Below are positions 1-64,000 of a stretch of 64,000 nucleotides of DNA, piece after piece. The position numbers were made by a program, and so were the translations under genes. The DNA comes from Bdellovibrionia bacterium (GTDB taxonomy: Bacteria > Bdellovibrionota > Bdellovibrionia > Bdellovibrionales > JAGQZY01): contig JAUICP010000001.1 in assembly GCA_030427805.1 (NCBI GenBank), positions 930,001 to 994,000 of the forward strand, read 5' to 3'. How positions within the stretch are numbered: position 1 is the first letter of the stretch; every line of letters begins with the position of its first letter. The notes beneath the pieces were generated by a model, which had not been told where the DNA came from, made no database searches, and was given only the letters and a program-made list of their open reading frames with translations.

Positions 1-113
1 ACGCGGAACAAGCTTATGACCGCGCTGGCGGTAAAAAGGGGAATAAAGGGGCTGAGGCCTCTGAGGTTGTTATGACCATGTTAAATCTATTAGATGAAAT
101 AAGAACCCCCTAA
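1..113 (+). CDS. C-terminal end of an unidentified protein (5' truncated)
   Basis: An open frame enters the window at base 3 and stops at TAA 111-113, giving the last 36 residues of a protein. It contains a Gly/Lys-rich stretch (AGGKKGNKGAEA) followed by a short helical end closing in LLDEIRTP. The next gene starts 22 nt downstream, so the two may be co-transcribed. Nothing in this tail identifies a family. Confidence 0.6.
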   Translation, partial: AEQAYDRAGGKKGNKGAEASEVVMTMLNLLDEIRTP

Positions 114-135
114 ACTACATTGAAGGAGCCAAACA

Positions 136-378
136 GTGGACCAAACTAATGACAATCAAGCGATTAACGTCCAATTATTTTATGACAGCCTGCGAGAGAA
201 AGTGACATCAAACAATGCTCGTTTGATTCTAAACTCAGCTTTAATGCAGAGTGGATTAAAGGACCGAGATGATAGCCTCAACTCGGATGAAGCTAGGCAA
301 TTATGCTTAGAACTTATCAATATTGGCGGTCCGGCCTTTAAAATTGGCCAGACGATATATCGCCAGTACTTACAGTAA
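136..378 (+). CDS. small hypothetical protein upstream of ntrY
   Basis: This is an 80-residue protein with a GTG start preceded by GAAGGAG at 122-128, a good spacing. It has no signal peptide, no membrane segment and no cysteine motif beyond a single Cys. It is predicted to be mostly helical. It ends 5 nt before the ntrY start, so it is probably the first or second gene of the ntrYX transcript. I do not recognise the family. Because the ribosome binding site is good and the gene is packed against ntrY, it is probably real. Confidence 0.6.
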   Translation: MDQTNDNQAINVQLFYDSLREKVTSNNARLILNSALMQSGLKDRDDSLNSDEARQLCLELINIGGPAFKIGQTIYRQYLQ

Positions 379-383
379 AGAGT

Positions 384-2666
384 ATGCAAGAGAACGAACA
401 AAAAGAGACCCGAGACGACGAAGTTTTAGTTGAGAGTAGAAAACGTAAGCGAGAGATTTTTCTTATCTTCGGTCTTGGTCTTCTTTTTGTCCTTCTCACG
501 TTTTTCGAAATAAAATTGTTTTCGACCAGTGAACAGCTGCCTTTCGTCCATTCCATTTTCTTTTTTGGACTCGTCAATTTTAACATCATAATCCTTCTCC
601 TGCTTCTCTTCTTTATTTTTAGAAATGTCGTAAAGGTATTTGCCGAGCGCCAAGGGAAGTGGATCGCTCAAACTCTCAAAGCGAAACTCATTGCTGCCTT
701 CGTCGTTTTCTCTTTTGTTCCGACATTGCTGATGTTTTTGATTTCGGTTTTTTATATCAATTCAAGCTTTGATAAGTGGTTCTCAGTAAAAATGGGTAGC
801 GTACTTAGAAACTCTCTAGAAGTAACCCATGAGTATTATTCCACGGAAAAAAGGCGAAATTATCACTTTGCCGAGGAGATTTTAAGTAATGTACCCCACT
901 TTCGGTTTGGTAAAGACCGACTGGAAGGTGAGCTTTTGCTGCAGCAAAAAAAGTACTCCTTAGACGCCATTGAGTACTATCCCAGTGTTATCGGCAAAAG
1001 AACGATCGCCATTCGAGAGAGTGGAGTTCTACCTGAAATTCCTCCAGTTTCTCTAGAATTTTTAAGAAAGGGTCTCAAGTCCAAGCTCGATTCTTCGACC
1101 ATACATCAGTTTGGTGAAGGGAACTTGGTGCGAGTTATTACTCCTGTTGATAAGTCAAAGGGGGGCGGAGCCTTAGTCGTTTCCACCTACATCCCTCTTT
1201 CATTGATCTCAAAAATGGAGAATGTAACCGCCGCTTATGAGGAGTTTAAAAACACCAACCCTCTCGAATATCCATTAAAGTCGATCTACCTCATTATTTT
1301 GGTTCTAATGACTTTGGTGATCCTCTTTGGAGCCACCTGGTTTGGTTTTTACCTGGCCAAGCAATTGACAAATTCTTTTGCCGCCTTGGGAAAGGCCACC
1401 AGAAGGGTTGCTCAAGGGGACTATCGCAAGGTGGTTCTCACCACAGGAAACCAAGAAGTTCAACAACTCGTAGAGAACTTTAACGGAATGGTGGTCAATC
1501 TCGATCGTTCAAAGCGTGAAGTTTTACAGGCGAATAAAGATTTACAAGAAACTCTTGAACGGCTCGATGAGCACAGTCGTTATATTCAAGAAGTATTAGA
1601 GAGTGTCAGCACGGGAGTGATCTCGGTCTCTCCCGAGGGAAGAGTTAACGTTATCAATCGTCATGCTGCTCAACTTTTAAAAATTAACCCCAAAGAATTT
1701 GAAGGGGAAATGCTGGCGAAGCTGATCGATCGCGCGCAATTCGGTTTGGTAAAAGACCTTTTTGATCATATGAGTAAACACGGTCTCAGCAGTTTACAAA
1801 AAAGTTTGAGAATTGAAGTCGACTCTGAAACATTGCCCATCCAAATGACAATTTCACTGATGCAAGACGAAAAGGGTGAAGACATTGGTAAGCTCCTTGT
1901 CTTTGATGATCTGACTCCAGTTGTAAAAGCTCAGAGAGCTGCAGCGTGGACGGAAGTGGCCAGAAGAATTGCTCATGAGATCAAGAACCCGCTGACGCCA
2001 ATTAAGCTCTCAGCCCAACGATTGCAAAAGAAGTTCGCTGGCCAGGTCGCAGACCCTGCTTTTGAAGATTGTACGCGAATGATCATTCAGCAAACCGATG
2101 AAATTAAACAGCTCGTAAACGAGTTTTCAAATTTTGCCAGACTTCCACAAACGAATCCCCAGTTGGCTTCTCTGCACGAGGTTATTGAGGAGACTCTCAC
2201 TCTGTATCGATCGGCCCATCCCAATATTCAGATTGAATTTGAAAAAGATGAGAGCTTGCCGAAATTTAAATTTGACCCCGAGCAAATTAAACGGGTTGTT
2301 ATGAATTTGGTCGAAAACAGCTTAGCCGCTATGGACGGGCAGAATGAGGCTCAGCTCGTTTTGAGGACACAATTTGATAATCTTCTAAAAATCATTCGCT
2401 TGACCATTAGCGATAACGGTATGGGTGTTGAGCAATCTAAACTTGGACAGATCTTTGAACCTTATTATAGTACTAGAGAAAAGGGCACGGGCTTGGGCCT
2501 TTCCATTGTGAAGCGAATTATCGAAGATCATAATGGATTTATTCGGGCTCTAAAAAATGAACCCCGCGGTTTAAAGATGATTATCGAGTTACCTGTTGTG
2601 GATACTGAGTTAAGTATTTCCGAAGCAGGGCAAGGGGAAGGCCTGGAGGACGTGAGAAATGGCTGA
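384..2666 (+). CDS. ntrY: NtrY-like sensor histidine kinase
   Basis: This 760-residue membrane histidine kinase autophosphorylates and passes phosphate to the NtrX-type regulator encoded next. Visible segments are three N-terminal hydrophobic helices (about residues 25-46, 53-80 and 100-125), an extracytoplasmic region, a fourth membrane helix (about 300-325), a HAMP-like linker, a PAS-like region (about 395-500), the H-box IAHEIKNPLTPIKLS (His near 531), an N-box (NLVENSLAAMDG) and the G-box GTGLGLSIVKRII. The multi-helix N-terminus and the H-box form are typical of NtrY. NtrY/NtrX systems are linked to nitrogen, redox or envelope control in other bacteria; the signal here cannot be read from the sequence. 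The stop overlaps the ntrX start by 8 nt, so the two are translationally coupled. Confidence 0.85.
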   Translation: MQENEQKETRDDEVLVESRKRKREIFLIFGLGLLFVLLTFFEIKLFSTSEQLPFVHSIFFFGLVNFNIIILLLLLFFIFRNVVKVFAERQGKWIAQTLKAKLIAAFVVFSFVPTLLMFLISVFYINSSFDKWFSVKMGSVLRNSLEVTHEYYSTEKRRNYHFAEEILSNVPHFRFGKDRLEGELLLQQKKYSLDAIEYYPSVIGKRTIAIRESGVLPEIPPVSLEFLRKGLKSKLDSSTIHQFGEGNLVRVITPVDKSKGGGALVVSTYIPLSLISKMENVTAAYEEFKNTNPLEYPLKSIYLIILVLMTLVILFGATWFGFYLAKQLTNSFAALGKATRRVAQGDYRKVVLTTGNQEVQQLVENFNGMVVNLDRSKREVLQANKDLQETLERLDEHSRYIQEVLESVSTGVISVSPEGRVNVINRHAAQLLKINPKEFEGEMLAKLIDRAQFGLVKDLFDHMSKHGLSSLQKSLRIEVDSETLPIQMTISLMQDEKGEDIGKLLVFDDLTPVVKAQRAAAWTEVARRIAHEIKNPLTPIKLSAQRLQKKFAGQVADPAFEDCTRMIIQQTDEIKQLVNEFSNFARLPQTNPQLASLHEVIEETLTLYRSAHPNIQIEFEKDESLPKFKFDPEQIKRVVMNLVENSLAAMDGQNEAQLVLRTQFDNLLKIIRLTISDNGMGVEQSKLGQIFEPYYSTREKGTGLGLSIVKRIIEDHNGFIRALKNEPRGLKMIIELPVVDTELSISEAGQGEGLEDVRNG

Positions 2667-4032
2667 AATTAAGGGAACAAAAGTATTAGTAGTCGACGAT
2701 GAATCTCCGATTCGCGAAGTTCTAGCTGCGTCCCTTGAGGACGAGGCCTGTGTTGTAGAGCTGGCGCAAAACGGCGAAGAAGCCCTTGAAAAGCTTAAGA
2801 GCTTTAAACCACAGATCACGCTCCTCGATATTTGGATGCCGGGATCATTCGATGGAATCCAAGTCTTACAGAAAGCGAAGGAAGAAAACTACGATACTGA
2901 GTTTGTAATGATGTCTGGTCACGGAACCATTGAGACGGCAGTGAATGCAACGAAACTCGGAGCGTGGGACTTTATTGAGAAGCCCGTTTCTATGGAAAAG
3001 GTCACCATTGCGATCCAAAATATTATTAATTTCCACGAGGAGCGTTCGGAAAAAAACGCCCTTCTTTCGAAGCTTCGAAAGAACATTGCCATAATAGGGG
3101 ATCACCCCGAAATCGTTAAAATTAAGCAGATGATTTCGCGGGTCGCTCCATCGACATCATGGGTTTTGATTTCTGGAGAAAATGGAACGGGCAAAGAGTT
3201 AGTGGCCCAGAACATTCACTTTTTAAGTGGTCGTGCTTCGGGACCTTTTATTGACATTAACTGTGCTGCAATCCCTGAAGATTTGATCGAAAGTGAGCTT
3301 TTCGGTTACGAAAAGGGTGCTTTTACCGGTGCGGACAAGGCTAAAAAAGGTAAATTTGATTACGCCGATGGAGGCAGTCTTTTTCTCGATGAAGTGGCTG
3401 ATATGAGTCTCAATGCCCAAGCAAAGGTTTTGCGCTTTCTACAAGAAAAGACCTTTAGCCGCGTGGGTGGTAAAGACAATGTCGAAGTTGATGTTCGAGT
3501 GATCGCGGCGACTAACAAAGATCTCGAAACCGAAATCAAAGAAGGACGCTTTCGCGAGGACCTTTTTTATCGACTCAATGTCATCCCATTTAAAGTTCCG
3601 TCTTTAAAAGAGAGAAGCACTGACATCCCTTCACTGATCATGCACTTTAGCGAGCAGTTTTCTCGAGAAGGTGGCTATAAAAGAAAGTTTTTTTCTGATC
3701 AGGCCATGGAAAAATTGGTTCAGTATGAGTGGCCCGGAAACGTTCGGGAGCTTCGCAATTTTATCGAGCGGATCTACATCCTCACCCCTGGGGATTTTGT
3801 CGATGTTCACGATGTTCGTTTTGCTGGACTGCAGTCAAAATCGGAGCCTTCTGAGGACTTATCCGAAATTTCTAATTTTCGAGAAGCGCGCCAGAAATTC
3901 GAAAGAGAGTACCTGGTTAAAAAGATTGCCGAAAACAATGGCAATATCAGTCGTACGGCTGAAGAAATTGGCTTAGAACGCAGCTATCTCCACCGAAAAA
4001 TTAAAGCCTATAATATTGAATTAAACGGGTGA
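2659..4032 (+). CDS. ntrX: NtrX-like sigma-54-dependent response regulator
   Basis: This 457-residue regulator has three parts. An N-terminal receiver carries the acidic pair DD at 13-14 and phospho-acceptor D57 in LLDIWMPG. The central AAA+ domain has Walker A GENGTGKE, the sigma-54 contact loop GAFTGA and the Walker B-like region SLFLDEVADM. A Fis-type helix-turn-helix lies at the end (ISRTAEEIGLERSYLHRKI). It should activate sigma-54 promoters when phosphorylated by the overlapping NtrY-like kinase. The GAFTGA loop is intact; some NtrX proteins have lost it. Its target genes are not evident in the window. No clear terminator follows; the downstream gene is on the opposite strand. Confidence 0.88.
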   Translation: MAEIKGTKVLVVDDESPIREVLAASLEDEACVVELAQNGEEALEKLKSFKPQITLLDIWMPGSFDGIQVLQKAKEENYDTEFVMMSGHGTIETAVNATKLGAWDFIEKPVSMEKVTIAIQNIINFHEERSEKNALLSKLRKNIAIIGDHPEIVKIKQMISRVAPSTSWVLISGENGTGKELVAQNIHFLSGRASGPFIDINCAAIPEDLIESELFGYEKGAFTGADKAKKGKFDYADGGSLFLDEVADMSLNAQAKVLRFLQEKTFSRVGGKDNVEVDVRVIAATNKDLETEIKEGRFREDLFYRLNVIPFKVPSLKERSTDIPSLIMHFSEQFSREGGYKRKFFSDQAMEKLVQYEWPGNVRELRNFIERIYILTPGDFVDVHDVRFAGLQSKSEPSEDLSEISNFREARQKFEREYLVKKIAENNGNISRTAEEIGLERSYLHRKIKAYNIELNG

Positions 4033-4113
4033 TTTTTCGCAAGAGTCTAAGTTCTGGCAATTGCAATCCGATAGACTACTTTCTTTAAGAAGCCGGTAGA
4101 TAGGATCTGATTT

Positions 4114-4974
4114 TTATAAGAAAGAACGAACCGTTCGCACGAGTTTGGCGAAGAAGCTTTCATCGGACTTCACTCGAGGTTCGGCCTTTTGCCCATTAAG
4201 AATGAGCGCTGTGTTTTTTATGTCTTCTCTCAAGCTATTACTGAGCCGAAAGTCGTCGAAAATAAACAGATTAATGTCAGACTGGGTGGGCTGCCGATTT
4301 TGATTTTTGTAATTTCTAAAGGAGTGCTCTTCAATTATTATGCGAGCATCTTGCCGTAGATTATAGATCTTTCGATCAAACTCCCTAGGTATCATGTCCT
4401 GGGCCATTAAATTTCGGATACTCGATAAATACACGACTAAATGCAGAGTCAGGGCGTGACTTTTTGTCGAGTCGATAATTTTTGTCAGAAGAATTTTCTT
4501 GAATTTATGTTTCTGCTCCTCGGTCCCATAGGTCGAAACAAAATTAAGACCATTCGTAAAGAGGTAGGAGTATAAATTCATATCACAATGGTAGATCTGT
4601 GGAAGGTCTTCGGCCTTCATAATTCGCAGGGCCAGAGACTCTGGCAGTTTCCTCTTTTGAGCTAGGGACTTGATTTGTCCCAAGAATTTCTGGTCTGTCG
4701 GGGGGAGGTCGGCCGTGAGAGTAATAAACTCATCGATCAGTTTTTGACTCTTCAAGCTACTTTGCGGCGGAGATTTTTGTGCGGCGAGCTTCATCTGTCC
4801 GACTCGCGATTGTATTTGCTTACAGAGCCGGTTTTCAAGATAGCCCGGGTCCCAATCAAGTGCGAAGCCCTCGCTTGCAATTAGAAGCAGAAGGAGTAAG
4901 AGACTGACCGAAACAAGGCGTCGATTGGTATAGCTGGAATTTTGCAAAGACTCTTTAAAGCTGTCGTGTTTCAT
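4114..4974 (-). CDS. exported protein of unknown function
   Basis: This is a 286-residue protein. I chose ATG at 4974 because AAAGGA lies 5 nt upstream; a longer GTG start at 4992 would place the binding site inside the gene. After a charged N-terminal stretch there is a strongly hydrophobic leucine run ending in ASEGFA, a likely signal peptide or anchor. The mature part starts near LDWDPG, is alpha-helical and Lys/Arg-rich, and carries only two cysteines. It follows coaD on the same strand after 147 nt. No family is recognised, and its tail faces ntrX. Confidence 0.7.
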   Translation of the reverse strand: MKHDSFKESLQNSSYTNRRLVSVSLLLLLLLIASEGFALDWDPGYLENRLCKQIQSRVGQMKLAAQKSPPQSSLKSQKLIDEFITLTADLPPTDQKFLGQIKSLAQKRKLPESLALRIMKAEDLPQIYHCDMNLYSYLFTNGLNFVSTYGTEEQKHKFKKILLTKIIDSTKSHALTLHLVVYLSSIRNLMAQDMIPREFDRKIYNLRQDARIIIEEHSFRNYKNQNRQPTQSDINLFIFDDFRLSNSLREDIKNTALILNGQKAEPRVKSDESFFAKLVRTVRSFL

Positions 4975-5121
4975 AGCCATCCTTTCTTGCACTCAGAATA
5001 GCAAATTCACGGAGAGGAGCTTGTAAAAGCCACGAAAAAAACGAGGCCCGATTGTAAGAGAAAACCCTCGGTCGGCCCGGTTCAAACCCAATTAATTGGG
5101 GTCACAGTTTCGAATGTAAAT

Positions 5122-5631
5122 TTATTTTAAAAGACTCTTCTGTTTGCGCTTGAGGGCAGTGACGACCGAGCGCGGAACGTATTTGGTTATAGATTTTTCC
5201 CACTCTTCAGGGCCCACTAAACCCTTCACCATACTGGATGATATCTGAGAAATTTTAGCCGGAGGAATAAAATAAATCGTCTCTATTTCGGGGGCTAAAT
5301 CATAATTGATCTGTCCCATGGACTTTTCATATTCGTAATCGCCCGTCGAGCGAATACCCCGGATGAGATAGGGAATTCCCTGTTGTGAGGCATACTTAGC
5401 CAAGTATTTATTGTCGATAACGGCAACCTTGGTGTTTTCGAGATCGCCAACGGCGGCTTCGAGCATGGTTTTCCGCTCTTCGAGGTTGAAAAGGTAGTTT
5501 TTATCGGGGTTGTGCCCGATGGCAACGCTCAGCTCATCAAAGAGGTGGGCCGCCTTCTTGATCACCCAAAGGTGGCCATTGGTGATCGGGTCAAAACTCC
5601 CTGCATAAATTGCTTTCTTCTTCTTTGGCAC
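5122..5631 (-). CDS. coaD: phosphopantetheine adenylyltransferase
   Basis: CoaD transfers AMP from ATP to 4'-phosphopantetheine, the penultimate step of coenzyme A synthesis in the cytoplasm. The 169-residue length is normal for the family. The nucleotidyltransferase signature GSFDPITNGH lies at about residues 11-20. The later motif YLIRGIRSTGDYEYE and the ISSSMVKGL region, equivalent to ISSTxVR, also fit. The start is GTG at 5631 with GAGGAG 6 nt upstream. It is divergent from proS, with a shared promoter region of about 120 nt. Confidence 0.95.
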   Translation of the reverse strand: MPKKKKAIYAGSFDPITNGHLWVIKKAAHLFDELSVAIGHNPDKNYLFNLEERKTMLEAAVGDLENTKVAVIDNKYLAKYASQQGIPYLIRGIRSTGDYEYEKSMGQINYDLAPEIETIYFIPPAKISQISSSMVKGLVGPEEWEKSITKYVPRSVVTALKRKQKSLLK

Positions 5632-5703
5632 GAGCCACTCCTCAATTGCACCTAGACTGGCATATTACTTGGATTGGGGCCATTAAAAAATAAGATCTCA
5701 TGA

Positions 5704-5733
5704 GTGACAATCAGCAATAGAGCGGTCTATAAA
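5704..5733 (+). promoter_or_regulatory. probable sigma-70-type promoter of proS-pyrF-rlmB
   Basis: GTGACA at 5704-5709 and TATAAA at 5728-5733 are separated by 18 bp. They lie just before the proS start, which would give a very short leader of about 10 nt. The match is by eye only. Confidence 0.45.
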
Positions 5734-5749
5734 TAGTTCAGAGGTGTCT

Positions 5750-7501
5750 ATGAAAAAGCACGTTAAATGGTCTCAATCATTCGTATATACGCTCCGGGAA
5801 GCCCCTGCCGATGCTGAAATAACCAGTCATCAATTGTTGATTCGGGGTGGGTTTATCAAAAAAACAGCTCCGGGGATCTACACCTACGGCCATTTGGCCC
5901 TTAAAGCCTTGCGCAAATTTGAAGACATTATCCGCGATGAGCTCGATTCACGTGGCTGTGTTGAAATCCTAATGCCCATGGTTCACCCCCGAAGCCTTTG
6001 GGAAGAAACCGACCGTTGGGATAAAATGGGCGACGGCCTCCTCAAGTTTAAAAATCGAAATGACCACGAGTTCTGTTTGGGTGCGACCCACGAAGAAGTG
6101 ATTACTGATTATGTCCGCAACGACATAAAAAGCTACAGAGACCTTCCGAAAACTCTTTATCAAATACAGGATAAGTATCGGGACGAAATTAGACCGCGCT
6201 TTGGACTCATGCGCGGGCGTGAATTCTTTATGAAAGATGCCTACACTTTTGATGCCGATAAAGACTCGGCCCTTGAAAGTTACGAGCGACTCTACGGTGC
6301 ATACCAGGCGATCTTTGACCGCGTTGGTCTTAAGTACCGAATCGTTCAAGCGGATGCGGGACAAATCGGTGGCAGCCAAACCCATGAATTTCAGGTTTTA
6401 GCTGAAAGTGGGGAGGATCACCTTATGGTTTGTCCGAGCTGCGATTTTGCTGCCAACGTCGAGATTTCTCCAGCAATTTTACCAGATAATAAAAAGTTTA
6501 AAGCCGAAGCAGCCGCTCCCATGGAAGAGTTTGCGACTCCGGGCCTTCGAACGATTGCGGACTTGGCCAAGTCCCTTAAGACCGAAGAAAAGGATCTCGT
6601 AAAAACTTTATTCTTCGATTCGGGTAAGGACGAGAAAAATATTACTCCGATCGCTGTACTCCTGCGCGGAAGTGATGAGTTGAATCCTATCAAACTTAAA
6701 AATTACCTAGGTCTGAGCCAAGAGCCGGCACTGCTATCTGACGGTATGGTAGAAGAGTACACCGGAGCGAAACCAGGAAGCTGTGGTCCCGTGGGCTTGA
6801 AGATGCCTGTCATCATGGACAATGCTCTCGAAGGTAAAACTAATATGATTGTTGGTGCCAACAAAGACGATTTTCACCTTAAAAACGTAAACCCTGAAAG
6901 GGATTTCAAGGTTGAGGAAATGACTGATTTAAGACGAGCTGAGCCCGGCGATAGTTGTCCTAAGTGCCAGTCAGAAATTCAATCCATTCGCGGAATTGAA
7001 GTGGGCCATGTTTTTTATCTTGGACAAACCTATTCGAAACCCATGAAGGCCACCTACCTCGATAAAAATGGTAAGGAGCAGACTTTAGAGATGGGATGTT
7101 ATGGAATTGGAGTGAGTCGAACGATTCAATCGGCTATTGAGCAATGCCACGATAAAGATGGCATGATTTGGCCCGTGTCGATTGCTCCATATCATCTTCA
7201 CCTCTGCATGCTCGATCCTGAAGACGAAAAAGCACAAAAGGTGTTGAGTGAAATTGTCGAGCCCCTAGAAAAGGCCAATGTCGAAGTTTTCGTTGATGAT
7301 CGCAAGGAGCGACCAGGGGTTAAGTTTAAAGACGCCGACCTCTTGGGCTTTCCTTTGCGCCTTGTAATAGGAAAAAGGGGACTTGATAACAATGAAATCG
7401 AGCTTGTCGAGAGAAACTCAAAACAAGCCCAAAAGATGCCCCCTTCAGAGGTGAGCTCTTTTATTCTTTCTTGGATGGAGAAAAATGGATTTAATGGCTG
7501 A
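5750..7501 (+). CDS. proS: prolyl-tRNA synthetase (bacterial ProS with editing insertion)
   Basis: ProS charges tRNA-Pro with proline. The 583-residue protein shows class II synthetase motifs: motif 2 in RGREFFMKDAYTFD and motif 3 in GCYGIGVSRTIQSA. A middle insertion of about 180 residues (roughly 225-400) contains TKPGSCGPVG-like sequence typical of the bacterial Ala-tRNA-Pro editing domain. A CPSC/CPKC cysteine pair flanks it. A GTG at 5744 would add two residues, but the GAGG at 5741-5744 then overlaps it, so ATG 5750 is preferred. The stop overlaps pyrF by 17 nt, which makes this the head of a coupled three-gene operon. Confidence 0.96.
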   Translation: MKKHVKWSQSFVYTLREAPADAEITSHQLLIRGGFIKKTAPGIYTYGHLALKALRKFEDIIRDELDSRGCVEILMPMVHPRSLWEETDRWDKMGDGLLKFKNRNDHEFCLGATHEEVITDYVRNDIKSYRDLPKTLYQIQDKYRDEIRPRFGLMRGREFFMKDAYTFDADKDSALESYERLYGAYQAIFDRVGLKYRIVQADAGQIGGSQTHEFQVLAESGEDHLMVCPSCDFAANVEISPAILPDNKKFKAEAAAPMEEFATPGLRTIADLAKSLKTEEKDLVKTLFFDSGKDEKNITPIAVLLRGSDELNPIKLKNYLGLSQEPALLSDGMVEEYTGAKPGSCGPVGLKMPVIMDNALEGKTNMIVGANKDDFHLKNVNPERDFKVEEMTDLRRAEPGDSCPKCQSEIQSIRGIEVGHVFYLGQTYSKPMKATYLDKNGKEQTLEMGCYGIGVSRTIQSAIEQCHDKDGMIWPVSIAPYHLHLCMLDPEDEKAQKVLSEIVEPLEKANVEVFVDDRKERPGVKFKDADLLGFPLRLVIGKRGLDNNEIELVERNSKQAQKMPPSEVSSFILSWMEKNGFNG

Positions 7502-8195
7502 TAATCCAGTATTTGTCGCGCTCGATGTGGATGACCGCGAAAAAGCCCTAGCCCTAGCCGAATCGGTTGGCCCCCATGTTGGAGGCTTCAAGGTGGGCCC
7601 GCGCTTGTCCATTCGTTATGGCGAAAGTTTTCTCAAGGAGATTGCCGAAAGAGGCCCGCTTTTTGTCGATAATAAATATTTAGATATTCCCAATACCATG
7701 TACCACTCAGTCAAAGCGACCTTTGAGAGTGGAGCCAGTTTTTGTACGGTTCACGCTTGGGCGGGGACCGAAGCACTTCGCGAATTGGCAAAGCTCGAAG
7801 AAGAACTGAACCAGATACGGCCCTTTAAAATATTGGTGGTTACAATTCTCACCAGCTTTTCTCCGAGCACCATGCCCCGGGGCCTCGAAAAGAAAGAGCT
7901 ATCGGATCATATCCTGGGGTTAGCACAAATGAGTTATGATTGTGGCTTGAAAAACTTCGTCTGTTCACCTCTCGAAGTGCGAATGCTTCGAGTGCGGTTT
8001 CCAGACTCCTTCCTAGTGACTCCAGGAATTCGCTTCCAAGCGGGGGGCGACGATCAAAAGCGAACGGCCAATCCGACCCAAGCTATGGAAGATGGGGCCA
8101 ATGCTCTTGTTATCGGTCGACCCATTTATCAGGCTGAGGATCCAGTGGCCGCTGCAAAAATGATTGAAGACCACTTGAAGGCATCGCGCACATGA
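7485..8195 (+). CDS. pyrF: orotidine 5'-phosphate decarboxylase
   Basis: PyrF decarboxylates OMP to UMP, the last step of pyrimidine synthesis. The 236-residue protein begins with the VALDVDD strand of the TIM barrel. It keeps the catalytic DxKxxD pattern in VDNKYLDIPNT, although the usual DLKFHD is altered to DNKYLD. It ends with the phosphate-binding region VIGRPIYQAEDP. It starts inside the proS end; ATG 7494 (MADNP) is an alternative start. It overlaps rlmB by 4 nt (ATGA). Confidence 0.93.
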   Translation: MDLMADNPVFVALDVDDREKALALAESVGPHVGGFKVGPRLSIRYGESFLKEIAERGPLFVDNKYLDIPNTMYHSVKATFESGASFCTVHAWAGTEALRELAKLEEELNQIRPFKILVVTILTSFSPSTMPRGLEKKELSDHILGLAQMSYDCGLKNFVCSPLEVRMLRVRFPDSFLVTPGIRFQAGGDDQKRTANPTQAMEDGANALVIGRPIYQAEDPVAAAKMIEDHLKASRT

Positions 8196-9118
8196 AAAAG
8201 TCATCGGGAGCTAAAGGAAAAAATAAATCGCCACGGGGACGAAGTGAAGGTTCCGGGCGAAGACCCTCTGGTCCAAACCGAGGGCCGAGACCGAATCACG
8301 ACGGACGCAGTGGGGGCCGTGGTGGTGATAGCACACGTAGAAGATTTCGCGATGGCGATGGGGCTAAATCCCGCGGAGAAAGTCAGCTGCAGTTTAACAA
8401 AAAGCTTCGCTGGGTTGTTGGTATTCACTCGGTCGAAGAAGTTTTAAAGGTCCGACCTGGGGCTATAAAAGATTTTTACATCAAAGAGAGTTACGAGCGT
8501 TCAGAACAGTTTGCGCAAATTTCAAAACTTCTCAATCGCACGAACCTTGAGCCAAAGCTCATTCGCGAAAATCAATTGGATGAACTCTGCAGCACCCATC
8601 AAGGCATTGCCGTTTCTGTAAGTGAAAGCCCCGAAGTGGATTGGGATCATTTGAAAGGTGCACAGGAGTCCATTGTTGTATTTCTAGATGGCATCGAAGA
8701 CCCCCATAATCTTGGGGCCATTCTGCGAACGGCTTGGCTCATGGGAGTCGATGCGGTTTTTATTCCTAAAGACCGATCCGTAGCTCTGGTTCCGACGGCC
8801 TGTAAAGTCGCAAGTGGTGGGGCTGAGCACGTTCCTGTGGAGCAAGTTTCTAATTTTACGAGTGAGTTGGAGCAACTTAAAGAGTACGGTTACTGGGTCT
8901 ATGGCCTCGCCGAAGGGGGCGAGGACTCTGTGTACGACCTAGAAATTAATAAAAAATGTGTGTGGATTATCGGGGCTGAGGATAAGGGAATGCGCAAGGC
9001 CACCGAAAAAGCATGCGATATCATTACCCAGCTACCACAAGTTCACGGCGGATCCAGCTACAACGCATCGGTTGCCGCAGCCATTGCCCTCGGCGAAACC
9101 TACCGCCAACAAAAATAA
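8192..9118 (+). CDS. rlmB: TrmH/SpoU-family RNA 2'-O-methyltransferase, RlmB-like, with Arg/Gly-rich N-terminus
   Basis: This is a SpoU-class SAM-dependent methyltransferase of 308 residues. It has the substrate-binding N domain (about 70-145) and the knotted catalytic domain. Motif 1 is DPHNLGAILRTAW, motif 2 is WIIGAEDKGMRK and motif 3 is GGSSYNASVAAAIAL. RlmB methylates G2251 of 23S rRNA in E. coli; the exact target here is inferred. The first 65 residues are an extra, disordered, basic Arg/Gly/Ser-rich tail, probably RNA-binding. It is coupled to pyrF by an ATGA overlap and followed by a hairpin terminator. Confidence 0.85.
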   Translation: MKKSSGAKGKNKSPRGRSEGSGRRPSGPNRGPRPNHDGRSGGRGGDSTRRRFRDGDGAKSRGESQLQFNKKLRWVVGIHSVEEVLKVRPGAIKDFYIKESYERSEQFAQISKLLNRTNLEPKLIRENQLDELCSTHQGIAVSVSESPEVDWDHLKGAQESIVVFLDGIEDPHNLGAILRTAWLMGVDAVFIPKDRSVALVPTACKVASGGAEHVPVEQVSNFTSELEQLKEYGYWVYGLAEGGEDSVYDLEINKKCVWIIGAEDKGMRKATEKACDIITQLPQVHGGSSYNASVAAAIALGETYRQQK

Positions 9119-9121
9119 AAA

Positions 9122-9150
9122 AGCTCCTGGTTTTGCCAAGAGCTCTATTT
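9122..9150 (+). terminator. probable terminator of proS-pyrF-rlmB
   Basis: AGCTCCTGG (9122-9130) pairs with CCAAGAGCT (9136-9144) with one mismatch. A short interrupted T run follows. It lies between two convergent genes. Confidence 0.6.
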
Positions 9151-9192
9151 TCACTCAAAGAGTGACTCAGTTATTTTATTCTCGAAAATATT

Positions 9193-9585
9193 TTAGTTTT
9201 GCTGGCAGCTCTTCGGTTTTCCGCAAAGATCAAGAGCCTGTTCTGCAGAGTCGCTACTACCTGCTGAAGTATTACTATAGATCCAATTCTTAGCCGGTGT
9301 GAGGCAAGATACTTCTCCATGCTTACAAAAGTTAATTGCGGCTTCTGCAGAGTCACTACTGCCACGGGACGTATTGCTGTAAGCCCAATTTTTTGCACCA
9401 GTTAGGCACGTATAGTTTCCAACAACGGAGCAAAACTCGAGAGCCATTTGGGCAGAATCACTACTCCCACGAGATGTATTGCTGTAAACCCAACTTTTCG
9501 TATTGTTGAGGCAATCTTCCGTGAGGTTTGCCTGGGCCGTAGCCATAAACCCCAAAACTCCTAATATCAGTACCAAGATTTTCAT
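9193..9585 (-). CDS. secreted protein made of three Cys-bounded tandem repeats
   Basis: This is a 130-residue protein with a clean signal peptide (MKILVLILGVLGFMATAQA). The rest is three repeats of about 34 residues. Each begins with CL, carries the core W-x-YSNTSxGSSDSA and ends with a second Cys, so three disulfides per chain are likely. The repeats start near residues 25, 60 and 94. AAGGG lies 6 nt before the ATG. The gene stands alone between convergent and divergent neighbours. I do not recognise the repeat. The Ser/Asn/Thr-rich core suggests an exposed binding or structural module. Confidence 0.8.
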   Translation of the reverse strand: MKILVLILGVLGFMATAQANLTEDCLNNTKSWVYSNTSRGSSDSAQMALEFCSVVGNYTCLTGAKNWAYSNTSRGSSDSAEAAINFCKHGEVSCLTPAKNWIYSNTSAGSSDSAEQALDLCGKPKSCQQN

Positions 9586-9827
9586 TCAGATCCCTTCTTC
9601 CTTCAGTCTCCCTTTAGACCTGTGAAAAGAGGTATCAAGTCCTTACTTAGCCTTCAACAAGAGCGCAATAATTTGAGTTCTTTACACTATTTCACCGAAG
9701 CGACTTGGTCTCCTCCTTGCACAATGAGCTAGGTGTTTGAATTGAAAGAAGTAGTTAAATGAACTCTTTGTTCTAGATTAGCTTCTCTTTGATTTGATTT
9801 AAAATACGCAAGAGATGGAGATTGTTT

Positions 9828-10715
9828 TTGGCTCGATTGGTCGCCCTGTTCAAAATTTTGATAGTCTCGGGATTTCTTTTGTCTCAAGGGGCCTTTGCTG
9901 CCATTTGCGAGGGAAACTTCGATTCGCGAATAGCGGGATACGAGGCCTATCTAGAGGTCAATGAATTCCTACACGGAAGAGTTCTTGAAGGGATTCGCTA
10001 CGCAAAACACCAGACCCTCGATGGCGCGATTTCGAATCCTGGTCTGATGCCCATGACACCAAGAAATGAAGTTGAAGAACAATTCGAAGGAGCAGGCCGA
10101 GTGCTTAGTTTTCGCTCGGGCTTCCGTATTTCTGGCCAACTTCACAAAGTGGTTCTCGATGTCAAAGAGCGCGAGGGCGGATTTGATATTACTCCATACT
10201 TGTTTCATTTTGTCGGTACGACCTATGTTGAAAACAAAGTGCCTGGAACGGGCTTTACCAACGCTCTCAGGTGGGAAATGAGCAAAGGATTTGCGGCCGA
10301 TGGTTTTCAAAACTACCTCAACCCTGTAGGCCCCATTCGCGGATTCACCATGGCTCCCCATAAAATGACCCAAGAGGAATTGGCCGGCAAAGGGATCTCT
10401 GAAGGACAAAGCATAGAACTCGTTTATGAATCGGGTATTATCGTACGGGGCCAAGTTAAAGCCCTTGAAAGTCTGCGGGCAAATTCTCAGGGTGTTGATC
10501 TCATCCGGTTCGTACCTGGTAGCCTGAGTATTACTTTGGGTGAAACTGACTTTATAAATCAATACGGTATTGATCAGGATTCCCTGTTGATTGCCGCAGA
10601 TGTTATTACCCACGCCGAAGATTTTCAGCGGGGTCCTTGGGTGCCCTTTGTACCCGATGGAGTAGAAGTTTTTGACGAGGGAGAGGACGAGACTCTCGAT
10701 ACTCCTGAAAATTAA
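9828..10715 (+). CDS. exported protein, paralogue of the next gene; resembles C-terminal region of long phenylalanine hydroxylases
   Basis: This is a 295-residue protein. I prefer the TTG at 9828 (GGAG at 9817-9820, 7 nt away) over the TTG at 9822. The signal peptide ends in SQGAFA. The mature protein has two similar halves, one around SGFRISGQL (about 105-113) and one around YESGIIVRGQV (about 202-212), separated by NPVGPIRGF. The same pattern occurs in the next gene. From memory, this SG-x-x-V-x-G strand pattern and the PVG segment match the extra C-terminal domain of long bacterial phenylalanine 4-hydroxylases. The catalytic iron site is not present. The C-terminus is acidic. Confidence 0.7.
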   Translation: MARLVALFKILIVSGFLLSQGAFAAICEGNFDSRIAGYEAYLEVNEFLHGRVLEGIRYAKHQTLDGAISNPGLMPMTPRNEVEEQFEGAGRVLSFRSGFRISGQLHKVVLDVKEREGGFDITPYLFHFVGTTYVENKVPGTGFTNALRWEMSKGFAADGFQNYLNPVGPIRGFTMAPHKMTQEELAGKGISEGQSIELVYESGIIVRGQVKALESLRANSQGVDLIRFVPGSLSITLGETDFINQYGIDQDSLLIAADVITHAEDFQRGPWVPFVPDGVEVFDEGEDETLDTPEN

Positions 10716-10725
10716 ATAATTAACG

Positions 10726-11589
10726 ATGATGAATTTTATTAAAAAGAAAGTCCGTGGAATGTTTTTTGTTAGAAATTTTAAGTACCTCTTAGCGATTCTT
10801 TTAGTTGCGCTTATGGCAGGACCTGCCTTGGCGGTGCCATTTAGTCGATCTCCCTTTGCCTGTGAAATCACTATGGATCCCACTTCTGTGGCTCGCCACG
10901 GTGATAATTTCGCTCACTACTTTGTTTCAGAAGCAGCTCCGGGTGTGTCTTCACTCGGTATTCTTCGGGATTCCATTTGGTATAACGAATTTCTTCAAGA
11001 AGTTTATCTTGGAAATTTAGCTCCGACTCCTGAGACGAGGCGGCCGAACCGTTTGCGGGCTCCCAATTTTTTCACCAATGGCATGGGTGACTTCGTGCCT
11101 GGAAATTACGGTCGCTATGTATTTAATTCTGGTATGGCGGTGCAAGGGCAGTTAAGTCACGTGATGGTTCTCGAAAACCAATTGGCATTTGTGAAATTCC
11201 ACGGCCCCACGCAACTCATGGATCGCGTCGGAGATTCATTCGAGGTTTTACCTCGTCAGAGTGAAGGCCAGCACCCCGGTGGATTTAGTTCTCCAGTAGG
11301 CCCACTCATCGGTTTTGAAAAACCTCTCTACGAGTATTCCCTCGAAGAACTCGCTGAGCGCAGGATCGAAGAGGGGCAGCAGGTCAGCCTACGCTACGAG
11401 TCAGGGATTCAAGTCACAGGTACAATTGAAGAAATTCAGACTTTTGCAGGTCGTCCTGTTGTCATCAGGTTTGTAAACAAGTCGGCGCGAATGAAGATCG
11501 GTTCTAAAACCCTTTTTGCTCCCAGTTGGGGAGTGTTTGATCTCCTTTTGGGCCTGGATGGACTGGCCGGTTTGGATCGAAATTACTGA
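10726..11589 (+). CDS. exported protein, tandem paralogue of the preceding gene
   Basis: This is a 287-residue protein with a long N-region (MMNFIKKKVRG) and a signal peptide ending near AGPALA. It starts 10 nt after its paralogue. It shows the two-half pattern more clearly: SGMAVQGQLSHV then SGIQVTGTIEEI, each followed by a strand ending in Val/Ile-x-Phe. FSSPVGPLIGF lies between them and LFAPSWGVFDLLLG near the end. The last motif and the SPVG motif are the features I associate with the C-terminal extension of long-form phenylalanine hydroxylases. No hydroxylase catalytic domain is present in the window. The export signal makes a role in the periplasm or beyond likely. Confidence 0.7.
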   Translation: MMNFIKKKVRGMFFVRNFKYLLAILLVALMAGPALAVPFSRSPFACEITMDPTSVARHGDNFAHYFVSEAAPGVSSLGILRDSIWYNEFLQEVYLGNLAPTPETRRPNRLRAPNFFTNGMGDFVPGNYGRYVFNSGMAVQGQLSHVMVLENQLAFVKFHGPTQLMDRVGDSFEVLPRQSEGQHPGGFSSPVGPLIGFEKPLYEYSLEELAERRIEEGQQVSLRYESGIQVTGTIEEIQTFAGRPVVIRFVNKSARMKIGSKTLFAPSWGVFDLLLGLDGLAGLDRNY

Positions 11590-11705
11590 TGCTAATTTAA
11601 GCTCTTTAAAAGCCGAATTGGCCCATATTAAACCCAGTTAATATAGGGATTTGCCAGACTCTACCGCGCAGGGATAAATTATTTCTTCTGTCGAGCAAAA
11701 TCCAT

Positions 11706-11734
11706 TTGACTAGAGTGCGGCAATTCCTTTAGAA
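11706..11734 (+). promoter_or_regulatory. probable promoter of the tRNA-tuf cluster
   Basis: TTGACT (11706-11711), a 17-bp spacer and TTAGAA (11729-11734) lie 66 bp upstream of the first tRNA. An AT-rich stretch just upstream could act as an UP element. Confidence 0.5.
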
Positions 11735-11800
11735 ATGCAGCTTACTGATTTGGGAATCCAATGGACAGCTACGCTTTTCAGAGTTTTTCCAGAGCTTTGT

Positions 11801-11876
11801 GCTGATATAGCTCAATTGGTAGAGCAACTGATTTGTAATCAGTAGGTTCGCGGTTCAAGTCCGTGTATCAGCACCA
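11801..11876 (+). tRNA. tRNA-Thr (anticodon TGT)
   Basis: The cloverleaf has acceptor GCTGATA/TATCAGC, D-stem GCTC/GAGC, anticodon stem ACTGA/TCAGT with loop TTTGTAA, and T-arm CGCGG TTCAAGT CCGTG. CCA is encoded. It is the first of four tRNAs upstream of tuf, the same Thr-Tyr-Gly-Thr-tuf order as in E. coli. Confidence 0.95.
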
Positions 11877-11937
11877 TTCAAATCTCCGGATTTGGATAGA
11901 TTGTGGGTACGAGCTTGTTGCTAAGTATCCTTGATAT

Positions 11938-12022
11938 GGAGGGATTCCCGAGCGGTCAAAGGGGGCAGACTGTAAATCTGCTGGCTTCGCCTTCGGAGGT
12001 TCGAATCCTCCTCCCTCCACCA
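11938..12022 (+). tRNA. tRNA-Tyr (anticodon GTA)
   Basis: This is a class II tRNA with a long variable arm. The acceptor is GGAGGGA/TCCCTCC, the anticodon loop CTGTAAA reads GTA, and the T-arm contains GGTTCGAATCC. CCA is encoded. It is 85 nt long. Confidence 0.95.
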
Positions 12023-12026
12023 CTGA

Positions 12027-12103
12027 GCGGGAGTAGCTCAATTGGCTAGAGTATCAGCCTTCCAAGCTGAGGGTTGCGGGTTCGAGACCCGTCTCCCGCT
12101 CCA
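12027..12103 (+). tRNA. tRNA-Gly (anticodon TCC)
   Basis: The acceptor is GCGGGAG/CTCCCGC, the anticodon loop CTTCCAA reads TCC, and the T-arm is GCGGG TTCGAGA CCCGT. CCA is encoded. It begins 4 nt after tRNA-Tyr. Confidence 0.95.
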
Positions 12104-12108
12104 TTTTT

Positions 12109-12183
12109 GCTGATGTGGCTCAGGGGTAGAGCACACCCTTGGTAAGGGTGGGGTCGCGAGTTCGATTCTCGCCATCAGCACCA
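12109..12183 (+). tRNA. tRNA-Thr (anticodon GGT)
   Basis: The acceptor is GCTGATG/CATCAGC, the anticodon stem ACCCT/AGGGT has loop TGGTA with anticodon GGT, and the T-arm is GCGAG TTCGATT CTCGC. CCA is encoded. It begins 5 nt after tRNA-Gly. Confidence 0.94.
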
Positions 12184-12352
12184 TCTTTTAAAAATGTGGG
12201 GGAAAACGTACTTTTCTCTGGATTTTTTGAATGATGGGATGACATTTAGTTCATATTAGGCGATTCTTGCGAGATCGCTTATTTGATAGGTTTTATAAAC
12301 TAATTAAACGAAAAGATCCCCAATTGGGGTAAATTTCAGGAGGCAAATTCAA

Positions 12353-13543
12353 ATGTCTAAAGAGAAATTTGATCGTAGTAAGCCCCACGTAAACATCGGT
12401 ACGATCGGACACGTTGACCACGGAAAAACAACACTTACAGCTGCTATTACAACAGTATTAGGTAAAGCGGGTGGTGCGGAAGCCATGGCTTACGATCAGA
12501 TCGATAAAGCTCCTGAAGAGCGTGAGCGTGGTATCACAATCTCAACTGCACACGTTGAGTACCAAACTGCTAACCGTCACTATGCGCACGTTGACTGTCC
12601 TGGTCACGCGGATTATGTGAAAAACATGATCACTGGTGCTGCACAGATGGATGGAGCCATTCTTGTGGTTTCTTCTGCTGATGGTCCAATGCCACAAACT
12701 CGTGAGCACATCCTTCTTGCCCGTCAAGTAGGTGTTCCTGCGATTGTTGTTTTCATGAACAAAGTGGATCAAGTTGACGATCCTGAACTTCTTGACCTTG
12801 TTGAGCTTGAAATTCGTGAACTTCTTTCTAAGTACGAATTCCCTGGCGACGATATTCCTATCGTTAAAGGTTCAGCTCTTAAAGCTCTAGAAGGTGACTC
12901 TTCTGAAATTGGTGAGCCAGCGATTCTTGCTCTCATGGAAGAAGTTGATAAGTATATTCCAGAACCTCCTCGTCCAATTGACAAAGACTTCTTGATGCCT
13001 ATCGAGGACGTTTTCTCAATCTCTGGTCGTGGTACGGTTGTTACTGGTCGTGTTGAGCGTGGTATCGTAAAAGTTGGTGAAGAAGTTGAAATCGTTGGTA
13101 TTCGCCCAACTACGAAAACCACTGTAACTGGTGTTGAAATGTTCCGTAAGCTTCTTGATGAAGGCCGTGCCGGTGATAACTGTGGTTGTCTCCTTCGTGG
13201 TACTAAGAAAGAAGACGTTGAGCGTGGACAAGTTCTTGCTAAGCCAGGTTCAATCACTCCTCACAAAAAGTTTAAAGCAGAGGCTTATATCCTAACTAAA
13301 GACGAAGGTGGACGTCACACTCCATTCTTTAACGGTTATCGTCCTCAGTTCTACTTCAGAACTACTGACATCACTGGTGTTTGTACTCTTAAAGAAGGTA
13401 CTGAGATGGTTATGCCTGGTGACCGCGTCGAAATGGATATCGAGCTGATCGCTCCTGTTGCCATGGAAAAAGAGCTTCGCTTCGCAATTCGTGAAGGTGG
13501 CCGTACCGTTGGTGCCGGTGTTGTTGTAGACATCGTTGAGTAA
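12353..13543 (+). CDS. tuf: elongation factor Tu
   Basis: EF-Tu delivers aminoacyl-tRNA to the ribosome as a GTP complex. The 396-residue length is standard. G motifs are G1 GHVDHGKT (about 19-26), G2 RGITI, G3 DCPGHADY, G4 NKVD and G5 GSALKAL; domains 2 and 3 follow. The gene lies 170 nt after the tRNA cluster rather than behind fusA. AGGAGG lies at 12338-12343. The leader holds a perfect 12-bp palindrome, CCCCAATTGGGG, at 12318-12329, just before the binding site. It is the only tuf copy in the window. Confidence 0.99.
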
Positions 13544-13581
13544 TTGATCCCAAAGTCTTAGGACTTTGAGATTGGGCGAAT

Positions 13582-13610
13582 AAAGGGGCAGTGGAAACGC
13601 TGGCCCTTTT
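13582..13610 (+). terminator. hairpin after tuf (terminator or processing site)
   Basis: AAAGGG (13582-13587) pairs with CCCTTT (13604-13609). An inner stem with one mismatch closes on a GAAA tetraloop. The U run is short, so read-through into tRNA-Trp, secE and nusG is possible. Confidence 0.55.
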
Positions 13611-13672
13611 GCCTTAAAAGGGCCTTTTAAAGGCTAAATTTGAATAGAATTGTTTTAGAAAGAATTTTGAGT

Positions 13673-13748
13673 AGGGCGATAGTTCAGTTGGTAGAATAAC
13701 TGACTCCAAATCAGTAGGCCGGGGGTTCGAGTCCCTCTCGCCCTGCCA
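13673..13748 (+). tRNA. tRNA-Trp (anticodon CCA)
   Basis: The acceptor is AGGGCGA/TCGCCCT, the anticodon stem CTGAC/TCAG-type has loop TCCAAAT reading CCA, and the T-arm is GGGGG TTCGAGT CCCTC. CCA is encoded. The position between tuf and secE is the usual one in proteobacteria. Confidence 0.95.
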
Positions 13749-13836
13749 CTTTAAAGAGATTCACTTTCGGTTGAAAATGAATCAGATTATGTGAAGATAA
13801 GGTCAGTTTTTATTTGGACCACGAGAGGAAATTTTC

Positions 13837-14232
13837 ATGCAAGGAATGGATAAAACACATCATAAAATAATGATGGTAAGCTTTGTAGGCTTTGCTTTTA
13901 TTGCCGGTTATGTCATGCGAACCATGCTTGAAGTTCTCGCTTCGACTTTTGGTTTTTTCTCTCTTTATTACGACATGGATATCGTAAAGCACGGAATGCC
14001 AGCTCTGGCCGGTGTTCTTCTTTTTGCATATTTGGTCGCTAGTAAAAGTAAACGAACTTGGGCAGCCGAGGTCATAGGTGAAGTTGCAAAAGTTGTATGG
14101 CCATCTAAGAAAGACACAACGGCTCTAACAATCGTGGTAACGATTATCATACTAATTGCTGGTGCGATGTTAGGTGTATTTGATTTCTTCTCTAAGAATA
14201 TTATTAATTTAATAATGGATATTACAATTTAG
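13837..14232 (+). CDS. secE: preprotein translocase subunit SecE
   Basis: SecE stabilises SecY in the inner-membrane export channel. This 131-residue form has three hydrophobic segments (about 14-32, 45-68 and 100-120), as in E. coli, rather than the single helix of many bacteria. The conserved amphipathic stretch EVAKVVWPSKKDT precedes the last helix. GAGAGG lies upstream of the ATG. nusG starts 16 nt downstream. No rpmG gene is present between tRNA-Trp and secE. Confidence 0.95.
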   Translation: MQGMDKTHHKIMMVSFVGFAFIAGYVMRTMLEVLASTFGFFSLYYDMDIVKHGMPALAGVLLFAYLVASKSKRTWAAEVIGEVAKVVWPSKKDTTALTIVVTIIILIAGAMLGVFDFFSKNIINLIMDITI

Positions 14233-14248
14233 GATTGTGGGTTAAGCC

Positions 14249-14776
14249 ATGGAAAAGCAATGGTATATCGTAAACTGCCAAACAAATTGTGAAAATACCG
14301 CAAAGGCAGCGATTGAAGAGCGAATTAAATCAAAAGGGATGGAAGATTTCTTTGGTGATATTGTTATCCCTTCGGAAAATGTTGTTGAATTGGTAAAAGG
14401 TCAAAAGACAACACGCTCGCGTAAATTCTTTCCCGGATATATTTTCGTAAATATGATCATGCAGGAAGATACTTGGCATTTGGTGCGAGGCTCTTCTAAA
14501 GTAACGGGTTTTATTGGTGGTCAAAAACCACAACCTGTTCCCGAGCACGAAGTCACTCGAGTTAACCAACAAATGGAAGAGGGTGCTGAGAAGCCAAGAC
14601 CGAAAATCTCTTTTGAGCTTGGTGAAAGTGTTACGGTTATTGATGGACCTTTTTCTAATTTCAATGGAACTATTGAAGAGATCAATGAGGAAAAGGCGAA
14701 AGTAAAAGTGCTTGTAAGTATTTTTGGTCGACCAACTCCTGTAGAGCTTGATTATATTCAGGTGGAAAAGTCATAA
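14249..14776 (+). CDS. nusG: transcription termination/antitermination factor NusG
   Basis: NusG binds RNA polymerase, suppresses pausing and links it to Rho or the ribosome. The 175-residue protein has the NGN domain ([11 protein letters not shown] at the start, [12 protein letters not shown] near 55) and a C-terminal KOW domain ([14 protein letters not shown]). The length is typical. It is followed within 30 nt by a strong terminator, so the usual nusG-rplK link is broken here. Confidence 0.98.
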
Positions 14777-14804
14777 GTATTTCTGCCATTTCAAGATTAA
14801 AAAA

Positions 14805-14830
14805 AACGAGCCGAGAGCTCGTTTTTTTTT
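14805..14830 (+). terminator. strong rho-independent terminator after nusG
   Basis: AACGAGC (14805-14811) pairs with GCTCGTT (14817-14823), and the stem runs into nine or more Ts. An A run precedes the stem, so it could also work in reverse. Confidence 0.9.
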
Positions 14831-15057
14831 GTCCCGGGCTCGGGGAATAAGATCTTCGTAAGTAGCCCCATTTATTAGCCAATTTCGATTTTAGCCGCAA
14901 AACTGTCTATTTCCCAAGATTGAGCCGCAATTCGAACCCAAATCATCAATTACCAGTTAAAGGGGTGAATTTAGGACCCTTTGACCCCCATTTTTGCGGC
15001 CAATTTTGGCTTCGATCGTGCATTATTTTCAGGCGTTATAACAAAGGTAATTGAGAA

Positions 15058-16932
15058 GTGGTGTTTCCCTTAATGAGGCTGAAAAGGCTGAGTATTTTAA
15101 TCCTGGTGTTTTCACTTTTTATCCCCGTATCCTATGCGGGAGATGATGACATCAACCACCTGGAAGTTTTGTATCCCTTAGTGGATGAAGCCCCTTTAGT
15201 ACGCCACGATCTTTTTATCGATTTCGTGTACACCAATGTTTACACGCAAAACCCCAGGGAAGTTTCTCGCACTACTTTTTATCGTCTTTCGATCGAATTA
15301 TTGAGTAGCCTTTATACTGAGGTTCGCGGATTATCTGTCGATGAGTCGACCGAAGACCTTCAAGAGTACCTATTACAAATATATTCCCAACCATCCATGG
15401 CGGTAGCTCTCGTTGACATACTTGCAGGCCTATTGCAAGAGGTTCACGAAAATAAACCAACAGGTTTAATGGCTAGATTGGCGAGTCGCTCTCAAGGTGA
15501 ATCCGCAATAAAAATCCTTGTGAAAGAAAAATTGAATCAACTCATTTCGAGAGCGCAGTCCTTCGAAGGTCGCCTAAGAGTCAGCCGTCCTCAATCCTAT
15601 AGCTATGAAGAAATTTTTCAAAGCCTTGTGCCGATCTTTTCATCTTCGACTGGTCAAGCTGGGGTATCCGGTCTTGATTTTTACGATGGCTTCGAAGGTG
15701 TCGAGGCCGAACTCACAAGTTTAGAGAATCTTTTATCAGGTGATTTTGATGTCGCTCAGTTGCAGGCCTACCGAGGTTTATCTTTCCGAATTAACGATAT
15801 GGCCCAGGTGATAAGCCAAGGCTTAGATAATCTACAAACAGTTGGCGCACTCTATGAGGTCGAAAGGCGAATACAATCTTTCGATGCCAGTCGTTACGAA
15901 ACATCTCGCAGTTCTGAACACTGTCTTAAGCAGGCAAAAGGAGTCAGGGATTTTTTGAGTGCCTTGCGGTTAGATCGTATTCCGATGGTCCAACAGGTGA
16001 CGGTTTACAGTGAAAAGCTAGAGCAAATTAATGAAAAGTTAAAACTCATTGAGAGGGTTCGCTCGCGAATCGTTGAGGTAGTTACAAATAGGAGCCTTCG
16101 CCCCGGCGAACTTGAAGAGATCAATTCTGTTCTTTACTACTTGATACGAAACTTAACTTCTTTAAAAGAAATATACCAAGACTCGATTCAAAGAATGGAA
16201 GATTTACTGCCAAAGGTTGCGGTCCTCGAGGCGGAGCTGGGAGCATTAGCTACGGAGCTCGAGCATCGGTCTCGAAATTTCGATCCAGTGGCCCATTCTC
16301 CTGAAAGTACCAGGTTCATTCAAAGATTAATTGAGTCTTTGCAAAGAGACGAAACTGAAGAGGTCGAAACCTTAACGGCAGATGAAATCAACCGTAGATG
16401 GCTTCTCGATATTTATTTCGCTCGAAAAAAGGACGCCAGACTCGATAGTCATGGGGCTCTTAGGATAATCGTTCTTAACAACTACAGAAGCGAAGAATTG
16501 CGCAGGGATCTCGTCGGAAAATTGCGCCATGTGATTACAGGAAACTCCTTAATTTATTTTCGATCCTACATTGAACTCTTCCCCGAGGACTACTCTTCTA
16601 TTCTTGATATTATTAATCGGCGGATGCCGACCGAAAGTGATCAAAGGTTTAATATGGAGGGGCAGATTGTCCAGTCGCTCATGCAGTTTGTTGCAGCCCT
16701 TTACAATAAATATAGAACTGTTCCGCAGCACTTCGTTGGACTCCAAAGGGCTCGAGAACGCTTATCCGTAAGCCGCAGATTTAAAAAGTTTCCTGGAACG
16801 GCGGGGAATGCCTCGGGCTTTTATCTCGATGAACTATTGTTAAAACGATTTCAGTCAGAACCTCAGCCAAAGCTGACTTGCGAATATCATATCCTTCTTC
16901 TTTCAGGACAACCTTCCGGAGAAAATCCATGA
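15058..16932 (+). CDS. exported helical protein, partner gene of the giant protein
   Basis: This is a 624-residue protein with a GTG start at 15058; an ATG at 15073 is an alternative. The signal peptide has a basic start (RLKRLS), a hydrophobic core and the likely cleavage site PVSYA/GDDD. The mature chain is almost entirely helical, with several coiled-coil-like stretches (for example residues 310-410), two internal cysteines and no obvious catalytic motif. It is coupled to the giant gene by an ATGA overlap, so the two products are made together and may form a complex. I do not recognise the family. It starts a transcription unit inserted between nusG and rplK. Confidence 0.75.
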   Translation: MVFPLMRLKRLSILILVFSLFIPVSYAGDDDINHLEVLYPLVDEAPLVRHDLFIDFVYTNVYTQNPREVSRTTFYRLSIELLSSLYTEVRGLSVDESTEDLQEYLLQIYSQPSMAVALVDILAGLLQEVHENKPTGLMARLASRSQGESAIKILVKEKLNQLISRAQSFEGRLRVSRPQSYSYEEIFQSLVPIFSSSTGQAGVSGLDFYDGFEGVEAELTSLENLLSGDFDVAQLQAYRGLSFRINDMAQVISQGLDNLQTVGALYEVERRIQSFDASRYETSRSSEHCLKQAKGVRDFLSALRLDRIPMVQQVTVYSEKLEQINEKLKLIERVRSRIVEVVTNRSLRPGELEEINSVLYYLIRNLTSLKEIYQDSIQRMEDLLPKVAVLEAELGALATELEHRSRNFDPVAHSPESTRFIQRLIESLQRDETEEVETLTADEINRRWLLDIYFARKKDARLDSHGALRIIVLNNYRSEELRRDLVGKLRHVITGNSLIYFRSYIELFPEDYSSILDIINRRMPTESDQRFNMEGQIVQSLMQFVAALYNKYRTVPQHFVGLQRARERLSVSRRFKKFPGTAGNASGFYLDELLLKRFQSEPQPKLTCEYHILLLSGQPSGENP

Positions 16933-19900
16933 GATTTACGTTTGTAAAATTATTAATTCTTTCACTCCTTGTTTGCTCAACGGCTTCATCCCAAGATCGA
17001 TCAGATATTGGTAGTCTTGTTGGAAGTTTTGAGAATCTCCTCAGGGAGCAGAATGGCGAGGAAGCTCCCACTGGAACTGATAGTGAAGTCGATGCCCAAG
17101 GTGATGTTGCAGAAGGAGATCCCCTTGAGGTTGAAGAGGGTACCACGGGTGAAGTTGTTTCGAATGCAGAGATGACTCCCGATGAAGCCACCGGAGTATT
17201 ATCGGGAGCCGTCGAAGATTTTCTAGAACCCTTAGCCGATGGAGCCGTCGCAATTAATGCTGTAACGCCGGCCATGACTCGAGAGGCACTCAAAGAGGCA
17301 TCGGGTCTTTCAGTTGAGTCTGTTATAGATTCTCAGGTGGTTATAGATTCGCGAATTATTCCTTTACTTCTAATGTTTCGCTCAACAGAAGCTTTTAAAC
17401 GAAAAACCCATGAAATCTTGCAGAAGGCCTATTCGGCGGGTGATTTACAAAAAATTGTTGTCCGATTTAATGGTTCACCTGTTCCAAAGGTTCAAGGTAA
17501 GCGCATTGATCAAAATGTAGTAAGAAAACAAAAAATCAAAGCTCTCGAAGAGGCAAGGCGTGGAAGTAGAAGCCCTGCTCCAGGGGCCGGTGAATCGGGT
17601 CTTGAGCGAAGCCAAAGGGAGCAAATCAAAGCTCTTAAAGAAGAGTTGAAGGCCTTTGAAATCGAAGGCGGTCACCAACCGGATTACCTTTATCAAGTAG
17701 ACATCTCCGCGGGGATCATGGCCTTTATTGAAAAAGAAGACCAATATGCCGCAGTTCTTTATTTAGCTCTCGCTATGGAGAATCCGGCAACTTTTGGAGC
17801 CTTACGTGATGAGCGCATCAAATCGTTTTTGGATAATCTTCAGTCCTACAAAAGCAAAGGCCCTGAAGAGCAAGAGCAATTGCGAATCTCGATCAGTGTC
17901 ATGGAAAGACTCGTGAATGCCGGCTACCAACCCATGGCTCTGGCCCGTATTGAAACTGATATTTACGATTGGATTCGCGACAACATCGTTCGCAAAAGAG
18001 GCTATGGTGCCGCAAGACGAATTCTTCCTAAGAGTATCGACAGTATTTTGGCGGATCCGACTCGTTCACTTCGTGTTGAAGTGATGAATGCCTTTAACAA
18101 TCAGTACCTCAGAGTCGAGCGCGATATGTCGCAGATTACCAGTCGAGAGTTTGGGCCAGAGATGAAAGCCTTTGTTCGAGCTAACCAGGTCTATGTCAGA
18201 CCGATTTACTCTAAATGGCTGACCTATTCATCTCCGGTGGTACTAACAAGTGGTGTTGGTGGTGCTGGAGCGACAGTATTTTTTGGTGCAGAAACTGTCA
18301 TGGGAGGAATCGTCGCTGCAGTTTCCTCAGCAGCCTCTGGAGTTGGATCGGCTGGCTCAGCCGTTGGTGGTTTTTTAACGACGACTGCTGGGACCCTTGG
18401 TGAACTCGTCGTATCAACTGGAGTTCTAGAACTCGGTGGAACTGCCGTTGCTACTGGTGGCTACGTTTTAGCAGCGACTGCTGGTGCCGGTGTATTGGCC
18501 GTTATTTGGAAAAGTCGTGATGCAATTATTGATAGTTTAACTTCCGTTCGAATGCCGAGGTTGCGCTCACTCCGTTCAGAAAACCGTTCGCGAATTGAAG
18601 GGCCGAGAAGTAGTCCTGGGTCGGGAACGGAAAGTTATACTCCTCGTGAAGAATGGAATCGTCCTACAGAAGAGGGTGATCGATCTCAAAGTATGCCAGC
18701 AGTGATTACCGAAGAAGGACCTGGCTTTGGACAAAGAATGGGTCATGCTCTTGTGGCGACAGGTCGAGCAGGTACGGATATCACCTTTGATATAGCTCGA
18801 AAAATAAGGAGTGGAGCGAATATTACAATCCTTGGTATTGGTGCCCTTGGAGTGGGCGGATTTCAATTAGCTAATCGCGCTCAAAGAGGGGTTCGAGTAG
18901 GACTCTGGAGTTCGGCCGTCTGGGTTAAAGATATTAGTGTAGCTGGCTACAAAGTCGGTGAAGGTCTGGTGATCGGCACGGGGCGAGCCGGACAAAAATT
19001 CGGTATTGCCTTGGCCGATGCCGCCGAAAGGCGAAGAAATCGATTGCGCGATCGGGTCGAACGTTATCGACGTTCTAAGCTTGAAAGAAGATATATGAAA
19101 AACCTCATATCATCAGGTGAGGTCAACCCATTAGAGATCTCAAATCTTCTCTTTACTACCGGCGGACTGTTAACGAGTGACGATCCTGATAGTGCACCGG
19201 TTCTCGCCAATGAAACAGTCAGTGATGGTAATGGAACGGGAACGGCTCTTGTTCCAGTTTCGGAGCAAAATACAGATTTGGCCAGGCTTTCAAACAGTCG
19301 ATTCTCATCTTCAAGTTTATTGAGTTTCTATAATCAACTTCTCGACAAACTTATTGATTCAATTGAGTCCTATGACGACCTTTCTAAAGAAGACCTAGTC
19401 GATATACTGACTCGAGCGAATCTGCACGGTAATTCCGACCACACTCTACTCGATAAAGAAATCTACCAGGAAAAGCTCTTGCGCCTACGTGATGTTGTCG
19501 CGGCTAAGCACCCGGAGTTAGTGAGCGAGGGAACAACTTCGCTTCCGATCCTTAGAGAAGGAAGTAAATTAAAAGAGATTTATGCAGCGGTTGAGTCTGA
19601 AAATATTGAAGCCTACTTAGATCTACGTCCGTATATGATTCATAAATCTATGGGAGCGACCAAGGAGCGATTTGATACGGCCCTTTATGAAAAGATCGTT
19701 CACGAGGCCTTAAAAGCAGACCTTGATGAGGCCTACAGAAGAAGAGTTGTGGAACTCGCTAAAGAGCTCATTAATTCGAGAGTGGGTGGCGGAAGACTGG
19801 CTGGAGTTAATTTTAGAAGACGATTAGCAAAATTTTTAAGTGAAGATGAGATGGTGACTTTCTTACTCAATGATAATCTCTTTGATAGATCAACGCTTTC

Positions 19901-22900
19901 TCACACGGTGAGTTTGCGCAATAACCTGGCAAATACCTTATTGCGACGAAGAGGGTCTTACTCGGCTGTACAAACCTATTTGAATGAGACTATTGCCCCA
20001 AGGGGAGTTCGGGTTTCAGGTCTTCTTACGGACGTAACTCGCGTCAACTCAACATCTCGCTTGCAAACATTGCAAGATCTAGAGACTTTTCTCAATTTGC
20101 GCGCCAACAATAGATATTCAAGTATTCCTCTATCGGTAAGAAAGCAAATTCTCCGAATTGTTATAGAAAATTCAAATGACATATCTGAGGAGCAAATTGC
20201 TCAGGTGAGTACGAGTCTGTCTATCGAGTTAGACAATCGAGACGATAATACAAAGATCGATTTAGAGTATAAGTCTTTGCTGCTCACTTATTACACTACC
20301 TTTAAAGATAGGTTTAACGATTCAGATAAAGCTCTAAGGCCTGAGGCTTCGTCTGTCGGCAGAGTCTCAGGTAATGAACTTGGTTTTTTAATGAATGCGA
20401 TATTTTCGCCAGAGGCTGAAGTGGGTCGAGACATGATCGAGTACCTTGGAACTCTAGGCAATATGAATGCCGAGCCAATTATGATCGAAGCACTCAGTTC
20501 AAGAGGAGATGCCATTTTGGATTGGCTGACGACTCCTGGTCTTGAGATGGCGACTCGTAGGAAATATATGGGGTACTATATTTCTTGGTATGATACAAAA
20601 AAAGAAGGAGCCCTTAATCGAGGACACTTGATCAGTAGAAACGCATTGGCAAGAAGTTATGGCAAACTGAGTTTTCCCCAGCGCTTTAGCTTTTTTGCCA
20701 TCTACAAGTCTATGTTAGCTCAAACTTCGAATGGCAGCGGCTCTCTTACAAATAGGTGGTTTGCTCCCTATAAAAATGAGACCACAATTGTGACTCGAAT
20801 GATCACCTACCTTTTTGCCGAGCAAAGAGACCTTATTCAGGCTATTGAACTCTTTGAGCAAGAGTTTCATCCAAGGTCCGTTTATTTGGATGATTATGCC
20901 AACCCAATTGCAGTTTACCTGAGAAACCATCCCGGGCGATTGGCATCCAAAGAAAATCTAGATGCCTTTTACTCTCTGTTTGATCACGAACGCAGAATCG
21001 ATCATAACCAGGCTGAAATCGCTCTATCTACGGTTCTCTTGGCTATGACCAATCCCAATAATTCTTGGATTCGCGATGAATTCCAAACCCAGGACGAAGA
21101 AAGAATTGGAAGCCTTTTAATGGATATCTCACGGCTTCTAATTGTTGCACGCAGGGAGCCTACGAGTTGGTATATCGATAAACCAGAAGGTCGCATTCAA
21201 ATGAAGGCCCTATACGAAATACTCATTTATGAGGGGAATCGAACGGGTTTTGCTGATTTAGTCGAAAGTAGCACCGATAGAAACTTTGTTATTGTCCGAA
21301 CAGCTGTAAAGATTCAGGAGCTCAAAACCCAATTTGACCCTGTTAAGTTTATCGAAGTTATGCTTCAGCTCAAAGATATGGAAAGAAAATCCCTAATGGC
21401 TGAATTGTTCACACTCTATGGGAGTCCATTTTCGCGACATATTTTTAGCGATGTGGCGACAAGTGAGCAGAGAACGCGATTTTTCGAAATTTTAGATAAA
21501 TTAGTCAATGGAACTGAGTTAACCCACGCGAATGTAGAACAAATCGTCACGAAGTCACTTAATAATGAACAGCGAGCGATTTGGAGTTCACTCAAAGAAA
21601 CCTATGGATTTAAAGAAGTGGAGCGACCATGGTGGGCTCTTTTTGGACTCGAAAGTGAGCTTAATAAGCGTGAACGTGAAATTCGAAGAGCTCTCAACTT
21701 TCAAAACTCTGTGTCTGATGTCGTCGCTTATACAGAAGTCCTCAAGGGGCGCGGAGCTCGACTGGATCAGTTCGCCGAATCATTTCACAACCTGATGATT
21801 GTGCGGCCGGAACTTTTTCGCACCTACGAAGATGTCATGCTCTTTCTTGAGCAAGATAGCTTTTGGCCAGAGATGAGGCTGAGTTCTTGGGACGAGAGAA
21901 AGTATCCCCTCGAAGCACCTCTGGCTCGATTGATTAAAGCAAAACAACAAAACCCTCGGGCTAACCCAGGTTCTTGGAAGTACAAGCCGGCTTTTTCTGA
22001 GCGTGCGCAAAATATGTTGATCCGTCAGCTCGAAGAAAAGGGCATGTATCCCGAAGAATTTGAAGCTAAGAAAAAACTATGGATTGCTTTAACCAATCGT
22101 GGAGTGACCACGGTGAGCGATCGCATTCTTAATGAACTTAAAAATGAAGCCCCCTCAGCGGGACAACGAGATGAATTGCTCGCTTTTGCCGTCGGTGAAG
22201 ATCGAATTTTTGATAAAGCCAGTAAAGAGGCATGGGCCATTGGTCGGGTGGTACAGTCTGCGGCATTCAAGGCGATGATTCCAAATGGAAGTCTGTTTGA
22301 ACGCTTTATGGATGGAGACCGCGGAGTTCTCGATCAGATGGTTTCGCAGTACAATAGTGTGGTCACCAATCTTGATGAACGTATGAAGCACATTCGAGCC
22401 GTCGTAGAAATGCTCCAACAAGAGCTGCCTGAGCGTGGAATTGCCTATGAGGAATTTCTTGAGAAATTTTCAGTGGCCATCAATAGTAACGAAGAAGAAA
22501 GTGCCTATATCAACCAAGAAAAATTCCCCATTGCCGAGCGGTCTCGAACCACAGAAGACTATGTAGAAGATGCTACCGAAGGTGGAAAAGATGCGAGTTC
22601 TACTTCAGACAAAGATATACAAGCCTTTTATAAAATTACTGAATCAATTCGAAATTGGTCCGAAGAAGAGCAATACCAGTTTATTCGCTACATTCGCGGT
22701 GAGCGCGAAGAGCCCACTGAGTTTTTAGCAGAACACTTTCCTAATGTTGGAGCTGAGCGTTTACGCTATATTTATCAGGAACTTCCTCAGCAGTATAAAG
22801 TCGGGATCATGAGTATGTTCATGCGAGTTACATTTATTCGCTACTCAAGTACCGATGTTACTAAAGGTATGCCCAAGCGAATTATCGACGATATCGTAGG

Positions 22901-24563
22901 CACCGGTGATGACCCATCAACCTTAGTGACAAGAGCTCTTTTGATGGCTGGTTTTGTAGCCCTCAAGAACGCCGACATGCAAGACAATGTGGCCTTTATT
23001 TTCGGGCAAATTCTAGCTCTCGAAAAAGGTCGCAAGGGTAGTATCGGTGAGACATTAAGAATTGTTCTCCAACACGGGTTTAAGGCTCTAGGAGATAAGA
23101 TCGCGCAACAGATTGTTGCCATGGGAATTCTTAGCGAAGAAGATACGATTGCCCTGCAAATGTCTCAAGACGAAGTGGGAATTCTCGACCGAGAAGATTC
23201 CTATAAAGAGTTACGACGAATTCTCGTAGAAGAAGGTCCATTCGATGCCCTTCCTTTTGAATTACTCGATACTGTCGGTGGAGCTTCGATGAAGTGGGCC
23301 ACGCGAAGTCTTATGACCTCTGGCGATGAAAAGGTATTGAGTATCCTCAAGGTAAAAAGGCGCCACGCCTTTTACGATACGGCCAATCGTTATCGAGTTC
23401 TCGATTATATGGTGAACTACCTTATCGATAATTATGGAGTTGAATACACCATCCTTCGTCCGATCATCGAAAGTGCCATGCGCGGAGTTGAAAGAGAAGG
23501 AGACTTTAACCTCGAAGCGCAAAACTCCCGTCGAGCCAAAGAGTTTATTTATATTAATCTCGATGATCCTCGATCCGTTGTTTATGTGCCGGACGAGCAG
23601 GTTCTTCCGGGTAGTGACGATCAGATTATGGTTTCTCAATTTGCCGAGGGAACTTCTTTTAAGAAAGTGCCTTCCAGTTTGAAACCTGTTGTGGCAAGAA
23701 AACTTCTCGAGATGGAAGCTTCGATTCTATTTGCCGATGCCGATGAGATTACTTTCGATCCCGATCGCCACGGCGGTAACTACCGCATTTGGATTAAAGA
23801 GGGTTCCAACGAGATTCTTTTAGAGCCCATTGAATACGGTATTATCGATCACGGTCAGCATATTACGATGACTCGCGAGCAAAGGCAGAAGGTCTTTGAC
23901 CTAATGGCATTGTCTGGAATCTATTATGCTTCGGGCCCCAACGCCTGGTGGGACGCTAAAGTTGCAGAAATTTTCAATATGGATGCAGTGACGAAGAAGC
24001 GCTTTGAAAAGCTCATCAGAAAATATCTAGCCGGTAAAAAGCTTCCGAAGGAACTCGCTTACCATCAGTTGATTTCTGCGGTCTACATGTCTGGTTATGA
24101 CCCGAAAGAAGTGAAAGCCAATGACGGTACGGATGGCCTGCAGTCGAGCATTGAATTTAGCGATATTTACCTGGATCTACCACGAGCCGTAATCCAGATG
24201 AAGCAGTACGAAGCTTTTGCACCTGCCGGGGTCGCAAAGCCAAGCGATTTACTTCTCGCAGCGGCCCAGCAGAGTGGTGCTCGCTATCTTGACGAATATA
24301 TAGAGCACCATAGAACACAAGTTGGCCTCTATAATATGGCCGGTCGAGCACGCAGCCTTTTCTCAAGTGAAAACTTTGTTCCCTTGCGCGAAGGAATGGA
24401 TCTCAATGAGTTACGGGACCTTTCCTACGAAATGAACAATTCTGTGTTTTCGAGTGATGCTTCCGAGGCAGCCAATCTGCAACCCGCGACGGTTCGCACC
24501 AGTTGTGAGGACCTCTTCTTTGATTGGAGACCAGCGATTCAAACGGAAGCTTCAGCAAACTAG
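16929..24563 (+). CDS. giant exported protein (2544 aa) with C-terminal ABC1/UbiB-like kinase fold
   Basis: The start is ATG 16929, overlapping the stop of the previous gene, and it opens a clean signal peptide ending near STASS. Layout by residue: an acidic linker 30-110; a helical/coiled-coil region 120-430; a Gly/Ala/Ser/Val-rich hydrophobic block 432-525; a second hydrophobic patch near 625-680 followed by a very basic stretch near 700; a long helical region 720-2040 without a recognised family; and an ABC1/UbiB-like module about 2040-2320. The module keeps a K-I-A-Q motif (K2057) for KxGQ, a GGAS loop, Lys2141 in LKVKR, E2196 in DFNLEAQN, the DRHGGN loop (D2279, N2284) for DPHPGN, and D2307 in IDHG for DFG. 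UbiB-family proteins are atypical kinases or ATPases. A signal peptide on one is unexpected. The substrate and the side of the membrane are unknown. Confidence 0.8.
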   Translation: MRFTFVKLLILSLLVCSTASSQDRSDIGSLVGSFENLLREQNGEEAPTGTDSEVDAQGDVAEGDPLEVEEGTTGEVVSNAEMTPDEATGVLSGAVEDFLEPLADGAVAINAVTPAMTREALKEASGLSVESVIDSQVVIDSRIIPLLLMFRSTEAFKRKTHEILQKAYSAGDLQKIVVRFNGSPVPKVQGKRIDQNVVRKQKIKALEEARRGSRSPAPGAGESGLERSQREQIKALKEELKAFEIEGGHQPDYLYQVDISAGIMAFIEKEDQYAAVLYLALAMENPATFGALRDERIKSFLDNLQSYKSKGPEEQEQLRISISVMERLVNAGYQPMALARIETDIYDWIRDNIVRKRGYGAARRILPKSIDSILADPTRSLRVEVMNAFNNQYLRVERDMSQITSREFGPEMKAFVRANQVYVRPIYSKWLTYSSPVVLTSGVGGAGATVFFGAETVMGGIVAAVSSAASGVGSAGSAVGGFLTTTAGTLGELVVSTGVLELGGTAVATGGYVLAATAGAGVLAVIWKSRDAIIDSLTSVRMPRLRSLRSENRSRIEGPRSSPGSGTESYTPREEWNRPTEEGDRSQSMPAVITEEGPGFGQRMGHALVATGRAGTDITFDIARKIRSGANITILGIGALGVGGFQLANRAQRGVRVGLWSSAVWVKDISVAGYKVGEGLVIGTGRAGQKFGIALADAAERRRNRLRDRVERYRRSKLERRYMKNLISSGEVNPLEISNLLFTTGGLLTSDDPDSAPVLANETVSDGNGTGTALVPVSEQNTDLARLSNSRFSSSSLLSFYNQLLDKLIDSIESYDDLSKEDLVDILTRANLHGNSDHTLLDKEIYQEKLLRLRDVVAAKHPELVSEGTTSLPILREGSKLKEIYAAVESENIEAYLDLRPYMIHKSMGATKERFDTALYEKIVHEALKADLDEAYRRRVVELAKELINSRVGGGRLAGVNFRRRLAKFLSEDEMVTFLLNDNLFDRSTLSHTVSLRNNLANTLLRRRGSYSAVQTYLNETIAPRGVRVSGLLTDVTRVNSTSRLQTLQDLETFLNLRANNRYSSIPLSVRKQILRIVIENSNDISEEQIAQVSTSLSIELDNRDDNTKIDLEYKSLLLTYYTTFKDRFNDSDKALRPEASSVGRVSGNELGFLMNAIFSPEAEVGRDMIEYLGTLGNMNAEPIMIEALSSRGDAILDWLTTPGLEMATRRKYMGYYISWYDTKKEGALNRGHLISRNALARSYGKLSFPQRFSFFAIYKSMLAQTSNGSGSLTNRWFAPYKNETTIVTRMITYLFAEQRDLIQAIELFEQEFHPRSVYLDDYANPIAVYLRNHPGRLASKENLDAFYSLFDHERRIDHNQAEIALSTVLLAMTNPNNSWIRDEFQTQDEERIGSLLMDISRLLIVARREPTSWYIDKPEGRIQMKALYEILIYEGNRTGFADLVESSTDRNFVIVRTAVKIQELKTQFDPVKFIEVMLQLKDMERKSLMAELFTLYGSPFSRHIFSDVATSEQRTRFFEILDKLVNGTELTHANVEQIVTKSLNNEQRAIWSSLKETYGFKEVERPWWALFGLESELNKREREIRRALNFQNSVSDVVAYTEVLKGRGARLDQFAESFHNLMIVRPELFRTYEDVMLFLEQDSFWPEMRLSSWDERKYPLEAPLARLIKAKQQNPRANPGSWKYKPAFSERAQNMLIRQLEEKGMYPEEFEAKKKLWIALTNRGVTTVSDRILNELKNEAPSAGQRDELLAFAVGEDRIFDKASKEAWAIGRVVQSAAFKAMIPNGSLFERFMDGDRGVLDQMVSQYNSVVTNLDERMKHIRAVVEMLQQELPERGIAYEEFLEKFSVAINSNEEESAYINQEKFPIAERSRTTEDYVEDATEGGKDASSTSDKDIQAFYKITESIRNWSEEEQYQFIRYIRGEREEPTEFLAEHFPNVGAERLRYIYQELPQQYKVGIMSMFMRVTFIRYSSTDVTKGMPKRIIDDIVGTGDDPSTLVTRALLMAGFVALKNADMQDNVAFIFGQILALEKGRKGSIGETLRIVLQHGFKALGDKIAQQIVAMGILSEEDTIALQMSQDEVGILDREDSYKELRRILVEEGPFDALPFELLDTVGGASMKWATRSLMTSGDEKVLSILKVKRRHAFYDTANRYRVLDYMVNYLIDNYGVEYTILRPIIESAMRGVEREGDFNLEAQNSRRAKEFIYINLDDPRSVVYVPDEQVLPGSDDQIMVSQFAEGTSFKKVPSSLKPVVARKLLEMEASILFADADEITFDPDRHGGNYRIWIKEGSNEILLEPIEYGIIDHGQHITMTREQRQKVFDLMALSGIYYASGPNAWWDAKVAEIFNMDAVTKKRFEKLIRKYLAGKKLPKELAYHQLISAVYMSGYDPKEVKANDGTDGLQSSIEFSDIYLDLPRAVIQMKQYEAFAPAGVAKPSDLLLAAAQQSGARYLDEYIEHHRTQVGLYNMAGRARSLFSSENFVPLREGMDLNELRDLSYEMNNSVFSSDASEAANLQPATVRTSCEDLFFDWRPAIQTEASAN

Positions 24564-24708
24564 ATATTCCGAAAACGAGTTTCAATTTTGCAAACGAGTG
24601 ACACCAGCGATTGAGCCCTGAACTGATATGAATTCGGGGCTTTATATCTCATGGCCTGGGTCATTAGGAACTAGCATCATAGTTTTCTCTATGGATTCAA
24701 GGCTCAAT

Positions 24709-24736
24709 TTGACTAATGCTAAAAAAGCGTTAAGGT
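24709..24736 (+). promoter_or_regulatory. possible promoter of the Cys-rich secreted protein gene
   Basis: TTGACT (24709-24714) and TAAGGT (24731-24736) are 16 bp apart. They lie 29 bp upstream of the GTG start at 24765. The -10 match is weak. Confidence 0.35.
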
Positions 24737-24764
24737 TCTAGCCCTCACCACTTTAGGGGGTATC

Positions 24765-25517
24765 GTGAAAAAGTTTTTGATGTTTTTATTCGTCCTTAGT
24801 TTAAGTCCGTTGGCCCAAGCCACAGAAACCCATGACTTTGATTTTGACTCGTGTCCGTCCATTTACTGGAAGTCCAAAGCATTTAGTTGTGCAACTCTTG
24901 AGATTGTAATTCCCGAGAATTTAAGCCCGGACCTTTCACAGAAGAACATTAAAACAACGGTGAGTGATGGTTACGCTCTATTTATTACTGATGCACTTCC
25001 CCATGCGGATACAGTTTTTAGAACCGTTAGAATTGTCGATATCTATAATGGTCTCATTTTTAATTTCTCCTCTGTTTTTGAAACTGATGAGTACAAAAAT
25101 AAAACCGCCAATCTCTACCCGAGACGGGGTGGTGATTGGGGAATCAGCGTCTTTCGCCTGAACGCCGATATCAAAAACCAGGCTGACTATGAGAGTTGCC
25201 TTTCCTCTCTGGGTAAAGATGGGTGTTCCCAACGTTGGGCTGAGGTGGAGCCATTTCTCGATTATATGACTTTTCCACTCTCTCCAGATGATTATCAACT
25301 TTGTCATATGTTTCCGGAGCAGTCTGTGAACCATCGTGGCAACCCTCTTGTGATTTACGAGGAGCTCTCTCGCCAAGTCACTGAAATCTATGGGAATGTG
25401 AAAGATATTAAGATGGGTTCACCCTTGAATTCAGAAGAATTCGATGTGGACTTGGGAGACCTCATTAAGTCGTTTATCCCCGACTCTAAGCACGTATTTC
25501 GCTGCGGGCAGAATTAA
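24765..25517 (+). CDS. secreted Cys-containing protein of unknown function
   Basis: This is a 250-residue protein with a GTG start and AGGGGG 4 nt upstream. The signal peptide is MKKFLMFLFVLSLSPLAQA. The mature part has six cysteines (in DSCPS, FSCATLE, SCLSSLGKDGC, LCHMF and RCGQN), which suggests disulfides and a periplasmic or extracellular location. It has a mixed alpha/beta appearance and no recognised domain. It lies between the giant-protein operon and rplK and is followed by a strong hairpin terminator, so it is probably its own transcription unit. Confidence 0.75.
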   Translation: MKKFLMFLFVLSLSPLAQATETHDFDFDSCPSIYWKSKAFSCATLEIVIPENLSPDLSQKNIKTTVSDGYALFITDALPHADTVFRTVRIVDIYNGLIFNFSSVFETDEYKNKTANLYPRRGGDWGISVFRLNADIKNQADYESCLSSLGKDGCSQRWAEVEPFLDYMTFPLSPDDYQLCHMFPEQSVNHRGNPLVIYEELSRQVTEIYGNVKDIKMGSPLNSEEFDVDLGDLIKSFIPDSKHVFRCGQN

Positions 25518-25612
25518 TAGGAATAGTGGGGCTTTTTCCAGTTCAAAAGGCCCTTGAAAACCCATGGTTTGGTGTAAAATATTCAAACTATTGAGTCATT
25601 GAAGAATTGAGT

Positions 25613-25660
25613 AAAGGCTGCAAAGGCACTCCAGGAGACCTCTTCGCAGCCTTTTTCTTT
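25613..25660 (+). terminator. hairpin terminator upstream of rplK
   Basis: AAAGGCTGC (25613-25621) pairs perfectly with GCAGCCTTT (25646-25654) and is followed by TTCTTTT. The 24-nt loop holds a small internal CTCC/GGAG pairing. It most likely ends the upstream gene and insulates rplK. It would be an attenuator only if a promoter lies before it. Confidence 0.75.
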
Positions 25661-25695
25661 TCTAAATATTAGTAGATAAATCCTCTATTTAGCCC

Positions 25696-25723
25696 TTGCA
25701 AATGCCAGGGCGATCGGTTAAAA
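25696..25723 (+). promoter_or_regulatory. possible rplK operon promoter
   Basis: TTGCAA (25696-25701) and TTAAAA (25718-25723) have a 16-bp spacer. They lie 53 bp before the rplK ATG and after the hairpin terminator. The match is moderate and judged by eye. Confidence 0.4.
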
Positions 25724-25776
25724 ACGCGAGTTCTGTAAATTATTAACAATCTGTGTTGTCACAGGAGTGGGAAATT

Positions 25777-26202
25777 ATGGCAAAAAAAGTAACTGGAATG
25801 ATCAAGTTACAGATACCGGCAGGGAAGGCTAATCCAGCACCTCCCGTTGGACCGGCGCTCGGACAGCATGGGGTCAACATTATGGAGTTTTGTAAGCAGT
25901 TTAATGCTAAAACTCAAAAAGCTGGTGATACCGTAATACCAGTGATCATTACTGTTTATCAGGATCGCTCTTTTACGTTTATCACGAAGACCCCTCCGAC
26001 GTCTGTTCTCATCAAACAATCTCTTAAACTCAAATCAGGATCTAAGATGCCTCAGAAAGATAAGGTAGCGAAGATCAAGATGGATGAGATCAAGAAGATT
26101 GCTGAAACTAAACTACCGGATCTGAACTGTTTAGGTGTTGAATCAGCAATGAACCAAGTCATCGGTACATGCAAAAGCATGGGCATCGATGTGGTCGAGT
26201 AG
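25777..26202 (+). CDS. rplK: 50S ribosomal protein L11
   Basis: L11 forms the GTPase-associated stalk base with 23S rRNA. The 141-residue product starting at ATG 25777 ([12 protein letters not shown]) matches the family length; the upstream GTG-type extension is not needed. The Pro-rich motif [19 protein letters not shown] is diagnostic. AGGAG at 25763-25767 overlaps a small hairpin (CTGTG 25751-25755 with CACAG 25760-25764), which could modulate initiation. rplA follows after 9 nt. Confidence 0.98.
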
Positions 26203-26211
26203 AGGTGATTT

Positions 26212-26916
26212 ATGGCTAAAAAAGGTAAAAGACTTAAAAAAGTAAATGATCTCGTCGACCGCAATAACAAGTACAGCGTTGAAGATGCAATGAAGCTTGC
26301 CGTTGAAACGGCTCAAGCGAAATTCGACGAGTCGATTGAAGTAGCTGTAAAGCTCGGTGTTGATCCAAAACAAAGTGATCAGCAAGTTCGAGGTGCAGTT
26401 TCTCTTCCGAACGGATTGGGTAAGCCAGTACGAGTGATCGTATTCGCTAAAGGACCTAAAGAAAAAGAGGCCCAAGAAGCAGGTGCAGATTTTGTTGGAG
26501 CTGATGATCTCGTTGAAAAGATCAAAGGTGGATGGCTTGATTTCGATAAAGCCATTGCGACTCCAGACATGATGGCAACGGTTTCTAAGGTGGCTAAAGT
26601 TTTAGGACCAAGAGGCCTAATGCCGAACCCTAAGGTAGGTACTGTAACTATGAATGTTACCGATGCTGTTTCTGCCGAGAAGAAAGGTAAACTTTCTTAC
26701 CGCGTAGAAAAGGCAGGGATCGTTCACGCCAGTATCGGTAAGAAATCAATGGGTGCAGATGCACTTAGGCAAAACTTCAACACTTTTATTGGAGCTCTAA
26801 TGAAGGCGAAGCCGGCTTCATCAAAAGGTGTGTACATGAAGAATATTGCGGTTTCTTCGACTATGGGTCCTGGAATCACTGTAGATGTAAGTAATGCTCA
26901 AGGACAAGTTTCTTAA
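26212..26916 (+). CDS. rplA: 50S ribosomal protein L1
   Basis: L1 binds 23S rRNA at the mobile L1 stalk and represses its own rplKA mRNA in many bacteria. The length is 234 residues. The [17 protein letters not shown] motif (about 125-141) and the NGLGKPVRV segment are typical. It ends 160 nt before rplJ, leaving room for the L10 leader. Confidence 0.98.
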
Positions 26917-26937
26917 GCATTTTCGTTTTTTAATAAA

Positions 26938-27066
26938 GAACGAGTCGAAGACAACGGGCGCATTTGCTTAATTTTCTATTTGAGAATGCCTGTCGAGACG
27001 GTCGGTAAAGTTCTATTTCCTAATAAGAATTCATCGACCCTTCTTTGGACTTCGTTCATAAGAAGG
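26938..27066 (+). promoter_or_regulatory. candidate L10 leader (autoregulatory mRNA structure) before rplJ
   Basis: GAACGAGTC at 26938-26946 can pair with GACTTCGTTC at 27048-27057 (one bulged base), closing a domain of about 110 nt. CCTTCTT at 27039-27045 can pair perfectly with AAGAAGG at 27060-27066, which is part of the rplJ ribosome binding site. The 3' arm of the first stem lies in the loop of the second, so they should compete or form a pseudoknot. L10 leaders that bind L10(L12)4 occur at this position in many bacteria. The pairings are seen in the sequence; the function is inferred. Confidence 0.55.
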
Positions 27067-27076
27067 AGGTAGGCCT

Positions 27077-27604
27077 ATGATGACTCGCGCAGACAAAGCG
27101 CAATACATCTCGGCGCTATCAGAAAAATTTGGCAAAGCTAAAGCAGCCTTTGTTGTGGACTACATTGGAATGAATGTGGAGCAAGTGACTCAACTTCGCA
27201 AAACGCTCACTCCTCTTAGTGCCGAAATGAAGGTTGTTCGCAATACACTTGCGAAGCTTGCGCTAAATGATCACCCAGAAGCTAAAGAAGCTCTTAGCGA
27301 CAAACTCGTTGGTACAAACGCGCTCGTTTTTGCCTACGATGACGTTGGTGCTTCTGCGAAGGCTTTGGCTGATTTCGGTAAAGAGGTAGAGCACCTCAAA
27401 ATGAAATCAGGCGTTATGGAAGGTCAGGAGCTTGATGAAAGTAAAATCAAGTATCTTTCGACGCTTCCTCCCAAAGATGTTCTTCGCGCTCAACTTCTCG
27501 GTGTATTCAATGCTCCTGGTGGAAAATTCGTTCGCACTCTCGCGGCCGTACCACAAGGCATGTTGAATGTTCTGACAGCGTACAAAGATCAAAAGGGCGA
27601 ATAA
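27077..27604 (+). CDS. rplJ: 50S ribosomal protein L10
   Basis: L10 anchors the L7/L12 dimers of the ribosomal stalk. The 175-residue protein has the N-terminal rRNA-binding domain (ADKAQYISALSEKF, FVVDYIGMNVEQ) and the C-terminal helix for L12. It starts with two ATGs; AAGGAGG at 27063-27069 favours the first. The upstream leader can fold over this binding site. Confidence 0.97.
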   Translation: MMTRADKAQYISALSEKFGKAKAAFVVDYIGMNVEQVTQLRKTLTPLSAEMKVVRNTLAKLALNDHPEAKEALSDKLVGTNALVFAYDDVGASAKALADFGKEVEHLKMKSGVMEGQELDESKIKYLSTLPPKDVLRAQLLGVFNAPGGKFVRTLAAVPQGMLNVLTAYKDQKGE

Positions 27605-27672
27605 TATCGCGCTGTATTAGTTTTTAGATGAATGAATTGTTAAAGAATTTTTAAGAAAAAAGGAAATATAAA

Positions 27673-28053
27673 ATGGCTTTAAGTAAAGATGAAGTAATTG
27701 AATTTTTGTCAGGTATGTCAGTTCTCGAACTAGCTGATATGGTTAAAGAATTAGAAGACAAGTGGGGCGTTTCTGCCGCTGCTCCTGCTGCTGTTGTAGC
27801 TGCTGGTGGAGCCGCTGCTGGTGGAGCTCCTGCTGAAGAGAAGACTGAGTTTGACGTAGTCCTCACTTCTGCTGGTTCTTCTAAAATCAACGTGATCAAA
27901 GAGGTACGCGGTATCACTGGTCTCGGTTTGAAAGAAGCAAAAGAGCTTGTTGAAGGAGCTCCAAAGCCTGTGAAACAAGGCGTTGAAAAAGCTGAAGCTG
28001 ACGAGCTTAAGGCGAAGCTTGAAAAAGCTGGCGCTACCGTCGAAATTAAGTAA
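27673..28053 (+). CDS. rplL: 50S ribosomal protein L7/L12
   Basis: L7/L12 is the multicopy stalk protein that recruits translation GTPases. The 126-residue protein has the N-terminal dimer helix, an Ala/Gly hinge (about 34-55) and the C-terminal domain with [20 protein letters not shown]. It lies 68 nt after rplJ and 207 nt before rpoB. Confidence 0.98.
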
Positions 28054-28086
28054 AAACTTAATACTTTTAGTAGCTTGATTATTTAG

Positions 28087-28121
28087 TTGCGGGACCCTAG
28101 TATAGAAGGTCCCGCAATTCT
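28087..28121 (+). terminator. strong hairpin in the rplL-rpoB spacer (attenuator or terminator)
   Basis: TTGCGGGACC (28087-28096) pairs perfectly with GGTCCCGCAA (28108-28117), with an 11-nt loop, followed by TTCTTG. The U run is weak, which fits partial termination as known for the rplL-rpoB spacer of E. coli. Confidence 0.6.
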
Positions 28122-28144
28122 TGTATGGTAGGAATCTTGCTTTA

Positions 28145-28176
28145 TTTTCAATTTCTATACCGGTTGAAATTGAAAA
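28145..28176 (+). promoter_or_regulatory. second hairpin in the rplL-rpoB spacer
   Basis: TTTTCAATTTC (28145-28155) and GAAATTGAAAA (28166-28176) form a perfect 11-bp inverted repeat with a 10-nt loop. No U run follows. It could be an RNase III processing site or a protein-binding site. Confidence 0.4.
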
Positions 28177-28260
28177 GGTTGTTAGTGGGTTTCTATTGAG
28201 GATTAGGGTTTAAAACAAATTTGTTTATACACAGATACCTAAAAGGGTAAGGGAGAGTGA

Positions 28261-31200
28261 ATGGGACCTGCACCAGTCACAGCCTCGAATCTCCGCATTC
28301 GAAAAAGTTTCGGTCAAAATAAAGTCGCTATTGAAATTCCTAATTTAATTGAATTGCAGAAGAGTTCTTATGAGAGCTTCTTGCAAAAACTCGTCGATCC
28401 CGATCGTCGAGGTGAAGATGGATTAAATGGCGTATTCAAATCAGTTTTTCCAATTTCTGATTTCAACAACACATCAAGCTTAGAGTTCGTTAGCTACACG
28501 CTCGAACCACCTAAGTACGACGTCGATGAGTGCCGTCAGCGCGGAATGACTTTCGCTGCTCCGATCAAGGTGACTCTGCGATTGATCGTTTTTGATGTCG
28601 ATGAAGAAACAGAAGCGCGCAGTATTCGCGACGTGAAAGAGCAAGAGGTCTATTTGGGTGAAATCCCATTGATGACAGCTAACGGTTCATTCATCGTAAA
28701 CGGTACTGAACGAGTGGTTGTTTCTCAGTTACACAGATCTCCAGGTGTGTTCTTTGATCACGATGGTGGTAAGGGGACGACGAGTGGTAAGTTAATTTAC
28801 TCGGCTCGAGTGATTCCTTACCGTGGATCTTGGCTCGACTTTGAATTCGATCAAAAAGATCTTCTTTACGTGAGAATCGACCGAAGAAGAAAATTCCCTG
28901 TTACAATTCTCCTCAAGGCGCTCGGCTACAACACCGAGGAAATTCTCGAGTACTTCTATGAACTCGATCGAGTTGTTCGTCTTAAGGATGGATCACTCCA
29001 GAGAAAAATTGATATCGACAAGCTTGCAGGTCAAAGAGCGATGGTTGATATCCTTGATCCCAAGTCGGGAGAGGCCATTGTAAGGTCCGGTCGCCGCATC
29101 ACACGCGCTGCCGTTAAAAAAGTAAAAGATCTCGGTATCGAAACAATCACTGTTTCTCCTGAAGATATTGAAGGCAAGGTCATTGCGAAGCCTTTGATCG
29201 ATGAGAGTACTGGTGAAATTATCGCCGATGCCAACACAGAAATGACTCAAGATATTCTCGCCAAGGCTGCCGAAGCGGGGATCAACGAGTTCGATATGAT
29301 TTTCTTCGATGGAATGGCTGTTGGTCCTTTCCTTCGAAATACATTACTAGTGGATAAAGTTGAAACCTCTGAGGATGGTCTTCTTGAAATCTACAAGAGA
29401 CTTCGCCCTGGTGAGCCGCCAACCCCTGAAGCCGCTGGAAACTTCTTCACACGTCTTTTCTTTGATCCAGAGACTTACGATTTATCAGAAGTCGGTCGTC
29501 TTAAGATTAATCACAGATTTGACATTCCTTTCGAAGAAACTCCGGTTGACCACAGAACTTTGACAAAACGAGATATCCTCGAAGTTGTTAAGACTTTGAT
29601 TGATCTCAAAAATGGTCGCGGCCAAGTTGATGATATCGATCACTTGGGTAACCGTCGTGTTCGTTCTGTGGGTGAGCTTTTAGAGAACCAATACCGAATT
29701 GGTCTTGTCCGTATGGAAAGAGCCATTCGCGAGAGAATGAGTTTACAAGATGTTGAGACGATGATGCCTCACGATCTCGTCAACGCTAAACCTGTGAATG
29801 CAGTTGTTAAAGAATTTTTTGGTTCTTCTCAGCTTTCACAGTTTATGGATCAAACAAATCCACTTTCTGAAATTACACATAAAAGACGACTTTCGGCGCT
29901 TGGGCCGGGTGGTTTGACGCGTGATCGTGCGGGCTTTGAGGTTCGTGACGTTCACCCAACTCACTATGGTCGTATCTGTCCGATTGAGACGCCGGAAGGA
30001 CCAAATATTGGTCTGATCGCTTCACTTGCGACCTATGCGCGAATCAATAACTACGGATTTATTGAAACTCCTTACCGCTCTATAGATAGCGGTAAAATTG
30101 CTGACGAGGTGAAATACCTATCGGCACTTGAAGAGCGTGGACATCACATTGCTCCGGCCACTCGTGAGAATAACGATGGTTTGAAGCTTGGTGAGATGTC
30201 GACTGTTCGTATCGATGGTGACTATCCAGTTGTCGATAACGAAAAAGTCTCTTTGATGGATGTTTCACCGTCTCAGCTCGTATCAATTGCAGCTTCTTTG
30301 ATTCCATTCCTAGAGCACGATGATGCCAACCGTGCATTGATGGGATCAAACATGCAACGACAAGCGGTTCCTCTTCTTCGTTCAAGAGCACCTCTTGTGG
30401 GTACAGGTGTTGAGCGCCTCGTCGCTCGAGACTCTGGTACATCAGTTGTTGCCCTTAACGACGGTGTTGTCGAAGAAGTTGATGCTTCTCGTATCGTTGT
30501 TCGTCGTATCGCCAAGGGTGGCCAGCTCGGTGCCAACGTTGATATCTATAATTTAACTAAGTATCAGCGAACGAACCAAAATACTTGTTTTAACCAAAAA
30601 CCAATCGTTCGCGTCGGCGATCGAGTGGGACGTGGTGATATTATTGCCGATGGTCCTTCAACTGAACTTGGTGAATTGGCTCTCGGTCAGAACATCCTCG
30701 TGGCGTTTACTCCGTGGATGGGTTACAACTTTGAGGATTCGATCCTTATTTCTGAGCGTCTTATTAAAGATGATACTTACACTTCGATTCACATCGAAGA
30801 ATTTGAGTGTGTCGCTCGTGATACGAAGCTCGGTAAAGAAGAAATCACTCGCGATATTGCCAATGTCGGTGAGGAAGGTCTTAAAGACCTCGATACTTCA
30901 GGTATCATCCGCATCGGTGCTGAAGTTCGCCCTGGTGATATTCTTGTTGGTAAGGTAACGCCAAAAGGTGAAACTCAACTTTCTCCAGAAGAAAAACTTT
31001 TAAGAGCAATCTTCGGTGAAAAGGCGGGCGATGTTCGTGATACTTCTCTTCGTGTGCCATCGGGTGTAACCGGAACGGTCATCGATGCTCAGGTTTACTC
31101 TCGTGAAGGTGCTGATCGCGACGAGCGTTTGCAAATCATCATCGAAGAGAAAACGAAGAAACTCGAAAAAGATCTCTCAGTTGAGCAAAACGTAATTAAA

Positions 31201-32439
31201 AACAATGCTATTGAAGAGCTTAAGAAACTTCTTATTGGTAAGAAGACTTCTGGTGTCCTCCTTAACGAAGATGGAACACAAAAGCTTCTCGAAAAAGATG
31301 CGGAAATTACAGAAGAAGATCTCGAATCAATTCCATTCGAACTTCTTAACTATATCCCGCTAGAGCAAGACCTTGAATTTCAGGTTGCGCGAATTAACGA
31401 TCGTGCTCGTAACCAACTTGATGCCGTTAAGCTCGTTTTTGACGAGAAAATGGATCGCTTGAGAAAAGGGGATGAACTTCCTCCGGGCGTTATCAAAATG
31501 GTTAAAGTTTACGTGGCAATTAAGCGTAAACTTCAAGTCGGTGACAAGTTCGCCGGTCGTCACGGTAACAAGGGTGTGGTTTCTAAGATTCTTCCGCAAG
31601 AAGATATGCCTTATTTAGCAGATGGAACGCCAGTTGATATGGTTCTCAACCCACTGGGCGTACCTTCTCGTATGAATATTGGACAGATTCTTGAGGTTCA
31701 TCTTGGCTGGGCTGCCCGTAACTTGGGTGTTCAACTCGAAGACCAAATCAAGAGATTCCAAGAAGAAGATGCGCGCAAGCGTCTGATTCACACTTTTTCT
31801 GACGAGGACATTACTGAGAAAATCAATAATGCCGATGGTGAGTCAGTCAAGAAGTTTATCGAAACCATGAAGCACGGTGTGCACATTGCTACTCCTGTTT
31901 TCGATGGTGCGAAAGAAACCGAAATTAAAGAACTTCTCGATCGAGCCGGTGTGCCTCGCGACGGTCAGATGATTCTCTTTGATGGTCGTACGGGAATTCC
32001 ATTTGAAAACCCAGTGACTGTCGGAATCATGTACATGCTGAAGCTGCATCACCTTGTGGAAGAAAAAATTCACGCTCGTTCGATTGGACCTTACTCTCTC
32101 GTTTCTCAACAGCCCCTTGGTGGTAAAGCCCAGTTTGGTGGTCAGAGACTTGGAGAGATGGAAGTTTGGGCCATCGAAGCCTATGGTGCTGCCTATGCAC
32201 TTCAAGAGTTCCTCACAGTTAAGTCTGATGACGTTGCTGGAAGAACCAGAATGTATGAGAGCATCGTGAAGGGTGAAAATGTCCTTGAACCTGGTTTACC
32301 TGAATCTTTCAACGTTCTTGTTAAGGAACTTCAATCACTCGCCTTAAATGTTGAGCTGATCGAGTCTGATATCCTCACGGATGATGACGATGATGTTCCT
32401 ATGGTTGAAGACGATTTAGATGACAGTGTTCAGAACTAA
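28261..32439 (+). CDS. rpoB: RNA polymerase beta subunit
   Basis: This is the catalytic-core beta subunit, 1392 residues. The rifampicin pocket reads [20 protein letters not shown] then [10 protein letters not shown], with Asp, His and Ser at the resistance-hotspot positions in the wild-type state. The switch and clamp region [14 protein letters not shown] and the C-terminal [18 protein letters not shown] are intact. It ends in an acidic tail. rpoC begins 25 nt downstream. Confidence 0.99.
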
Positions 32440-32464
32440 TTGTGGGCAATAAGGGAGATACGCC

Positions 32465-35400
32465 TTGAAAGATTTATTAAACTTTTTTGATAAACCAAAA
32501 GATCCACTATCCTTCGATGCAGTACGAATTTCTTTGGCCTCGCCTGAGATGATTCGCAGCTGGTCCTATGGAGAAGTTAAAAAGCCAGAAACCATCAACT
32601 ACCGGACGTTTAAGCCCGAGCGCGATGGTCTCTTCTGTGCCAAAATATTTGGTCCGATAAAAGATTATGAGTGCTTATGCGGTAAGTATAAGCGAATGAA
32701 ATATCGCGGTGTGATTTGTGAAAAGTGTGGCGTTGAAGTCACGCAAACTAAAGTCCGTCGTGAGCGCATGGGACATATTGAACTTGCAAGTCCCGTAGCC
32801 CATATTTGGTTTTTAAGATCACTTCCAAGCCGAATTGGTAACCTTCTCGATCTATCTCTTAAAGATGTTGAAAAGGTTCTTTACTGTGAAGCTTATGTAG
32901 TGACTGACCCAATGGAGACAGATCTCGAAGAAGGAGCTGTCCTTGCAGAAGACGCCTACCAAAATGCTCTTAACGAGTACGGTCCGAACTTCAAAGCAGG
33001 AATGGGTGGAGAAGCTGTTCGTGAACTTTTGAGAAAAGTGGACCCTGAGTACCTTTCCCGCAAGCTTCGAATGGACCTCAAAGAAACTAAATCTGAAGCA
33101 CAAATAAAGAAATTGACGAAGCGTTTGAAGGTCGTTGAGGCTTTCAAAGAGTCGATCAATAAACCCGAGTGGATGATGCTCGAAGCTTGTCCGGTAATTC
33201 CGCCAGATCTTCGACCTCTTGTTCCTCTTGATGGTGGACGTTTTGCAACTTCTGACTTGAACGACCTCTATCGCCGAGTCATTAACCGAAACAACCGACT
33301 CAAAAGACTTCAAGAGCTTAATGCTCCAGACATCATTATTCGAAACGAAAAGCGCATGCTTCAGGAGTCTGTCGACGCCCTTCTCGATAATGGTCGTCGA
33401 GGAAAGACATTTACTGGTCCTAACAAAAGGCCTCTTCGTTCTTTAAGTGATATGCTTAAAGGAAAACAAGGTCGATTCCGTCAGAACCTTCTCGGTAAAC
33501 GTGTGGATTACTCGGGTCGTTCTGTGATCGTTGTTGGACCTACTTTGAAGCTTCACCAGTGTGGTCTTCCTAAGAAAATGGCACTAGAGCTTTTCAAACC
33601 ATTTATTTATAACAAACTAGAAGAACAGGGTTTCAGTTCGACAATCAAACAAGCAAAACGCTTGGTCGAGCAAGAGACAGTTGAAGTTTGGGATATCCTT
33701 GCAGATGTGGTTAAGGAGCACCCTGTGATGCTTAACCGTGCACCGACTCTTCACAGACTCGGTATCCAGGCTTTTGAACCTGTACTTCACGAAGGAAAAG
33801 CCATTCAGCTTCACCCACTCGTTTGTACAGCTTTTAACGCTGACTTTGATGGTGACCAAATGGCCGTACACGTTCCTCTTTCTGTGGAAGCACAGGTTGA
33901 AGCACGTGTCCTTATGATGTCTACGAACAACATTCTTTCACCAGCTAACGGTAAGCCAATTATTAATCCTACACAGGATATTGTACTTGGTCTTTACTAC
34001 ATGACCCGTGTGCGTCCAGGGGCTAAAGGAACAGGTCGAGCTTTTGGTTCGATTCAAGAAGTTCTTTACGCTTACGACACAGGAGTCATCGATATTCAAG
34101 CGGCGTGTAAGGTTCGTATTAATAATAAAGTCCAACAAACTTCTGTGGGTCGTGCTCTCTTAGCAGATGCTGTACCTCGTGAAGTTCCGTTTGAAGTAGC
34201 CAACCAAGTTATGGATAAGAAGCAACTTGCAAAATTAGTTGATGCTTCTTTCCGTCTCGCTGGTGGTAAAGCCACGTGTATCTTGGCAGATACGATCATG
34301 CAGCTCGGATTTAAATATTCGACAGTTGCAGGGATTTCCATCTGTCTTGAAGATATGATTATTCCTGAGCAGAAAGAGCAGATGCTTCTCGATGCTGAAA
34401 ACCAAGTTTCTGAAATTCAGCAGCAATATGATGAAGGCTTGATCACCGATGGTGAGCGCTACAACAAGGTTGTTGATATCTGGGCGCAAACGGGTGACAA
34501 GATTTCGAAACTCATGATTGGTGGCCTCGAAAAGCAAACTTTCGTAGTCGATGGAAAAGAGATTGAAGACGATTCATTTAACTCTCTCTACATCATGGCT
34601 GACTCCGGTGCGAGGGGTTCTGTGGCCCAACTTCGACAGCTCTCTGGTATGCGTGGTTTGATGGCGAAACCTTCTGGTGAAATTATTGAAACGCCAATTA
34701 CTGCGAACTTCCGTGAAGGTCTAACAGTACTTCAGTACTTTATTTCAACTCACGGTGCTCGTAAGGGTCTTGCCGATACTGCACTTAAAACGGCGAACTC
34801 TGGTTACCTCACTCGACGACTCGTTGATGTGGCTCAAGATGTGATCGTAACTGAGAGAAATTGCGGCACCACTGATGCCATTGAATTTAGACCAGTCGTT
34901 GAGGCCGGTGAAGTGATTCAGTCTCTCGGTGATCGTATTCTTGGACGTTGTCCTCTAGAAGACATTGTTGATCCAGTAACTGATGAAGTTATCGTACCTG
35001 CTGACGAAGAAATTACTGAAGACCACATCGAGCGCATCGATGAATCTCAAGTCGAAAAAGTTATGATCCGTTCGGCACTAACTTGTAAAGCGAAGCGCGG
35101 AATCTGTATGGCCTGTTATGGTCGAGATCTCGCACGCGGAAACCGAGTTAATATTGGTGAAGCTGTTGGTATTACAGCAGCCCAGTCAATTGGTGAGCCG
35201 GGTACTCAGCTTACGATGAGAACCTTCCACTTGGGTGGTACGGCATCTCGTGCAGTTGAGCAATCAGTTCACACCGCTCGATTCGACGGAACGTTGAAGT
35301 TTGAAAATATTCAAAAAGTTGAAAATAAAGATGGTGGAACAACCATCATGAATCGTAACGGTGATATCTTGATCGTGGACGACAATGGTCGTGAGCGTGA

Positions 35401-36610
35401 AAGATTCAAAACTGTTTACGGTGCTGTCATGAAGTACAAAGAGGGCGACCGCATCTCTAAAGGGGAGAAGGTTGCTGAGTGGGATCCATACTCGAATCCT
35501 ATTATTGCTGACGTGACTGCAACTGTGAAATTCCAGGATATTACTGATGGGCAAACGGTAACTGAGCAGGTCGACCCTGTAACTGGTTTTGCTACTAAAG
35601 TAATTATCGACGCCAAGTCTTCTGAGATTAAGCCGACTGTATGGCTTGTCGATGAAAACGGAAACGAAGTGAATATGCCAAACCGTGAAATCCCGGCTCG
35701 ATACGTGATTCCGGTGGGCGCACAGCTTCTTGTTCAAGATGGCCAGCAAGTTCACTCTGGTGATGTTGTTGCGAAGATGCACAGAGAGACTTCTAAAACT
35801 CGTGATATCACGGGTGGTCTACCTCGAGTTGCTGAACTCTTTGAAGCACGTAAACCAAAAGAAGCAGCGATTATTGCTGACATCGATGGTTATGTGACTT
35901 TTGGTAAAGATATCAAAGGTAAGCAAAGAGTGATCGTGACGCCTGACCTCGGTGAGCAAAAAGAATATCTCATTCCTAAAGGAAAGCACATTGCGGTTCG
36001 AGAGGGTGAGTATGTGAAAGCGGGTGAGCCATTAATGGATGGTCCTACCAACCCTCACGATATTCTTCGAGTTCTCGGTGATAAGGAACTTGCAAACTAC
36101 CTCGTTAACGAAATTCAAGATGTTTATAGACTTCAGGGTGTGGGTATTAACGATAAACACATTGAAGTCATTGTTCGACAAATGCTTCGCAAGGTGAAGA
36201 TCCAAGATCCAGGTGATTCAAGATTCCTCATTGGCGAACAAGTTGAAAAATACACTTTTGAAGATGAGAACCAAAAAGTGATTTCCGAAGGTGGACAACC
36301 GGCAACGGCTGAACCTCTTCTTCTTGGTATCACAAAAGTTTCTCTCGGAACTGAGAGCTGGATTTCAGCGGCATCGTTCCAGGAGACAACAAAGGTTCTT
36401 ACAGAAGCAGCTGTTCACTCGAAGACAGACTTCCTTCGTGGTCTCAAAGAGAACATCATTATGGGTCGCTTGATTCCTGCAGGAACTGGGGTCTCTGCCT
36501 ATAAGAGATGGAAGGTTGAAGTTCGCGAAGACGTCGTTGAAGACGAAGCAGCCTCTCTTCCTGGGTTCGGTGGGGCGACTCAAAATAGAAGTGGTCTTCC
36601 AGCCTATTAA
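32465..36610 (+). CDS. rpoC: RNA polymerase beta' subunit
   Basis: This is the 1381-residue beta' subunit. It has a TTG start with GGGAGA upstream. The N-terminal zinc site is [11 protein letters not shown] followed by CEKCGVE. The active-site magnesium loop [12 protein letters not shown] is intact. The second zinc site uses [25 protein letters not shown]. It is co-transcribed with rpoB and followed by a clear terminator. Confidence 0.99.
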
Positions 36611-36636
36611 GAACAACTATTAAAGCAATTTTTTTA

Positions 36637-36665
36637 AAAGGCTTCCGTAAGGGAGCCTTTTTTTG
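36637..36665 (+). terminator. terminator after rpoC
   Basis: AAAGGCTTCC (36637-36646) pairs with GGGAGCCTTT (36651-36660) around a GTAA loop, followed by TTTT. It closes the rplKAJL-rpoBC unit. Confidence 0.85.
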
Positions 36666-36811
36666 TTAGTAAACGTTCTTTGTTTTTCAAAACAATCTAT
36701 AGAATTTTCAAAACATAAGTTGGCAAATGAATTTAAAGGCTTAGAGTGCCAATCTCCTCGGCGGGTATAAATCAGAGAACTTTAGGGTGTTCTCATTGTT
36801 GGAGGTTGTCA

Positions 36812-37510
36812 GTGAAATTTTTAATTTCAACTCTTTTAGTTTTTTTATCCTTTAATCTTTATGCACAAGATAGAGGTTTGGATCTTTCGAGAAAAGCTCA
36901 ATCAATCGCTATGGAGCTGGAGCATGTTCAACATCAATTGACTGCAGAAGAGCGTCGAATGATCAATCGAAATTTAAATAGAATCGAAGACATTCTTGGA
37001 ATTTGGGGTGGCCCAGGTCCAGTTCAAGTTTTCTGTAAGCACACAGGAAACAATTGGTACCGCCTTATTAACCTTGAAACAGGCGTTGAAATTGATTCAT
37101 CTGGAACGACTCAGAGTCAGTGTGAAAAAAGAACTCAAGCCGTTATGGGCAGAGTTTGTAAACATACAGGAAACAATTGGTATCGAATTTCAACGGTTGA
37201 AGGTGTAGAGCTTGATAGTTCAGGTACGACCTATGCCAAGTGTGAAGAGAGGCTGACGGCTAACAGTAAAAGTCGTTTTTCTTGTAAGCACACTGGAAAC
37301 AATTGGTATCGTCTCGTTAATCAAAATGGTGAAGAAATGGACCGATCGGGAACGACTTTAGACAAGTGTACTGAGCGTCTTCCAGGGTTTCGTGATCAGA
37401 TGTTCTGTAAGCATACGGGCAACAATTGGTACCGTCTGACGACTCTTAGTGGAAATGAATTGGACAGCTCTGGATCAACACTTTCTAATTGTCAGTCGCG
37501 AATTCAATAG
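36812..37510 (+). CDS. secreted protein with four CKHTGNNWYR tandem repeats
   Basis: This is a 232-residue protein. GTG 36812 is chosen because GGAGG at 36801-36805 is ideally spaced; a longer in-frame start at 36746 lacks this and has no sensible signal peptide. The signal peptide is KFLISTLLVFLSFNLYA. After a helical segment there are four repeats of about 38 residues. Each opens with CKHTGNNWYR, continues through a D/SSG(T/S)T turn and ends with a second Cys plus a Glu/Arg-rich link. This gives eight Cys, likely four disulfides. No known domain is recognised. It is monocistronic, with a strong terminator after it. Confidence 0.82.
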   Translation: MKFLISTLLVFLSFNLYAQDRGLDLSRKAQSIAMELEHVQHQLTAEERRMINRNLNRIEDILGIWGGPGPVQVFCKHTGNNWYRLINLETGVEIDSSGTTQSQCEKRTQAVMGRVCKHTGNNWYRISTVEGVELDSSGTTYAKCEERLTANSKSRFSCKHTGNNWYRLVNQNGEEMDRSGTTLDKCTERLPGFRDQMFCKHTGNNWYRLTTLSGNELDSSGSTLSNCQSRIQ

Positions 37511-37540
37511 TCCTTACGGCTTTTCGAAAAAAAGTATAAA

Positions 37541-37569
37541 AAGCTAGCCCCTGGCTAGCTTTTTTTTTA
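37541..37569 (+). terminator. strong terminator after the four-repeat protein gene
   Basis: AAGCTAGCC (37541-37549) and GGCTAGCTT (37553-37561) form a 9-bp stem with loop CCT and are followed by eight Ts. Confidence 0.92.
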
Positions 37570-37578
37570 GGCTCAAGT

Positions 37579-38124
37579 ATGTCTACGAACCAAGTTATTC
37601 CCCAATTGAAACCGCTACGCAAAAAGGGAAAGCTTCTTTGCCCAGATTGCCAAGAGAGGATGCTTCCCTTTTTATGCGGAGACGTCGTCATCGACAAGTG
37701 TGTATCTTGTGATGGGATTTGGTTCGATGATTTGGAACTCGGTCACTTCAAAAGAAGTCTCGACAATATCGATTGGAATCTAATTGATGTCGACCATAAA
37801 CCCGAGCCACAACCAGAGCATGCAATAAGCATTTGTCCCCGCTGCCCTGGTGAAGTTTTAAGTAAAGACGTCTATGGCTACAACACCAAGGTTGAAATAA
37901 AAAGATGTTCAAAGTGTGAAGGGATTTGGATAGAAATACACCATTTACTTTCACTTATGGAGCTTTCAAAGTTAGGGCAACAAATCGCCCCCGGTATTCG
38001 CGCAATGGCCGAGTATGTTGAGGAATCGCAGAATTATACAAAAAGGTGGGGACTCATCGGCAAAATTGGAGCCCTACTGCGCAAAAGAGTCCCCTGGTAC
38101 TGGCATTTCTTCGGAGGTTGGTAG
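37579..38124 (+). CDS. zf-TFIIB-type zinc-ribbon protein with two ribbons
   Basis: This is a 181-residue cytoplasmic protein. It has two copies of the pattern CPxC ... CxxCxGIW: CPDC with CVSCDGIWFDD (about residues 20-55) and CPRC with CSKCEGIWIE (about 88-125). This matches the zf-TFIIB family of small zinc ribbons. The role of these proteins is mostly unknown; metal binding and possibly nucleic-acid or protein binding are expected. The C-terminal part is helical and basic. It begins 10 nt after the upstream terminator, leaving little room for a separate promoter, and converges with the histidine-kinase gene. Confidence 0.75.
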   Translation: MSTNQVIPQLKPLRKKGKLLCPDCQERMLPFLCGDVVIDKCVSCDGIWFDDLELGHFKRSLDNIDWNLIDVDHKPEPQPEHAISICPRCPGEVLSKDVYGYNTKVEIKRCSKCEGIWIEIHHLLSLMELSKLGQQIAPGIRAMAEYVEESQNYTKRWGLIGKIGALLRKRVPWYWHFFGGW

Positions 38125-38173
38125 GTGTCGACCCATAGAGGGAACCTTTAAATATTAGACTTCTGAATATTTA

Positions 38174-39532
38174 CTAGGCAGCATCAACAAGCAGATCATC
38201 ATCAATAGTGTGATTTAATATTTTCGCGGGTAGTTCAGTTAAATTTCCAAATGGTTTTTCAAGTTTAAGAATTTTCTTACACTCCCTAATCTCTTTTGGA
38301 CAATCAGTGTTCAAATTTCCACTCATTATTACAATCTTTGAATCGGGTGAATTACTTTGCACGTGTTGAATAATATCAAAACCAGATACTTCTGGCATTT
38401 TAATATCGGTAATAATGATATCGAAGTGATCTTGATCGATTAGTTTTTTGGCTTCAAGAGAATCTGAAATTGTTTTTACATCCATGAAAGGACCAAGTGC
38501 CAATCCGAGAATGCTACAGATGTCTGGTTCATCATCGATCACAAGTACATTGGGTTGATTCAACCGACTATTCTTATTAATCACATTCCCAATGGAGTTT
38601 GTTGGACTTGACGACTCTTCTAAATCAGAAACGGGGAGTCGAATCGTAAATTTAACCCCACCCTCAGAGTTGATAACATTGAGGCTTCCACCTAATTCTT
38701 CAATATTCTGTTTAGTAATAGATAAACCTAGTCCCGTTCCTGACCCGACGGGCTTCGTTGTAAAAAATGGATCGAATATACTTCCAAGTTTTGAGTCTGG
38801 TATCCCTCCAGCATTGTCTTGGTAGATAATTTGGTTATAATTGTTGTCCGTCATAAATTGAATGCTAATGCTTTTATTTGAATGAATTTTGTTATCCCAA
38901 TAGGCATCACGACTATTTGTTAAAAGGTTTTGGAAGACACTCACCATTTTTGAGGCCTCTCCAAAGGTTTTAAATGATTCCCTATCTTTGTAGATGGATA
39001 TGTGGATGTTATCGTTTCTGAGTATAGGGCCGATGATTTCTAAAGTTTCATCAAGGATGCATGAAAGCTCAAGTTCCTGTTTAGTTTCACTAGTCGATTT
39101 ATGAGAGAATTTGAGCATACTTTTAATAATATTGGCCATTCGATCAGAAGCGATTTTGATTTTCATCAAATGCTTAAATGTTTTACTCTCTTTATCATCA
39201 ACTCCACGCATGACAATCTCCGCAAACCCTTTAATTGCTGCTAGTGGATTGTTAAGTTCATGGGCTACCCCAGATGCGAGGGTACCAATAGCAGCAAGTT
39301 TAGATGCCTGTGCAAGCTGTAGAGTAATCTCTTTATTTAGTTTTTCCTTTTGCCTCATTTCCTCAGAAGATATATCAAGTGATCGTTCTAGGAGATAGCG
39401 ACCTTCATCATTCTGATCATAATGTTCATTAAGCAATTCAAGAAGAAGAGTCCATTTCTCTTTTGAAGGAGCGTCTTCAGTAGAGAGTTTCAATTTATTT
39501 AATTGTCGACTCAGGGTTCGGTTCAGTTTCAT
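38174..39532 (-). CDS. soluble hybrid histidine kinase with C-terminal receiver
   Basis: This is a 452-residue protein without membrane segments. A short helical N-terminus leads to the H-box GVAHELNNPLAAIKG (His91). The ATPase domain has QNLLTNSRDA and GSGTGLGLSI. A C-terminal receiver starts at about 328, with DDEPD and phospho-acceptor Asp376 in ITDIKMPEVSG. There is no sensor domain of its own. The start overlaps the FIST stop by 1 nt (TAATG), so the FIST protein is the likely sensory input. There is no output domain, so phosphate must be passed to a regulator encoded elsewhere. Confidence 0.88.
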   Translation of the reverse strand: MKLNRTLSRQLNKLKLSTEDAPSKEKWTLLLELLNEHYDQNDEGRYLLERSLDISSEEMRQKEKLNKEITLQLAQASKLAAIGTLASGVAHELNNPLAAIKGFAEIVMRGVDDKESKTFKHLMKIKIASDRMANIIKSMLKFSHKSTSETKQELELSCILDETLEIIGPILRNDNIHISIYKDRESFKTFGEASKMVSVFQNLLTNSRDAYWDNKIHSNKSISIQFMTDNNYNQIIYQDNAGGIPDSKLGSIFDPFFTTKPVGSGTGLGLSITKQNIEELGGSLNVINSEGGVKFTIRLPVSDLEESSSPTNSIGNVINKNSRLNQPNVLVIDDEPDICSILGLALGPFMDVKTISDSLEAKKLIDQDHFDIIITDIKMPEVSGFDIIQHVQSNSPDSKIVIMSGNLNTDCPKEIRECKKILKLEKPFGNLTELPAKILNHTIDDDLLVDAA

Positions 39533-40719
39533 TACGATGCTACCTTTAATGGAATACTTACTTTTTCGGACAATGAGAATAAAGTCATGGACTGATTATG
39601 TAGTTCGCAGAGCCCTTTAGTTTGTTGTTGAGCAATTTCCCCGTAGGAATAAAAACCTATAAAGTTCTCAGTGCCCAGTCCGCAAGAGAGCGCTTCAAGC
39701 TCTTCGTCTGTTCGATCTCCTAAAACAAGTCTCCGTCCTACACAGCTGACAGCAAAATTGACTGAATTTTTAGTGCTTGAGGTCTCCCTCTCTTCTTTAA
39801 GATATTGTAGTAAGATGTCTTCGCTCGCTTCAGAAGCGGCATCAATGACTCTATCGAAATTTGCTCGCATCAGTTGAGCGTAAGATCCCTCAGGAATGTC
39901 ACCTGCAAAAATGAGAGAATTAGACTCTTCGTCAATTGCTAGAATCGTTCTTACAATTCGGTTCTTATCCTCTGAAGATTTTCTGATTTGAAGGGGAAAG
40001 AGTAATCCGCTTGAAGGGAGTTCTTCTGCCTTTGTTCCTAAATATTTCTTATAGAGATCGAGAGCAGGTTGATCGTCAATCTCATATAACACATTGCCAC
40101 TACTTTTGGTGACGATTCGTTCTGGACCAAAAATGTCCCATCCACCGTGGGTTGAAGAGGAAACGTTGATGTTTTCTCCATAAAATCCAATAGCTAGAAC
40201 GTGGTTAGATAGAAATTCATTGTCTCTAAAAAGAGTCGTTTCTTGAAAGCGATCTGCATCAGCCGCTAAACCTCCACCAATTGTGAGGTTTTTATCACCC
40301 AAAATCGTATTGATACCATTAACTAGTTGAGAGCCATTGACGACTAATCCGTCTGAAATTAAAAAACAGGCTTTTAAGTCAGGTGCTAAAAGGGATTTTC
40401 CTAAAGATTCACCTGCCGTATATGAATCGTCTGATGAGCTTAGTTTTTGCTCAAATGTTCTGAATTCTGAACTTTCAAACTTAATAGCGACAGCGCTAAT
40501 ACTATTATCAGACACTGCTTTTCCAAAAATTTCACCAGCAGTCGAGCACCCTACAACCGTTGCGCGCTGGAAATTATTTTTGAGCTCCTTGAGAACCGAG
40601 TGGATTTTCTTTTCCGGTGAAAAAAAACAGATGATTAAGGAGTCTAATGAATTGAATTCTTCCGAGGGTAGTGCGGACCACTTCTTGTCTTCTGTATAAT
40701 TAAAATAAAAGTTCTTCAT
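39532..40719 (-). CDS. FIST-domain sensory protein
   Basis: This is a 395-residue soluble protein with the FIST pattern. The N-terminal half has the VVGCSTAGEIFGKAVS signature (about 50-65) and GGGLAADADRFQET (about 147-160). The C-terminal half (FIST_C) has YKKYLG, LPSSGLLFPLQI and CVGRRLVLGDRTDEEL. FIST domains are thought to bind small ligands, perhaps amino acids, and are usually linked to signalling proteins. The partner is the kinase translated directly after it. The start has AGGAG 6 nt upstream. No regulatory site is evident beyond a CGGG/CCCG inverted repeat at 40752-40768 in the leader. Confidence 0.85.
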   Translation of the reverse strand: MKNFYFNYTEDKKWSALPSEEFNSLDSLIICFFSPEKKIHSVLKELKNNFQRATVVGCSTAGEIFGKAVSDNSISAVAIKFESSEFRTFEQKLSSSDDSYTAGESLGKSLLAPDLKACFLISDGLVVNGSQLVNGINTILGDKNLTIGGGLAADADRFQETTLFRDNEFLSNHVLAIGFYGENINVSSSTHGGWDIFGPERIVTKSSGNVLYEIDDQPALDLYKKYLGTKAEELPSSGLLFPLQIRKSSEDKNRIVRTILAIDEESNSLIFAGDIPEGSYAQLMRANFDRVIDAASEASEDILLQYLKEERETSSTKNSVNFAVSCVGRRLVLGDRTDEELEALSCGLGTENFIGFYSYGEIAQQQTKGLCELHNQSMTLFSLSEKVSIPLKVAS

Positions 40720-41211
40720 TATGGACTCCTAATTCTGAACATTTATCTTTTCGGGTTTTATAAGCCCGCTCTCAATGGAGAATAGAAATCACATAGAATT
40801 CTTAACTATTTACCTATTTGAGGCAAAATTATGGAGAGAGAAGGGGCAGCGAATTTCAAAACAGTTCAATTTTGTTAAGAAGTTTTTCTCAACATTAAGA
40901 AACGATTAAGGGGCAAAAATAATCATTTTGAGGATTTGTACTCGCGGGAGGCCAATTGTGCCATCGGATGGCATTCAAAGGTAATAAATTTGTGCAATCC
41001 ACTTTTGACTAGGTCCACATTATCTTGTTTGAGCGTAATCCCTAAATATTTGAAAATATTGACTATATGCCTGTTAATAAGGGTACAAAGGGTGATCTGC
41101 GTACGATTCTCTCTCGCAAAGTCTTTTTTATTTATTTGGGCAGATCGAAGAAACATTAGTAATTTCAATAATTTATGGCTGACATATTCTGGTAGAAATT
41201 AAACCTACCCC
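40720..41211. other. AT-rich intergenic stretch before rpsL
   Basis: This spacer of about 490 nt separates the divergent FIST and rpsL genes. It holds the inverted repeat at 40752-40768 and short open frames on both strands around 40920-41200. I do not trust these as genes, because they lack ribosome binding sites and family resemblance. It may contain decayed coding sequence, but nothing firm is visible. Confidence 0.4.
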
Positions 41212-41240
41212 TTGACGGACCACGCAATTTAGAGTAATTT
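41212..41240 (+). promoter_or_regulatory. rpsL-rpsG promoter
   Basis: TTGACG (41212-41217), a 17-bp spacer and TAATTT (41235-41240) lie 86 bp before the rpsL ATG. Confidence 0.55.
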
Positions 41241-41257
41241 CTCGCTTTCACATTTCT

Positions 41258-41308
41258 AGGCGTCAGTGTGTTTTGGTCACAGTGAGTACCTGGGCGTGAG
41301 TAACGTCT
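41258..41308 (+). promoter_or_regulatory. structured leader of rpsL
   Basis: AGGCGT (41258-41263) can pair with ACGTCT (41303-41308) using one G-U. An inner TGTG/CACA stem lies at 41267-41281. It falls in the short leader before the binding site at about 41317. It might be a regulatory site; the support is only base pairing. Confidence 0.25.
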
Positions 41309-41325
41309 AAACCATAGAGGGAAGA

Positions 41326-41700
41326 ATGCCAACGATTAACCAATTGATTCGCAAAGAGCGTGTCGTTCAAAAAAGTCGTACGACGGCTCCAGCACTTAAG
41401 AAATGTCCACAAAAACGTGGCGTTTGTACTCGTGTTTACACGACTACACCAAAGAAACCGAACTCAGCACTTCGTAAAGTTGCTAAGGTTCGTTTGTCTA
41501 ATGGATACGAAGTGATTTCGTACATTCCTGGAATCGGTCACAACCTTCAAGAGCACTCGGTTGTTCTTATTAGAGGGGGTCGTGTTAAGGATTTACCAGG
41601 TTGTCGTTACCACATCGTTCGTGGAGTCCTTGATACTCAAGGTGTACAAAACCGAGTTCGCGGCCGTTCTAAGTACGGTACGAAGAAACCTAAGTCTTAA
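41326..41700 (+). CDS. rpsL: 30S ribosomal protein S12
   Basis: S12 lies at the decoding centre. It has 124 residues and the motifs [18 protein letters not shown] and [13 protein letters not shown]. Both lysines linked to streptomycin sensitivity (K43 and K88 type) are present. It is the first gene of a two-gene unit with rpsG. Confidence 0.98.
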
Positions 41701-41714
41701 TAAGGAGCTGGATA

Positions 41715-42188
41715 ATGTCACGTCGTAGAGGAAGTTATAAAAGAGAAATTACTCCAGATCCTATTTATCAGGATGTGGTTGTCGCTAAATTTGTAAATAA
41801 AGTTATGCTTGATGGTAAGAAGTCAAAAGCTCAATCACTTGTATACAGTGCTCTTGATGTACTTAAAGAAAAAGTACCTGGTGAAGAGCCACTCACTGTT
41901 TTCAAGAAAGCCGTTGAGAACGTAAAGCCACAACTCGAAGTTCGTTCACGTCGAGTGGGTGGAGCGACTTATCAAGTACCTGTTGATGTACGTCCTTCTC
42001 GTCGCCTTACTTTGGCCATGAGATGGATTGTTGCCAACTCAAAAAGTCGTGGTGAAAAAGACATGGCCTCAAGAATCGCCAATGAACTTCTCGATGCTTA
42101 TAATAGTCGTGGAAACTCGATTAAAAAGAAGGAAGATGTTCACAGAATGGCAGAAGCCAACCGAGCTTTTTCTCACTACAACTGGTAA
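41715..42188 (+). CDS. rpsG: 30S ribosomal protein S7
   Basis: S7 nucleates assembly of the 30S head. It has 157 residues, with an [14 protein letters not shown] start and [18 protein letters not shown] in the core. AAGGAG precedes the ATG. It is followed by a perfect hairpin terminator, which separates it from fusA. Confidence 0.98.
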
Positions 42189-42213
42189 GTTGAATTTTAA
42201 AAATCGATTATTT

Positions 42214-42247
42214 AATACCGCATCAATATTGATGCGGTATTTTTTTG
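42214..42247 (+). terminator. perfect-palindrome terminator between rpsG and fusA
   Basis: AATACCGCATCAAT (42214-42227) is followed directly by its exact reverse complement (42228-42241) and then six more Ts. It should end most rpsL-rpsG transcripts. Confidence 0.9.
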
Positions 42248-42307
42248 TCTGCAAAATGCAGTGAGATCCTGCTACTATCAAGGCAAGCAAGAAGATAGGA
42301 ACACGTT

Positions 42308-44407
42308 ATGGCTTCTTTAGAACCTAAAAAAGTCGAAGATTTAAAATGGACTCGCAATATTGGGATCATGGCCCATATCGACGCCGGAAAAACCACCACG
42401 ACAGAGAGAATACTCTATTACTCGGGGCGCTCCCATAAAATCGGTGAGGTTCACGATGGTGATGCCACCATGGATTGGATGGAACAAGAGCAAGAGCGAG
42501 GGATTACTATTACTTCGGCTGCCACCATGACGGAATGGAATGACCATCGAATTAATATTATCGATACTCCAGGGCATGTTGACTTTACGGTTGAGGTGGA
42601 GCGTTCACTCAGAGTTCTCGATGGTGCAATTGCTGTTTTTGATGGCGTTAACGGAGTTGAGCCACAGAGTGAAACTGTTTGGCGACAGGCTAATAAGTAT
42701 AATGTACCTCGAATTTGTTTTGTTAATAAAATGGATCGAGTTGGTGCTGATTTTCATATGTCGGTGGATACAATTCGCGAAAAACTCGGTGCAAACCCTC
42801 TCCCCATTCAGTTACCGATCGGAGCTGAAGCTGACTTTGTCGGCGTTATAGACCTCATAAAAATGAAGGCAATCGTTTGGGCAGGCGATGACCTTGGAGT
42901 TTCTTTTGAAGAAAAGGAAATTCCAACTGATATGAGAGATGAGGCTGAAGCCAAACGCCTGGAGCTTGTCGAGAAAGTCGCCGAGCTCGACGAAAAGTTA
43001 ACTGAGCTCTTTTTAATGGAAGAAGAGATTCCCACTGAAGATTTAAAAAGGGCACTTCGTAAAGGGACACTCGCTCAAGAGGTTGTTCCAGTGCTTTGTG
43101 GGTCGGCCTTTAAAAATAAAGGAGTACAAACACTTCTCGATGCAGTCATAGACTATTTGCCAAGTCCTTTAGAGGTACCCGCCATTGTTGGGAAGAGCGT
43201 AAAAGACGAAACTAAAGAAATAGAATGTCCGACGGACTTTGCAGCTCCACTTGCGGCATTAGCCTTCAAGTTGGCAACAGATAGTTTCGCCGGAAACTTA
43301 ACTTATGTGAGGGTCTATTCGGGAGTTCTCAAGGTCGGTGAGCAAGTTCACAACCCAAGAGAAAACAAAAAAGAGCGAATTTCAAAAATATTTAAGATGC
43401 ACGCCAACTCCCGCGAAGAAATCAAAGAAATGAAAGCTGGCGATATTGGTGCTGTAGTTGGCCTTAAATTTACCGTAACCGGGGACACTCTTTGTGCCAT
43501 TAATAAGCCAGTGGCCCTTGAGTCTATAACCTTTCCGGACCCAGTTATTTCAGTTGCAGTTGAAGCGAAGAGCTCTGCTGAGCAAGATAAAATGCTTGAG
43601 GGATTAAATCGTCTGGTGAAAGAAGACCCTTCAAGTGCCTTGAGAACTGACCCTGAAACCGGACAACTCTTGTTGTCGGGAATGGGTGAGCTTCATCTGG
43701 ATATTCTTGTGGATCGATTGAAGCGTGAGTTTAAAGTCCAGGCCAACGTTGGTAAGCCACAAGTAACCTATCGTGAGTCGGTGTCTAAGCTTTCAAAGGG
43801 AAGCGGCAGCTTTGAGCGGGAAGTTGCAGGAAAACTGGTGCAAGCCAAAGTCGATGTTGAAATTGAACCTCTATCTAATGGCGAGGGCCTAAAGGTTGAA
43901 ACTGACTTTCCGAAAAATTTCGAAATTCCTGATAAGTTTTTAGAGTCGGCCCTGACGGGTGCTCGTGAAGCCATGGAAAATGGTGTAATTGCAGGATATC
44001 AAATGGTCGACACGAAAGCGACAATCAAGCGAATCGATTTTGAAGAAGAAACATCTGCTGAGATTGGCTTCAGGGTGGCAGCGAGCAATGCTGTTCGTGA
44101 AGCGGTAAGAGAAGCGGCGCCAGAGTTACTTGAGCCGATCTTCAAGCTAGAAGTCACAGCTCCTGAAGAATTTCTTGGAAGTGTCATTGGAGACCTGAAT
44201 TCTCGTCGAGGAAAAGTTCATTCTATGGACGCTAAAGGTGCAATGCAGGTGATTAAAGCCGAAGCTCCTCTAGCGAGTTTGTTTGGATATGCGACTGATC
44301 TTCGGTCTCTCACCCAAGGGCGCGGAGTGTTCTCCATGGAATTCCAGCAATACATGCAAATTCCAGCCAAAGTCTCTAAAGAGATTCTTGAAAAGATGGG
44401 TCGCTAG
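42308..44407 (+). CDS. fusA: elongation factor G
   Basis: EF-G drives ribosomal translocation and recycling. The 699-residue length is standard. G motifs are [42 protein letters not shown] and GSAFKNKGV. Domain IV has [13 protein letters not shown] near the C-terminus. It is separated from rpsG by a terminator, so it needs its own promoter; TGCAAA with TACTAT at 42273-42278 is a weak candidate. Its last 32 nt overlap the tail of the minus-strand gene. Confidence 0.98.
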
Positions 44408-45926
44408 TTAAAAGAGCTTCCGGTGTAACTCCATCGACTTCAAAATAGGGAAGCTTTTGAGGGCTAGTTTCACTATTAGTTAAGACGTCCAGTAAGGTGT
44501 CTAGCACTTGTCTCGTTTGCGATAGCTTATCAAAAAGGTGTGCGTTTTCCTCGGGCTCGATTGATTCTTCCATAGTCTCAAGTTCGGATTTAATTTTTAA
44601 GAGTGTTGTTTGCCAATGCGTAAAGGTTTCATGATCGATTCGTTTGATATTCTTTAAGGTTCCTTCATAGGCTGTAGAATCTAGTTCTGGTTTTTCGGAC
44701 TCTTGAATTTTAAAGTTTCGATCCCTCATCATATTTGAGACGGTCATCAAATTTATCATGTAAATATTCAGTGCCAGCAGTCTTTGCTCAAGCACTTCAG
44801 GTCGAGTATTTAAAAAAGTAGAGTAAGTCTCCTCTGATTGCTCCAAAGCTTTGAGACTCTCTTCATTCACGATTCCAAGATAATAGGAGTGCCCGGCTTG
44901 GTTGATGAGTTGAGCAATACGCGGACTGTTTTTTAAAGATGACTGTAATTTTCGTAGTTCTCTATATAGTGGTTTAAGTCCCAAGGAGACCCTTATATCT
45001 ACGCTCGCAGAAAGCATGCCGGCTAGTGGGATACTTAAGAACGCAAGCCCGGCGGGGACAACGGCATACAAAGCCAAGGCAGAGGATGGTACGAGTTCTA
45101 CGAGGCCCATTCCAATGGCGAACTCAAAGTATGTTGTCCCCAATAAAATGCCCCAAAAACTATTTTTGATACTTTGTGCGAACTTGGTCGTTTCAGAATA
45201 CGAGCAATAAAGTTCTTCCTTTTGGCATTCGATTTGGGTTTTCTTTTCTGCGATCGCTTTAAGGGGAGTGATGGCTTCGTAAAAAAGTTCCTGTAGTATC
45301 AGATCTTTTTCGGGAGTGCCCGTTATCATCAAGGCCGTTCGTCTCATGTTTCGATAGCTCAAAAGGGCTGGCCAGCGAAGCCCGAACTTTTTGGCGATCT
45401 TGGCTTTTTCTTTTCTTAGGTGAAGATGAGGATTATTTTTATGGACTAAACCAGAGTTTACAAAAGCTTCGAGAGTCTCCTCATCTGATAATGAGCCCTC
45501 ATTGTAGGCCTTTGCTGTTGCCTTATTGGGGAATACTCCACCTCGCAGCATAAAACGCAAATCTTCGCGATTGGTGAAATAGTCTTTAAAGAGTTCGACC
45601 ATTTTTTGGGCCACAAGAACTTGATACTCTTCGTCGCTAGGTCCGAAGCCATCGATCCCAGGGAGGGTCTGAAATCGCGCTTCTTCATAGAGAAGACGTG
45701 TGAGGTCTTTCGACAAGAAGGGGCGAAATCTTTTAAGAAATTTTTGGTGGCGCTCACTCAAGCCTTTGACTTCGTCCACAGTCATTTGCGAATTCAGTGC
45801 ATCGATTGCCACGATATTGTTAAGAGCTGGGCTGAGTTTCAGGAGGTGAACCTCACAGAGACTCGTCGCCCAGCCGAGGCTAGCTACGAGAGTGATAAAA
45901 ATGAAAGTGGCGATAGGATTTCCCAT
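44376..45926 (-). CDS. exported or membrane protein of unknown function
   Basis: This is a 516-residue protein. ATG 45926 is chosen because AAGGA lies 6 nt upstream and it opens a signal peptide ([19 protein letters not shown]); a longer frame to 46019 lacks these. The mature chain is mostly helical. Two strongly hydrophobic segments in the middle (around [19 protein letters not shown] and [19 protein letters not shown]) probably cross the membrane. A long helical C-terminal part follows, with one Cys-x-x-x-x-x-Cys near the first helix. No known domain is recognised. It lies between fusA and rpsJ and overlaps fusA tail to tail. Confidence 0.72.
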
Positions 45927-46463
45927 AAGTTTCCTTGTAGCTCGTGACCCTTTCGAGGTCCGCCTTTTTTCGGGCAAATTGCTTTCGACCTTGCGAAAAG
46001 AGTCCCAGTTCCAGGGCAATTTTCTGCAGAAAAAACCTGAGAGTCGCCTAGGAGTCGGCTCAGTTCACAGAGTCGGTTCTCGGTCATAGAGAGCAAATTG
46101 TCTGCCACTGGGGCTCTAAGTCTTTTAAAACACAAATGACTTTTAAATTGAATATATTACATAAAAGCCGTGGCAAGATTTTGGGTTGCAGATAAGCTAA
46201 AGCTCCCTAGGGAATAAGCTTTTCATGATTTCCATTGACAAAAGCAGGGTGTCACGGGCATACTCGCCGATCTGTAGCCAAAGTCTAGGAAGACTTCGTC
46301 TCATGAATCCTTGGAATTGAGTCAAATTTTGGTCCCTAAATCGGGGGTCAGGGTTTTTTATTGTCTCGAGGCCAGGGTTTTTGATGTTGAAAAAGATGGT
46401 GGAAAACTTGCGAACCAAGATGGTCAACTTTCCCCGAATGAATGAAAGAACAGGTATTTAGAA
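45927..46463. other. intergenic region upstream of rpsJ
   Basis: About 540 nt lie between the divergent membrane-protein gene and rpsJ. It must hold the S10-operon promoter and leader, but I could not pick a convincing promoter. Visible structure includes the palindrome TCCCTAGGGA near 46205-46214 and a short direct repeat, CAGGGTTTTT, at about 46349 and 46373. Open frames here have no ribosome binding site. Confidence 0.45.
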
Positions 46464-46781
46464 ATGCAAAGTCAAAAAATTCGTATTCGCTTAAAAGCAT
46501 TCGACCACAAACTTCTCGATCAATCGACAAAAGAGATCGTAGAAACTGCACGCAGAACTGGCGCTCGTATCGCTGGTCCTATTCCTCTTCCTACGCGTAT
46601 TAACAGATACACTGTCCTTCGTTCACCACATGTTGATAAAAAGTCACGTGAGCAATTTGAAATTAGAACGCATAAGCGTTTGTTGGATATCTTAGAGCCA
46701 ACTCAACAAACAATTGATCAACTGATGAAGCTCGACCTTTCAGCTGGTGTTGATGTCGAGATTAAACTGTCAGATGGCTAG
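46464..46781 (+). CDS. rpsJ: 30S ribosomal protein S10
   Basis: S10 is a 30S head protein and NusB partner. It has 105 residues, with [16 protein letters not shown] at the start and the [20 protein letters not shown] loop. It is the first gene of the S10 operon. Confidence 0.98.
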
Positions 46782-46789
46782 GGAGATGA

Positions 46790-47521
46790 ATGATGAGTGA
46801 AGAGCAAACTCAACAAGAGGCGCCAGCCGAAGAAGCAAAAGCTCCAGAAGCTACAGAGCAAGCTGCTGAAACCAGCAACTCTGTAAAGCTTAATGGTGGA
46901 TTTGCATTCAAAGTTGGAATGTCTCAAATTTACGACGAAAAGGGTGAGATCGTACCTGTAACGGTTCTTCGTTGGGAGCCATGGGTTGTATCGCAAATTA
47001 AAACCCAAGATAAAGACGGCTACACGGCAGTTCAAATTGCTGGTGGCGGTTCTAGAAAAGTTAAAAATTCTAGCAAGGCTTCTTTAGGTCACCTCAAAAA
47101 GGCGGGTCTTTCTGAAGGTACACGTTTCGTACGTGAGATCAGACAAGAGCTTCCTGAGGGAGTTAAAGTCGGGCAAGAAGTTTCAATTGAATCTTTTGCC
47201 GGCGGTGACACTGTAAAGATGACGGCTAAGTCTAAAGGTCGCGGTTTTGCTGGTGTTATGAAGCGTTGGAACTTCGGTGGTGGACCTGCTGCGCACGGTT
47301 CGACTTTCCACCGTCAACCTGGTTCTTCTGGTAACAGAACTTGGCCGGGTCGAGTTGTTCCTGGAAAGAAATATCCTGGACATTTTGGTGATGAAACTAT
47401 CACCACTAAGAATGTTCAAATCGTTCAAGTGATTCCTGAAGAGAATGTATTGCTTGTAAAAGGACCTGTTCCTGGTGCTCGCAATACCCTTGTTAAACTT
47501 TCTAAGCAGGATCAAGGGTGA
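46790..47521 (+). CDS. rplC: 50S ribosomal protein L3 with acidic N-terminal extension
   Basis: L3 is an early assembly protein near the peptidyl-transferase centre. The core starts at about residue 35 (NGGFAFKVGMSQIYD) and includes FAGVMKRWNFGGGPA and the GNRTWPGRV loop. The first 34 residues are an extra stretch rich in Glu, Ala and Gln, giving 243 residues instead of about 210. ATG 46793 is an equally possible start. Confidence 0.96.
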   Translation: MMSEEQTQQEAPAEEAKAPEATEQAAETSNSVKLNGGFAFKVGMSQIYDEKGEIVPVTVLRWEPWVVSQIKTQDKDGYTAVQIAGGGSRKVKNSSKASLGHLKKAGLSEGTRFVREIRQELPEGVKVGQEVSIESFAGGDTVKMTAKSKGRGFAGVMKRWNFGGGPAAHGSTFHRQPGSSGNRTWPGRVVPGKKYPGHFGDETITTKNVQIVQVIPEENVLLVKGPVPGARNTLVKLSKQDQG

Positions 47522-47526
47522 TAGCG

Positions 47527-48153
47527 ATGGCAAGTGTAGATGTATTTGATTGGAATAAAAAGAAAGTTGGAAGTGTAGATCTTCCGGCGACTGTTTTCGA
47601 AACTGAAGTAAGAAAAGATCTTCTTCATACCTATGTTCGTTGGCAATTGGCTTCGCGCCGCCAAGGAACTCACATGGCTCAAACACGAAGCATGGTGAAC
47701 GGAAGTTCAGCTAAGCCTTTCAAGCAAAAGGGAACTGGTAATGCTCGTCAGGGTAACAAAAGATCTCCTCTCCTTAGAGGTGGTGCTGTTACTTTTGGTC
47801 CACAGCCACGTGATTATTCTTATAAGCTTCCTCGCAAGCTTAAGAAAAAGGCTCTTAAATCAGCCCTTTCTTATCTCGCAAAAGAAGGAAAGCTTCAGAT
47901 AGTAGAAGATATGAAGTCTGAAGGTAAAACAAAAGAGCTCGCAGCTCGTTTGAAAGCTTTCGGTGCTGAGAAAGCTCTTCTTATCGATGCTCAAAAAGAC
48001 GATATGTTTATGAGAGCTTCAAGAAACTTAAATAAATTTAAATACAATACTGTTGAAGGTCTCAATGTCTTCGATCTTTTGAAGTACGACATGGCCATCC
48101 TTACTAAGGATTCAATTAACAGTATTGTTAAAAGATGTGGTGAGGAGGCTTAA
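47527..48153 (+). CDS. rplD: 50S ribosomal protein L4
   Basis: L4 lines the exit tunnel and in E. coli represses the S10 operon. It has 208 residues from ATG 47527, with AAGGGTG just upstream. The tunnel-loop motif KQKGTGNARQGNKRSPLLRGG is recognisable. It starts 5 nt after rplC. Confidence 0.97.
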   Translation: MASVDVFDWNKKKVGSVDLPATVFETEVRKDLLHTYVRWQLASRRQGTHMAQTRSMVNGSSAKPFKQKGTGNARQGNKRSPLLRGGAVTFGPQPRDYSYKLPRKLKKKALKSALSYLAKEGKLQIVEDMKSEGKTKELAARLKAFGAEKALLIDAQKDDMFMRASRNLNKFKYNTVEGLNVFDLLKYDMAILTKDSINSIVKRCGEEA

Positions 48154-48154
48154 G

Positions 48155-48436
48155 ATGTACGAAATTATCAAGCGTCCGATCATTACTGAGAAGTCAGCCA
48201 TCCTTTCTGAGGACCACAAGACTTATGTATTCGAAGTTGACCGTAAGGCGACTAAGGATCAAGTCAAGCAAGCCGTTGAAAAGGCTTTCGATGTTAAGGT
48301 CCTAAGTGTGAAGACTATGGTTTCTCGTGGTCGTTGGTTGAAAAAATACGCAAAATTTGGTCCGCCCAAATATTACAAAAAAGCAATGGTTCGACTCAAA
48401 GACGGTCAAACTATTTCCATCTTCGAGGGGGCGTAA
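48155..48436 (+). CDS. rplW: 50S ribosomal protein L23
   Basis: L23 sits at the tunnel exit and docks SRP and trigger factor. It has 93 residues from ATG 48155, with GAGGAGG at 48142-48148; a longer in-frame start is unlikely. The start YEIIKRPIITEKS is diagnostic. Confidence 0.97.
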   Translation: MYEIIKRPIITEKSAILSEDHKTYVFEVDRKATKDQVKQAVEKAFDVKVLSVKTMVSRGRWLKKYAKFGPPKYYKKAMVRLKDGQTISIFEGA

Positions 48437-48439
48437 GGA

Positions 48440-49267
48440 ATGGGAACTAAGACGTTTAATCCAAGAAGTCCTGGTCGTCGTGGCATGACTGGTTTTGATT
48501 TCAAAGAAATCACTAAAACTAGTCCAGAAAAAAGCCTCACGGCTCCATTAAGAAAAAAGGCTGCAAGGAACAACCACGGTCAGATTACTATCCGCCATAA
48601 GGGTGGTGGTCACAAAAGACGTTACCGTGTCATTGATTTCTTGAGAGATAAATTAGAAGTACCAGCCAAGGTAGCAGCGATCGAGTATGATCCTAACCGT
48701 TCATGTCGTATTGCTCTTCTTCACTATGCAGATGGTGAGAAGAGATACATCATTGCTCCTGTTGGTCTCAAGGTTGATGCTGAGGTTCTATCTTCTGATA
48801 AAGCAGATATCAAACCAGGTAACAGCCTTCGTTTAGCGGCGATTCCAGTTGGTACCGTGATTCACAATGTAGAAATGAGACCCGGTAAAGGTGGTCAAAT
48901 TTCTAAGGCAGCTGGATCATCTTGTACTCTCGTTGGTCGTGTCGGCAAATACGCTCAGGTGAAACTTCCTTCAGGTGAAGTGAGACAAATCCTCAGTGAG
49001 TGTCGCGCAACAATCGGTCAAGTTGGAAATACTGAAAACGAAAACATTAAAATTGGTAAGGCCGGACGTAACCGTTGGAGAGGTAAAAGACCTTCGGTTC
49101 GTGGTATGGCGATGAACCCAATCGATCACCCACTTGGTGGTGGTGAAGGAGTTGGTAAAGGAAATCATCCTGTTACTCCTTGGGGTAAGCCGTGTAAGGG
49201 TCATAAAACGAGAAAGAATAAGGCGACGAATAAGTTCATTATTAAGCGTCGTTCTGGAAAGAAATAG
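48440..49267 (+). CDS. rplB: 50S ribosomal protein L2
   Basis: L2 is needed for subunit joining and peptidyl transfer. It has 275 residues. Motifs are [16 protein letters not shown] and, near the end, [16 protein letters not shown] with the conserved functional histidine. It starts 3 nt after rplW. Confidence 0.98.
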
Positions 49268-49276
49268 GAGTAAGTT

Positions 49277-49546
49277 GTGGCAAGATCGTTGAGAAAAGGT
49301 CCTTTTATTGACCACCACTTAATGGACAAAGTGATGAAAGCTCAGGAAACTGGCGACAAGAAAGTTATTAAAACTTGGTCTCGTCGTTCTACTATTCTTC
49401 CAGAAATGATTGGGCTTACGTTCGCAGTTCATAACGGAAAAAAGTTTATGCCTGTTTTCGTTTCTGAAAACATGATTGGGCACAAGCTCGGTGAATTCGC
49501 GTTAACTCGCACATTCACTGGTCATGCGGATAAGAAGAAAAAGTAA
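49277..49546 (+). CDS. rpsS: 30S ribosomal protein S19
   Basis: S19 is a 30S head protein that contacts S13 and tRNA. It has 89 residues, a GTG start, and the motifs [13 protein letters not shown] and [14 protein letters not shown]. Confidence 0.97.
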
Positions 49547-49560
49547 GGTAGGGTATTGAA

Positions 49561-49893
49561 ATGGAAGTAAAAGCAAAACTTCGATATGCCCGCGTCGGCA
49601 CACAAAAAGCAAGATTGGTCGCTGATACGGTTCGCGGTAAGGATGTTAACGAAGCAATTCGAATCCTCACTTATATGCCGAAAAAGTCTGCGACTATGAT
49701 TTTAAATTTATTGAACTCTGCAGTAGCTAATGCTGAGCACAAAAAGGTTATCGATCTCGACAACCTTTATGTGAAGCATATCTCCGTAGATAAGGGGCCG
49801 TTTCTAAAGCGCTATAAGCCGGCTGCACAAGGTCGCGCTCAGCCTTTAAAGAAGAAGACGAGTCACATCAACCTAATATTGGATGAGAGGTAA
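49561..49893 (+). CDS. rplV: 50S ribosomal protein L22
   Basis: L22 has a long hairpin lining the exit tunnel, where macrolide-resistance changes occur. It has 110 residues, with KARLVADTVRGK near the start and the hairpin KRYKPAAQGRAQPLKKKTSH intact. Confidence 0.97.
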   Translation: MEVKAKLRYARVGTQKARLVADTVRGKDVNEAIRILTYMPKKSATMILNLLNSAVANAEHKKVIDLDNLYVKHISVDKGPFLKRYKPAAQGRAQPLKKKTSHINLILDER

Positions 49894-49896
49894 GTT

Positions 49897-50562
49897 GTGG
49901 GACAAAAGGTAAACCCCGTAGGATTAAGAGTTGGTGTTATTAGAACTTGGGACTCTCGTTGGTATGCCAACAAGGAGCTCTATGCTGATCAACTTCACGA
50001 GGATTTCGAACTTCGCAAGTACCTCAAAAAGAAGTTAAAGCACGCTGGTGTCGCCAAAATCGAAATGGAAAGAGCTGCAAAAAAGCTCAAAGTTATTATC
50101 TCAACTGCTCGTCCTGGTGTAGTGATTGGTAAAAAAGGGGCCGGTATTGACGGTCTTAAAGCTGATCTTCAGGCGCGCACTGATAGTGAAGTATTTGTGA
50201 ACATTCAAGAGGTTCGCAAGCCAGATATGGATGCTTCTCTCGTTGCTCAAAATATTGCTCTTCAACTTGAAAAGCGTATTTCTTGGAGACGAGTTCTTAA
50301 GAAGGCCATGGCTTCTGCGATTCGCAGTGGTGTTCGTGGTATCAAGGTTCAGGTTTCTGGTCGTCTTGATGGTGCGGAAATCGCTCGTACAGAGTGGTAC
50401 AATGAAAAATCAGTTCCTCTTCATACTTTGAGAGCGAACATTGATTACGGTACTGCTGAAGCTCTTACAACTTATGGAATCATCGGGATCAAAGTTTGGA
50501 TCTACAAAGGTGATGTACTTTCTGCTCGTGAAGTAGAGGAGGCAAACCGTGTTAAGTCCTAA
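49897..50562 (+). CDS. rpsC: 30S ribosomal protein S3
   Basis: S3 lies at the mRNA entry channel. It has 221 residues, a GTG start ([14 protein letters not shown]) and the KH-type motif [15 protein letters not shown]. Its end overlaps rplP by 14 nt. Confidence 0.98.
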
Positions 50563-50965
50563 GAGAGTTAAATGGAGAAAACAGTTTAAAGGTCGCAGAT
50601 GGGGTAAAGCCACTCGTGGTAATTCCATCAGCTTTGGTGACTTTGCTCTTCAAGCTACTGAAAGTGCTTGGATGACAGCTCGCCAGATCGAAGCCGGTCG
50701 TATCGCTGTTTCAAGAAGTGTTAAGCGTGGTGGTAAGCTTTGGATTCGTGTGTTCCCACACAAGCCAATTACTAAGAAGCCCGCTGAAGTTCGTATGGGT
50801 AAAGGTAAAGGTTCTCCAGAATATTGGGCAGCCGTTATTAAACCAGGTACCGTTATTTATGAAATAAACGGAGTCACAAGAGAGCAAGCTAAAGAAGCTT
50901 TCAGACTCGCTAGTTATAAGATGCCGTTCAAAACTAAATTTGTGGCTCGGGAGAATGAAGCATGA
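50549..50965 (+). CDS. rplP: 50S ribosomal protein L16
   Basis: L16 helps position A-site tRNA. It has 138 residues, starting [15 protein letters not shown] at a GTG with GAGGAGG at 50536-50542. It overlaps both rpsC and rpmC, so the three are translationally coupled. Confidence 0.98.
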
Positions 50966-51159
50966 AGTTTTCCGAGGTTAAGAATCTAACTGATAAAGAA
51001 ATTAGAGTAAAAATTAGAGAAGTTCGTAAGAACCTTTTTGATGCTCGTATGAAAAACGCAATGGGACAGCTAACTAATCCTCTTTCTATTAGAGAGATGA
51101 GAAGAGATGTTGCTCGATTAAGAACTGCTTTGAGACAAAAGCAGATGGCGAAGAATTGA
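50962..51159 (+). CDS. rpmC: 50S ribosomal protein L29
   Basis: This is a small tunnel-exit protein of 65 residues. It has the two-helix pattern and the signature [17 protein letters not shown]. It overlaps rplP by 4 nt. Confidence 0.96.
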
Positions 51160-51167
51160 GGTAGACA

Positions 51168-51443
51168 ATGGCTGAAGATAAACGTGCAAAACAAAACGAA
51201 GTCATTGGTGATGTAGTTAGCGACAAGATGGATAAAACCATCGCTGTCAGAGTTTTCCGTCAGGAAAAACACGCTAAATACGGTAAATTTATTCGTCGTT
51301 CGTCGGTTTTTAAAGCCCACGACGAGAAGAACGTTGCTAAACAAGGCGATAAAGTACGAATCGTTGAGAGTCGTCCTCTATCTAAGACTAAACGCTGGCG
51401 TTTAGTTGAAGTTGTCGAGCAGGCTAAAGGAGTGCAGCTATGA
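51168..51443 (+). CDS. rpsQ: 30S ribosomal protein S17
   Basis: S17 is a primary 16S rRNA-binding protein. It has 91 residues, with [16 protein letters not shown] and [19 protein letters not shown]. It overlaps rplN by 4 nt. Confidence 0.97.
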
Positions 51444-51808
51444 TTCAAATGCAGTCTAGAATGTCAGTGGCAGATAACTCAGGTGCCAAAGAAGTTCAGT
51501 GTATTAAAGTTCTTGGCGGATCTAAGCGTAGAACAGCTTCTGTGGGTGACATCGTAGTTGTTTCTATTAAATCAGCTCTTCCTAACTCTAAAGTTAAGAA
51601 GGGTGAAGTAGCGAAAGCCGTGATCGTTCGCACGATTCACCAAATTCGCCGCCCAGATGGTAGCTATATCCGTTTCGATGAAAACTCGGCCGTTTTGGTT
51701 AACCAAAACAAAGAGCCTGTTGGAACTCGTATTTTTGGTCCTGTTGCTCGTGAACTTCGAGCAAAACAGTTTGGTAAGATTATTTCACTAGCACCAGAAG
51801 TGCTTTAA
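51440..51808 (+). CDS. rplN: 50S ribosomal protein L14
   Basis: L14 lies at the subunit interface and binds the RsfS silencing factor. It has 122 residues, with [18 protein letters not shown] at the start and [13 protein letters not shown] near the end. The next gene is rplE after only 15 nt; the usual rplX (L24) gene between them is missing. Confidence 0.98.
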
Positions 51809-51823
51809 GATTGGGAGTTAATC

Positions 51824-52363
51824 GTGTTTCGTTTGGAGACTAAGTACCGAAATGAAATTAAGCCAGCTTTGCAAAAACAGCTTGGTTTAAATAATGTCAT
51901 GCAGGTACCAAAACTTGAAAAGATAGTTATCAATACATCCCTTTCAGAAGCGGTTGGGAATCCAAAGATTCTTAATACGGCAGCCGACGAGATGACTACG
52001 TACACTGGTCAGAAAGCCGTTATTACTCGTGCTAAGAAAGCGATCGCAAACTTTAAAGTTCGTGAAGGTATGCCTTTAGGATGCCGAGTGACTCTTCGCC
52101 GCGACAACATGTGGACGTTCCTTGATCGTCTCAACACTTTGGCTTTGCCTCGTGTTCGTGACTTTAGAGGTTTGAGTCCTAAAGGATTTGATGGCCGAGG
52201 AAACTACAATTTTGGTCTTAAAGAGCAAATTGTTTTCCCTGAAATCAATTACGATAAAGTTGATAAAGTTCGCGGTATGAACATCACAATTTGTACAACT
52301 GCTAAAACAGATGCCGAAGGAAAGGCATTGCTCGAAGCACTCGGGTTCCCTTTTAAGAAGTAA
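51824..52363 (+). CDS. rplE: 50S ribosomal protein L5
   Basis: L5 binds 5S rRNA. It has 179 residues, a GTG start, and the motifs [15 protein letters not shown] and [13 protein letters not shown]. It follows rplN directly, without rplX. Confidence 0.98.
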
Positions 52364-52380
52364 GGTAAAGAGGAGATATT

Positions 52381-52686
52381 GTGGCTAAGAAAGCAATGAT
52401 TGAAAAAGAAAAGCGTAAAAAAGCAAAAGCTCTTAGATACCTTGAGTACCGCACTGAGCTTCGAAATAAAGCGAAAGACCTCAGCCTTAGTGATGAGGAG
52501 CGCGATGAAGCTCATTTGAAGCTTCAAAAATTGCCTCGTAACAGTTCTATGAGTCGCGTTCGTAATCGTTGTCGTTTGACAGGTCGCCCTCGTGGTTATT
52601 TGAGAAAATTCAATATGTCGCGAATTGCTGTTCGTCAGTACGCTAACCTAGGCTTGCTACCTGGTGTAACTAAGGCAAGTTGGTAG
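52381..52686 (+). CDS. rpsN: 30S ribosomal protein S14, zinc-free long form
   Basis: S14 is a 30S head protein. It has 101 residues and a GTG start. It has the long proteobacterial form with the central insertion and without the CxxC zinc pairs of the short form. The C-terminal signature is [19 protein letters not shown]. Confidence 0.97.
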
Positions 52687-52696
52687 GAGAGAGAGC

Positions 52697-53086
52697 ATGG
52701 ATACTATCGGAGATTTTTTAACAAGAATTAGAAACGCAGGTATGGCAAGACATGAAAAGGTGGATATCCCATCTTCGAATGTTCGAGTCGGTATCGCTAA
52801 AGTTCTTAAAGATTCTGGATACATCAAAAACTACAAAGTAGTTAAAGATGGTAAGCAAGGAATGATGCGTGTTTATCTTTCTTATAATGGATCGGGTAAG
52901 CACATCATTGAAAAGCTTCAAAGAGTAAGTAAACCAGGACGACGATTTTATGTGAATTCTAATGATATTCCGAATCCGAAGTCTGGTTATGGTTTAGCAA
53001 TTTTAAGCACCAACAAAGGTATTCTAAGCGGGCGTCAAGCTCTCGAGAATAAAGTTGGTGGTGAACTACTTTGCACGGTTTGGTAG
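52697..53086 (+). CDS. rpsH: 30S ribosomal protein S8
   Basis: S8 is a central 16S rRNA-binding protein and, in E. coli, the repressor of the spc operon. It has 129 residues, with DTIGDFLTRIRNAGMARH at the start and STNKGILSGRQA near the end. Confidence 0.98.
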   Translation: MDTIGDFLTRIRNAGMARHEKVDIPSSNVRVGIAKVLKDSGYIKNYKVVKDGKQGMMRVYLSYNGSGKHIIEKLQRVSKPGRRFYVNSNDIPNPKSGYGLAILSTNKGILSGRQALENKVGGELLCTVW

Positions 53087-53093
53087 GTGAGAT

Positions 53094-53636
53094 ATGTCAC
53101 GTGTCGGTAAGAACCCAGTAGAAGTTGATAGCGCTGTTAACGTAACAATCACTCCAGACAATGAAGTGATTGTTAAAGGTGGAAAGCACACACAGAAGGT
53201 TGCGATGCAGCCCGAAGTAACTGCCACTTTTGCTGACGGTAAAATCACTCTTAATAGAAAAGATGATACTAAAAAGTCTAGAGCTCTTCACGGTTTGTAT
53301 AGAGCACTAGTTCAAAACGCAGTTACAGGAGTAACTAAAGGTTTTACAAAAACTCTATTACTTAACGGTGTTGGTTACAGAGCCAATGCTTCTGGTAAGA
53401 AGTTGGAGCTTAACCTCGGTTATTCTCACCCAATTAATTATGATGTACCTGAAGGAATCGAGATCAAAGTTGATAAGCAAACAACGGTTCATGTTTCAGG
53501 TCCTTCTAAAGAGTTAGTTGGTCAAGTAGCTGCAAAGATAAGAAGTTTTAGACCGCCTGAGCCTTTCCTTGGTAAGGGTGTTAAATATTCTGATGAGTAT
53601 ATTCGCCGAAAAGAAGGAAAGTCGGCCGGTAAATAA
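53094..53636 (+). CDS. rplF: 50S ribosomal protein L6
   Basis: L6 lies near the sarcin-ricin loop. It has 180 residues, with [10 protein letters not shown] at the start and the C-terminal [20 protein letters not shown]. Confidence 0.98.
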
Positions 53637-53650
53637 ATGAGAGGTGTGCT

Positions 53651-54022
53651 GTGAGATTGTCCTTTGGCAAACACACGAGTGATAAAGTTAAGTCGAGAAT
53701 TAAAAAGAAGGTACGTATCCGTCGTAAAATCGAAGGTACTGCTGAGCGACCCAGACTCTGCGTTTTCAGAAGTAACGCTCACATCTATGCGCAAGTCATA
53801 GATGACGTTGCCGGTAAAACTCTTTTCTCTACAAGCTCTAAAGCGATTAATGAGAAAACTGGGTCTAATAAAGCTGCTGCAAAGGCCGTGGGTGAGACCA
53901 TTGCTAAGAAAGCAATTGAGAAAAACATTACCAACGTGGTTTTTGATCGAAACGGTCTTCTATACCATGGACGTGTTCAGAGTCTTGCAGATGGGGCTCG
54001 TGAAGCGGGCTTGAAATTTTAA
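53651..54022 (+). CDS. rplR: 50S ribosomal protein L18
   Basis: L18 binds 5S rRNA. It has 123 residues, a GTG start, and the motifs [20 protein letters not shown] and [20 protein letters not shown]. Confidence 0.97.
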
Positions 54023-54042
54023 GGGAATAAGGAACAGGTATT

Positions 54043-54507
54043 ATGCAAGAAACACCCGAATTTGAAGAAAGAGTTGTTGCAATTAACCGAGTCGCCAAAG
54101 TTGTAAAAGGTGGGCGTCGATTTTCATTCTCCGCACTTGTTGTAGTGGGTAACGGAGCTGGTGAAGTTGGTTTCGGTAAAGGTAAGGCTGGTGAAGTTCC
54201 CGAGGCAATTGGTAAAGCATCTCGCTCTGCTAAAAAAGGCTTTAAGAAGTTTCAATTGGTTGATGGACGCACGATTGCTCACGAAGTTGTGGGTGAGTTT
54301 GGTGCTGCTCGAGTTGTAATGAGACCTGCCGCTCCCGGTACTGGTGTTATTGCTGGTGGTGCAGTTCGTGCCGTACTCGAATCAGTAGGTATTAAGGATA
54401 TTCTTACAAAGTGTATTGGTACACGTAATCCGAACAATGCTGTGAGAGCAACTCTTCAAGGTCTCGGACAGCTTAAAGGTGATCAGTCAAAGACTGACTA
54501 TCAGTAA
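54043..54507 (+). CDS. rpsE: 30S ribosomal protein S5
   Basis: S5 is involved in decoding fidelity and mRNA unwinding. It has 154 residues, starting ATG 54043 and with a shorter N-terminus than E. coli. Motifs are [19 protein letters not shown] and [14 protein letters not shown]. Confidence 0.97.
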
Positions 54508-54517
54508 GGAATAGAAA

Positions 54518-54703
54518 ATGGCCAAGTCATTTAAAGTAAAGTTAATTAAGAGCACTATTGGAGCCACTAAAGATCAAAAAGACACGGTCCGTTGTCTCGG
54601 TCTTAAGAAGCTTCAGCAAGAAAAAACAATTGCAGATAATCCAGCAAATCGCGGACAGATTTTTAAAGTCCAGCATTTGCTAGAAGTTACCGTGGAGAAA
54701 TAA
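54518..54703 (+). CDS. rpmD: 50S ribosomal protein L30
   Basis: This is a small protein of 61 residues. It has [20 protein letters not shown] and [12 protein letters not shown]; the short bacterial form is clear. Confidence 0.95.
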
Positions 54704-54704
54704 A

Positions 54705-55142
54705 ATGTCTATTTTAGCCGATTTGAGTCCAAAAGAAGGTTCTACTCACAAGAAGCACCGCGTTGGGCGAGGCAACGGTTCTGGCTGGGGTGGTACAGCT
54801 GGAAAAGGTCACAAGGGTCAAAAAGCTCGATCTGGTGGCGGTCCTCGTTGGGGTTTCGAAGGTGGTCAAATGCCGATCCAACGTCGTTTGCCTAAGTTTG
54901 GTTTTAACAACAAACGCTTTGCGACGAAGTATGAAATTGTTGGCCTTGATCAACTTGCAAAATTTGATGGAGAAGTAACTCCACAAATTCTTAAAGAAAA
55001 AGGATTGATCTCTCAATCAGAACGCCTCAAAATCCTTGCTAACGGGAAACTTGACAAAGCCCTGACAGTAAAGGCTCATAAGTTTAGTAAATCAGCAAAA
55101 GAGGCTATTGAAAAAGCCGGTGGGAAAGCAGAGGTCATCTAG
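54705..55142 (+). CDS. rplO: 50S ribosomal protein L15
   Basis: L15 is a late-assembly 50S protein. It has 145 residues, with a Gly-rich N-terminal tail ([20 protein letters not shown]) and the core [15 protein letters not shown]. It starts 1 nt after rpmD. Confidence 0.97.
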
Positions 55143-55144
55143 CA

Positions 55145-56464
55145 GTGGCAGAAACCAATGGATTAGCAAGCAGCGAACAACTTCGAAATAAGGTTTTATT
55201 CACAATTTTCATTCTCATACTCTATCGTTTTGGGGCCCATGTTCCGACACCGGGTCTCGATGCGGCAGCTGTAAAAGAGCTCACTTCAAGTTTAGGTGGG
55301 ATCTTCGGAATGCTTAATACCTTTACGGGTGGAGCGCTCGAGCAAATCTCGGTTTTTGCTTTAGGGATTATGCCCTACATTTCTGCTTCGATTATTTTCC
55401 AACTTTTAACGTCAGCTGTCCCTCATTTAGAAGCCCTTAAAAAAGAGGGTGAGCAGGGTCGTAAAAAGATTCAACAATACACTCGTTATGCCACAGTTTT
55501 GTTGGCCATCGTTCAAGGTTATGCCATCGCAAATTATCTTGGAGATGCACAAACCCAGGCTGGTCAGCCTCTGGTTCTCGCCTCCACTGTTGGTATTATT
55601 CCATTTAAAGTAATGACAATTATTACTCTCACGGCTGGAGCGATGTTCGTTCTTTGGCTGGGTGAGCAGATTACTGAGCGTGGAATCGGAGAAGGTGCCT
55701 CGATGATTATCTTCGCGGGTATCGCAGCCAGTATTCCGAGTGGTACAATGAACATGTACACTCTTGTTTCTGAAGGGCAGCTCAACGGACTCGTAGCCAT
55801 TATTATTTTGGCGGCGATGTTAGCGGTCATTGGAGCGATTATTTTCTTAGAGGTCGGGCAGCGTCGAATTACGATTGCCGTCTCTCAGAGGGGCTCGGCG
55901 GCTCAGCAAATGCAGCAATCGAGCTACTTGCCACTCAAAATTAATATGTCCGGTGTTATTCCGCCAATCTTCGCAAGTTCTCTTTTAATGTTTCCTGCGA
56001 CGATTCAGAGTTTCTCAGATGCAGCTTGGGTTAACGGAATTCAAGAATTCCTTTCGCCGAGCGGAAGTCTTTATTACATCCTTTTTGCGGTTCTAATTAT
56101 TTTCTTCTGTTTCTTCTACACGGAGATTATGTACCCACCACAAGAAACGGCTGATAATCTTAAAAAGCGTGGTCAATTTATCCCTGGAATTCGAGCGGGT
56201 AAGTCGACTGCTGAATACATAAAAAAAGTTTCCGATCGCATTACAGTGGCTGGTGCCATCTATTTAACGATCGTCTGTTTATTGCCGAATATTTTGATTG
56301 ATGCTTTCAGTGTTCCGTTCTTCTTTGGTGGAACGAGCTTGCTCATTCTTGTGGGTGTTGCCATCCAGCTCATCGATAAGGTTAATGAGTATCGTTATCA
56401 AAGTCTCGCCAGTCGAGTTAAGGCGGGAGCTAAGCCTCGTCGTAGAAGGGCACAATTTCAATGA
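55145..56464 (+). CDS. secY: preprotein translocase subunit SecY
   Basis: SecY is the protein-conducting channel of the inner membrane. It has 439 residues, a GTG start and ten hydrophobic helices. Motifs include FGMLNTFTGGALEQISVFALGI-type plug-region sequence and GIRAGKSTAEYI in the cytosolic loop between helices 8 and 9. It overlaps adk by 4 nt. Confidence 0.98.
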   Translation: MAETNGLASSEQLRNKVLFTIFILILYRFGAHVPTPGLDAAAVKELTSSLGGIFGMLNTFTGGALEQISVFALGIMPYISASIIFQLLTSAVPHLEALKKEGEQGRKKIQQYTRYATVLLAIVQGYAIANYLGDAQTQAGQPLVLASTVGIIPFKVMTIITLTAGAMFVLWLGEQITERGIGEGASMIIFAGIAASIPSGTMNMYTLVSEGQLNGLVAIIILAAMLAVIGAIIFLEVGQRRITIAVSQRGSAAQQMQQSSYLPLKINMSGVIPPIFASSLLMFPATIQSFSDAAWVNGIQEFLSPSGSLYYILFAVLIIFFCFFYTEIMYPPQETADNLKKRGQFIPGIRAGKSTAEYIKKVSDRITVAGAIYLTIVCLLPNILIDAFSVPFFFGGTSLLILVGVAIQLIDKVNEYRYQSLASRVKAGAKPRRRRAQFQ

Positions 56465-57105
56465 ATGTGATTTTATTTGGTCCTCCAGGGGCAGGTAAGG
56501 GAACTCAGTCAGCTCTCATGGTTGAAAAGTTGGGCATGGCCCATATTTCTACGGGAGATCTTTTTCGTGAAAATATGAAAAATGAAACTCCTTTGGGAAA
56601 GAAAGCTAAAGAGTACGTCGATAGCGGCGCTCTAGTTCCAGATCAAGTCGTTATCGACATGGTTGACGATGTTTTGCAGAAGCTCGGAGGCAAGTCCTTT
56701 ATTTTAGATGGCTTCCCGAGAACAGTTCCCCAGGCGGAGGCTCTTGAGGCCCTTCTCAAGAAGAACTCTATGAATATTGAAAAGGCGGTCTTTTTTGAGG
56801 TGCCCCAGAATATTCTTTTAGGTCGACTCACGGGACGCCGAGTTTGCAAAAACTGTGGGGCTACCTACCATATTGAATTTAAACCGACGGCCAAAGAGGG
56901 CGTCTGTGATAGTTGTGGCTCTGATCAAGTTGTACAGCGAAAAGATGACTCTGAAGATGTTATTCAGACCCGTCTTGACGCCTACGATAAGAGTACAGCT
57001 CCTCTTAAGGAATATTTCCAGAAGACGGGGCAGTTTGTTTCTATCGATGGCTTGGGAGAAACAGATAAAGTATTTTCAGAAATTAAGTCAGTCGTAGCAC
57101 CTTAG
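56461..57105 (+). CDS. adk: adenylate kinase with zinc-type LID
   Basis: Adk interconverts ATP + AMP and 2 ADP. It has 214 residues. The P-loop is GPPGAGKGTQ (7-16) and the AMP-binding region includes ISTGDLFREN and LDGFPRTVPQAE. The LID domain carries four cysteines (CKNC ... CDSCG), so it should bind zinc, unlike the E. coli enzyme. The gene is coupled to secY. infA and map, often found next, are absent. Confidence 0.97.
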   Translation: MNVILFGPPGAGKGTQSALMVEKLGMAHISTGDLFRENMKNETPLGKKAKEYVDSGALVPDQVVIDMVDDVLQKLGGKSFILDGFPRTVPQAEALEALLKKNSMNIEKAVFFEVPQNILLGRLTGRRVCKNCGATYHIEFKPTAKEGVCDSCGSDQVVQRKDDSEDVIQTRLDAYDKSTAPLKEYFQKTGQFVSIDGLGETDKVFSEIKSVVAP

Positions 57106-57264
57106 AATAACTTCAATTTAATCTGAAACTGCATATTTTTAGCTAGACCAAGTAGTTAATATTTGATATTAATGGCGGTCTTTGAAGGAATTTAACAAAC
57201 TTCTGGTATCAAAATTTTAAGATAGTCCAGAGATATCAGGCACTTAAGCTTGGTGGAGGAACTC

Positions 57265-57378
57265 ATGAAAGTACGTGCGTCGGTCAAGCCGATTTGCAAA
57301 GACTGTAAGGTCATCAAGAGAAAAGGTATCATCCGCGTTATCTGCGTGAATCCAAAACATAAACAGAGGCAGGGGTAA
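57265..57378 (+). CDS. rpmJ: 50S ribosomal protein L36 (zinc form)
   Basis: This is a 37-residue protein starting [15 protein letters not shown] and ending in HKQRQG. Cys11, Cys14, Cys27 and His32 form the zinc site of the C+ type. GGAGGA at about 57255 is well placed before the ATG. It starts 159 nt after adk and 3 nt before rpsM. Confidence 0.95.
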
Positions 57379-57381
57379 TAT

Positions 57382-57753
57382 ATGGCTCGTATTGCAGGTG
57401 TTGATATCCCAAAAAACAAGCGTCTAGAAATAGGCCTCACTTACATCTACGGAATCGGAACAACCCGAGCGAAGTGGATTGTAAAGGAAATGGGTTATGA
57501 TCCCAGTAAGCGTGTCAATGAGCTTACTGAGGATGAAGTAGTAAAACTACGTGATAAAATTGAAGAAAACTACAAGATCGAAGGTGACCTTCGTCAAGAA
57601 GTTCGTATGTCTATCAAAAGACTGATGGATCTTGGTTGCTACCGCGGAATTCGCCACAGAAAAGGTTTACCTGTTCGTGGTCAAAGTACCCGTCAAAACG
57701 CTCGCACGCGTAAGGGTCCTAAGAAAACTGTAGCCGGTAAGAAGAAAGTCTAA
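57382..57753 (+). CDS. rpsM: 30S ribosomal protein S13
   Basis: S13 is a head protein that bridges to the 50S subunit. It has 123 residues, with [20 protein letters not shown] and the basic tail [17 protein letters not shown]. Confidence 0.98.
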
Positions 57754-57763
57754 GGAGCGGTAG

Positions 57764-58159
57764 ATGGCACAAGCTAAAAAGAAAGTCGCTACAAAGAAAA
57801 AAGTTAAGAAGAATATTCCGACGGGTCGTTGTTATGTATCAGCGGGCTTCGGGAATACAATAGTAACCATTACTGATCCCACAGGAAATGCAATTTGCTG
57901 GGCATCGGCTGGTCAATTGGGCTTTAAAGGTTCTCGTAAGGGAACTCCATTTGCTGCTCAGGTGGCTGCTGAAGAAGCTGCTAAAAAAGCTCAAGAGCAC
58001 GGTGTTCGTTCAGTTGATTTATTCCTTAAAGGACCAGGAGCGGGACGTGAACCAGCAATTAGAGCAATTGCTCAAGCTGGTATTCGCATTACATCGATGA
58101 AAGATGTTACTCCGATCCCACACAATGGTTGTCGTCCACCTAAACGAAGAAGAATTTAA
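57764..58159 (+). CDS. rpsK: 30S ribosomal protein S11
   Basis: S11 is a 30S platform protein at the mRNA exit. It has 131 residues, with [18 protein letters not shown], the [13 protein letters not shown] motif and the end [13 protein letters not shown]. Confidence 0.98.
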
Positions 58160-58169
58160 GAGGTTTTAC

Positions 58170-58796
58170 GTGAGCTGCATAAATAAAAGTGTTTGTAAAT
58201 TCTGCCGTCGCGAAAATCAGAAGTTATTTTTGAAAGGTGACCGTTGTTTCACTGATAAGTGTTCTTTCGAAAGAAGACCTTATCCTCCAGGACAACACGG
58301 TCAATCTCGTTTGAAATTCTCTGAATTCGCTCTTCAGTTAAGAGAAAAACAAAAAACAAAGAGATACTATGGTGTTAATGAGAAGCAATTCTTATTAAGT
58401 TTTAAAGAAGCGGATCGCAAAAAAGGCGAAACCGGAGCTAACCTTCTTTCTTCACTTGAGACGCGCCTTGACAATGTGGTTTACACATTGGGTTTTGCGT
58501 CAAGTCGTCGAGAGGCACGTCAGTTGGTTAAGCACAATCACTTCACCATTAATGGCAAGAAGGCTAATATTCCTAGCATGCAAGTCAAGAAGGGCGATGT
58601 GGTAGAGGTTCGTGAGAAGTCTCGTGAGATGAACAAAGTCATGGCTGCTATTGAATCTGCGGCTAGACGCGAGATGCCAACGTGGCTTGAAGCTGACCAT
58701 AAGGCTTTTAAGGGGACTTTAAAGGATCTTCCGAAAAGAGAAGATGTGACAGTACCAGTAGAAGAGAATATGATTGTGGAATTCTATTCACGATAA
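58170..58796 (+). CDS. rpsD: 30S ribosomal protein S4 (zinc form)
   Basis: S4 is a primary 16S rRNA-binding protein and repressor of the alpha operon in E. coli. GTG 58170 is chosen because AAGAGG at 58159-58164 is well spaced and the product then has 208 residues, the family length. The longer open frame overlaps rpsK. The N-terminus carries the cysteine cluster CINKSVCKFC ... CFTDKC of the zinc-binding form. Also visible are RRPYPPGQHGQ and the S4 RNA-binding domain RRQARQLVKHNH-type sequence. Confidence 0.96.
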   Translation: MSCINKSVCKFCRRENQKLFLKGDRCFTDKCSFERRPYPPGQHGQSRLKFSEFALQLREKQKTKRYYGVNEKQFLLSFKEADRKKGETGANLLSSLETRLDNVVYTLGFASSRREARQLVKHNHFTINGKKANIPSMQVKKGDVVEVREKSREMNKVMAAIESAARREMPTWLEADHKAFKGTLKDLPKREDVTVPVEENMIVEFYSR

Positions 58797-58840
58797 TATT
58801 TTTGAGTACTGTATCAAGAAGGATCAGGGAGTAACACCGT

Positions 58841-59920
58841 ATGCAAGAGCATTACTATAAGTTTTGGCGGGATTTAATTAAACCAACGGGTTTCGATGTA
58901 GATAAAGAAAGTCTCACCGACACCTACGGTAAATTTACAGTTAGACCTCTTGAAAGAGGTTATGGAACGACTCTAGGAAATTCTTTAAGAAGAATACTTA
59001 TGAGTTCGATGATGGGTTCAGCAATTTCTGCTGCTAAGTTTGAAGGAGTTCTTCACGAATTCTCGACAATCCCAGATGTAATGGAAGACGTTACCGATAT
59101 TATTTTGAATTTAAAGCAAGTGCGTTTCCGCATGTTTACTTCGGAGCCACAGACTTTAAGAATTAGTAAGCAAGGACAGGGAACTGTTACTGCTAAAGAT
59201 ATCCAGACGAGCGATAAGGTTGAGGTTCTCAATCCTGAGCAGCACATTGCTACTCTCGGAGCGAACGGAAACTTCAACTGTGAAATCATCGTTTCTTTTG
59301 GGCGCGGTTTCGTAACTGCTGAAGAGCACGACTCTAAGCACGTGGGACCTGAGCATATTGCGATTGATTCGCTTTATAGCCCGATCGAAAGAGTAAACTA
59401 CACAGTGTCCTCAGCTCGTGTTGGCCAGAGAACGGACTATGATGCCCTTACTTTTGAAGTTTGGACTGATGGATCATTAAAGCCTGAAGAGTGTGTTTCT
59501 CTCGGTGCTAAAATTATTAAGGAGCAACTGCAGATCTTCCTTACTTTCGACGAAAGTATCGAGCCTGAAGAGGTTGAAGAAGAGAAGGTTGTACCTTCAT
59601 TTAATGAGAATTTATTCCGCTCTGTGGATGACCTTGAGTTGTCTGTCAGAAGTGCGAACTGCTTGAAGAACGCGAACATCCGCTACATTGGTGAGCTTGT
59701 TACTCGTTCTGAAGCAGAGATGTTGAAAACGAAGAACTTTGGTCGAAAGTCACTCAACGAGATTAAAGAAATCCTCGTAGAGATGGGACTCGGACTGGGT
59801 ATGAAGGTTGAAGGATGGCCACCACCAAATTGGGATCCAAACAATCCTCCAGTACCACCGAAGCCTGCAGCAGCTCCCGGAGCTCCAGCAGCAGGTGCTT
59901 CGACACAAAACGAATTTTAA
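58841..59920 (+). CDS. rpoA: RNA polymerase alpha subunit
   Basis: The alpha dimer is the scaffold of RNA polymerase. It has 359 residues. The N-terminal domain has [19 protein letters not shown]. The C-terminal domain (about 265-325) has the helix-hairpin-helix region [20 protein letters not shown] and [14 protein letters not shown]. It ends in an unusual Pro/Ala-rich tail of about 30 residues ([20 protein letters not shown]). Confidence 0.98.
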
Positions 59921-59952
59921 TTGTAACTAGCTAAGTACTAGGAGAGCTAGAG

Positions 59953-60567
59953 ATGAGACATAGAAGAGTCACTAATCATTTTGGTAGAAAGTCTGGGCCC
60001 CGCAAGGCTCTAATTCGTGGGCTTGTTGATTCACTCGTTGAACACGAGAGAATTAAAACAACTCTACCTAAGGCAAAAGAGCTAAGACGTCATGTTGAGC
60101 GCGCCATTACTAAAGGTAAAGACGCTACTTTGACTGATGTAAGAACTTTAGCTTCTAAGTATCCAAATAAGAACACGGTTCACAAGATCACTTCTGATTT
60201 AGGACCTCGTTTTAAGGATCGTCCAGGTGGATATACTCGCATCATTAAATTGGGTCGTAGACCTGGTGATGCCGCTGAAATGGCTTTTATCGAATTTGTT
60301 GATTATGACTTCGAAAAGGCAGCTGAAGCACGTAAGGCCAGTACTAAGGTTAAAGTGAGAGATGGTGCCCGTAAGCTTGTCGAAAAAGAAATGACTCCAG
60401 AGCAACTCGCTGAGCACAATGAGAAACTCAAAGTGCGAGCAGATGCTAAGACTAAAAAGCACAAGCGTAAAATCGCCGAAGCTTCTCGTAAAGAGAACTG
60501 GAAGAAGCCACAGCTTAAAAAAGGTGCGGCTAAAGCGAAAAAGCAAAGACGTGCTAAAAAGGCCTAA
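59953..60567 (+). CDS. rplQ: 50S ribosomal protein L17 with long basic C-terminal extension
   Basis: L17 lies near the tunnel exit. The core (about 1-118) has RRVTNHFGRKSGPRKALIRG, RRHVERAITKGK and RIIKLGRRPGDAAEMAFIEF. An extension of about 85 residues, rich in Lys, Ala and Arg, makes 204 residues against the usual 120-130. The extension may bind rRNA or an exit-site partner. It is the last gene of the alpha operon and is followed by two terminators. Confidence 0.96.
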   Translation: MRHRRVTNHFGRKSGPRKALIRGLVDSLVEHERIKTTLPKAKELRRHVERAITKGKDATLTDVRTLASKYPNKNTVHKITSDLGPRFKDRPGGYTRIIKLGRRPGDAAEMAFIEFVDYDFEKAAEARKASTKVKVRDGARKLVEKEMTPEQLAEHNEKLKVRADAKTKKHKRKIAEASRKENWKKPQLKKGAAKAKKQRRAKKA

Positions 60568-60592
60568 TTGGCTGATTCAATGCGAACTTTTA

Positions 60593-60620
60593 AAAGGAGC
60601 TTTTCGAAGCTCCTTTTTTT
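60593..60620 (+). terminator. terminator 1 after rplQ
   Basis: AAAGGAGCTT and AAGCTCCTTT form a 10-bp stem around a TTCG loop, followed by Ts up to 60620. Confidence 0.92.
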
Positions 60621-60646
60621 ATGGGAATTCGATAATCTTTTGTTTT

Positions 60647-60672
60647 AGGAGCTTTTCGGGGCTCCTTTTTTT
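60647..60672 (+). terminator. terminator 2 after rplQ
   Basis: AGGAGCTT (60647-60654) pairs with GGGCTCCT (60659-60666) using two G-U pairs around a TTCG loop, followed by six Ts. It is a near copy of terminator 1, 54 bp downstream. Confidence 0.88.
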
Positions 60673-60704
60673 ATTTATAGTGAAGGTTCAGGGAAGGAAA
60701 TTCT

Positions 60705-61310
60705 ATGGTTTATATCAAAGGGCTTATCGGTACTCTAATTGTTGCGGGACTTCTTATGTTCGGCTGGAATTACTATAGCTCACAAAACGATACCCAGAAA
60801 ATGCCTGAACGCTATAACATAATTGATCGTCTCGAAACCCAGGGGATGATTGATTTTACTCTTCCACGACTCGATGGCTCGAATTTCAATTTAGAATCAC
60901 AAAAGGGAAAGGTTGTTATTCTCAACTTTTGGGCGACATGGTGTGAACCCTGTGTTCGGGAATACCCTTCGATGGTGAAGCTCGCTGACAACTTTAATGG
61001 AGATCTTATCTTCATAGCGGTTTCTGCGGATGAAGATAAAAAGGACATCGATGTTTTTCTAAAAGCATTTGGTAAACCAAAGGCCCATACCTTTATGCTT
61101 TGGGATCCTAAAAGAGAAGTGGCCGACAAGTACGGAGTGGAGCGCCTTCCTGAGACTTTTGTTTTTCACAAAAACGGGAAGCTCATTCGAAAAGTGATCG
61201 GTGAAGAAGAGTGGTTCGATCCGCGAGCCGTGGCTTATTTTGAATCCTTGATCAAAGAGGATTTGAGTGCCGCCAACGCGCAAGAGCCAAAGAACTCTTC
61301 TAAAAACTAG
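60705..61310 (+). CDS. TlpA/ResA-type membrane-anchored thioredoxin-fold protein
   Basis: This is a 201-residue protein. One N-terminal hydrophobic segment (about 5-22) should act as a membrane anchor and place the domain in the periplasm. The thioredoxin domain has NFWATWCEPC with Cys80 and Cys83, and the cis-proline region GVERLPETFVF. The family reduces disulfides, often for cytochrome c maturation; no cytochrome genes are present here. The ATG is preceded by AAGGAA. It has a polar C-terminal tail. Confidence 0.85.
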   Translation: MVYIKGLIGTLIVAGLLMFGWNYYSSQNDTQKMPERYNIIDRLETQGMIDFTLPRLDGSNFNLESQKGKVVILNFWATWCEPCVREYPSMVKLADNFNGDLIFIAVSADEDKKDIDVFLKAFGKPKAHTFMLWDPKREVADKYGVERLPETFVFHKNGKLIRKVIGEEEWFDPRAVAYFESLIKEDLSAANAQEPKNSSKN

Positions 61311-61393
61311 GGGCTCTTTACGTCCTCAATTGGTTTTCAGCCTCAGTAGACATCACCAATGTCTCAAAATGAAACGTGTCAATCACGGGACCC

Positions 61394-61426
61394 ACTACAC
61401 CATAATATAGGTATAGAAGGTGTAGT
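61394..61426 (+). promoter_or_regulatory. hairpin covering a ribosome binding site
   Basis: ACTACACC (61394-61401) is the exact reverse complement of GGTGTAGT (61419-61426). The 3' arm ends directly at the ATG of the next gene and overlaps its GAAGG binding site. The 17-nt loop is AT-rich and could hold a -10 element. It could be an mRNA switch or an operator. Confidence 0.35.
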
Positions 61427-61855
61427 ATGAAATATAGAAAGCAATTCGATATAAAGATAAAAGAAGGCTGTGAAGCTGACTTTGTTATGGCGTGGACTCA
61501 ATTCCTAAACGAAATTCTTCCTCTTTACCCAATTAAAGATGTTCAGCTGGTGGGTACTGATGATTTCTTACAGAAGGTTGTGATCATGGAGTTTCTCGAT
61601 GAAAAGACCTTCCAGAGATTTTGGATGAATCGTGAAGAGGCGAAGTCCTATATTGGTTTAGTAAAGTGTTTTGCTCGACCAGAGCGCTTAGCTAAGGAAG
61701 TCACCGTGGACCTCTTTAAAGCGACTCAAGAGCTTCGCAGAGATGTAATTAATCAAGAGACCAGAGAATCAAACTCCTCTAATAGAAACTCTGACACTGA
61801 TTTAGATGAGCACGAGCGAGGCCCGATTGGCCTTGTTAATGTCCGTTTTTCTTAG
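61427..61855 (+). CDS. small cytoplasmic protein of unknown function
   Basis: This is a 142-residue protein without a signal peptide or membrane segment. The first 100 residues have an alternating strand/helix pattern (KYRKQFDIKIKEGCE, FLQKVVIMEFLDEKTFQRFW) that loosely recalls the dimeric alpha/beta-barrel (ABM-like) fold. The last 40 residues are polar and disordered. No catalytic motif is visible. Its stop overlaps the opposing lipoprotein gene by 3-4 nt. Confidence 0.65.
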   Translation: MKYRKQFDIKIKEGCEADFVMAWTQFLNEILPLYPIKDVQLVGTDDFLQKVVIMEFLDEKTFQRFWMNREEAKSYIGLVKCFARPERLAKEVTVDLFKATQELRRDVINQETRESNSSNRNSDTDLDEHERGPIGLVNVRFS

Positions 61856-62400
61856 TTCTTACTCTCGACTCTCATTCCGGCGACGAAAGCCTTAAAAACA
61901 TTATCGGTTTCAAATTTTGCACGTGTTGTTCTAAGTGAGATGAAGATGTCGAGGTCTTTAACCTGATAAAGTGCGACCTTTTCAATAATCTTTGGTTTAC
62001 CTTTTATAGGGTAGCTTTTAATGTAAAATTTGAATTTCTGTGGGTACGAATCCATACCTTCAAATAAGTCATAAAACTCAGCTCTTTCGACGTTAAGATC
62101 AGAATTTTTTCGTTCATATAAATAAAAGGTTTGATAGACATCTTTTGCAACGCCAGCAATACTTCGAGCGGGCAGTACTTTGACGAGCCCTACCTTTTTA
62201 CCTTTCTCATCCAGTAGAACACCCTGATAGCGGCAGTCGTAGGGGATTTCTTCGACTTTTTTTAGCTTTAGTTTTGGATTTTGATCCATCAGTATATAGT
62301 GATCAAAGCTCTCACAAACGTTTTTATTCTGAGTGACTTTGGTTTTACTCGCACACGAAATTAGGCATAGAGATGCCATAGTAAGTACCAATAATTTCAT
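61852..62400 (-). CDS. lipoprotein of unknown function
   Basis: This is a 182-residue protein. ATG 62400 is chosen because GAGGAG is 7 nt upstream; a GTG at 62415 would overlap it. The lipobox LISC follows a short hydrophobic core (MKLLVLTMASLCLISC), so the mature protein is lipidated at Cys16. The mature part has two more cysteines and a mixed alpha/beta look. It starts 18 nt after the FecR-domain gene on the same strand, so the two are likely one operon. No family is recognised. Confidence 0.78.
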   Translation of the reverse strand: MKLLVLTMASLCLISCASKTKVTQNKNVCESFDHYILMDQNPKLKLKKVEEIPYDCRYQGVLLDEKGKKVGLVKVLPARSIAGVAKDVYQTFYLYERKNSDLNVERAEFYDLFEGMDSYPQKFKFYIKSYPIKGKPKIIEKVALYQVKDLDIFISLRTTRAKFETDNVFKAFVAGMRVESKN

Positions 62401-62418
62401 CTTAACTCTCCTCACAGT

Positions 62419-63603
62419 TTACTTATTTTTATTGAAGAAGTTTTCGTAGATGTCTTTACCGATTGAATCAATCTCTTGCTGACTTGGTTTTTGTTTTGGT
62501 TTTTCAGCCGGAGCTGATTTAAACATACTGGATAGAACTTTGGTGTTTATATTATCACTTGAATCCTTTTCGCTAATTTCAGCAGACTCGAGTATTTCAG
62601 GGGTGTAGGTTTTAATATCTTGAAGAAGAGCTTGGCTCGCCTGTTTTTCGAGTTCCTTCAGGTTTTTCATTTCATCATCGTTGGTGGCGGTATCCTCATC
62701 ACCTGAAGCTTCTTGCACAGTGATGGCTTGAACCTCAAGGAGAGACTCTTTTGAAATGGGTTTAACTGCGACAAGAAGTGATTCTTCAACTTTGTAAGAT
62801 GAATCCTCGAGCTTTTTTCCTGTTGTTCCACTGACGACTTGAGACTGGGAACTTTTGCTTTTTGCGCTATCGACTTCCTCTTTGGACTTTGGCTTTTTAA
62901 TTTCTACGACGTTTCCTGAATCGATGACAATGGCTTGTTCGAGGAGTTTATCGATATCAATTTTTGGGGTCTTTTTTGCGGCTGCCTTCGGAGGAGATGT
63001 TGTTTTTGAAGATTCCTCATTGGCTTTTGAGGTTAGGGGAGTGGGTTGTATTTTTTGTGGAACGACGGCGACTTTACCTCGAATCACCTTGAGTTCTGTT
63101 CCTTTTCCAGCGTTATAGGAAACAAAAAAATCAGTTCCTCGAACCCCGGCCACAGCCGTTGGAGTTTTAAGGCGCATTCCGGACCGTGGATTTTTCTTGT
63201 CCTTAGAGATGAGTGCGCGAACTTTTCCGTAGTAAACATCAATGACAGCGCGCTCTTTTTTGTCTTTATCCTCACTGACTGAAAATCGATAGCTCGTAGA
63301 GGGGCCGATATTGATATGATCCCCATTTCCGAAAATGAGCTTTAAGCTTGAGTTATTTGAAGTCTGAATAATTGTGCCTGGCCGGACCTTAGTCCCCCTG
63401 CGAATTTTCTTTTCGGTGTAGAACTTACTTTGGTAAGAAACTCGGGGTCTGGGGCCAGAGGCTTTGGTGCTTTCATTGATTAAAATATGAGCATTACCCT
63501 TAACTTTAACGATAGTACCTGTGTGACCCTTGAAGGCTGTGGCTACTGAAGTCGATAGTAAAGTCGCGACGATTATAAAATAAAATGTATAAATTGCTTT
63601 CAT
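62419..63603 (-). CDS. exported FecR-domain protein
   Basis: This is a 394-residue protein with a signal peptide ending near TSVATA. A FecR-type domain covers about residues 25-185: GTIVKVKGNAHI, a GTKVRPGTIIQT turn, SSLKLIFGNGDHINIGPSTSY, and GMRLKTPTAVAGVRGTDFFVSY. The rest is a long, polar, low-complexity region rich in Lys, Ser and Glu. Exported FecR-domain proteins without sigma-factor partners are common; their ligand is unknown. The divergent promoter region holds an inverted repeat. Confidence 0.82.
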   Translation of the reverse strand: MKAIYTFYFIIVATLLSTSVATAFKGHTGTIVKVKGNAHILINESTKASGPRPRVSYQSKFYTEKKIRRGTKVRPGTIIQTSNNSSLKLIFGNGDHINIGPSTSYRFSVSEDKDKKERAVIDVYYGKVRALISKDKKNPRSGMRLKTPTAVAGVRGTDFFVSYNAGKGTELKVIRGKVAVVPQKIQPTPLTSKANEESSKTTSPPKAAAKKTPKIDIDKLLEQAIVIDSGNVVEIKKPKSKEEVDSAKSKSSQSQVVSGTTGKKLEDSSYKVEESLLVAVKPISKESLLEVQAITVQEASGDEDTATNDDEMKNLKELEKQASQALLQDIKTYTPEILESAEISEKDSSDNINTKVLSSMFKSAPAEKPKQKPSQQEIDSIGKDIYENFFNKNK

Positions 63604-63621
63604 GGGACCCCAGTCTTATTC

Positions 63622-63643
63622 TTATCCTACGTATATAGGATAA
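63622..63643. promoter_or_regulatory. inverted repeat in a divergent promoter region
   Basis: TTATCCTA (63622-63629), six bases, then TAGGATAA (63636-63643) form a perfect 8-bp inverted repeat. It lies between the FecR-domain gene and the divergent exported-protein gene, so it could be an operator for both. Confidence 0.4.
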
Positions 63644-63677
63644 CTTTTTGTCACCCTTAGCAACAACAGAGAATTTT

Positions 63678-64000
63678 ATGAAGAGCAGATTGATACTTTT
63701 TATGATCGGAATGATAATTTTTGGACTCAGCACAAGCGTCGATGCCAAAGAAAAGTCAAAAAGTTCAACAAAAAATCGTAAATATCGAAATGTCCAAATT
63801 GATCCACTTTTCAAGAGCTTAGAGTATCCGGAGTTGATGGTTCAACCCTTGGCTTCGAAACGCCTTGCTATGGAAGCTAAAGATGAACAGGCGAACAAGT
63901 GGAAGGCTTTTTGGCCCATTCAGTTTTCGGCTCTTACAACTTTAGCCAGTTCATTTGTCGTGGATGGGCAATACAAGAACGACTCTTCTTCGACTGAAAA
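63678..64000 (+). CDS. exported protein, N-terminal part (3' truncated by the window)
   Basis: An open frame from ATG 63678 runs off the end of the window. It begins with a signal peptide (KSRLILFMIGMIIFGLSTSVDA) and a basic, Ser-rich linker. The stretch FWPIQFSALTTLASSFVVDGQY near the end could be the first strand of an outer-membrane barrel, but this is a guess. It is divergent from the FecR-domain gene. Confidence 0.6.
   Translation, partial: MKSRLILFMIGMIIFGLSTSVDAKEKSKSSTKNRKYRNVQIDPLFKSLEYPELMVQPLASKRLAMEAKDEQANKWKAFWPIQFSALTTLASSFVVDGQYKNDSSSTE

Follow-up and report, generated by a model that had tools for sequence, protein, structure and literature searches.

Genes between nusG and rplK

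The window, i.e., the whole stretch of 64,000 nucleotides that was analyzed, carries in order a tRNA cluster, tuf, tRNA-Trp, secE, nusG, three genes that we call A, B and C, rplK, and ribosomal and RNA polymerase genes; gene names were assigned by recognizing the sequences. The gap between nusG and rplK is 11,003 bp and contains A, B and C (Table 1). An earlier note on this DNA had described the insert as two genes. The open reading frames of A and B indeed have the coordinates, the lengths (624 and 2544 aa) and the ATGA overlap between stop and start (positions 16929-16932) that it gave, but a third exported-looking frame, C, also precedes rplK. The same note called the terminator of nusG strong, which is borne out by the fold of its hairpin, whose borders are approximate (Table 1).

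Table 1. Features of the nusG-rplK interval and of gene B in the window.
Feature	Coordinates	Strand	Basis or remarks
nusG, left border	14249..14776	+	ORF list and sequence match
Intrinsic terminator of nusG	14799..14829	+	RNA fold -14.1 kcal/mol, z -3.5
Gene A, predicted exported partner of 624 aa	15058..16932	+	GTG start
Gene B, 2544-aa predicted exported pseudo-M48 / ABC1(UbiB)-fold protein	16929..24563	+	
B, signal-peptide-like N-terminus	16929..16991	+	hydropathy
B, predicted pseudo-M48 (BepA-fold) domain, about residues 146-428	17364..18212	+	alignment and fold
B, hydrophobic Gly/Ala-rich stretch, residues 447-526	18267..18506	+	hydropathy
B, lineage-specific middle, about residues 601-1580	18729..21668	+	no family match
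B, conserved helical region before kinase	21669..23033	+	motifs W..P..SE, RGVT..TD
B, predicted ABC1/UbiB-type atypical kinase domain	23034..24248	+	KIAQ, GGAS loop, LKV lysine, EGD, DRHGGN, IDHG
B, C-terminal tail	24249..24563	+	low confidence in model; C2526, motif C-x3-hydrophobic
Gene C, 250-aa exported-looking protein	24765..25517	+	92% in congener
Terminator after gene C	25612..25660	+	RNA fold -23.7 kcal/mol, z -3.5
Promoter-like element upstream of rplK	25696..25724	+	TTGCAA-N17-TAAAAA, read by eye
rplK, right border	25777..26202	+	ORF list and sequence match

The frames of A and B are not chance frames, as both are kept under purifying selection in a congener, where A is 87%, B 93% and C 92% identical. 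In the draft contig of this congener, the frame of B breaks near codon 49 (L012 near 5582), with the first 49 codons in another frame, which is either a sequencing error or real. Elsewhere in the window (9822-11589), two tandem exported-looking proteins of 297 and 287 aa, without Pfam matches, form a related pair, with 34% identity over 155 aa.

The nusG-rplK gap in related genomes

The spacing of nusG and rplK was compared in 59 genomes of the order. Matches to nusG were found in 54 genomes, matches to rplK in 54, and both on one contig in 52; left out were 5 genomes without a match to either gene and 2 with the genes on different contigs. The gap between the two matches is 31-282 bp in 47 of these 52 genomes, so the earlier note was right to regard the spacing in the window as unusual. 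In the other 5 genomes, which are every sampled member of the window's family, it is 1,988-11,015 bp, with values of either 2.0-2.5 kb or 11 kb. Genes A, B and C are common to both sampled members of the window's genus, while the cargo in the family's other genera is unrelated to them: a glycosyltransferase and an FkbM-type methyltransferase in G002, a GNAT acetyltransferase and an exported-looking 373-aa protein in G003, and a sugar epimerase and a 267-aa protein without Pfam match in G004. Cargo differs even inside one genus, as between G002 and G004 (loci L081, L082 and L083 were examined). On this comparison, the enlarged gap is not specific to the A-B pair. The position between nusG and rplK would then be incidental, in a gap that takes different cargo in this bacterial family.

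The presence of different cargo at the same place in the family's other genera is also what might be expected of a recent mobile element with cargo genes, an origin that the earlier note had itself set against its view of the insertion. However, no transposase or integrase was recognized among the ORFs of the insert, no flanking repeats were found when these were looked for around it, and its G+C content is the same as that of its surroundings. Moreover, dN/dS between the two species is low, and the 120 bp upstream of rplK are identical in the congener. We therefore reject this origin as very improbable.

By eye, a TTGCnn-N17-AT-rich element lies upstream of rplK in 5 of 5 family members, including TTGCnn-N17-TATAT equivalents in three members that belong to other genera. 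Because the insert is situated between the nusG terminator and this likely promoter, no obvious operon is interrupted by it, and this may be the reason that it is tolerated. The comparison of gaps shows that a gene order of such high conservation has turned into a cargo site in one bacterial family; a literature search on insertions between nusG and rplK found no description of such a case.

Predicted domains of gene B

The earlier note had not recognized the domains of the proteins. A Pfam search of B gave no M48 match. The predicted model of its N-terminal part, built like our other models from window and related-locus sequences, matches the fold of BepA (Z 13.0, rmsd 3.3, 171 aligned), followed by an M48 peptidase (Z 12.1) and then by matches from Z 7.1; the confidence of this model is low (mean pLDDT 52, with core blocks at about 55-87). 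Close homologues of B contain an intact M48 domain (PF01435, E 1.4e-15). In other families of the order, three loci (L013, L014 and L015) encode proteins of 1,581-1,666 aa, each with ABC1 and, in L013 and L015, with a clear M48 domain as well. When B is aligned to its relatives, the position of HExxH reads LALAM. The active-site plug motif of M48 proteins, HPx4R (PMC7950410), reads DPTRSLR, in which the proline and arginine are kept and the histidine is lost. In relatives of B, HExxH is still present and so, by eye, is an HPx4R plug. On the modeled fold and these alignments, the N-terminus of B is predicted to be a domain derived from M48 in which the zinc site has been lost. It shares the fold of BepA and other M48 metallopeptidases, but B differs from these in lacking the histidines of both motifs and in ending in a kinase fold.

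The sole Pfam match in B is ABC1 (PF03109, E 2.6e-6), whose 27.2 bits exceed the curated cut-off of 22.9. An AlphaFold model of the C-terminal part has a COQ8A-like fold (Z 21.8, rmsd 5.9, 343 aligned): the top matches are four of COQ8A (Z 19.9-21.8), then seven of mycobacterial Rv3197/MSMEG_1954, which we take to be ABC1 proteins, and next RIO kinases at Z 12.8. Foldseek on this model agrees (COQ8A, E 2.8e-7). Searching PDB sequences by phmmer with the C-terminal part produced no informative match. By the motif definitions given in PMC4718504, B contains the GGAS loop, the beta-3 lysine (LKV), the ExD motif (EGD) and the aspartate of DRHGGN, and hence retains the site lysine and both catalytic-site aspartates. 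The KxGQ motif, kept in G104, G049, G032 and others, reads KIAQ, and the DFG motif reads IDHG, compared with IDFG in most close relatives; kinase motifs are eroded in several relatives too. As KxGQ is absent from B, we do not classify it as a canonical UbiB, while its C-terminus is, on these models, an atypical kinase fold of the COQ8A/UbiB type. The helical region that precedes the kinase has recurrent conserved motifs and was barely covered by the fold search.

Selection was estimated as dN/dS between the window and its congener, i.e., from one genome pair. Values are 0.012 for the pre-kinase region, 0.015 for the kinase and 0.019 for the tail, so that these regions are under constraint similar to that on nusG (0.015) and tuf (0.016). 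They are higher in the pseudo-M48 domain (0.076), the hydrophobic stretch (0.238) and the middle (0.125), and A has 0.111. The kinase half is thus the constrained part of B.

The loss of HExxH and HPx4R, together with the changes of DFG to DHG and of KxGQ to KIAQ, would agree with B being a non-catalytic scaffold, made of a pseudo-protease and a pseudokinase, with A as a structural partner, and some relatives have lost more motifs. We consider such a scaffold unlikely, given that B still has the lysine and the two aspartates of the catalytic site and that dN/dS of the kinase is as low as that of tuf, although a scaffold could also be conserved.

Relatives of B, and their association with A

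When 140 genomes of the order were searched with a profile of B, 14 gave a match, and in two of these the frames are of ordinary size. With a broader profile, matches were obtained in 74 of 368 genomes in the phylum, a number that includes ordinary UbiB proteins: two candidates were scored per genome, and many of the 74 are ordinary UbiB frames of 450-600 aa. At E <= 0.01, PF03109 was found in 15 and PF01435 in 11 of the first 21 B proteins collected, and in 10 and 5, respectively, of 14 further ones; B proteins without a Pfam match were found by profile only. One weak match, in G030, was rejected as a B relative, as it is a histidine-kinase-like ORF.

Counts below refer to 33 fetched B proteins, mostly long frames, that were not chosen by their cysteines. 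These exclude the near-identical congener (which has the cysteine discussed below), the ordinary-size proteins of G009 and G120, hits not fetched in full, and proteins cut at the 3' end (G277 first copy, G274 and G058 second copy); the 5' end is truncated or uncertain in three of the 33. HExxH occurs within the first 420 residues in 20 of them. Apart from the B proteins linked to A, eight lack HExxH but have an export signal (G043, G075, two of G199, the second of G000, one of G160, one of G267, and G143).

M48-ABC1 fusions occur across Bdellovibrionota, and no paper describing such a fusion was found in our literature search. A pattern scan of genome contigs recovered 5 relatives among 86 pattern matches, with titles naming Bdellovibrionota, Bdellovibrionia, Bdellovibrionales or Oligoflexales; as the pattern was narrow, this count does not imply absence elsewhere. 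The genome G199 encodes two exported giants of the ABC1 type, with 2,682 and 3,350 aa, that lack HExxH (L086:3128-11173 and L087:2678-12727), and in G316 (L121, L122) two M48-ABC1-type giants adjoin in opposite directions.

The protein encoded by gene A has a hydrophobic run at its N-terminus, and a cysteine lies 16 residues before its C-terminal end. Of the 140 genomes of the order, 3 match a profile of A, the only relatives being in G001 and G104, and in each genome A lies directly upstream of a long B without HExxH. The pair in G104, which belongs to another family, has its two genes 13 bp apart, near unrelated genes and at an unrelated chromosomal place; its A has a significant local match to A of the window (E 6e-8, pairwise). 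Since A is found only with B, and once at another locus, the A-B pair appears to act as a unit. This evidence is suggestive rather than statistical, as there are two independent loci only.

The earlier note had proposed from the ATGA overlap that A and B act as one complex, and had considered that relatives with the genes apart would refute this idea. The second locus favors a unit, and a complex is plausible. However, B occurs without A in most genomes that have B-type proteins, as the profile counts show, which is part of what the note would have taken as a refutation, while A was never found apart from B. The B proteins of G043 and G075 lack HExxH, have an export signal, and have no A in an order-wide search, which shows that the motif can be lost where A is absent. 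Two other assignments for A were rejected: anti-phage defence, for which A had weak matches only (DruC, E 0.0065; Cas1b, E 0.0079) and B and C none, and coiled-coil NCBIfam families, whose matches were far below cut-off.

Export and the C-terminal cysteine

By a simple hydropathy rule, 27 of the 33 B proteins have an N-terminal hydrophobic run, and no later hydrophobic segment is predicted in 24 of these 27. Given one N-terminal export signal and no later segment, the kinase domain of these 24 relatives is probably outside the cytoplasm. In B of the window there are one or two weak later segments (residues 447-526), which might form a membrane hairpin. The topology of this B can thus be predicted less securely than in its relatives, and the case rests partly on them.

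The COQ8A fold by itself would also suit an ordinary quinone-biosynthesis UbiB that has an unusual N-terminus and whose kinase faces the cytoplasm. Against this stand the predicted export of the 24 relatives, the near absence of cysteine from B, and the presence in this genome of two separate ordinary ABC1 genes, with products of 553 and 457 aa; we regard this explanation as very unlikely. Besides B and these two, the genome has seven further ABC1 matches, six of which are, by eye, ordinary kinase-like frames (L047, L048, L049, L051, L114 and L115). The seventh (L046/L113) is a second exported ABC1 giant on contig C3 (L113:4675-8451, 1,258 aa), which lacks HExxH and whose single cysteine lies 6 residues before the C-terminus.

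The tail of B is probably flexible, as judged from its low model confidence, and contains the one cysteine that follows the signal region, residue 2526. A cysteine occurs 2-30 residues from the C-terminus in 32 of the 33 B proteins, and in 12 of the 33 no other cysteine follows residue 45. The sole miss, in G171, has no export signal either. Over the other 32, the sum of log10 P for such placement by chance is -43, a figure that ignores relatedness and so is not a probability. Position +4 from the tail cysteine is a large hydrophobic residue in 24 of 31 cases (background 0.34). The mature form of A in G104 contains one cysteine, located 7 residues before the C-terminus, and the two ordinary ABC1 proteins of the window's own genome have no cysteine at their ends.

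It is important to consider that exported proteins might carry a C-terminal cysteine signal in general. Among ORFs in 464 kb of the same genome, sorted by a simple hydropathy rule, a cysteine lies in the last 20 residues of 28 of 122 exported, 35 of 227 cytosolic and 2 of 61 membrane proteins. This is at most a mild trend, and we rejected a general signal. A literature search on a C-terminal cysteine motif, made only in combination with Bdellovibrio, found none. The near-invariant lone cysteine at the end of cysteine-poor giants suggests an unrecognized modification or linkage of the tail.

Possible function of B

Our best reading, which we favor only tentatively, is that B is an exported UbiB-type protein with a pseudo-protease module and a tail linked by its one cysteine, and that it probably acts on lipids or proteins of the envelope. 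A and B would be exported by Sec, and B would stay outside the cytoplasm. The BepA-like domain may bind clients without cutting them. A bound nucleotide or nucleotide-like ligand might then change the conformation of the UbiB-type domain, which may handle membrane lipids, such as quinones or other prenyl lipids, or envelope client proteins; the tie to quinones is by analogy only. Through its tail cysteine, B could form a covalent bond with A, with a lipid or with a second copy of B. The altered KxGQ and DFG motifs, the less certain topology of B in the window and the low confidence of the N-terminal model speak against this best reading, but the main difficulty for it is that no ATP supply is known in the periplasm.

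This difficulty would be avoided if B, which is probably exported, were secreted outside the cell, e.g., into prey or host material, and its UbiB-type domain modified targets there: a kinase fold outside the cytoplasm is otherwise without ATP, and the target site would have it. The phylum contains predators, and the sporadic distribution of B in the order would be compatible with an effector. Nevertheless, no secretion-system gene was found beside B among the ORFs listed for the window, and the active site of UbiB is normally occluded to protein substrates (PMC4718504). Secretion of this kind is in our opinion improbable, though worth keeping in mind.

Returning to an envelope function, the periplasm has its topological counterpart in the mitochondrial intermembrane space, which is better supplied with ATP. 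Among the closest functional parallels are Cqd1 and Cqd2, two UbiB proteins of yeast that face this space and control CoQ distribution; they show that UbiB proteins can work on the membrane side facing away from the matrix (PMC8346625). B shares with UbiB and COQ8 (ADCK3) the kinase fold with its N-terminal extension, the Ala/Gly-rich loop, ExD and catalytic-site residues. It differs in being an exported giant with an M48-type fusion, KIAQ and DHG motifs, and a lone C-terminal cysteine, and none of these differing features is described for UbiB or COQ8 in the parts of the literature consulted. As for the M48-derived domain, BepA pairs an M48 domain with a TPR domain and serves both as a protease and as a chaperone (PMC7950410), so it is reasonable to expect that a dead M48 domain may act in binding.

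More speculatively than for B itself, we propose that Bdellovibrionota possess extracytoplasmic machines of the UbiB/COQ8 type, usually fused to M48, with a C-terminal C-x3-hydrophobic tail that is covalently modified or disulphide-linked, and that in one branch the protease is dead, B is larger and A has been added as a dedicated exported partner. UbiB/COQ8 proteins are ancient, mutations in human COQ8A cause disease, and their targets are unsettled; an exported, protease-fused bacterial UbiB would narrow the question of the target through its fusion partner, its compartment and the chemistry of its tail.

Plastoglobules, the other of the closest functional parallels, have the M48 peptidase PGM48 and ABC1Ks among their core proteins (PMC12587418), so that M48 peptidases and ABC1 kinases share one membrane-lipid compartment. 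This likeness to B is one of domain names, and PGM48 and the ABC1Ks are separate, unfused chloroplast proteins, unlike B. Their co-residence nonetheless hints that M48 peptidases and ABC1 kinases can form one functional module, for which the M48-ABC1 fusion, if our proposal is true, would be direct genetic evidence.

Follow-up and report, generated by a model that had tools for sequence, protein, structure and literature searches.

Bacterial kinases of the UbiB/COQ8 type are normally intracellular, where ATP is, and the mitochondrial intermembrane space is topologically like the periplasm. In yeast Cqd1 the UbiB domain faces that intermembrane space, an ATP-binding residue is required and the protein links both mitochondrial membranes (PMC10214851), a caveat to the view of the earlier note on this DNA that known family members are cytosolic or organellar. 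Fusions are also on record: PMC1262709 describes Usp-ABC1 in Nitrosomonas and RIO1-ABC1 in Thermoplasma, which likewise join ABC1 to another domain but differ in partner and architecture from the protein described here, and among the ABC1 fusions in the passages covered there is no mention of M48. Our subject is a 2544-aa protein encoded in the window (the whole 64,000-nucleotide stretch of a Bdellovibrionia contig that was analysed). It shares with COQ8A/ADCK3 and UbiB/AarF the fold, the KxGQ extension, the A339-equivalent Ala of the Ala-type loop, the ExD motif, the alpha-C Glu, DxHxGN and DxG, but its domain stands at the end of an apparently exported, M48-bearing chain and its loop has a Lys where G55 would be. 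Amongst solved structures the best profile relatives of its family are the mycobacterial ABC1 proteins Rv3197 and MSMEG_1954, whose solved constructs are about 440-450 aa long and which, unlike the giant protein, have no M48 fusion. With Cqd1 it would share a UbiB domain placed between two membranes, outside the ATP-making compartment, although Cqd1 is mitochondrial, has one membrane segment and lacks a protease domain.

The giant gene starts at an ATG that overlaps the stop codon of the upstream gene (ATGA, at 16929), and as it begins there and is 2544 aa long, the residue numbers given earlier are exact. From N- to C-terminus the protein consists of a putative signal peptide, a degenerate M48 domain, hydrophobic stretches, a long helical middle and a UbiB-type kinase domain (Table 1).

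Table 1 Features of the giant gene and its neighbours, in window positions.
Feature	Position	Strand	Basis
Upstream coupled gene, 624 aa, signal-peptide-like start	15058..16932	+	weak relative upstream of the L053 giant gene
Giant gene, 2544 aa	16929..24563	+	frame, Pfam, profile and hydropathy evidence
Signal-peptide-like N-terminal stretch, residues 1-22	16929..16994	+	hydropathy only
Degenerate M48 peptidase domain, residues 95-425	17211..18203	+	alignment, model, structure matches, profile
Hydrophobic stretches 447-465, 508-526 and 630-648, possible membrane segments	18267..18872	+	hydropathy
Conserved helical region preceding the kinase, residues 1626-1957, family-specific	21804..22799	+	alignments
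ABC1/UbiB kinase-like domain, residues 1958-2451	22800..24281	+	Pfam, profile, AlphaFold model, structure matches
KIAQ, the KxGQ motif (K2057, Q2060)	23097..23108	+	alignment; aligns with KxGQ of PDB ABC1 chains
GGASMK loop, where UbiB has AAASIG	23277..23294	+	alignment
K2141, beta-3 (VAIK) lysine	23349..23351	+	alignment
ExD motif (E2190, D2192) and alpha-C Glu (E2196)	23496..23516	+	alignment
DRHGGN catalytic loop (D2279, N2284)	23763..23780	+	profile, alignment
IDHG, DFG counterpart (D2307)	23844..23855	+	profile, alignment
C-terminal cysteine C2526	24504..24506	+	near the end in most M48-UbiB family members
Downstream gene, 250 aa, signal-peptide-like start	24765..25517	+	no relative found outside the genus

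The C-terminal domain is a true UbiB/ABC1-family kinase-like domain: Pfam, the family profile, the predicted structure and conservation agree, and the module that had been claimed at the end of the protein is confirmed. PF03109 (ABC1) scores 27.2 bits against the whole 2544-aa protein (cut-off 22.9) and 30.7 bits against the kinase region by itself, and is matched individually by 18 of the 22 family kinase domains. A relative at 99% identity to the C-terminal region was found by sequence search, and the C-terminal 561 aa, used as query, led to a near-identical copy in a sister genome and to three distant relatives. As a single-sequence PDB search returned nothing relevant, profiles were used: alignment A4, with 22 kinase domains, was run against all PDB sequences and matched Rv3197 of M. 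tuberculosis (8e-21), MSMEG_1954, COQ8B and COQ8A (1.3e-12) from the KxGQ motif through to DFG, whilst the first protein after the ABC1/UbiB chains reached only 0.024. The AlphaFold model of the domain (pLDDT 84.8, pTM 0.83) had COQ8A as its top Foldseek match, and a second structure aligner ranked ABC1/UbiB entries in all of its top eleven PDB places (333 residues aligned with COQ8A, at Z 20.6), followed by RIO kinases at Z about 13. The profile search and structure prediction that the earlier note had proposed therefore show a protein-kinase-like fold with D2279, N2284 and D2307 aligned. The span first assigned to the module, 23040-23950, covers its core, whilst the folded domain extends from 22800 to 24281.

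At the N-terminus lies the domain that defines the family. Pfam Peptidase_M48 with HExxH was found near the N-terminus in two of the first relatives, iterated profiles extended the M48 homology to nearly all members having an intact N-terminus, and PF01435 is matched by 16 of 20 family N-termini. Amongst solved structures the family M48 profile matches 3c37 best (8.7e-29), then the periplasmic BepA of E. coli (3.8e-17), and the giant protein itself matches it at 2.2e-56, a value obtained with its own sequence contained in the profile. A model of its M48 domain (pLDDT 75) resembles BepA (Z 14.0) and 3c37 (Z 13.0), the following match standing at 7.0. The stretch that should carry HExxH reads LALAMENPA against LAHEMTHMNPA in the alignment, the third-ligand Glu is replaced by Gln, and all zinc ligands are missing; alignment and model together indicate a pseudo-M48 domain in which the protease is dead. 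BepA and 3c37 have the M48 fold and an N-terminal export signal, and most relatives in the family share their HExxH and ExxxD, but neither protein has a kinase domain. HExxH is intact in 16 homologous open frames and absent from all four of the largest members with a complete N-terminus (the giant protein, L053, L056 and L060), as well as from L016 and L070.

Between two sister genomes, the kinase domain shows dN 0.0035 and dS 0.289 (ratio about 0.012), the M48-like part 0.040 and 0.438 (0.09), the upstream partner gene 0.067 and 0.607 (0.11), and nusG 0.0024 and 0.159 (0.015). A ratio as low as that of nusG shows very strong purifying constraint on the kinase domain, and the giant gene is live and no decaying remnant. 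Residues 1600-1950 of the helical middle are 98.9% identical between the sister genomes, and a profile search with this middle found no PDB relative.

A profile of four sequences from this C-terminal search (A3), run over 369 Bdellovibrionota genomes, gave 29 matches in 27 of them, and the open frames that hold them measure 1086-3350 aa in nearly every case. M48 and UbiB stand together in at least 29 single open frames from at least 25 of the 369 genomes, lower bounds obtained by matching the results of both profiles by contig and frame length. Canonical UbiB frames among the matches listed measure about 430-630 aa, so the fusion proteins and canonical UbiB are distinct populations, the latter being separate genes in the same genome. 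The homologue search suggested by the earlier note thus found relatives with a C-terminal UbiB domain across Bdellovibrionota, most of them with M48. That note had described a giant exported protein with a partner: giant size and C-terminal UbiB domain stand, whilst the defining M48 domain and the phylum-wide family had been missed. An apparently exported M48-UbiB fusion family spans Bdellovibrionota, and the giant gene is its giant variant with a dead protease. No NCBIfam model matches the giant protein and none reaches its cut-off for the relatives; no UbiB-M48 fusion was found in the open-licence PMC literature, which weakly suggests novelty, and a search there for Bdellovibrio with M48 gave unrelated mentions only.

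The genome with the giant gene also has canonical UbiB copies at other loci: of its nine PF03109 matches, two are UbiB proteins of canonical length and most others cover the catalytic-loop part only, likely as cross-hits of other kinases. The same genome also encodes a 1274-aa, apparently exported protein (L018:5627-9448) with a divergent ABC1-like C-terminus (FHADLQPAN, IDWG) and no M48 domain, which is more divergent and was not counted with the family; its gene adjoins a TgpA-like transglutaminase gene. Most M48-UbiB family members have a single Cys about 3-20 residues before the stop, and a near-terminal Cys also occurs in both neighbours of the giant gene and in the L053 partner. Such a C-terminal Cys might signal sorting or attachment.

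The reading we put forward, with about an even chance of being right, is that of an exported fusion whose N-terminal signal would carry it across the inner membrane, followed in the chain by the BepA-like M48 domain (a zinc protease in most relatives), the helical middle and the UbiB domain. In the periplasm, or in a prey-derived compartment, the UbiB domain would most likely bind nucleotide and probably also a membrane lipid, like COQ8 and Cqd1, and its nucleotide state would gate the activity of the remaining chain. In most relatives this gating would govern substrate access to the protease, and in the giant protein with its dead protease a scaffold or client-binding role. Two points count against the exported reading: the periplasm is not known to contain ATP, and the hydrophobic stretches of the giant protein could put its C-terminus inside. 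The conservation of the partner gene is too narrow for a fixed complex.

The motifs bear on whether such a domain would turn over nucleotide. K2057, the GGAS loop, K2141, E2196, D2279, N2284 and D2307 each align where the earlier note had placed them; its list did not include ExD, a UbiB hallmark (defined in PMC4718504), which in the giant protein is E2190-G-D2192. The KIAQ motif has Ala where KxGQ has Gly, and its Q is invariant in the 25 covering family rows. In the GGAS loop (residues 2117-2120), the first two residues of the Ala-rich loop have become Gly whilst A2119, the equivalent of ADCK3 A339, is retained. This position is naturally Gly in 11 of 25 family rows, and in ADCK3 the A339G change brings Gly back and enables autophosphorylation (PMC4718504). 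All members with Gly there (GSGS, GAGS) are without the beta-3 Lys, and those with Ala often retain it. In the catalytic loop D, H and G are invariant among covering members and N is present in all but one. Many relatives have no beta-3 Lys, and in some the Lys of KxGQ or the Gly of DFG is gone, so part of the family may be catalytically dead. These losses, together with the ATP expected to be missing outside the cytoplasm, favour an exported pseudokinase, in which the UbiB fold would be retained for ligand binding or scaffolding without phosphotransfer or ATPase activity. We take this as a serious possibility that we nevertheless lean against: the giant protein has lost none of the catalytic and motif residues of UbiB, and the catalytic Asp, the Asn and the metal Asp, for which a pure scaffold would have no need, are kept in nearly all family members.

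The lysine itself appears in two places. The PKA Gly55 position, which our own loop alignment suggests to be that of WNK1 K233, has Gly or Ala in UbiB proteins but Lys in 16 of 25 family rows. Nine of those 16 members lack the beta-3 Lys, and among members with neither lysine three have Arg at beta-3. The giant protein carries both, K2122 at the WNK1 K233 position and K2141 at beta-3. In WNK1 the catalytic lysine, K233, is in the beta-2/G-loop region (PMC1821047, PMC4718504). A kinase-domain tree places the giant protein in a clade of six (support 99/99), four members of which have both lysines and two (L053 and L029) the beta-2 Lys only; the lysine labels require five changes overall. The pattern fits the hypothesis that the catalytic lysine may be gradually relocating from beta-3 to beta-2. 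That periplasmic UbiB-M48 fusions throughout the phylum would be active outside the cytoplasm whilst their ATP-binding Lys passes from beta-3 to a WNK-like beta-2 position, with the giant protein and three close relatives that carry both lysines as the intermediate, we consider unlikely as a whole.

A signal-peptide-like start is present in almost every member whose N-terminus is complete, and a strong second hydrophobic stretch is lacking in most, both judged by hydropathy only. As most homologues lack strong internal membrane segments, the UbiB-type kinase domain itself is likely exported, less certainly so in the giant protein. In the giant protein and its close relatives one to three hydrophobic stretches follow the M48 part: two or three in the giant protein, between residues 447 and 648, and two each in L016, L017 and L053, those of L016 and L017 having positively charged flanks. 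With two membrane stretches the chain would end up outside again, as in the other members, but not with one or three. An odd number would make a receptor-like protein, its M48 part periplasmic and its UbiB domain cytoplasmic with normal ATP, a reading to which the stretches after the M48 part and the charged flanks lend some weight and under which the ATP problem would disappear. We find it rather doubtful, since most homologues share both domains without a comparable internal segment, and the paired stretches of L016, L017 and L053 would bring the chain back out.

The gene called a partner does adjoin the giant gene but is no general feature, its sole recognisable relative outside the genus lying upstream of the L053 giant gene. 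That relative (L053:2837-5047) encodes a 737-aa, apparently exported protein weakly like the partner (E 6e-8, in a single comparison), and directly downstream follows the 2100-aa giant homologue (L053:5004-11303), so the pairing may predate the genus. For the downstream 250-aa gene no relative was found outside the genus, and a search for a conserved operon found none beyond the genus except this one weak upstream relative. The giant gene and its two neighbours (15058-25517) lie between nusG and rplK (window 14249-26199). This junction measures ~90-225 bp in four genomes from other families of the order (L079-L082) and holds insertions of ~2.0-2.5 kb, with different genes each, in three other genomes of the same family (L076-L078). 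Within a cluster that is normally fixed, the nusG-rplK junction is a hot spot for insertions.

The fusion family is patchily distributed: it occurs in 10 of the order's 66 genera, and g16, the one best sampled, gave no match at E 1e-15. With this patchiness, and with no sharing of neighbouring genes between genomes, horizontal spread or frequent loss would fit. Patchiness would also suit large, apparently exported effectors in a phylum that includes predators of bacteria, delivered into the ATP-containing interior of bacterial prey or of a host cell, where M48 would be a partner activity; we hold this to be improbable, as only a Sec-type start and no further secretion signal was seen, and as the gap in g16 speaks against it. 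A chance or generic kinase resemblance of a region outside the UbiB family, to which the modest single-sequence Pfam score and the fruitless single-sequence PDB search might point, is ruled out for practical purposes by the family-profile search, in which ABC1/UbiB chains run far ahead of every other kinase, by the structure ranking and by the UbiB-only KxGQ extension and ExD motif.

For the exported, nucleotide-gated fusion, the most natural guess at a function, by analogy with the location of Cqd1, its need for ATP binding and its linking of membranes, would be that it takes part in contacts between the inner and outer membranes, or in lipid traffic, within the bacterial envelope. One chain joins an M48 protease and a UbiB-type domain, both types tied to membrane or envelope upkeep, and the UbiB family has here innovated by protease fusion, apparent export and a variable ATP-binding lysine. 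If the UbiB domain works outside the cytoplasm, these proteins would raise the question of which nucleotide serves there, and would allow a direct test of ATP turnover versus ligand binding alone.
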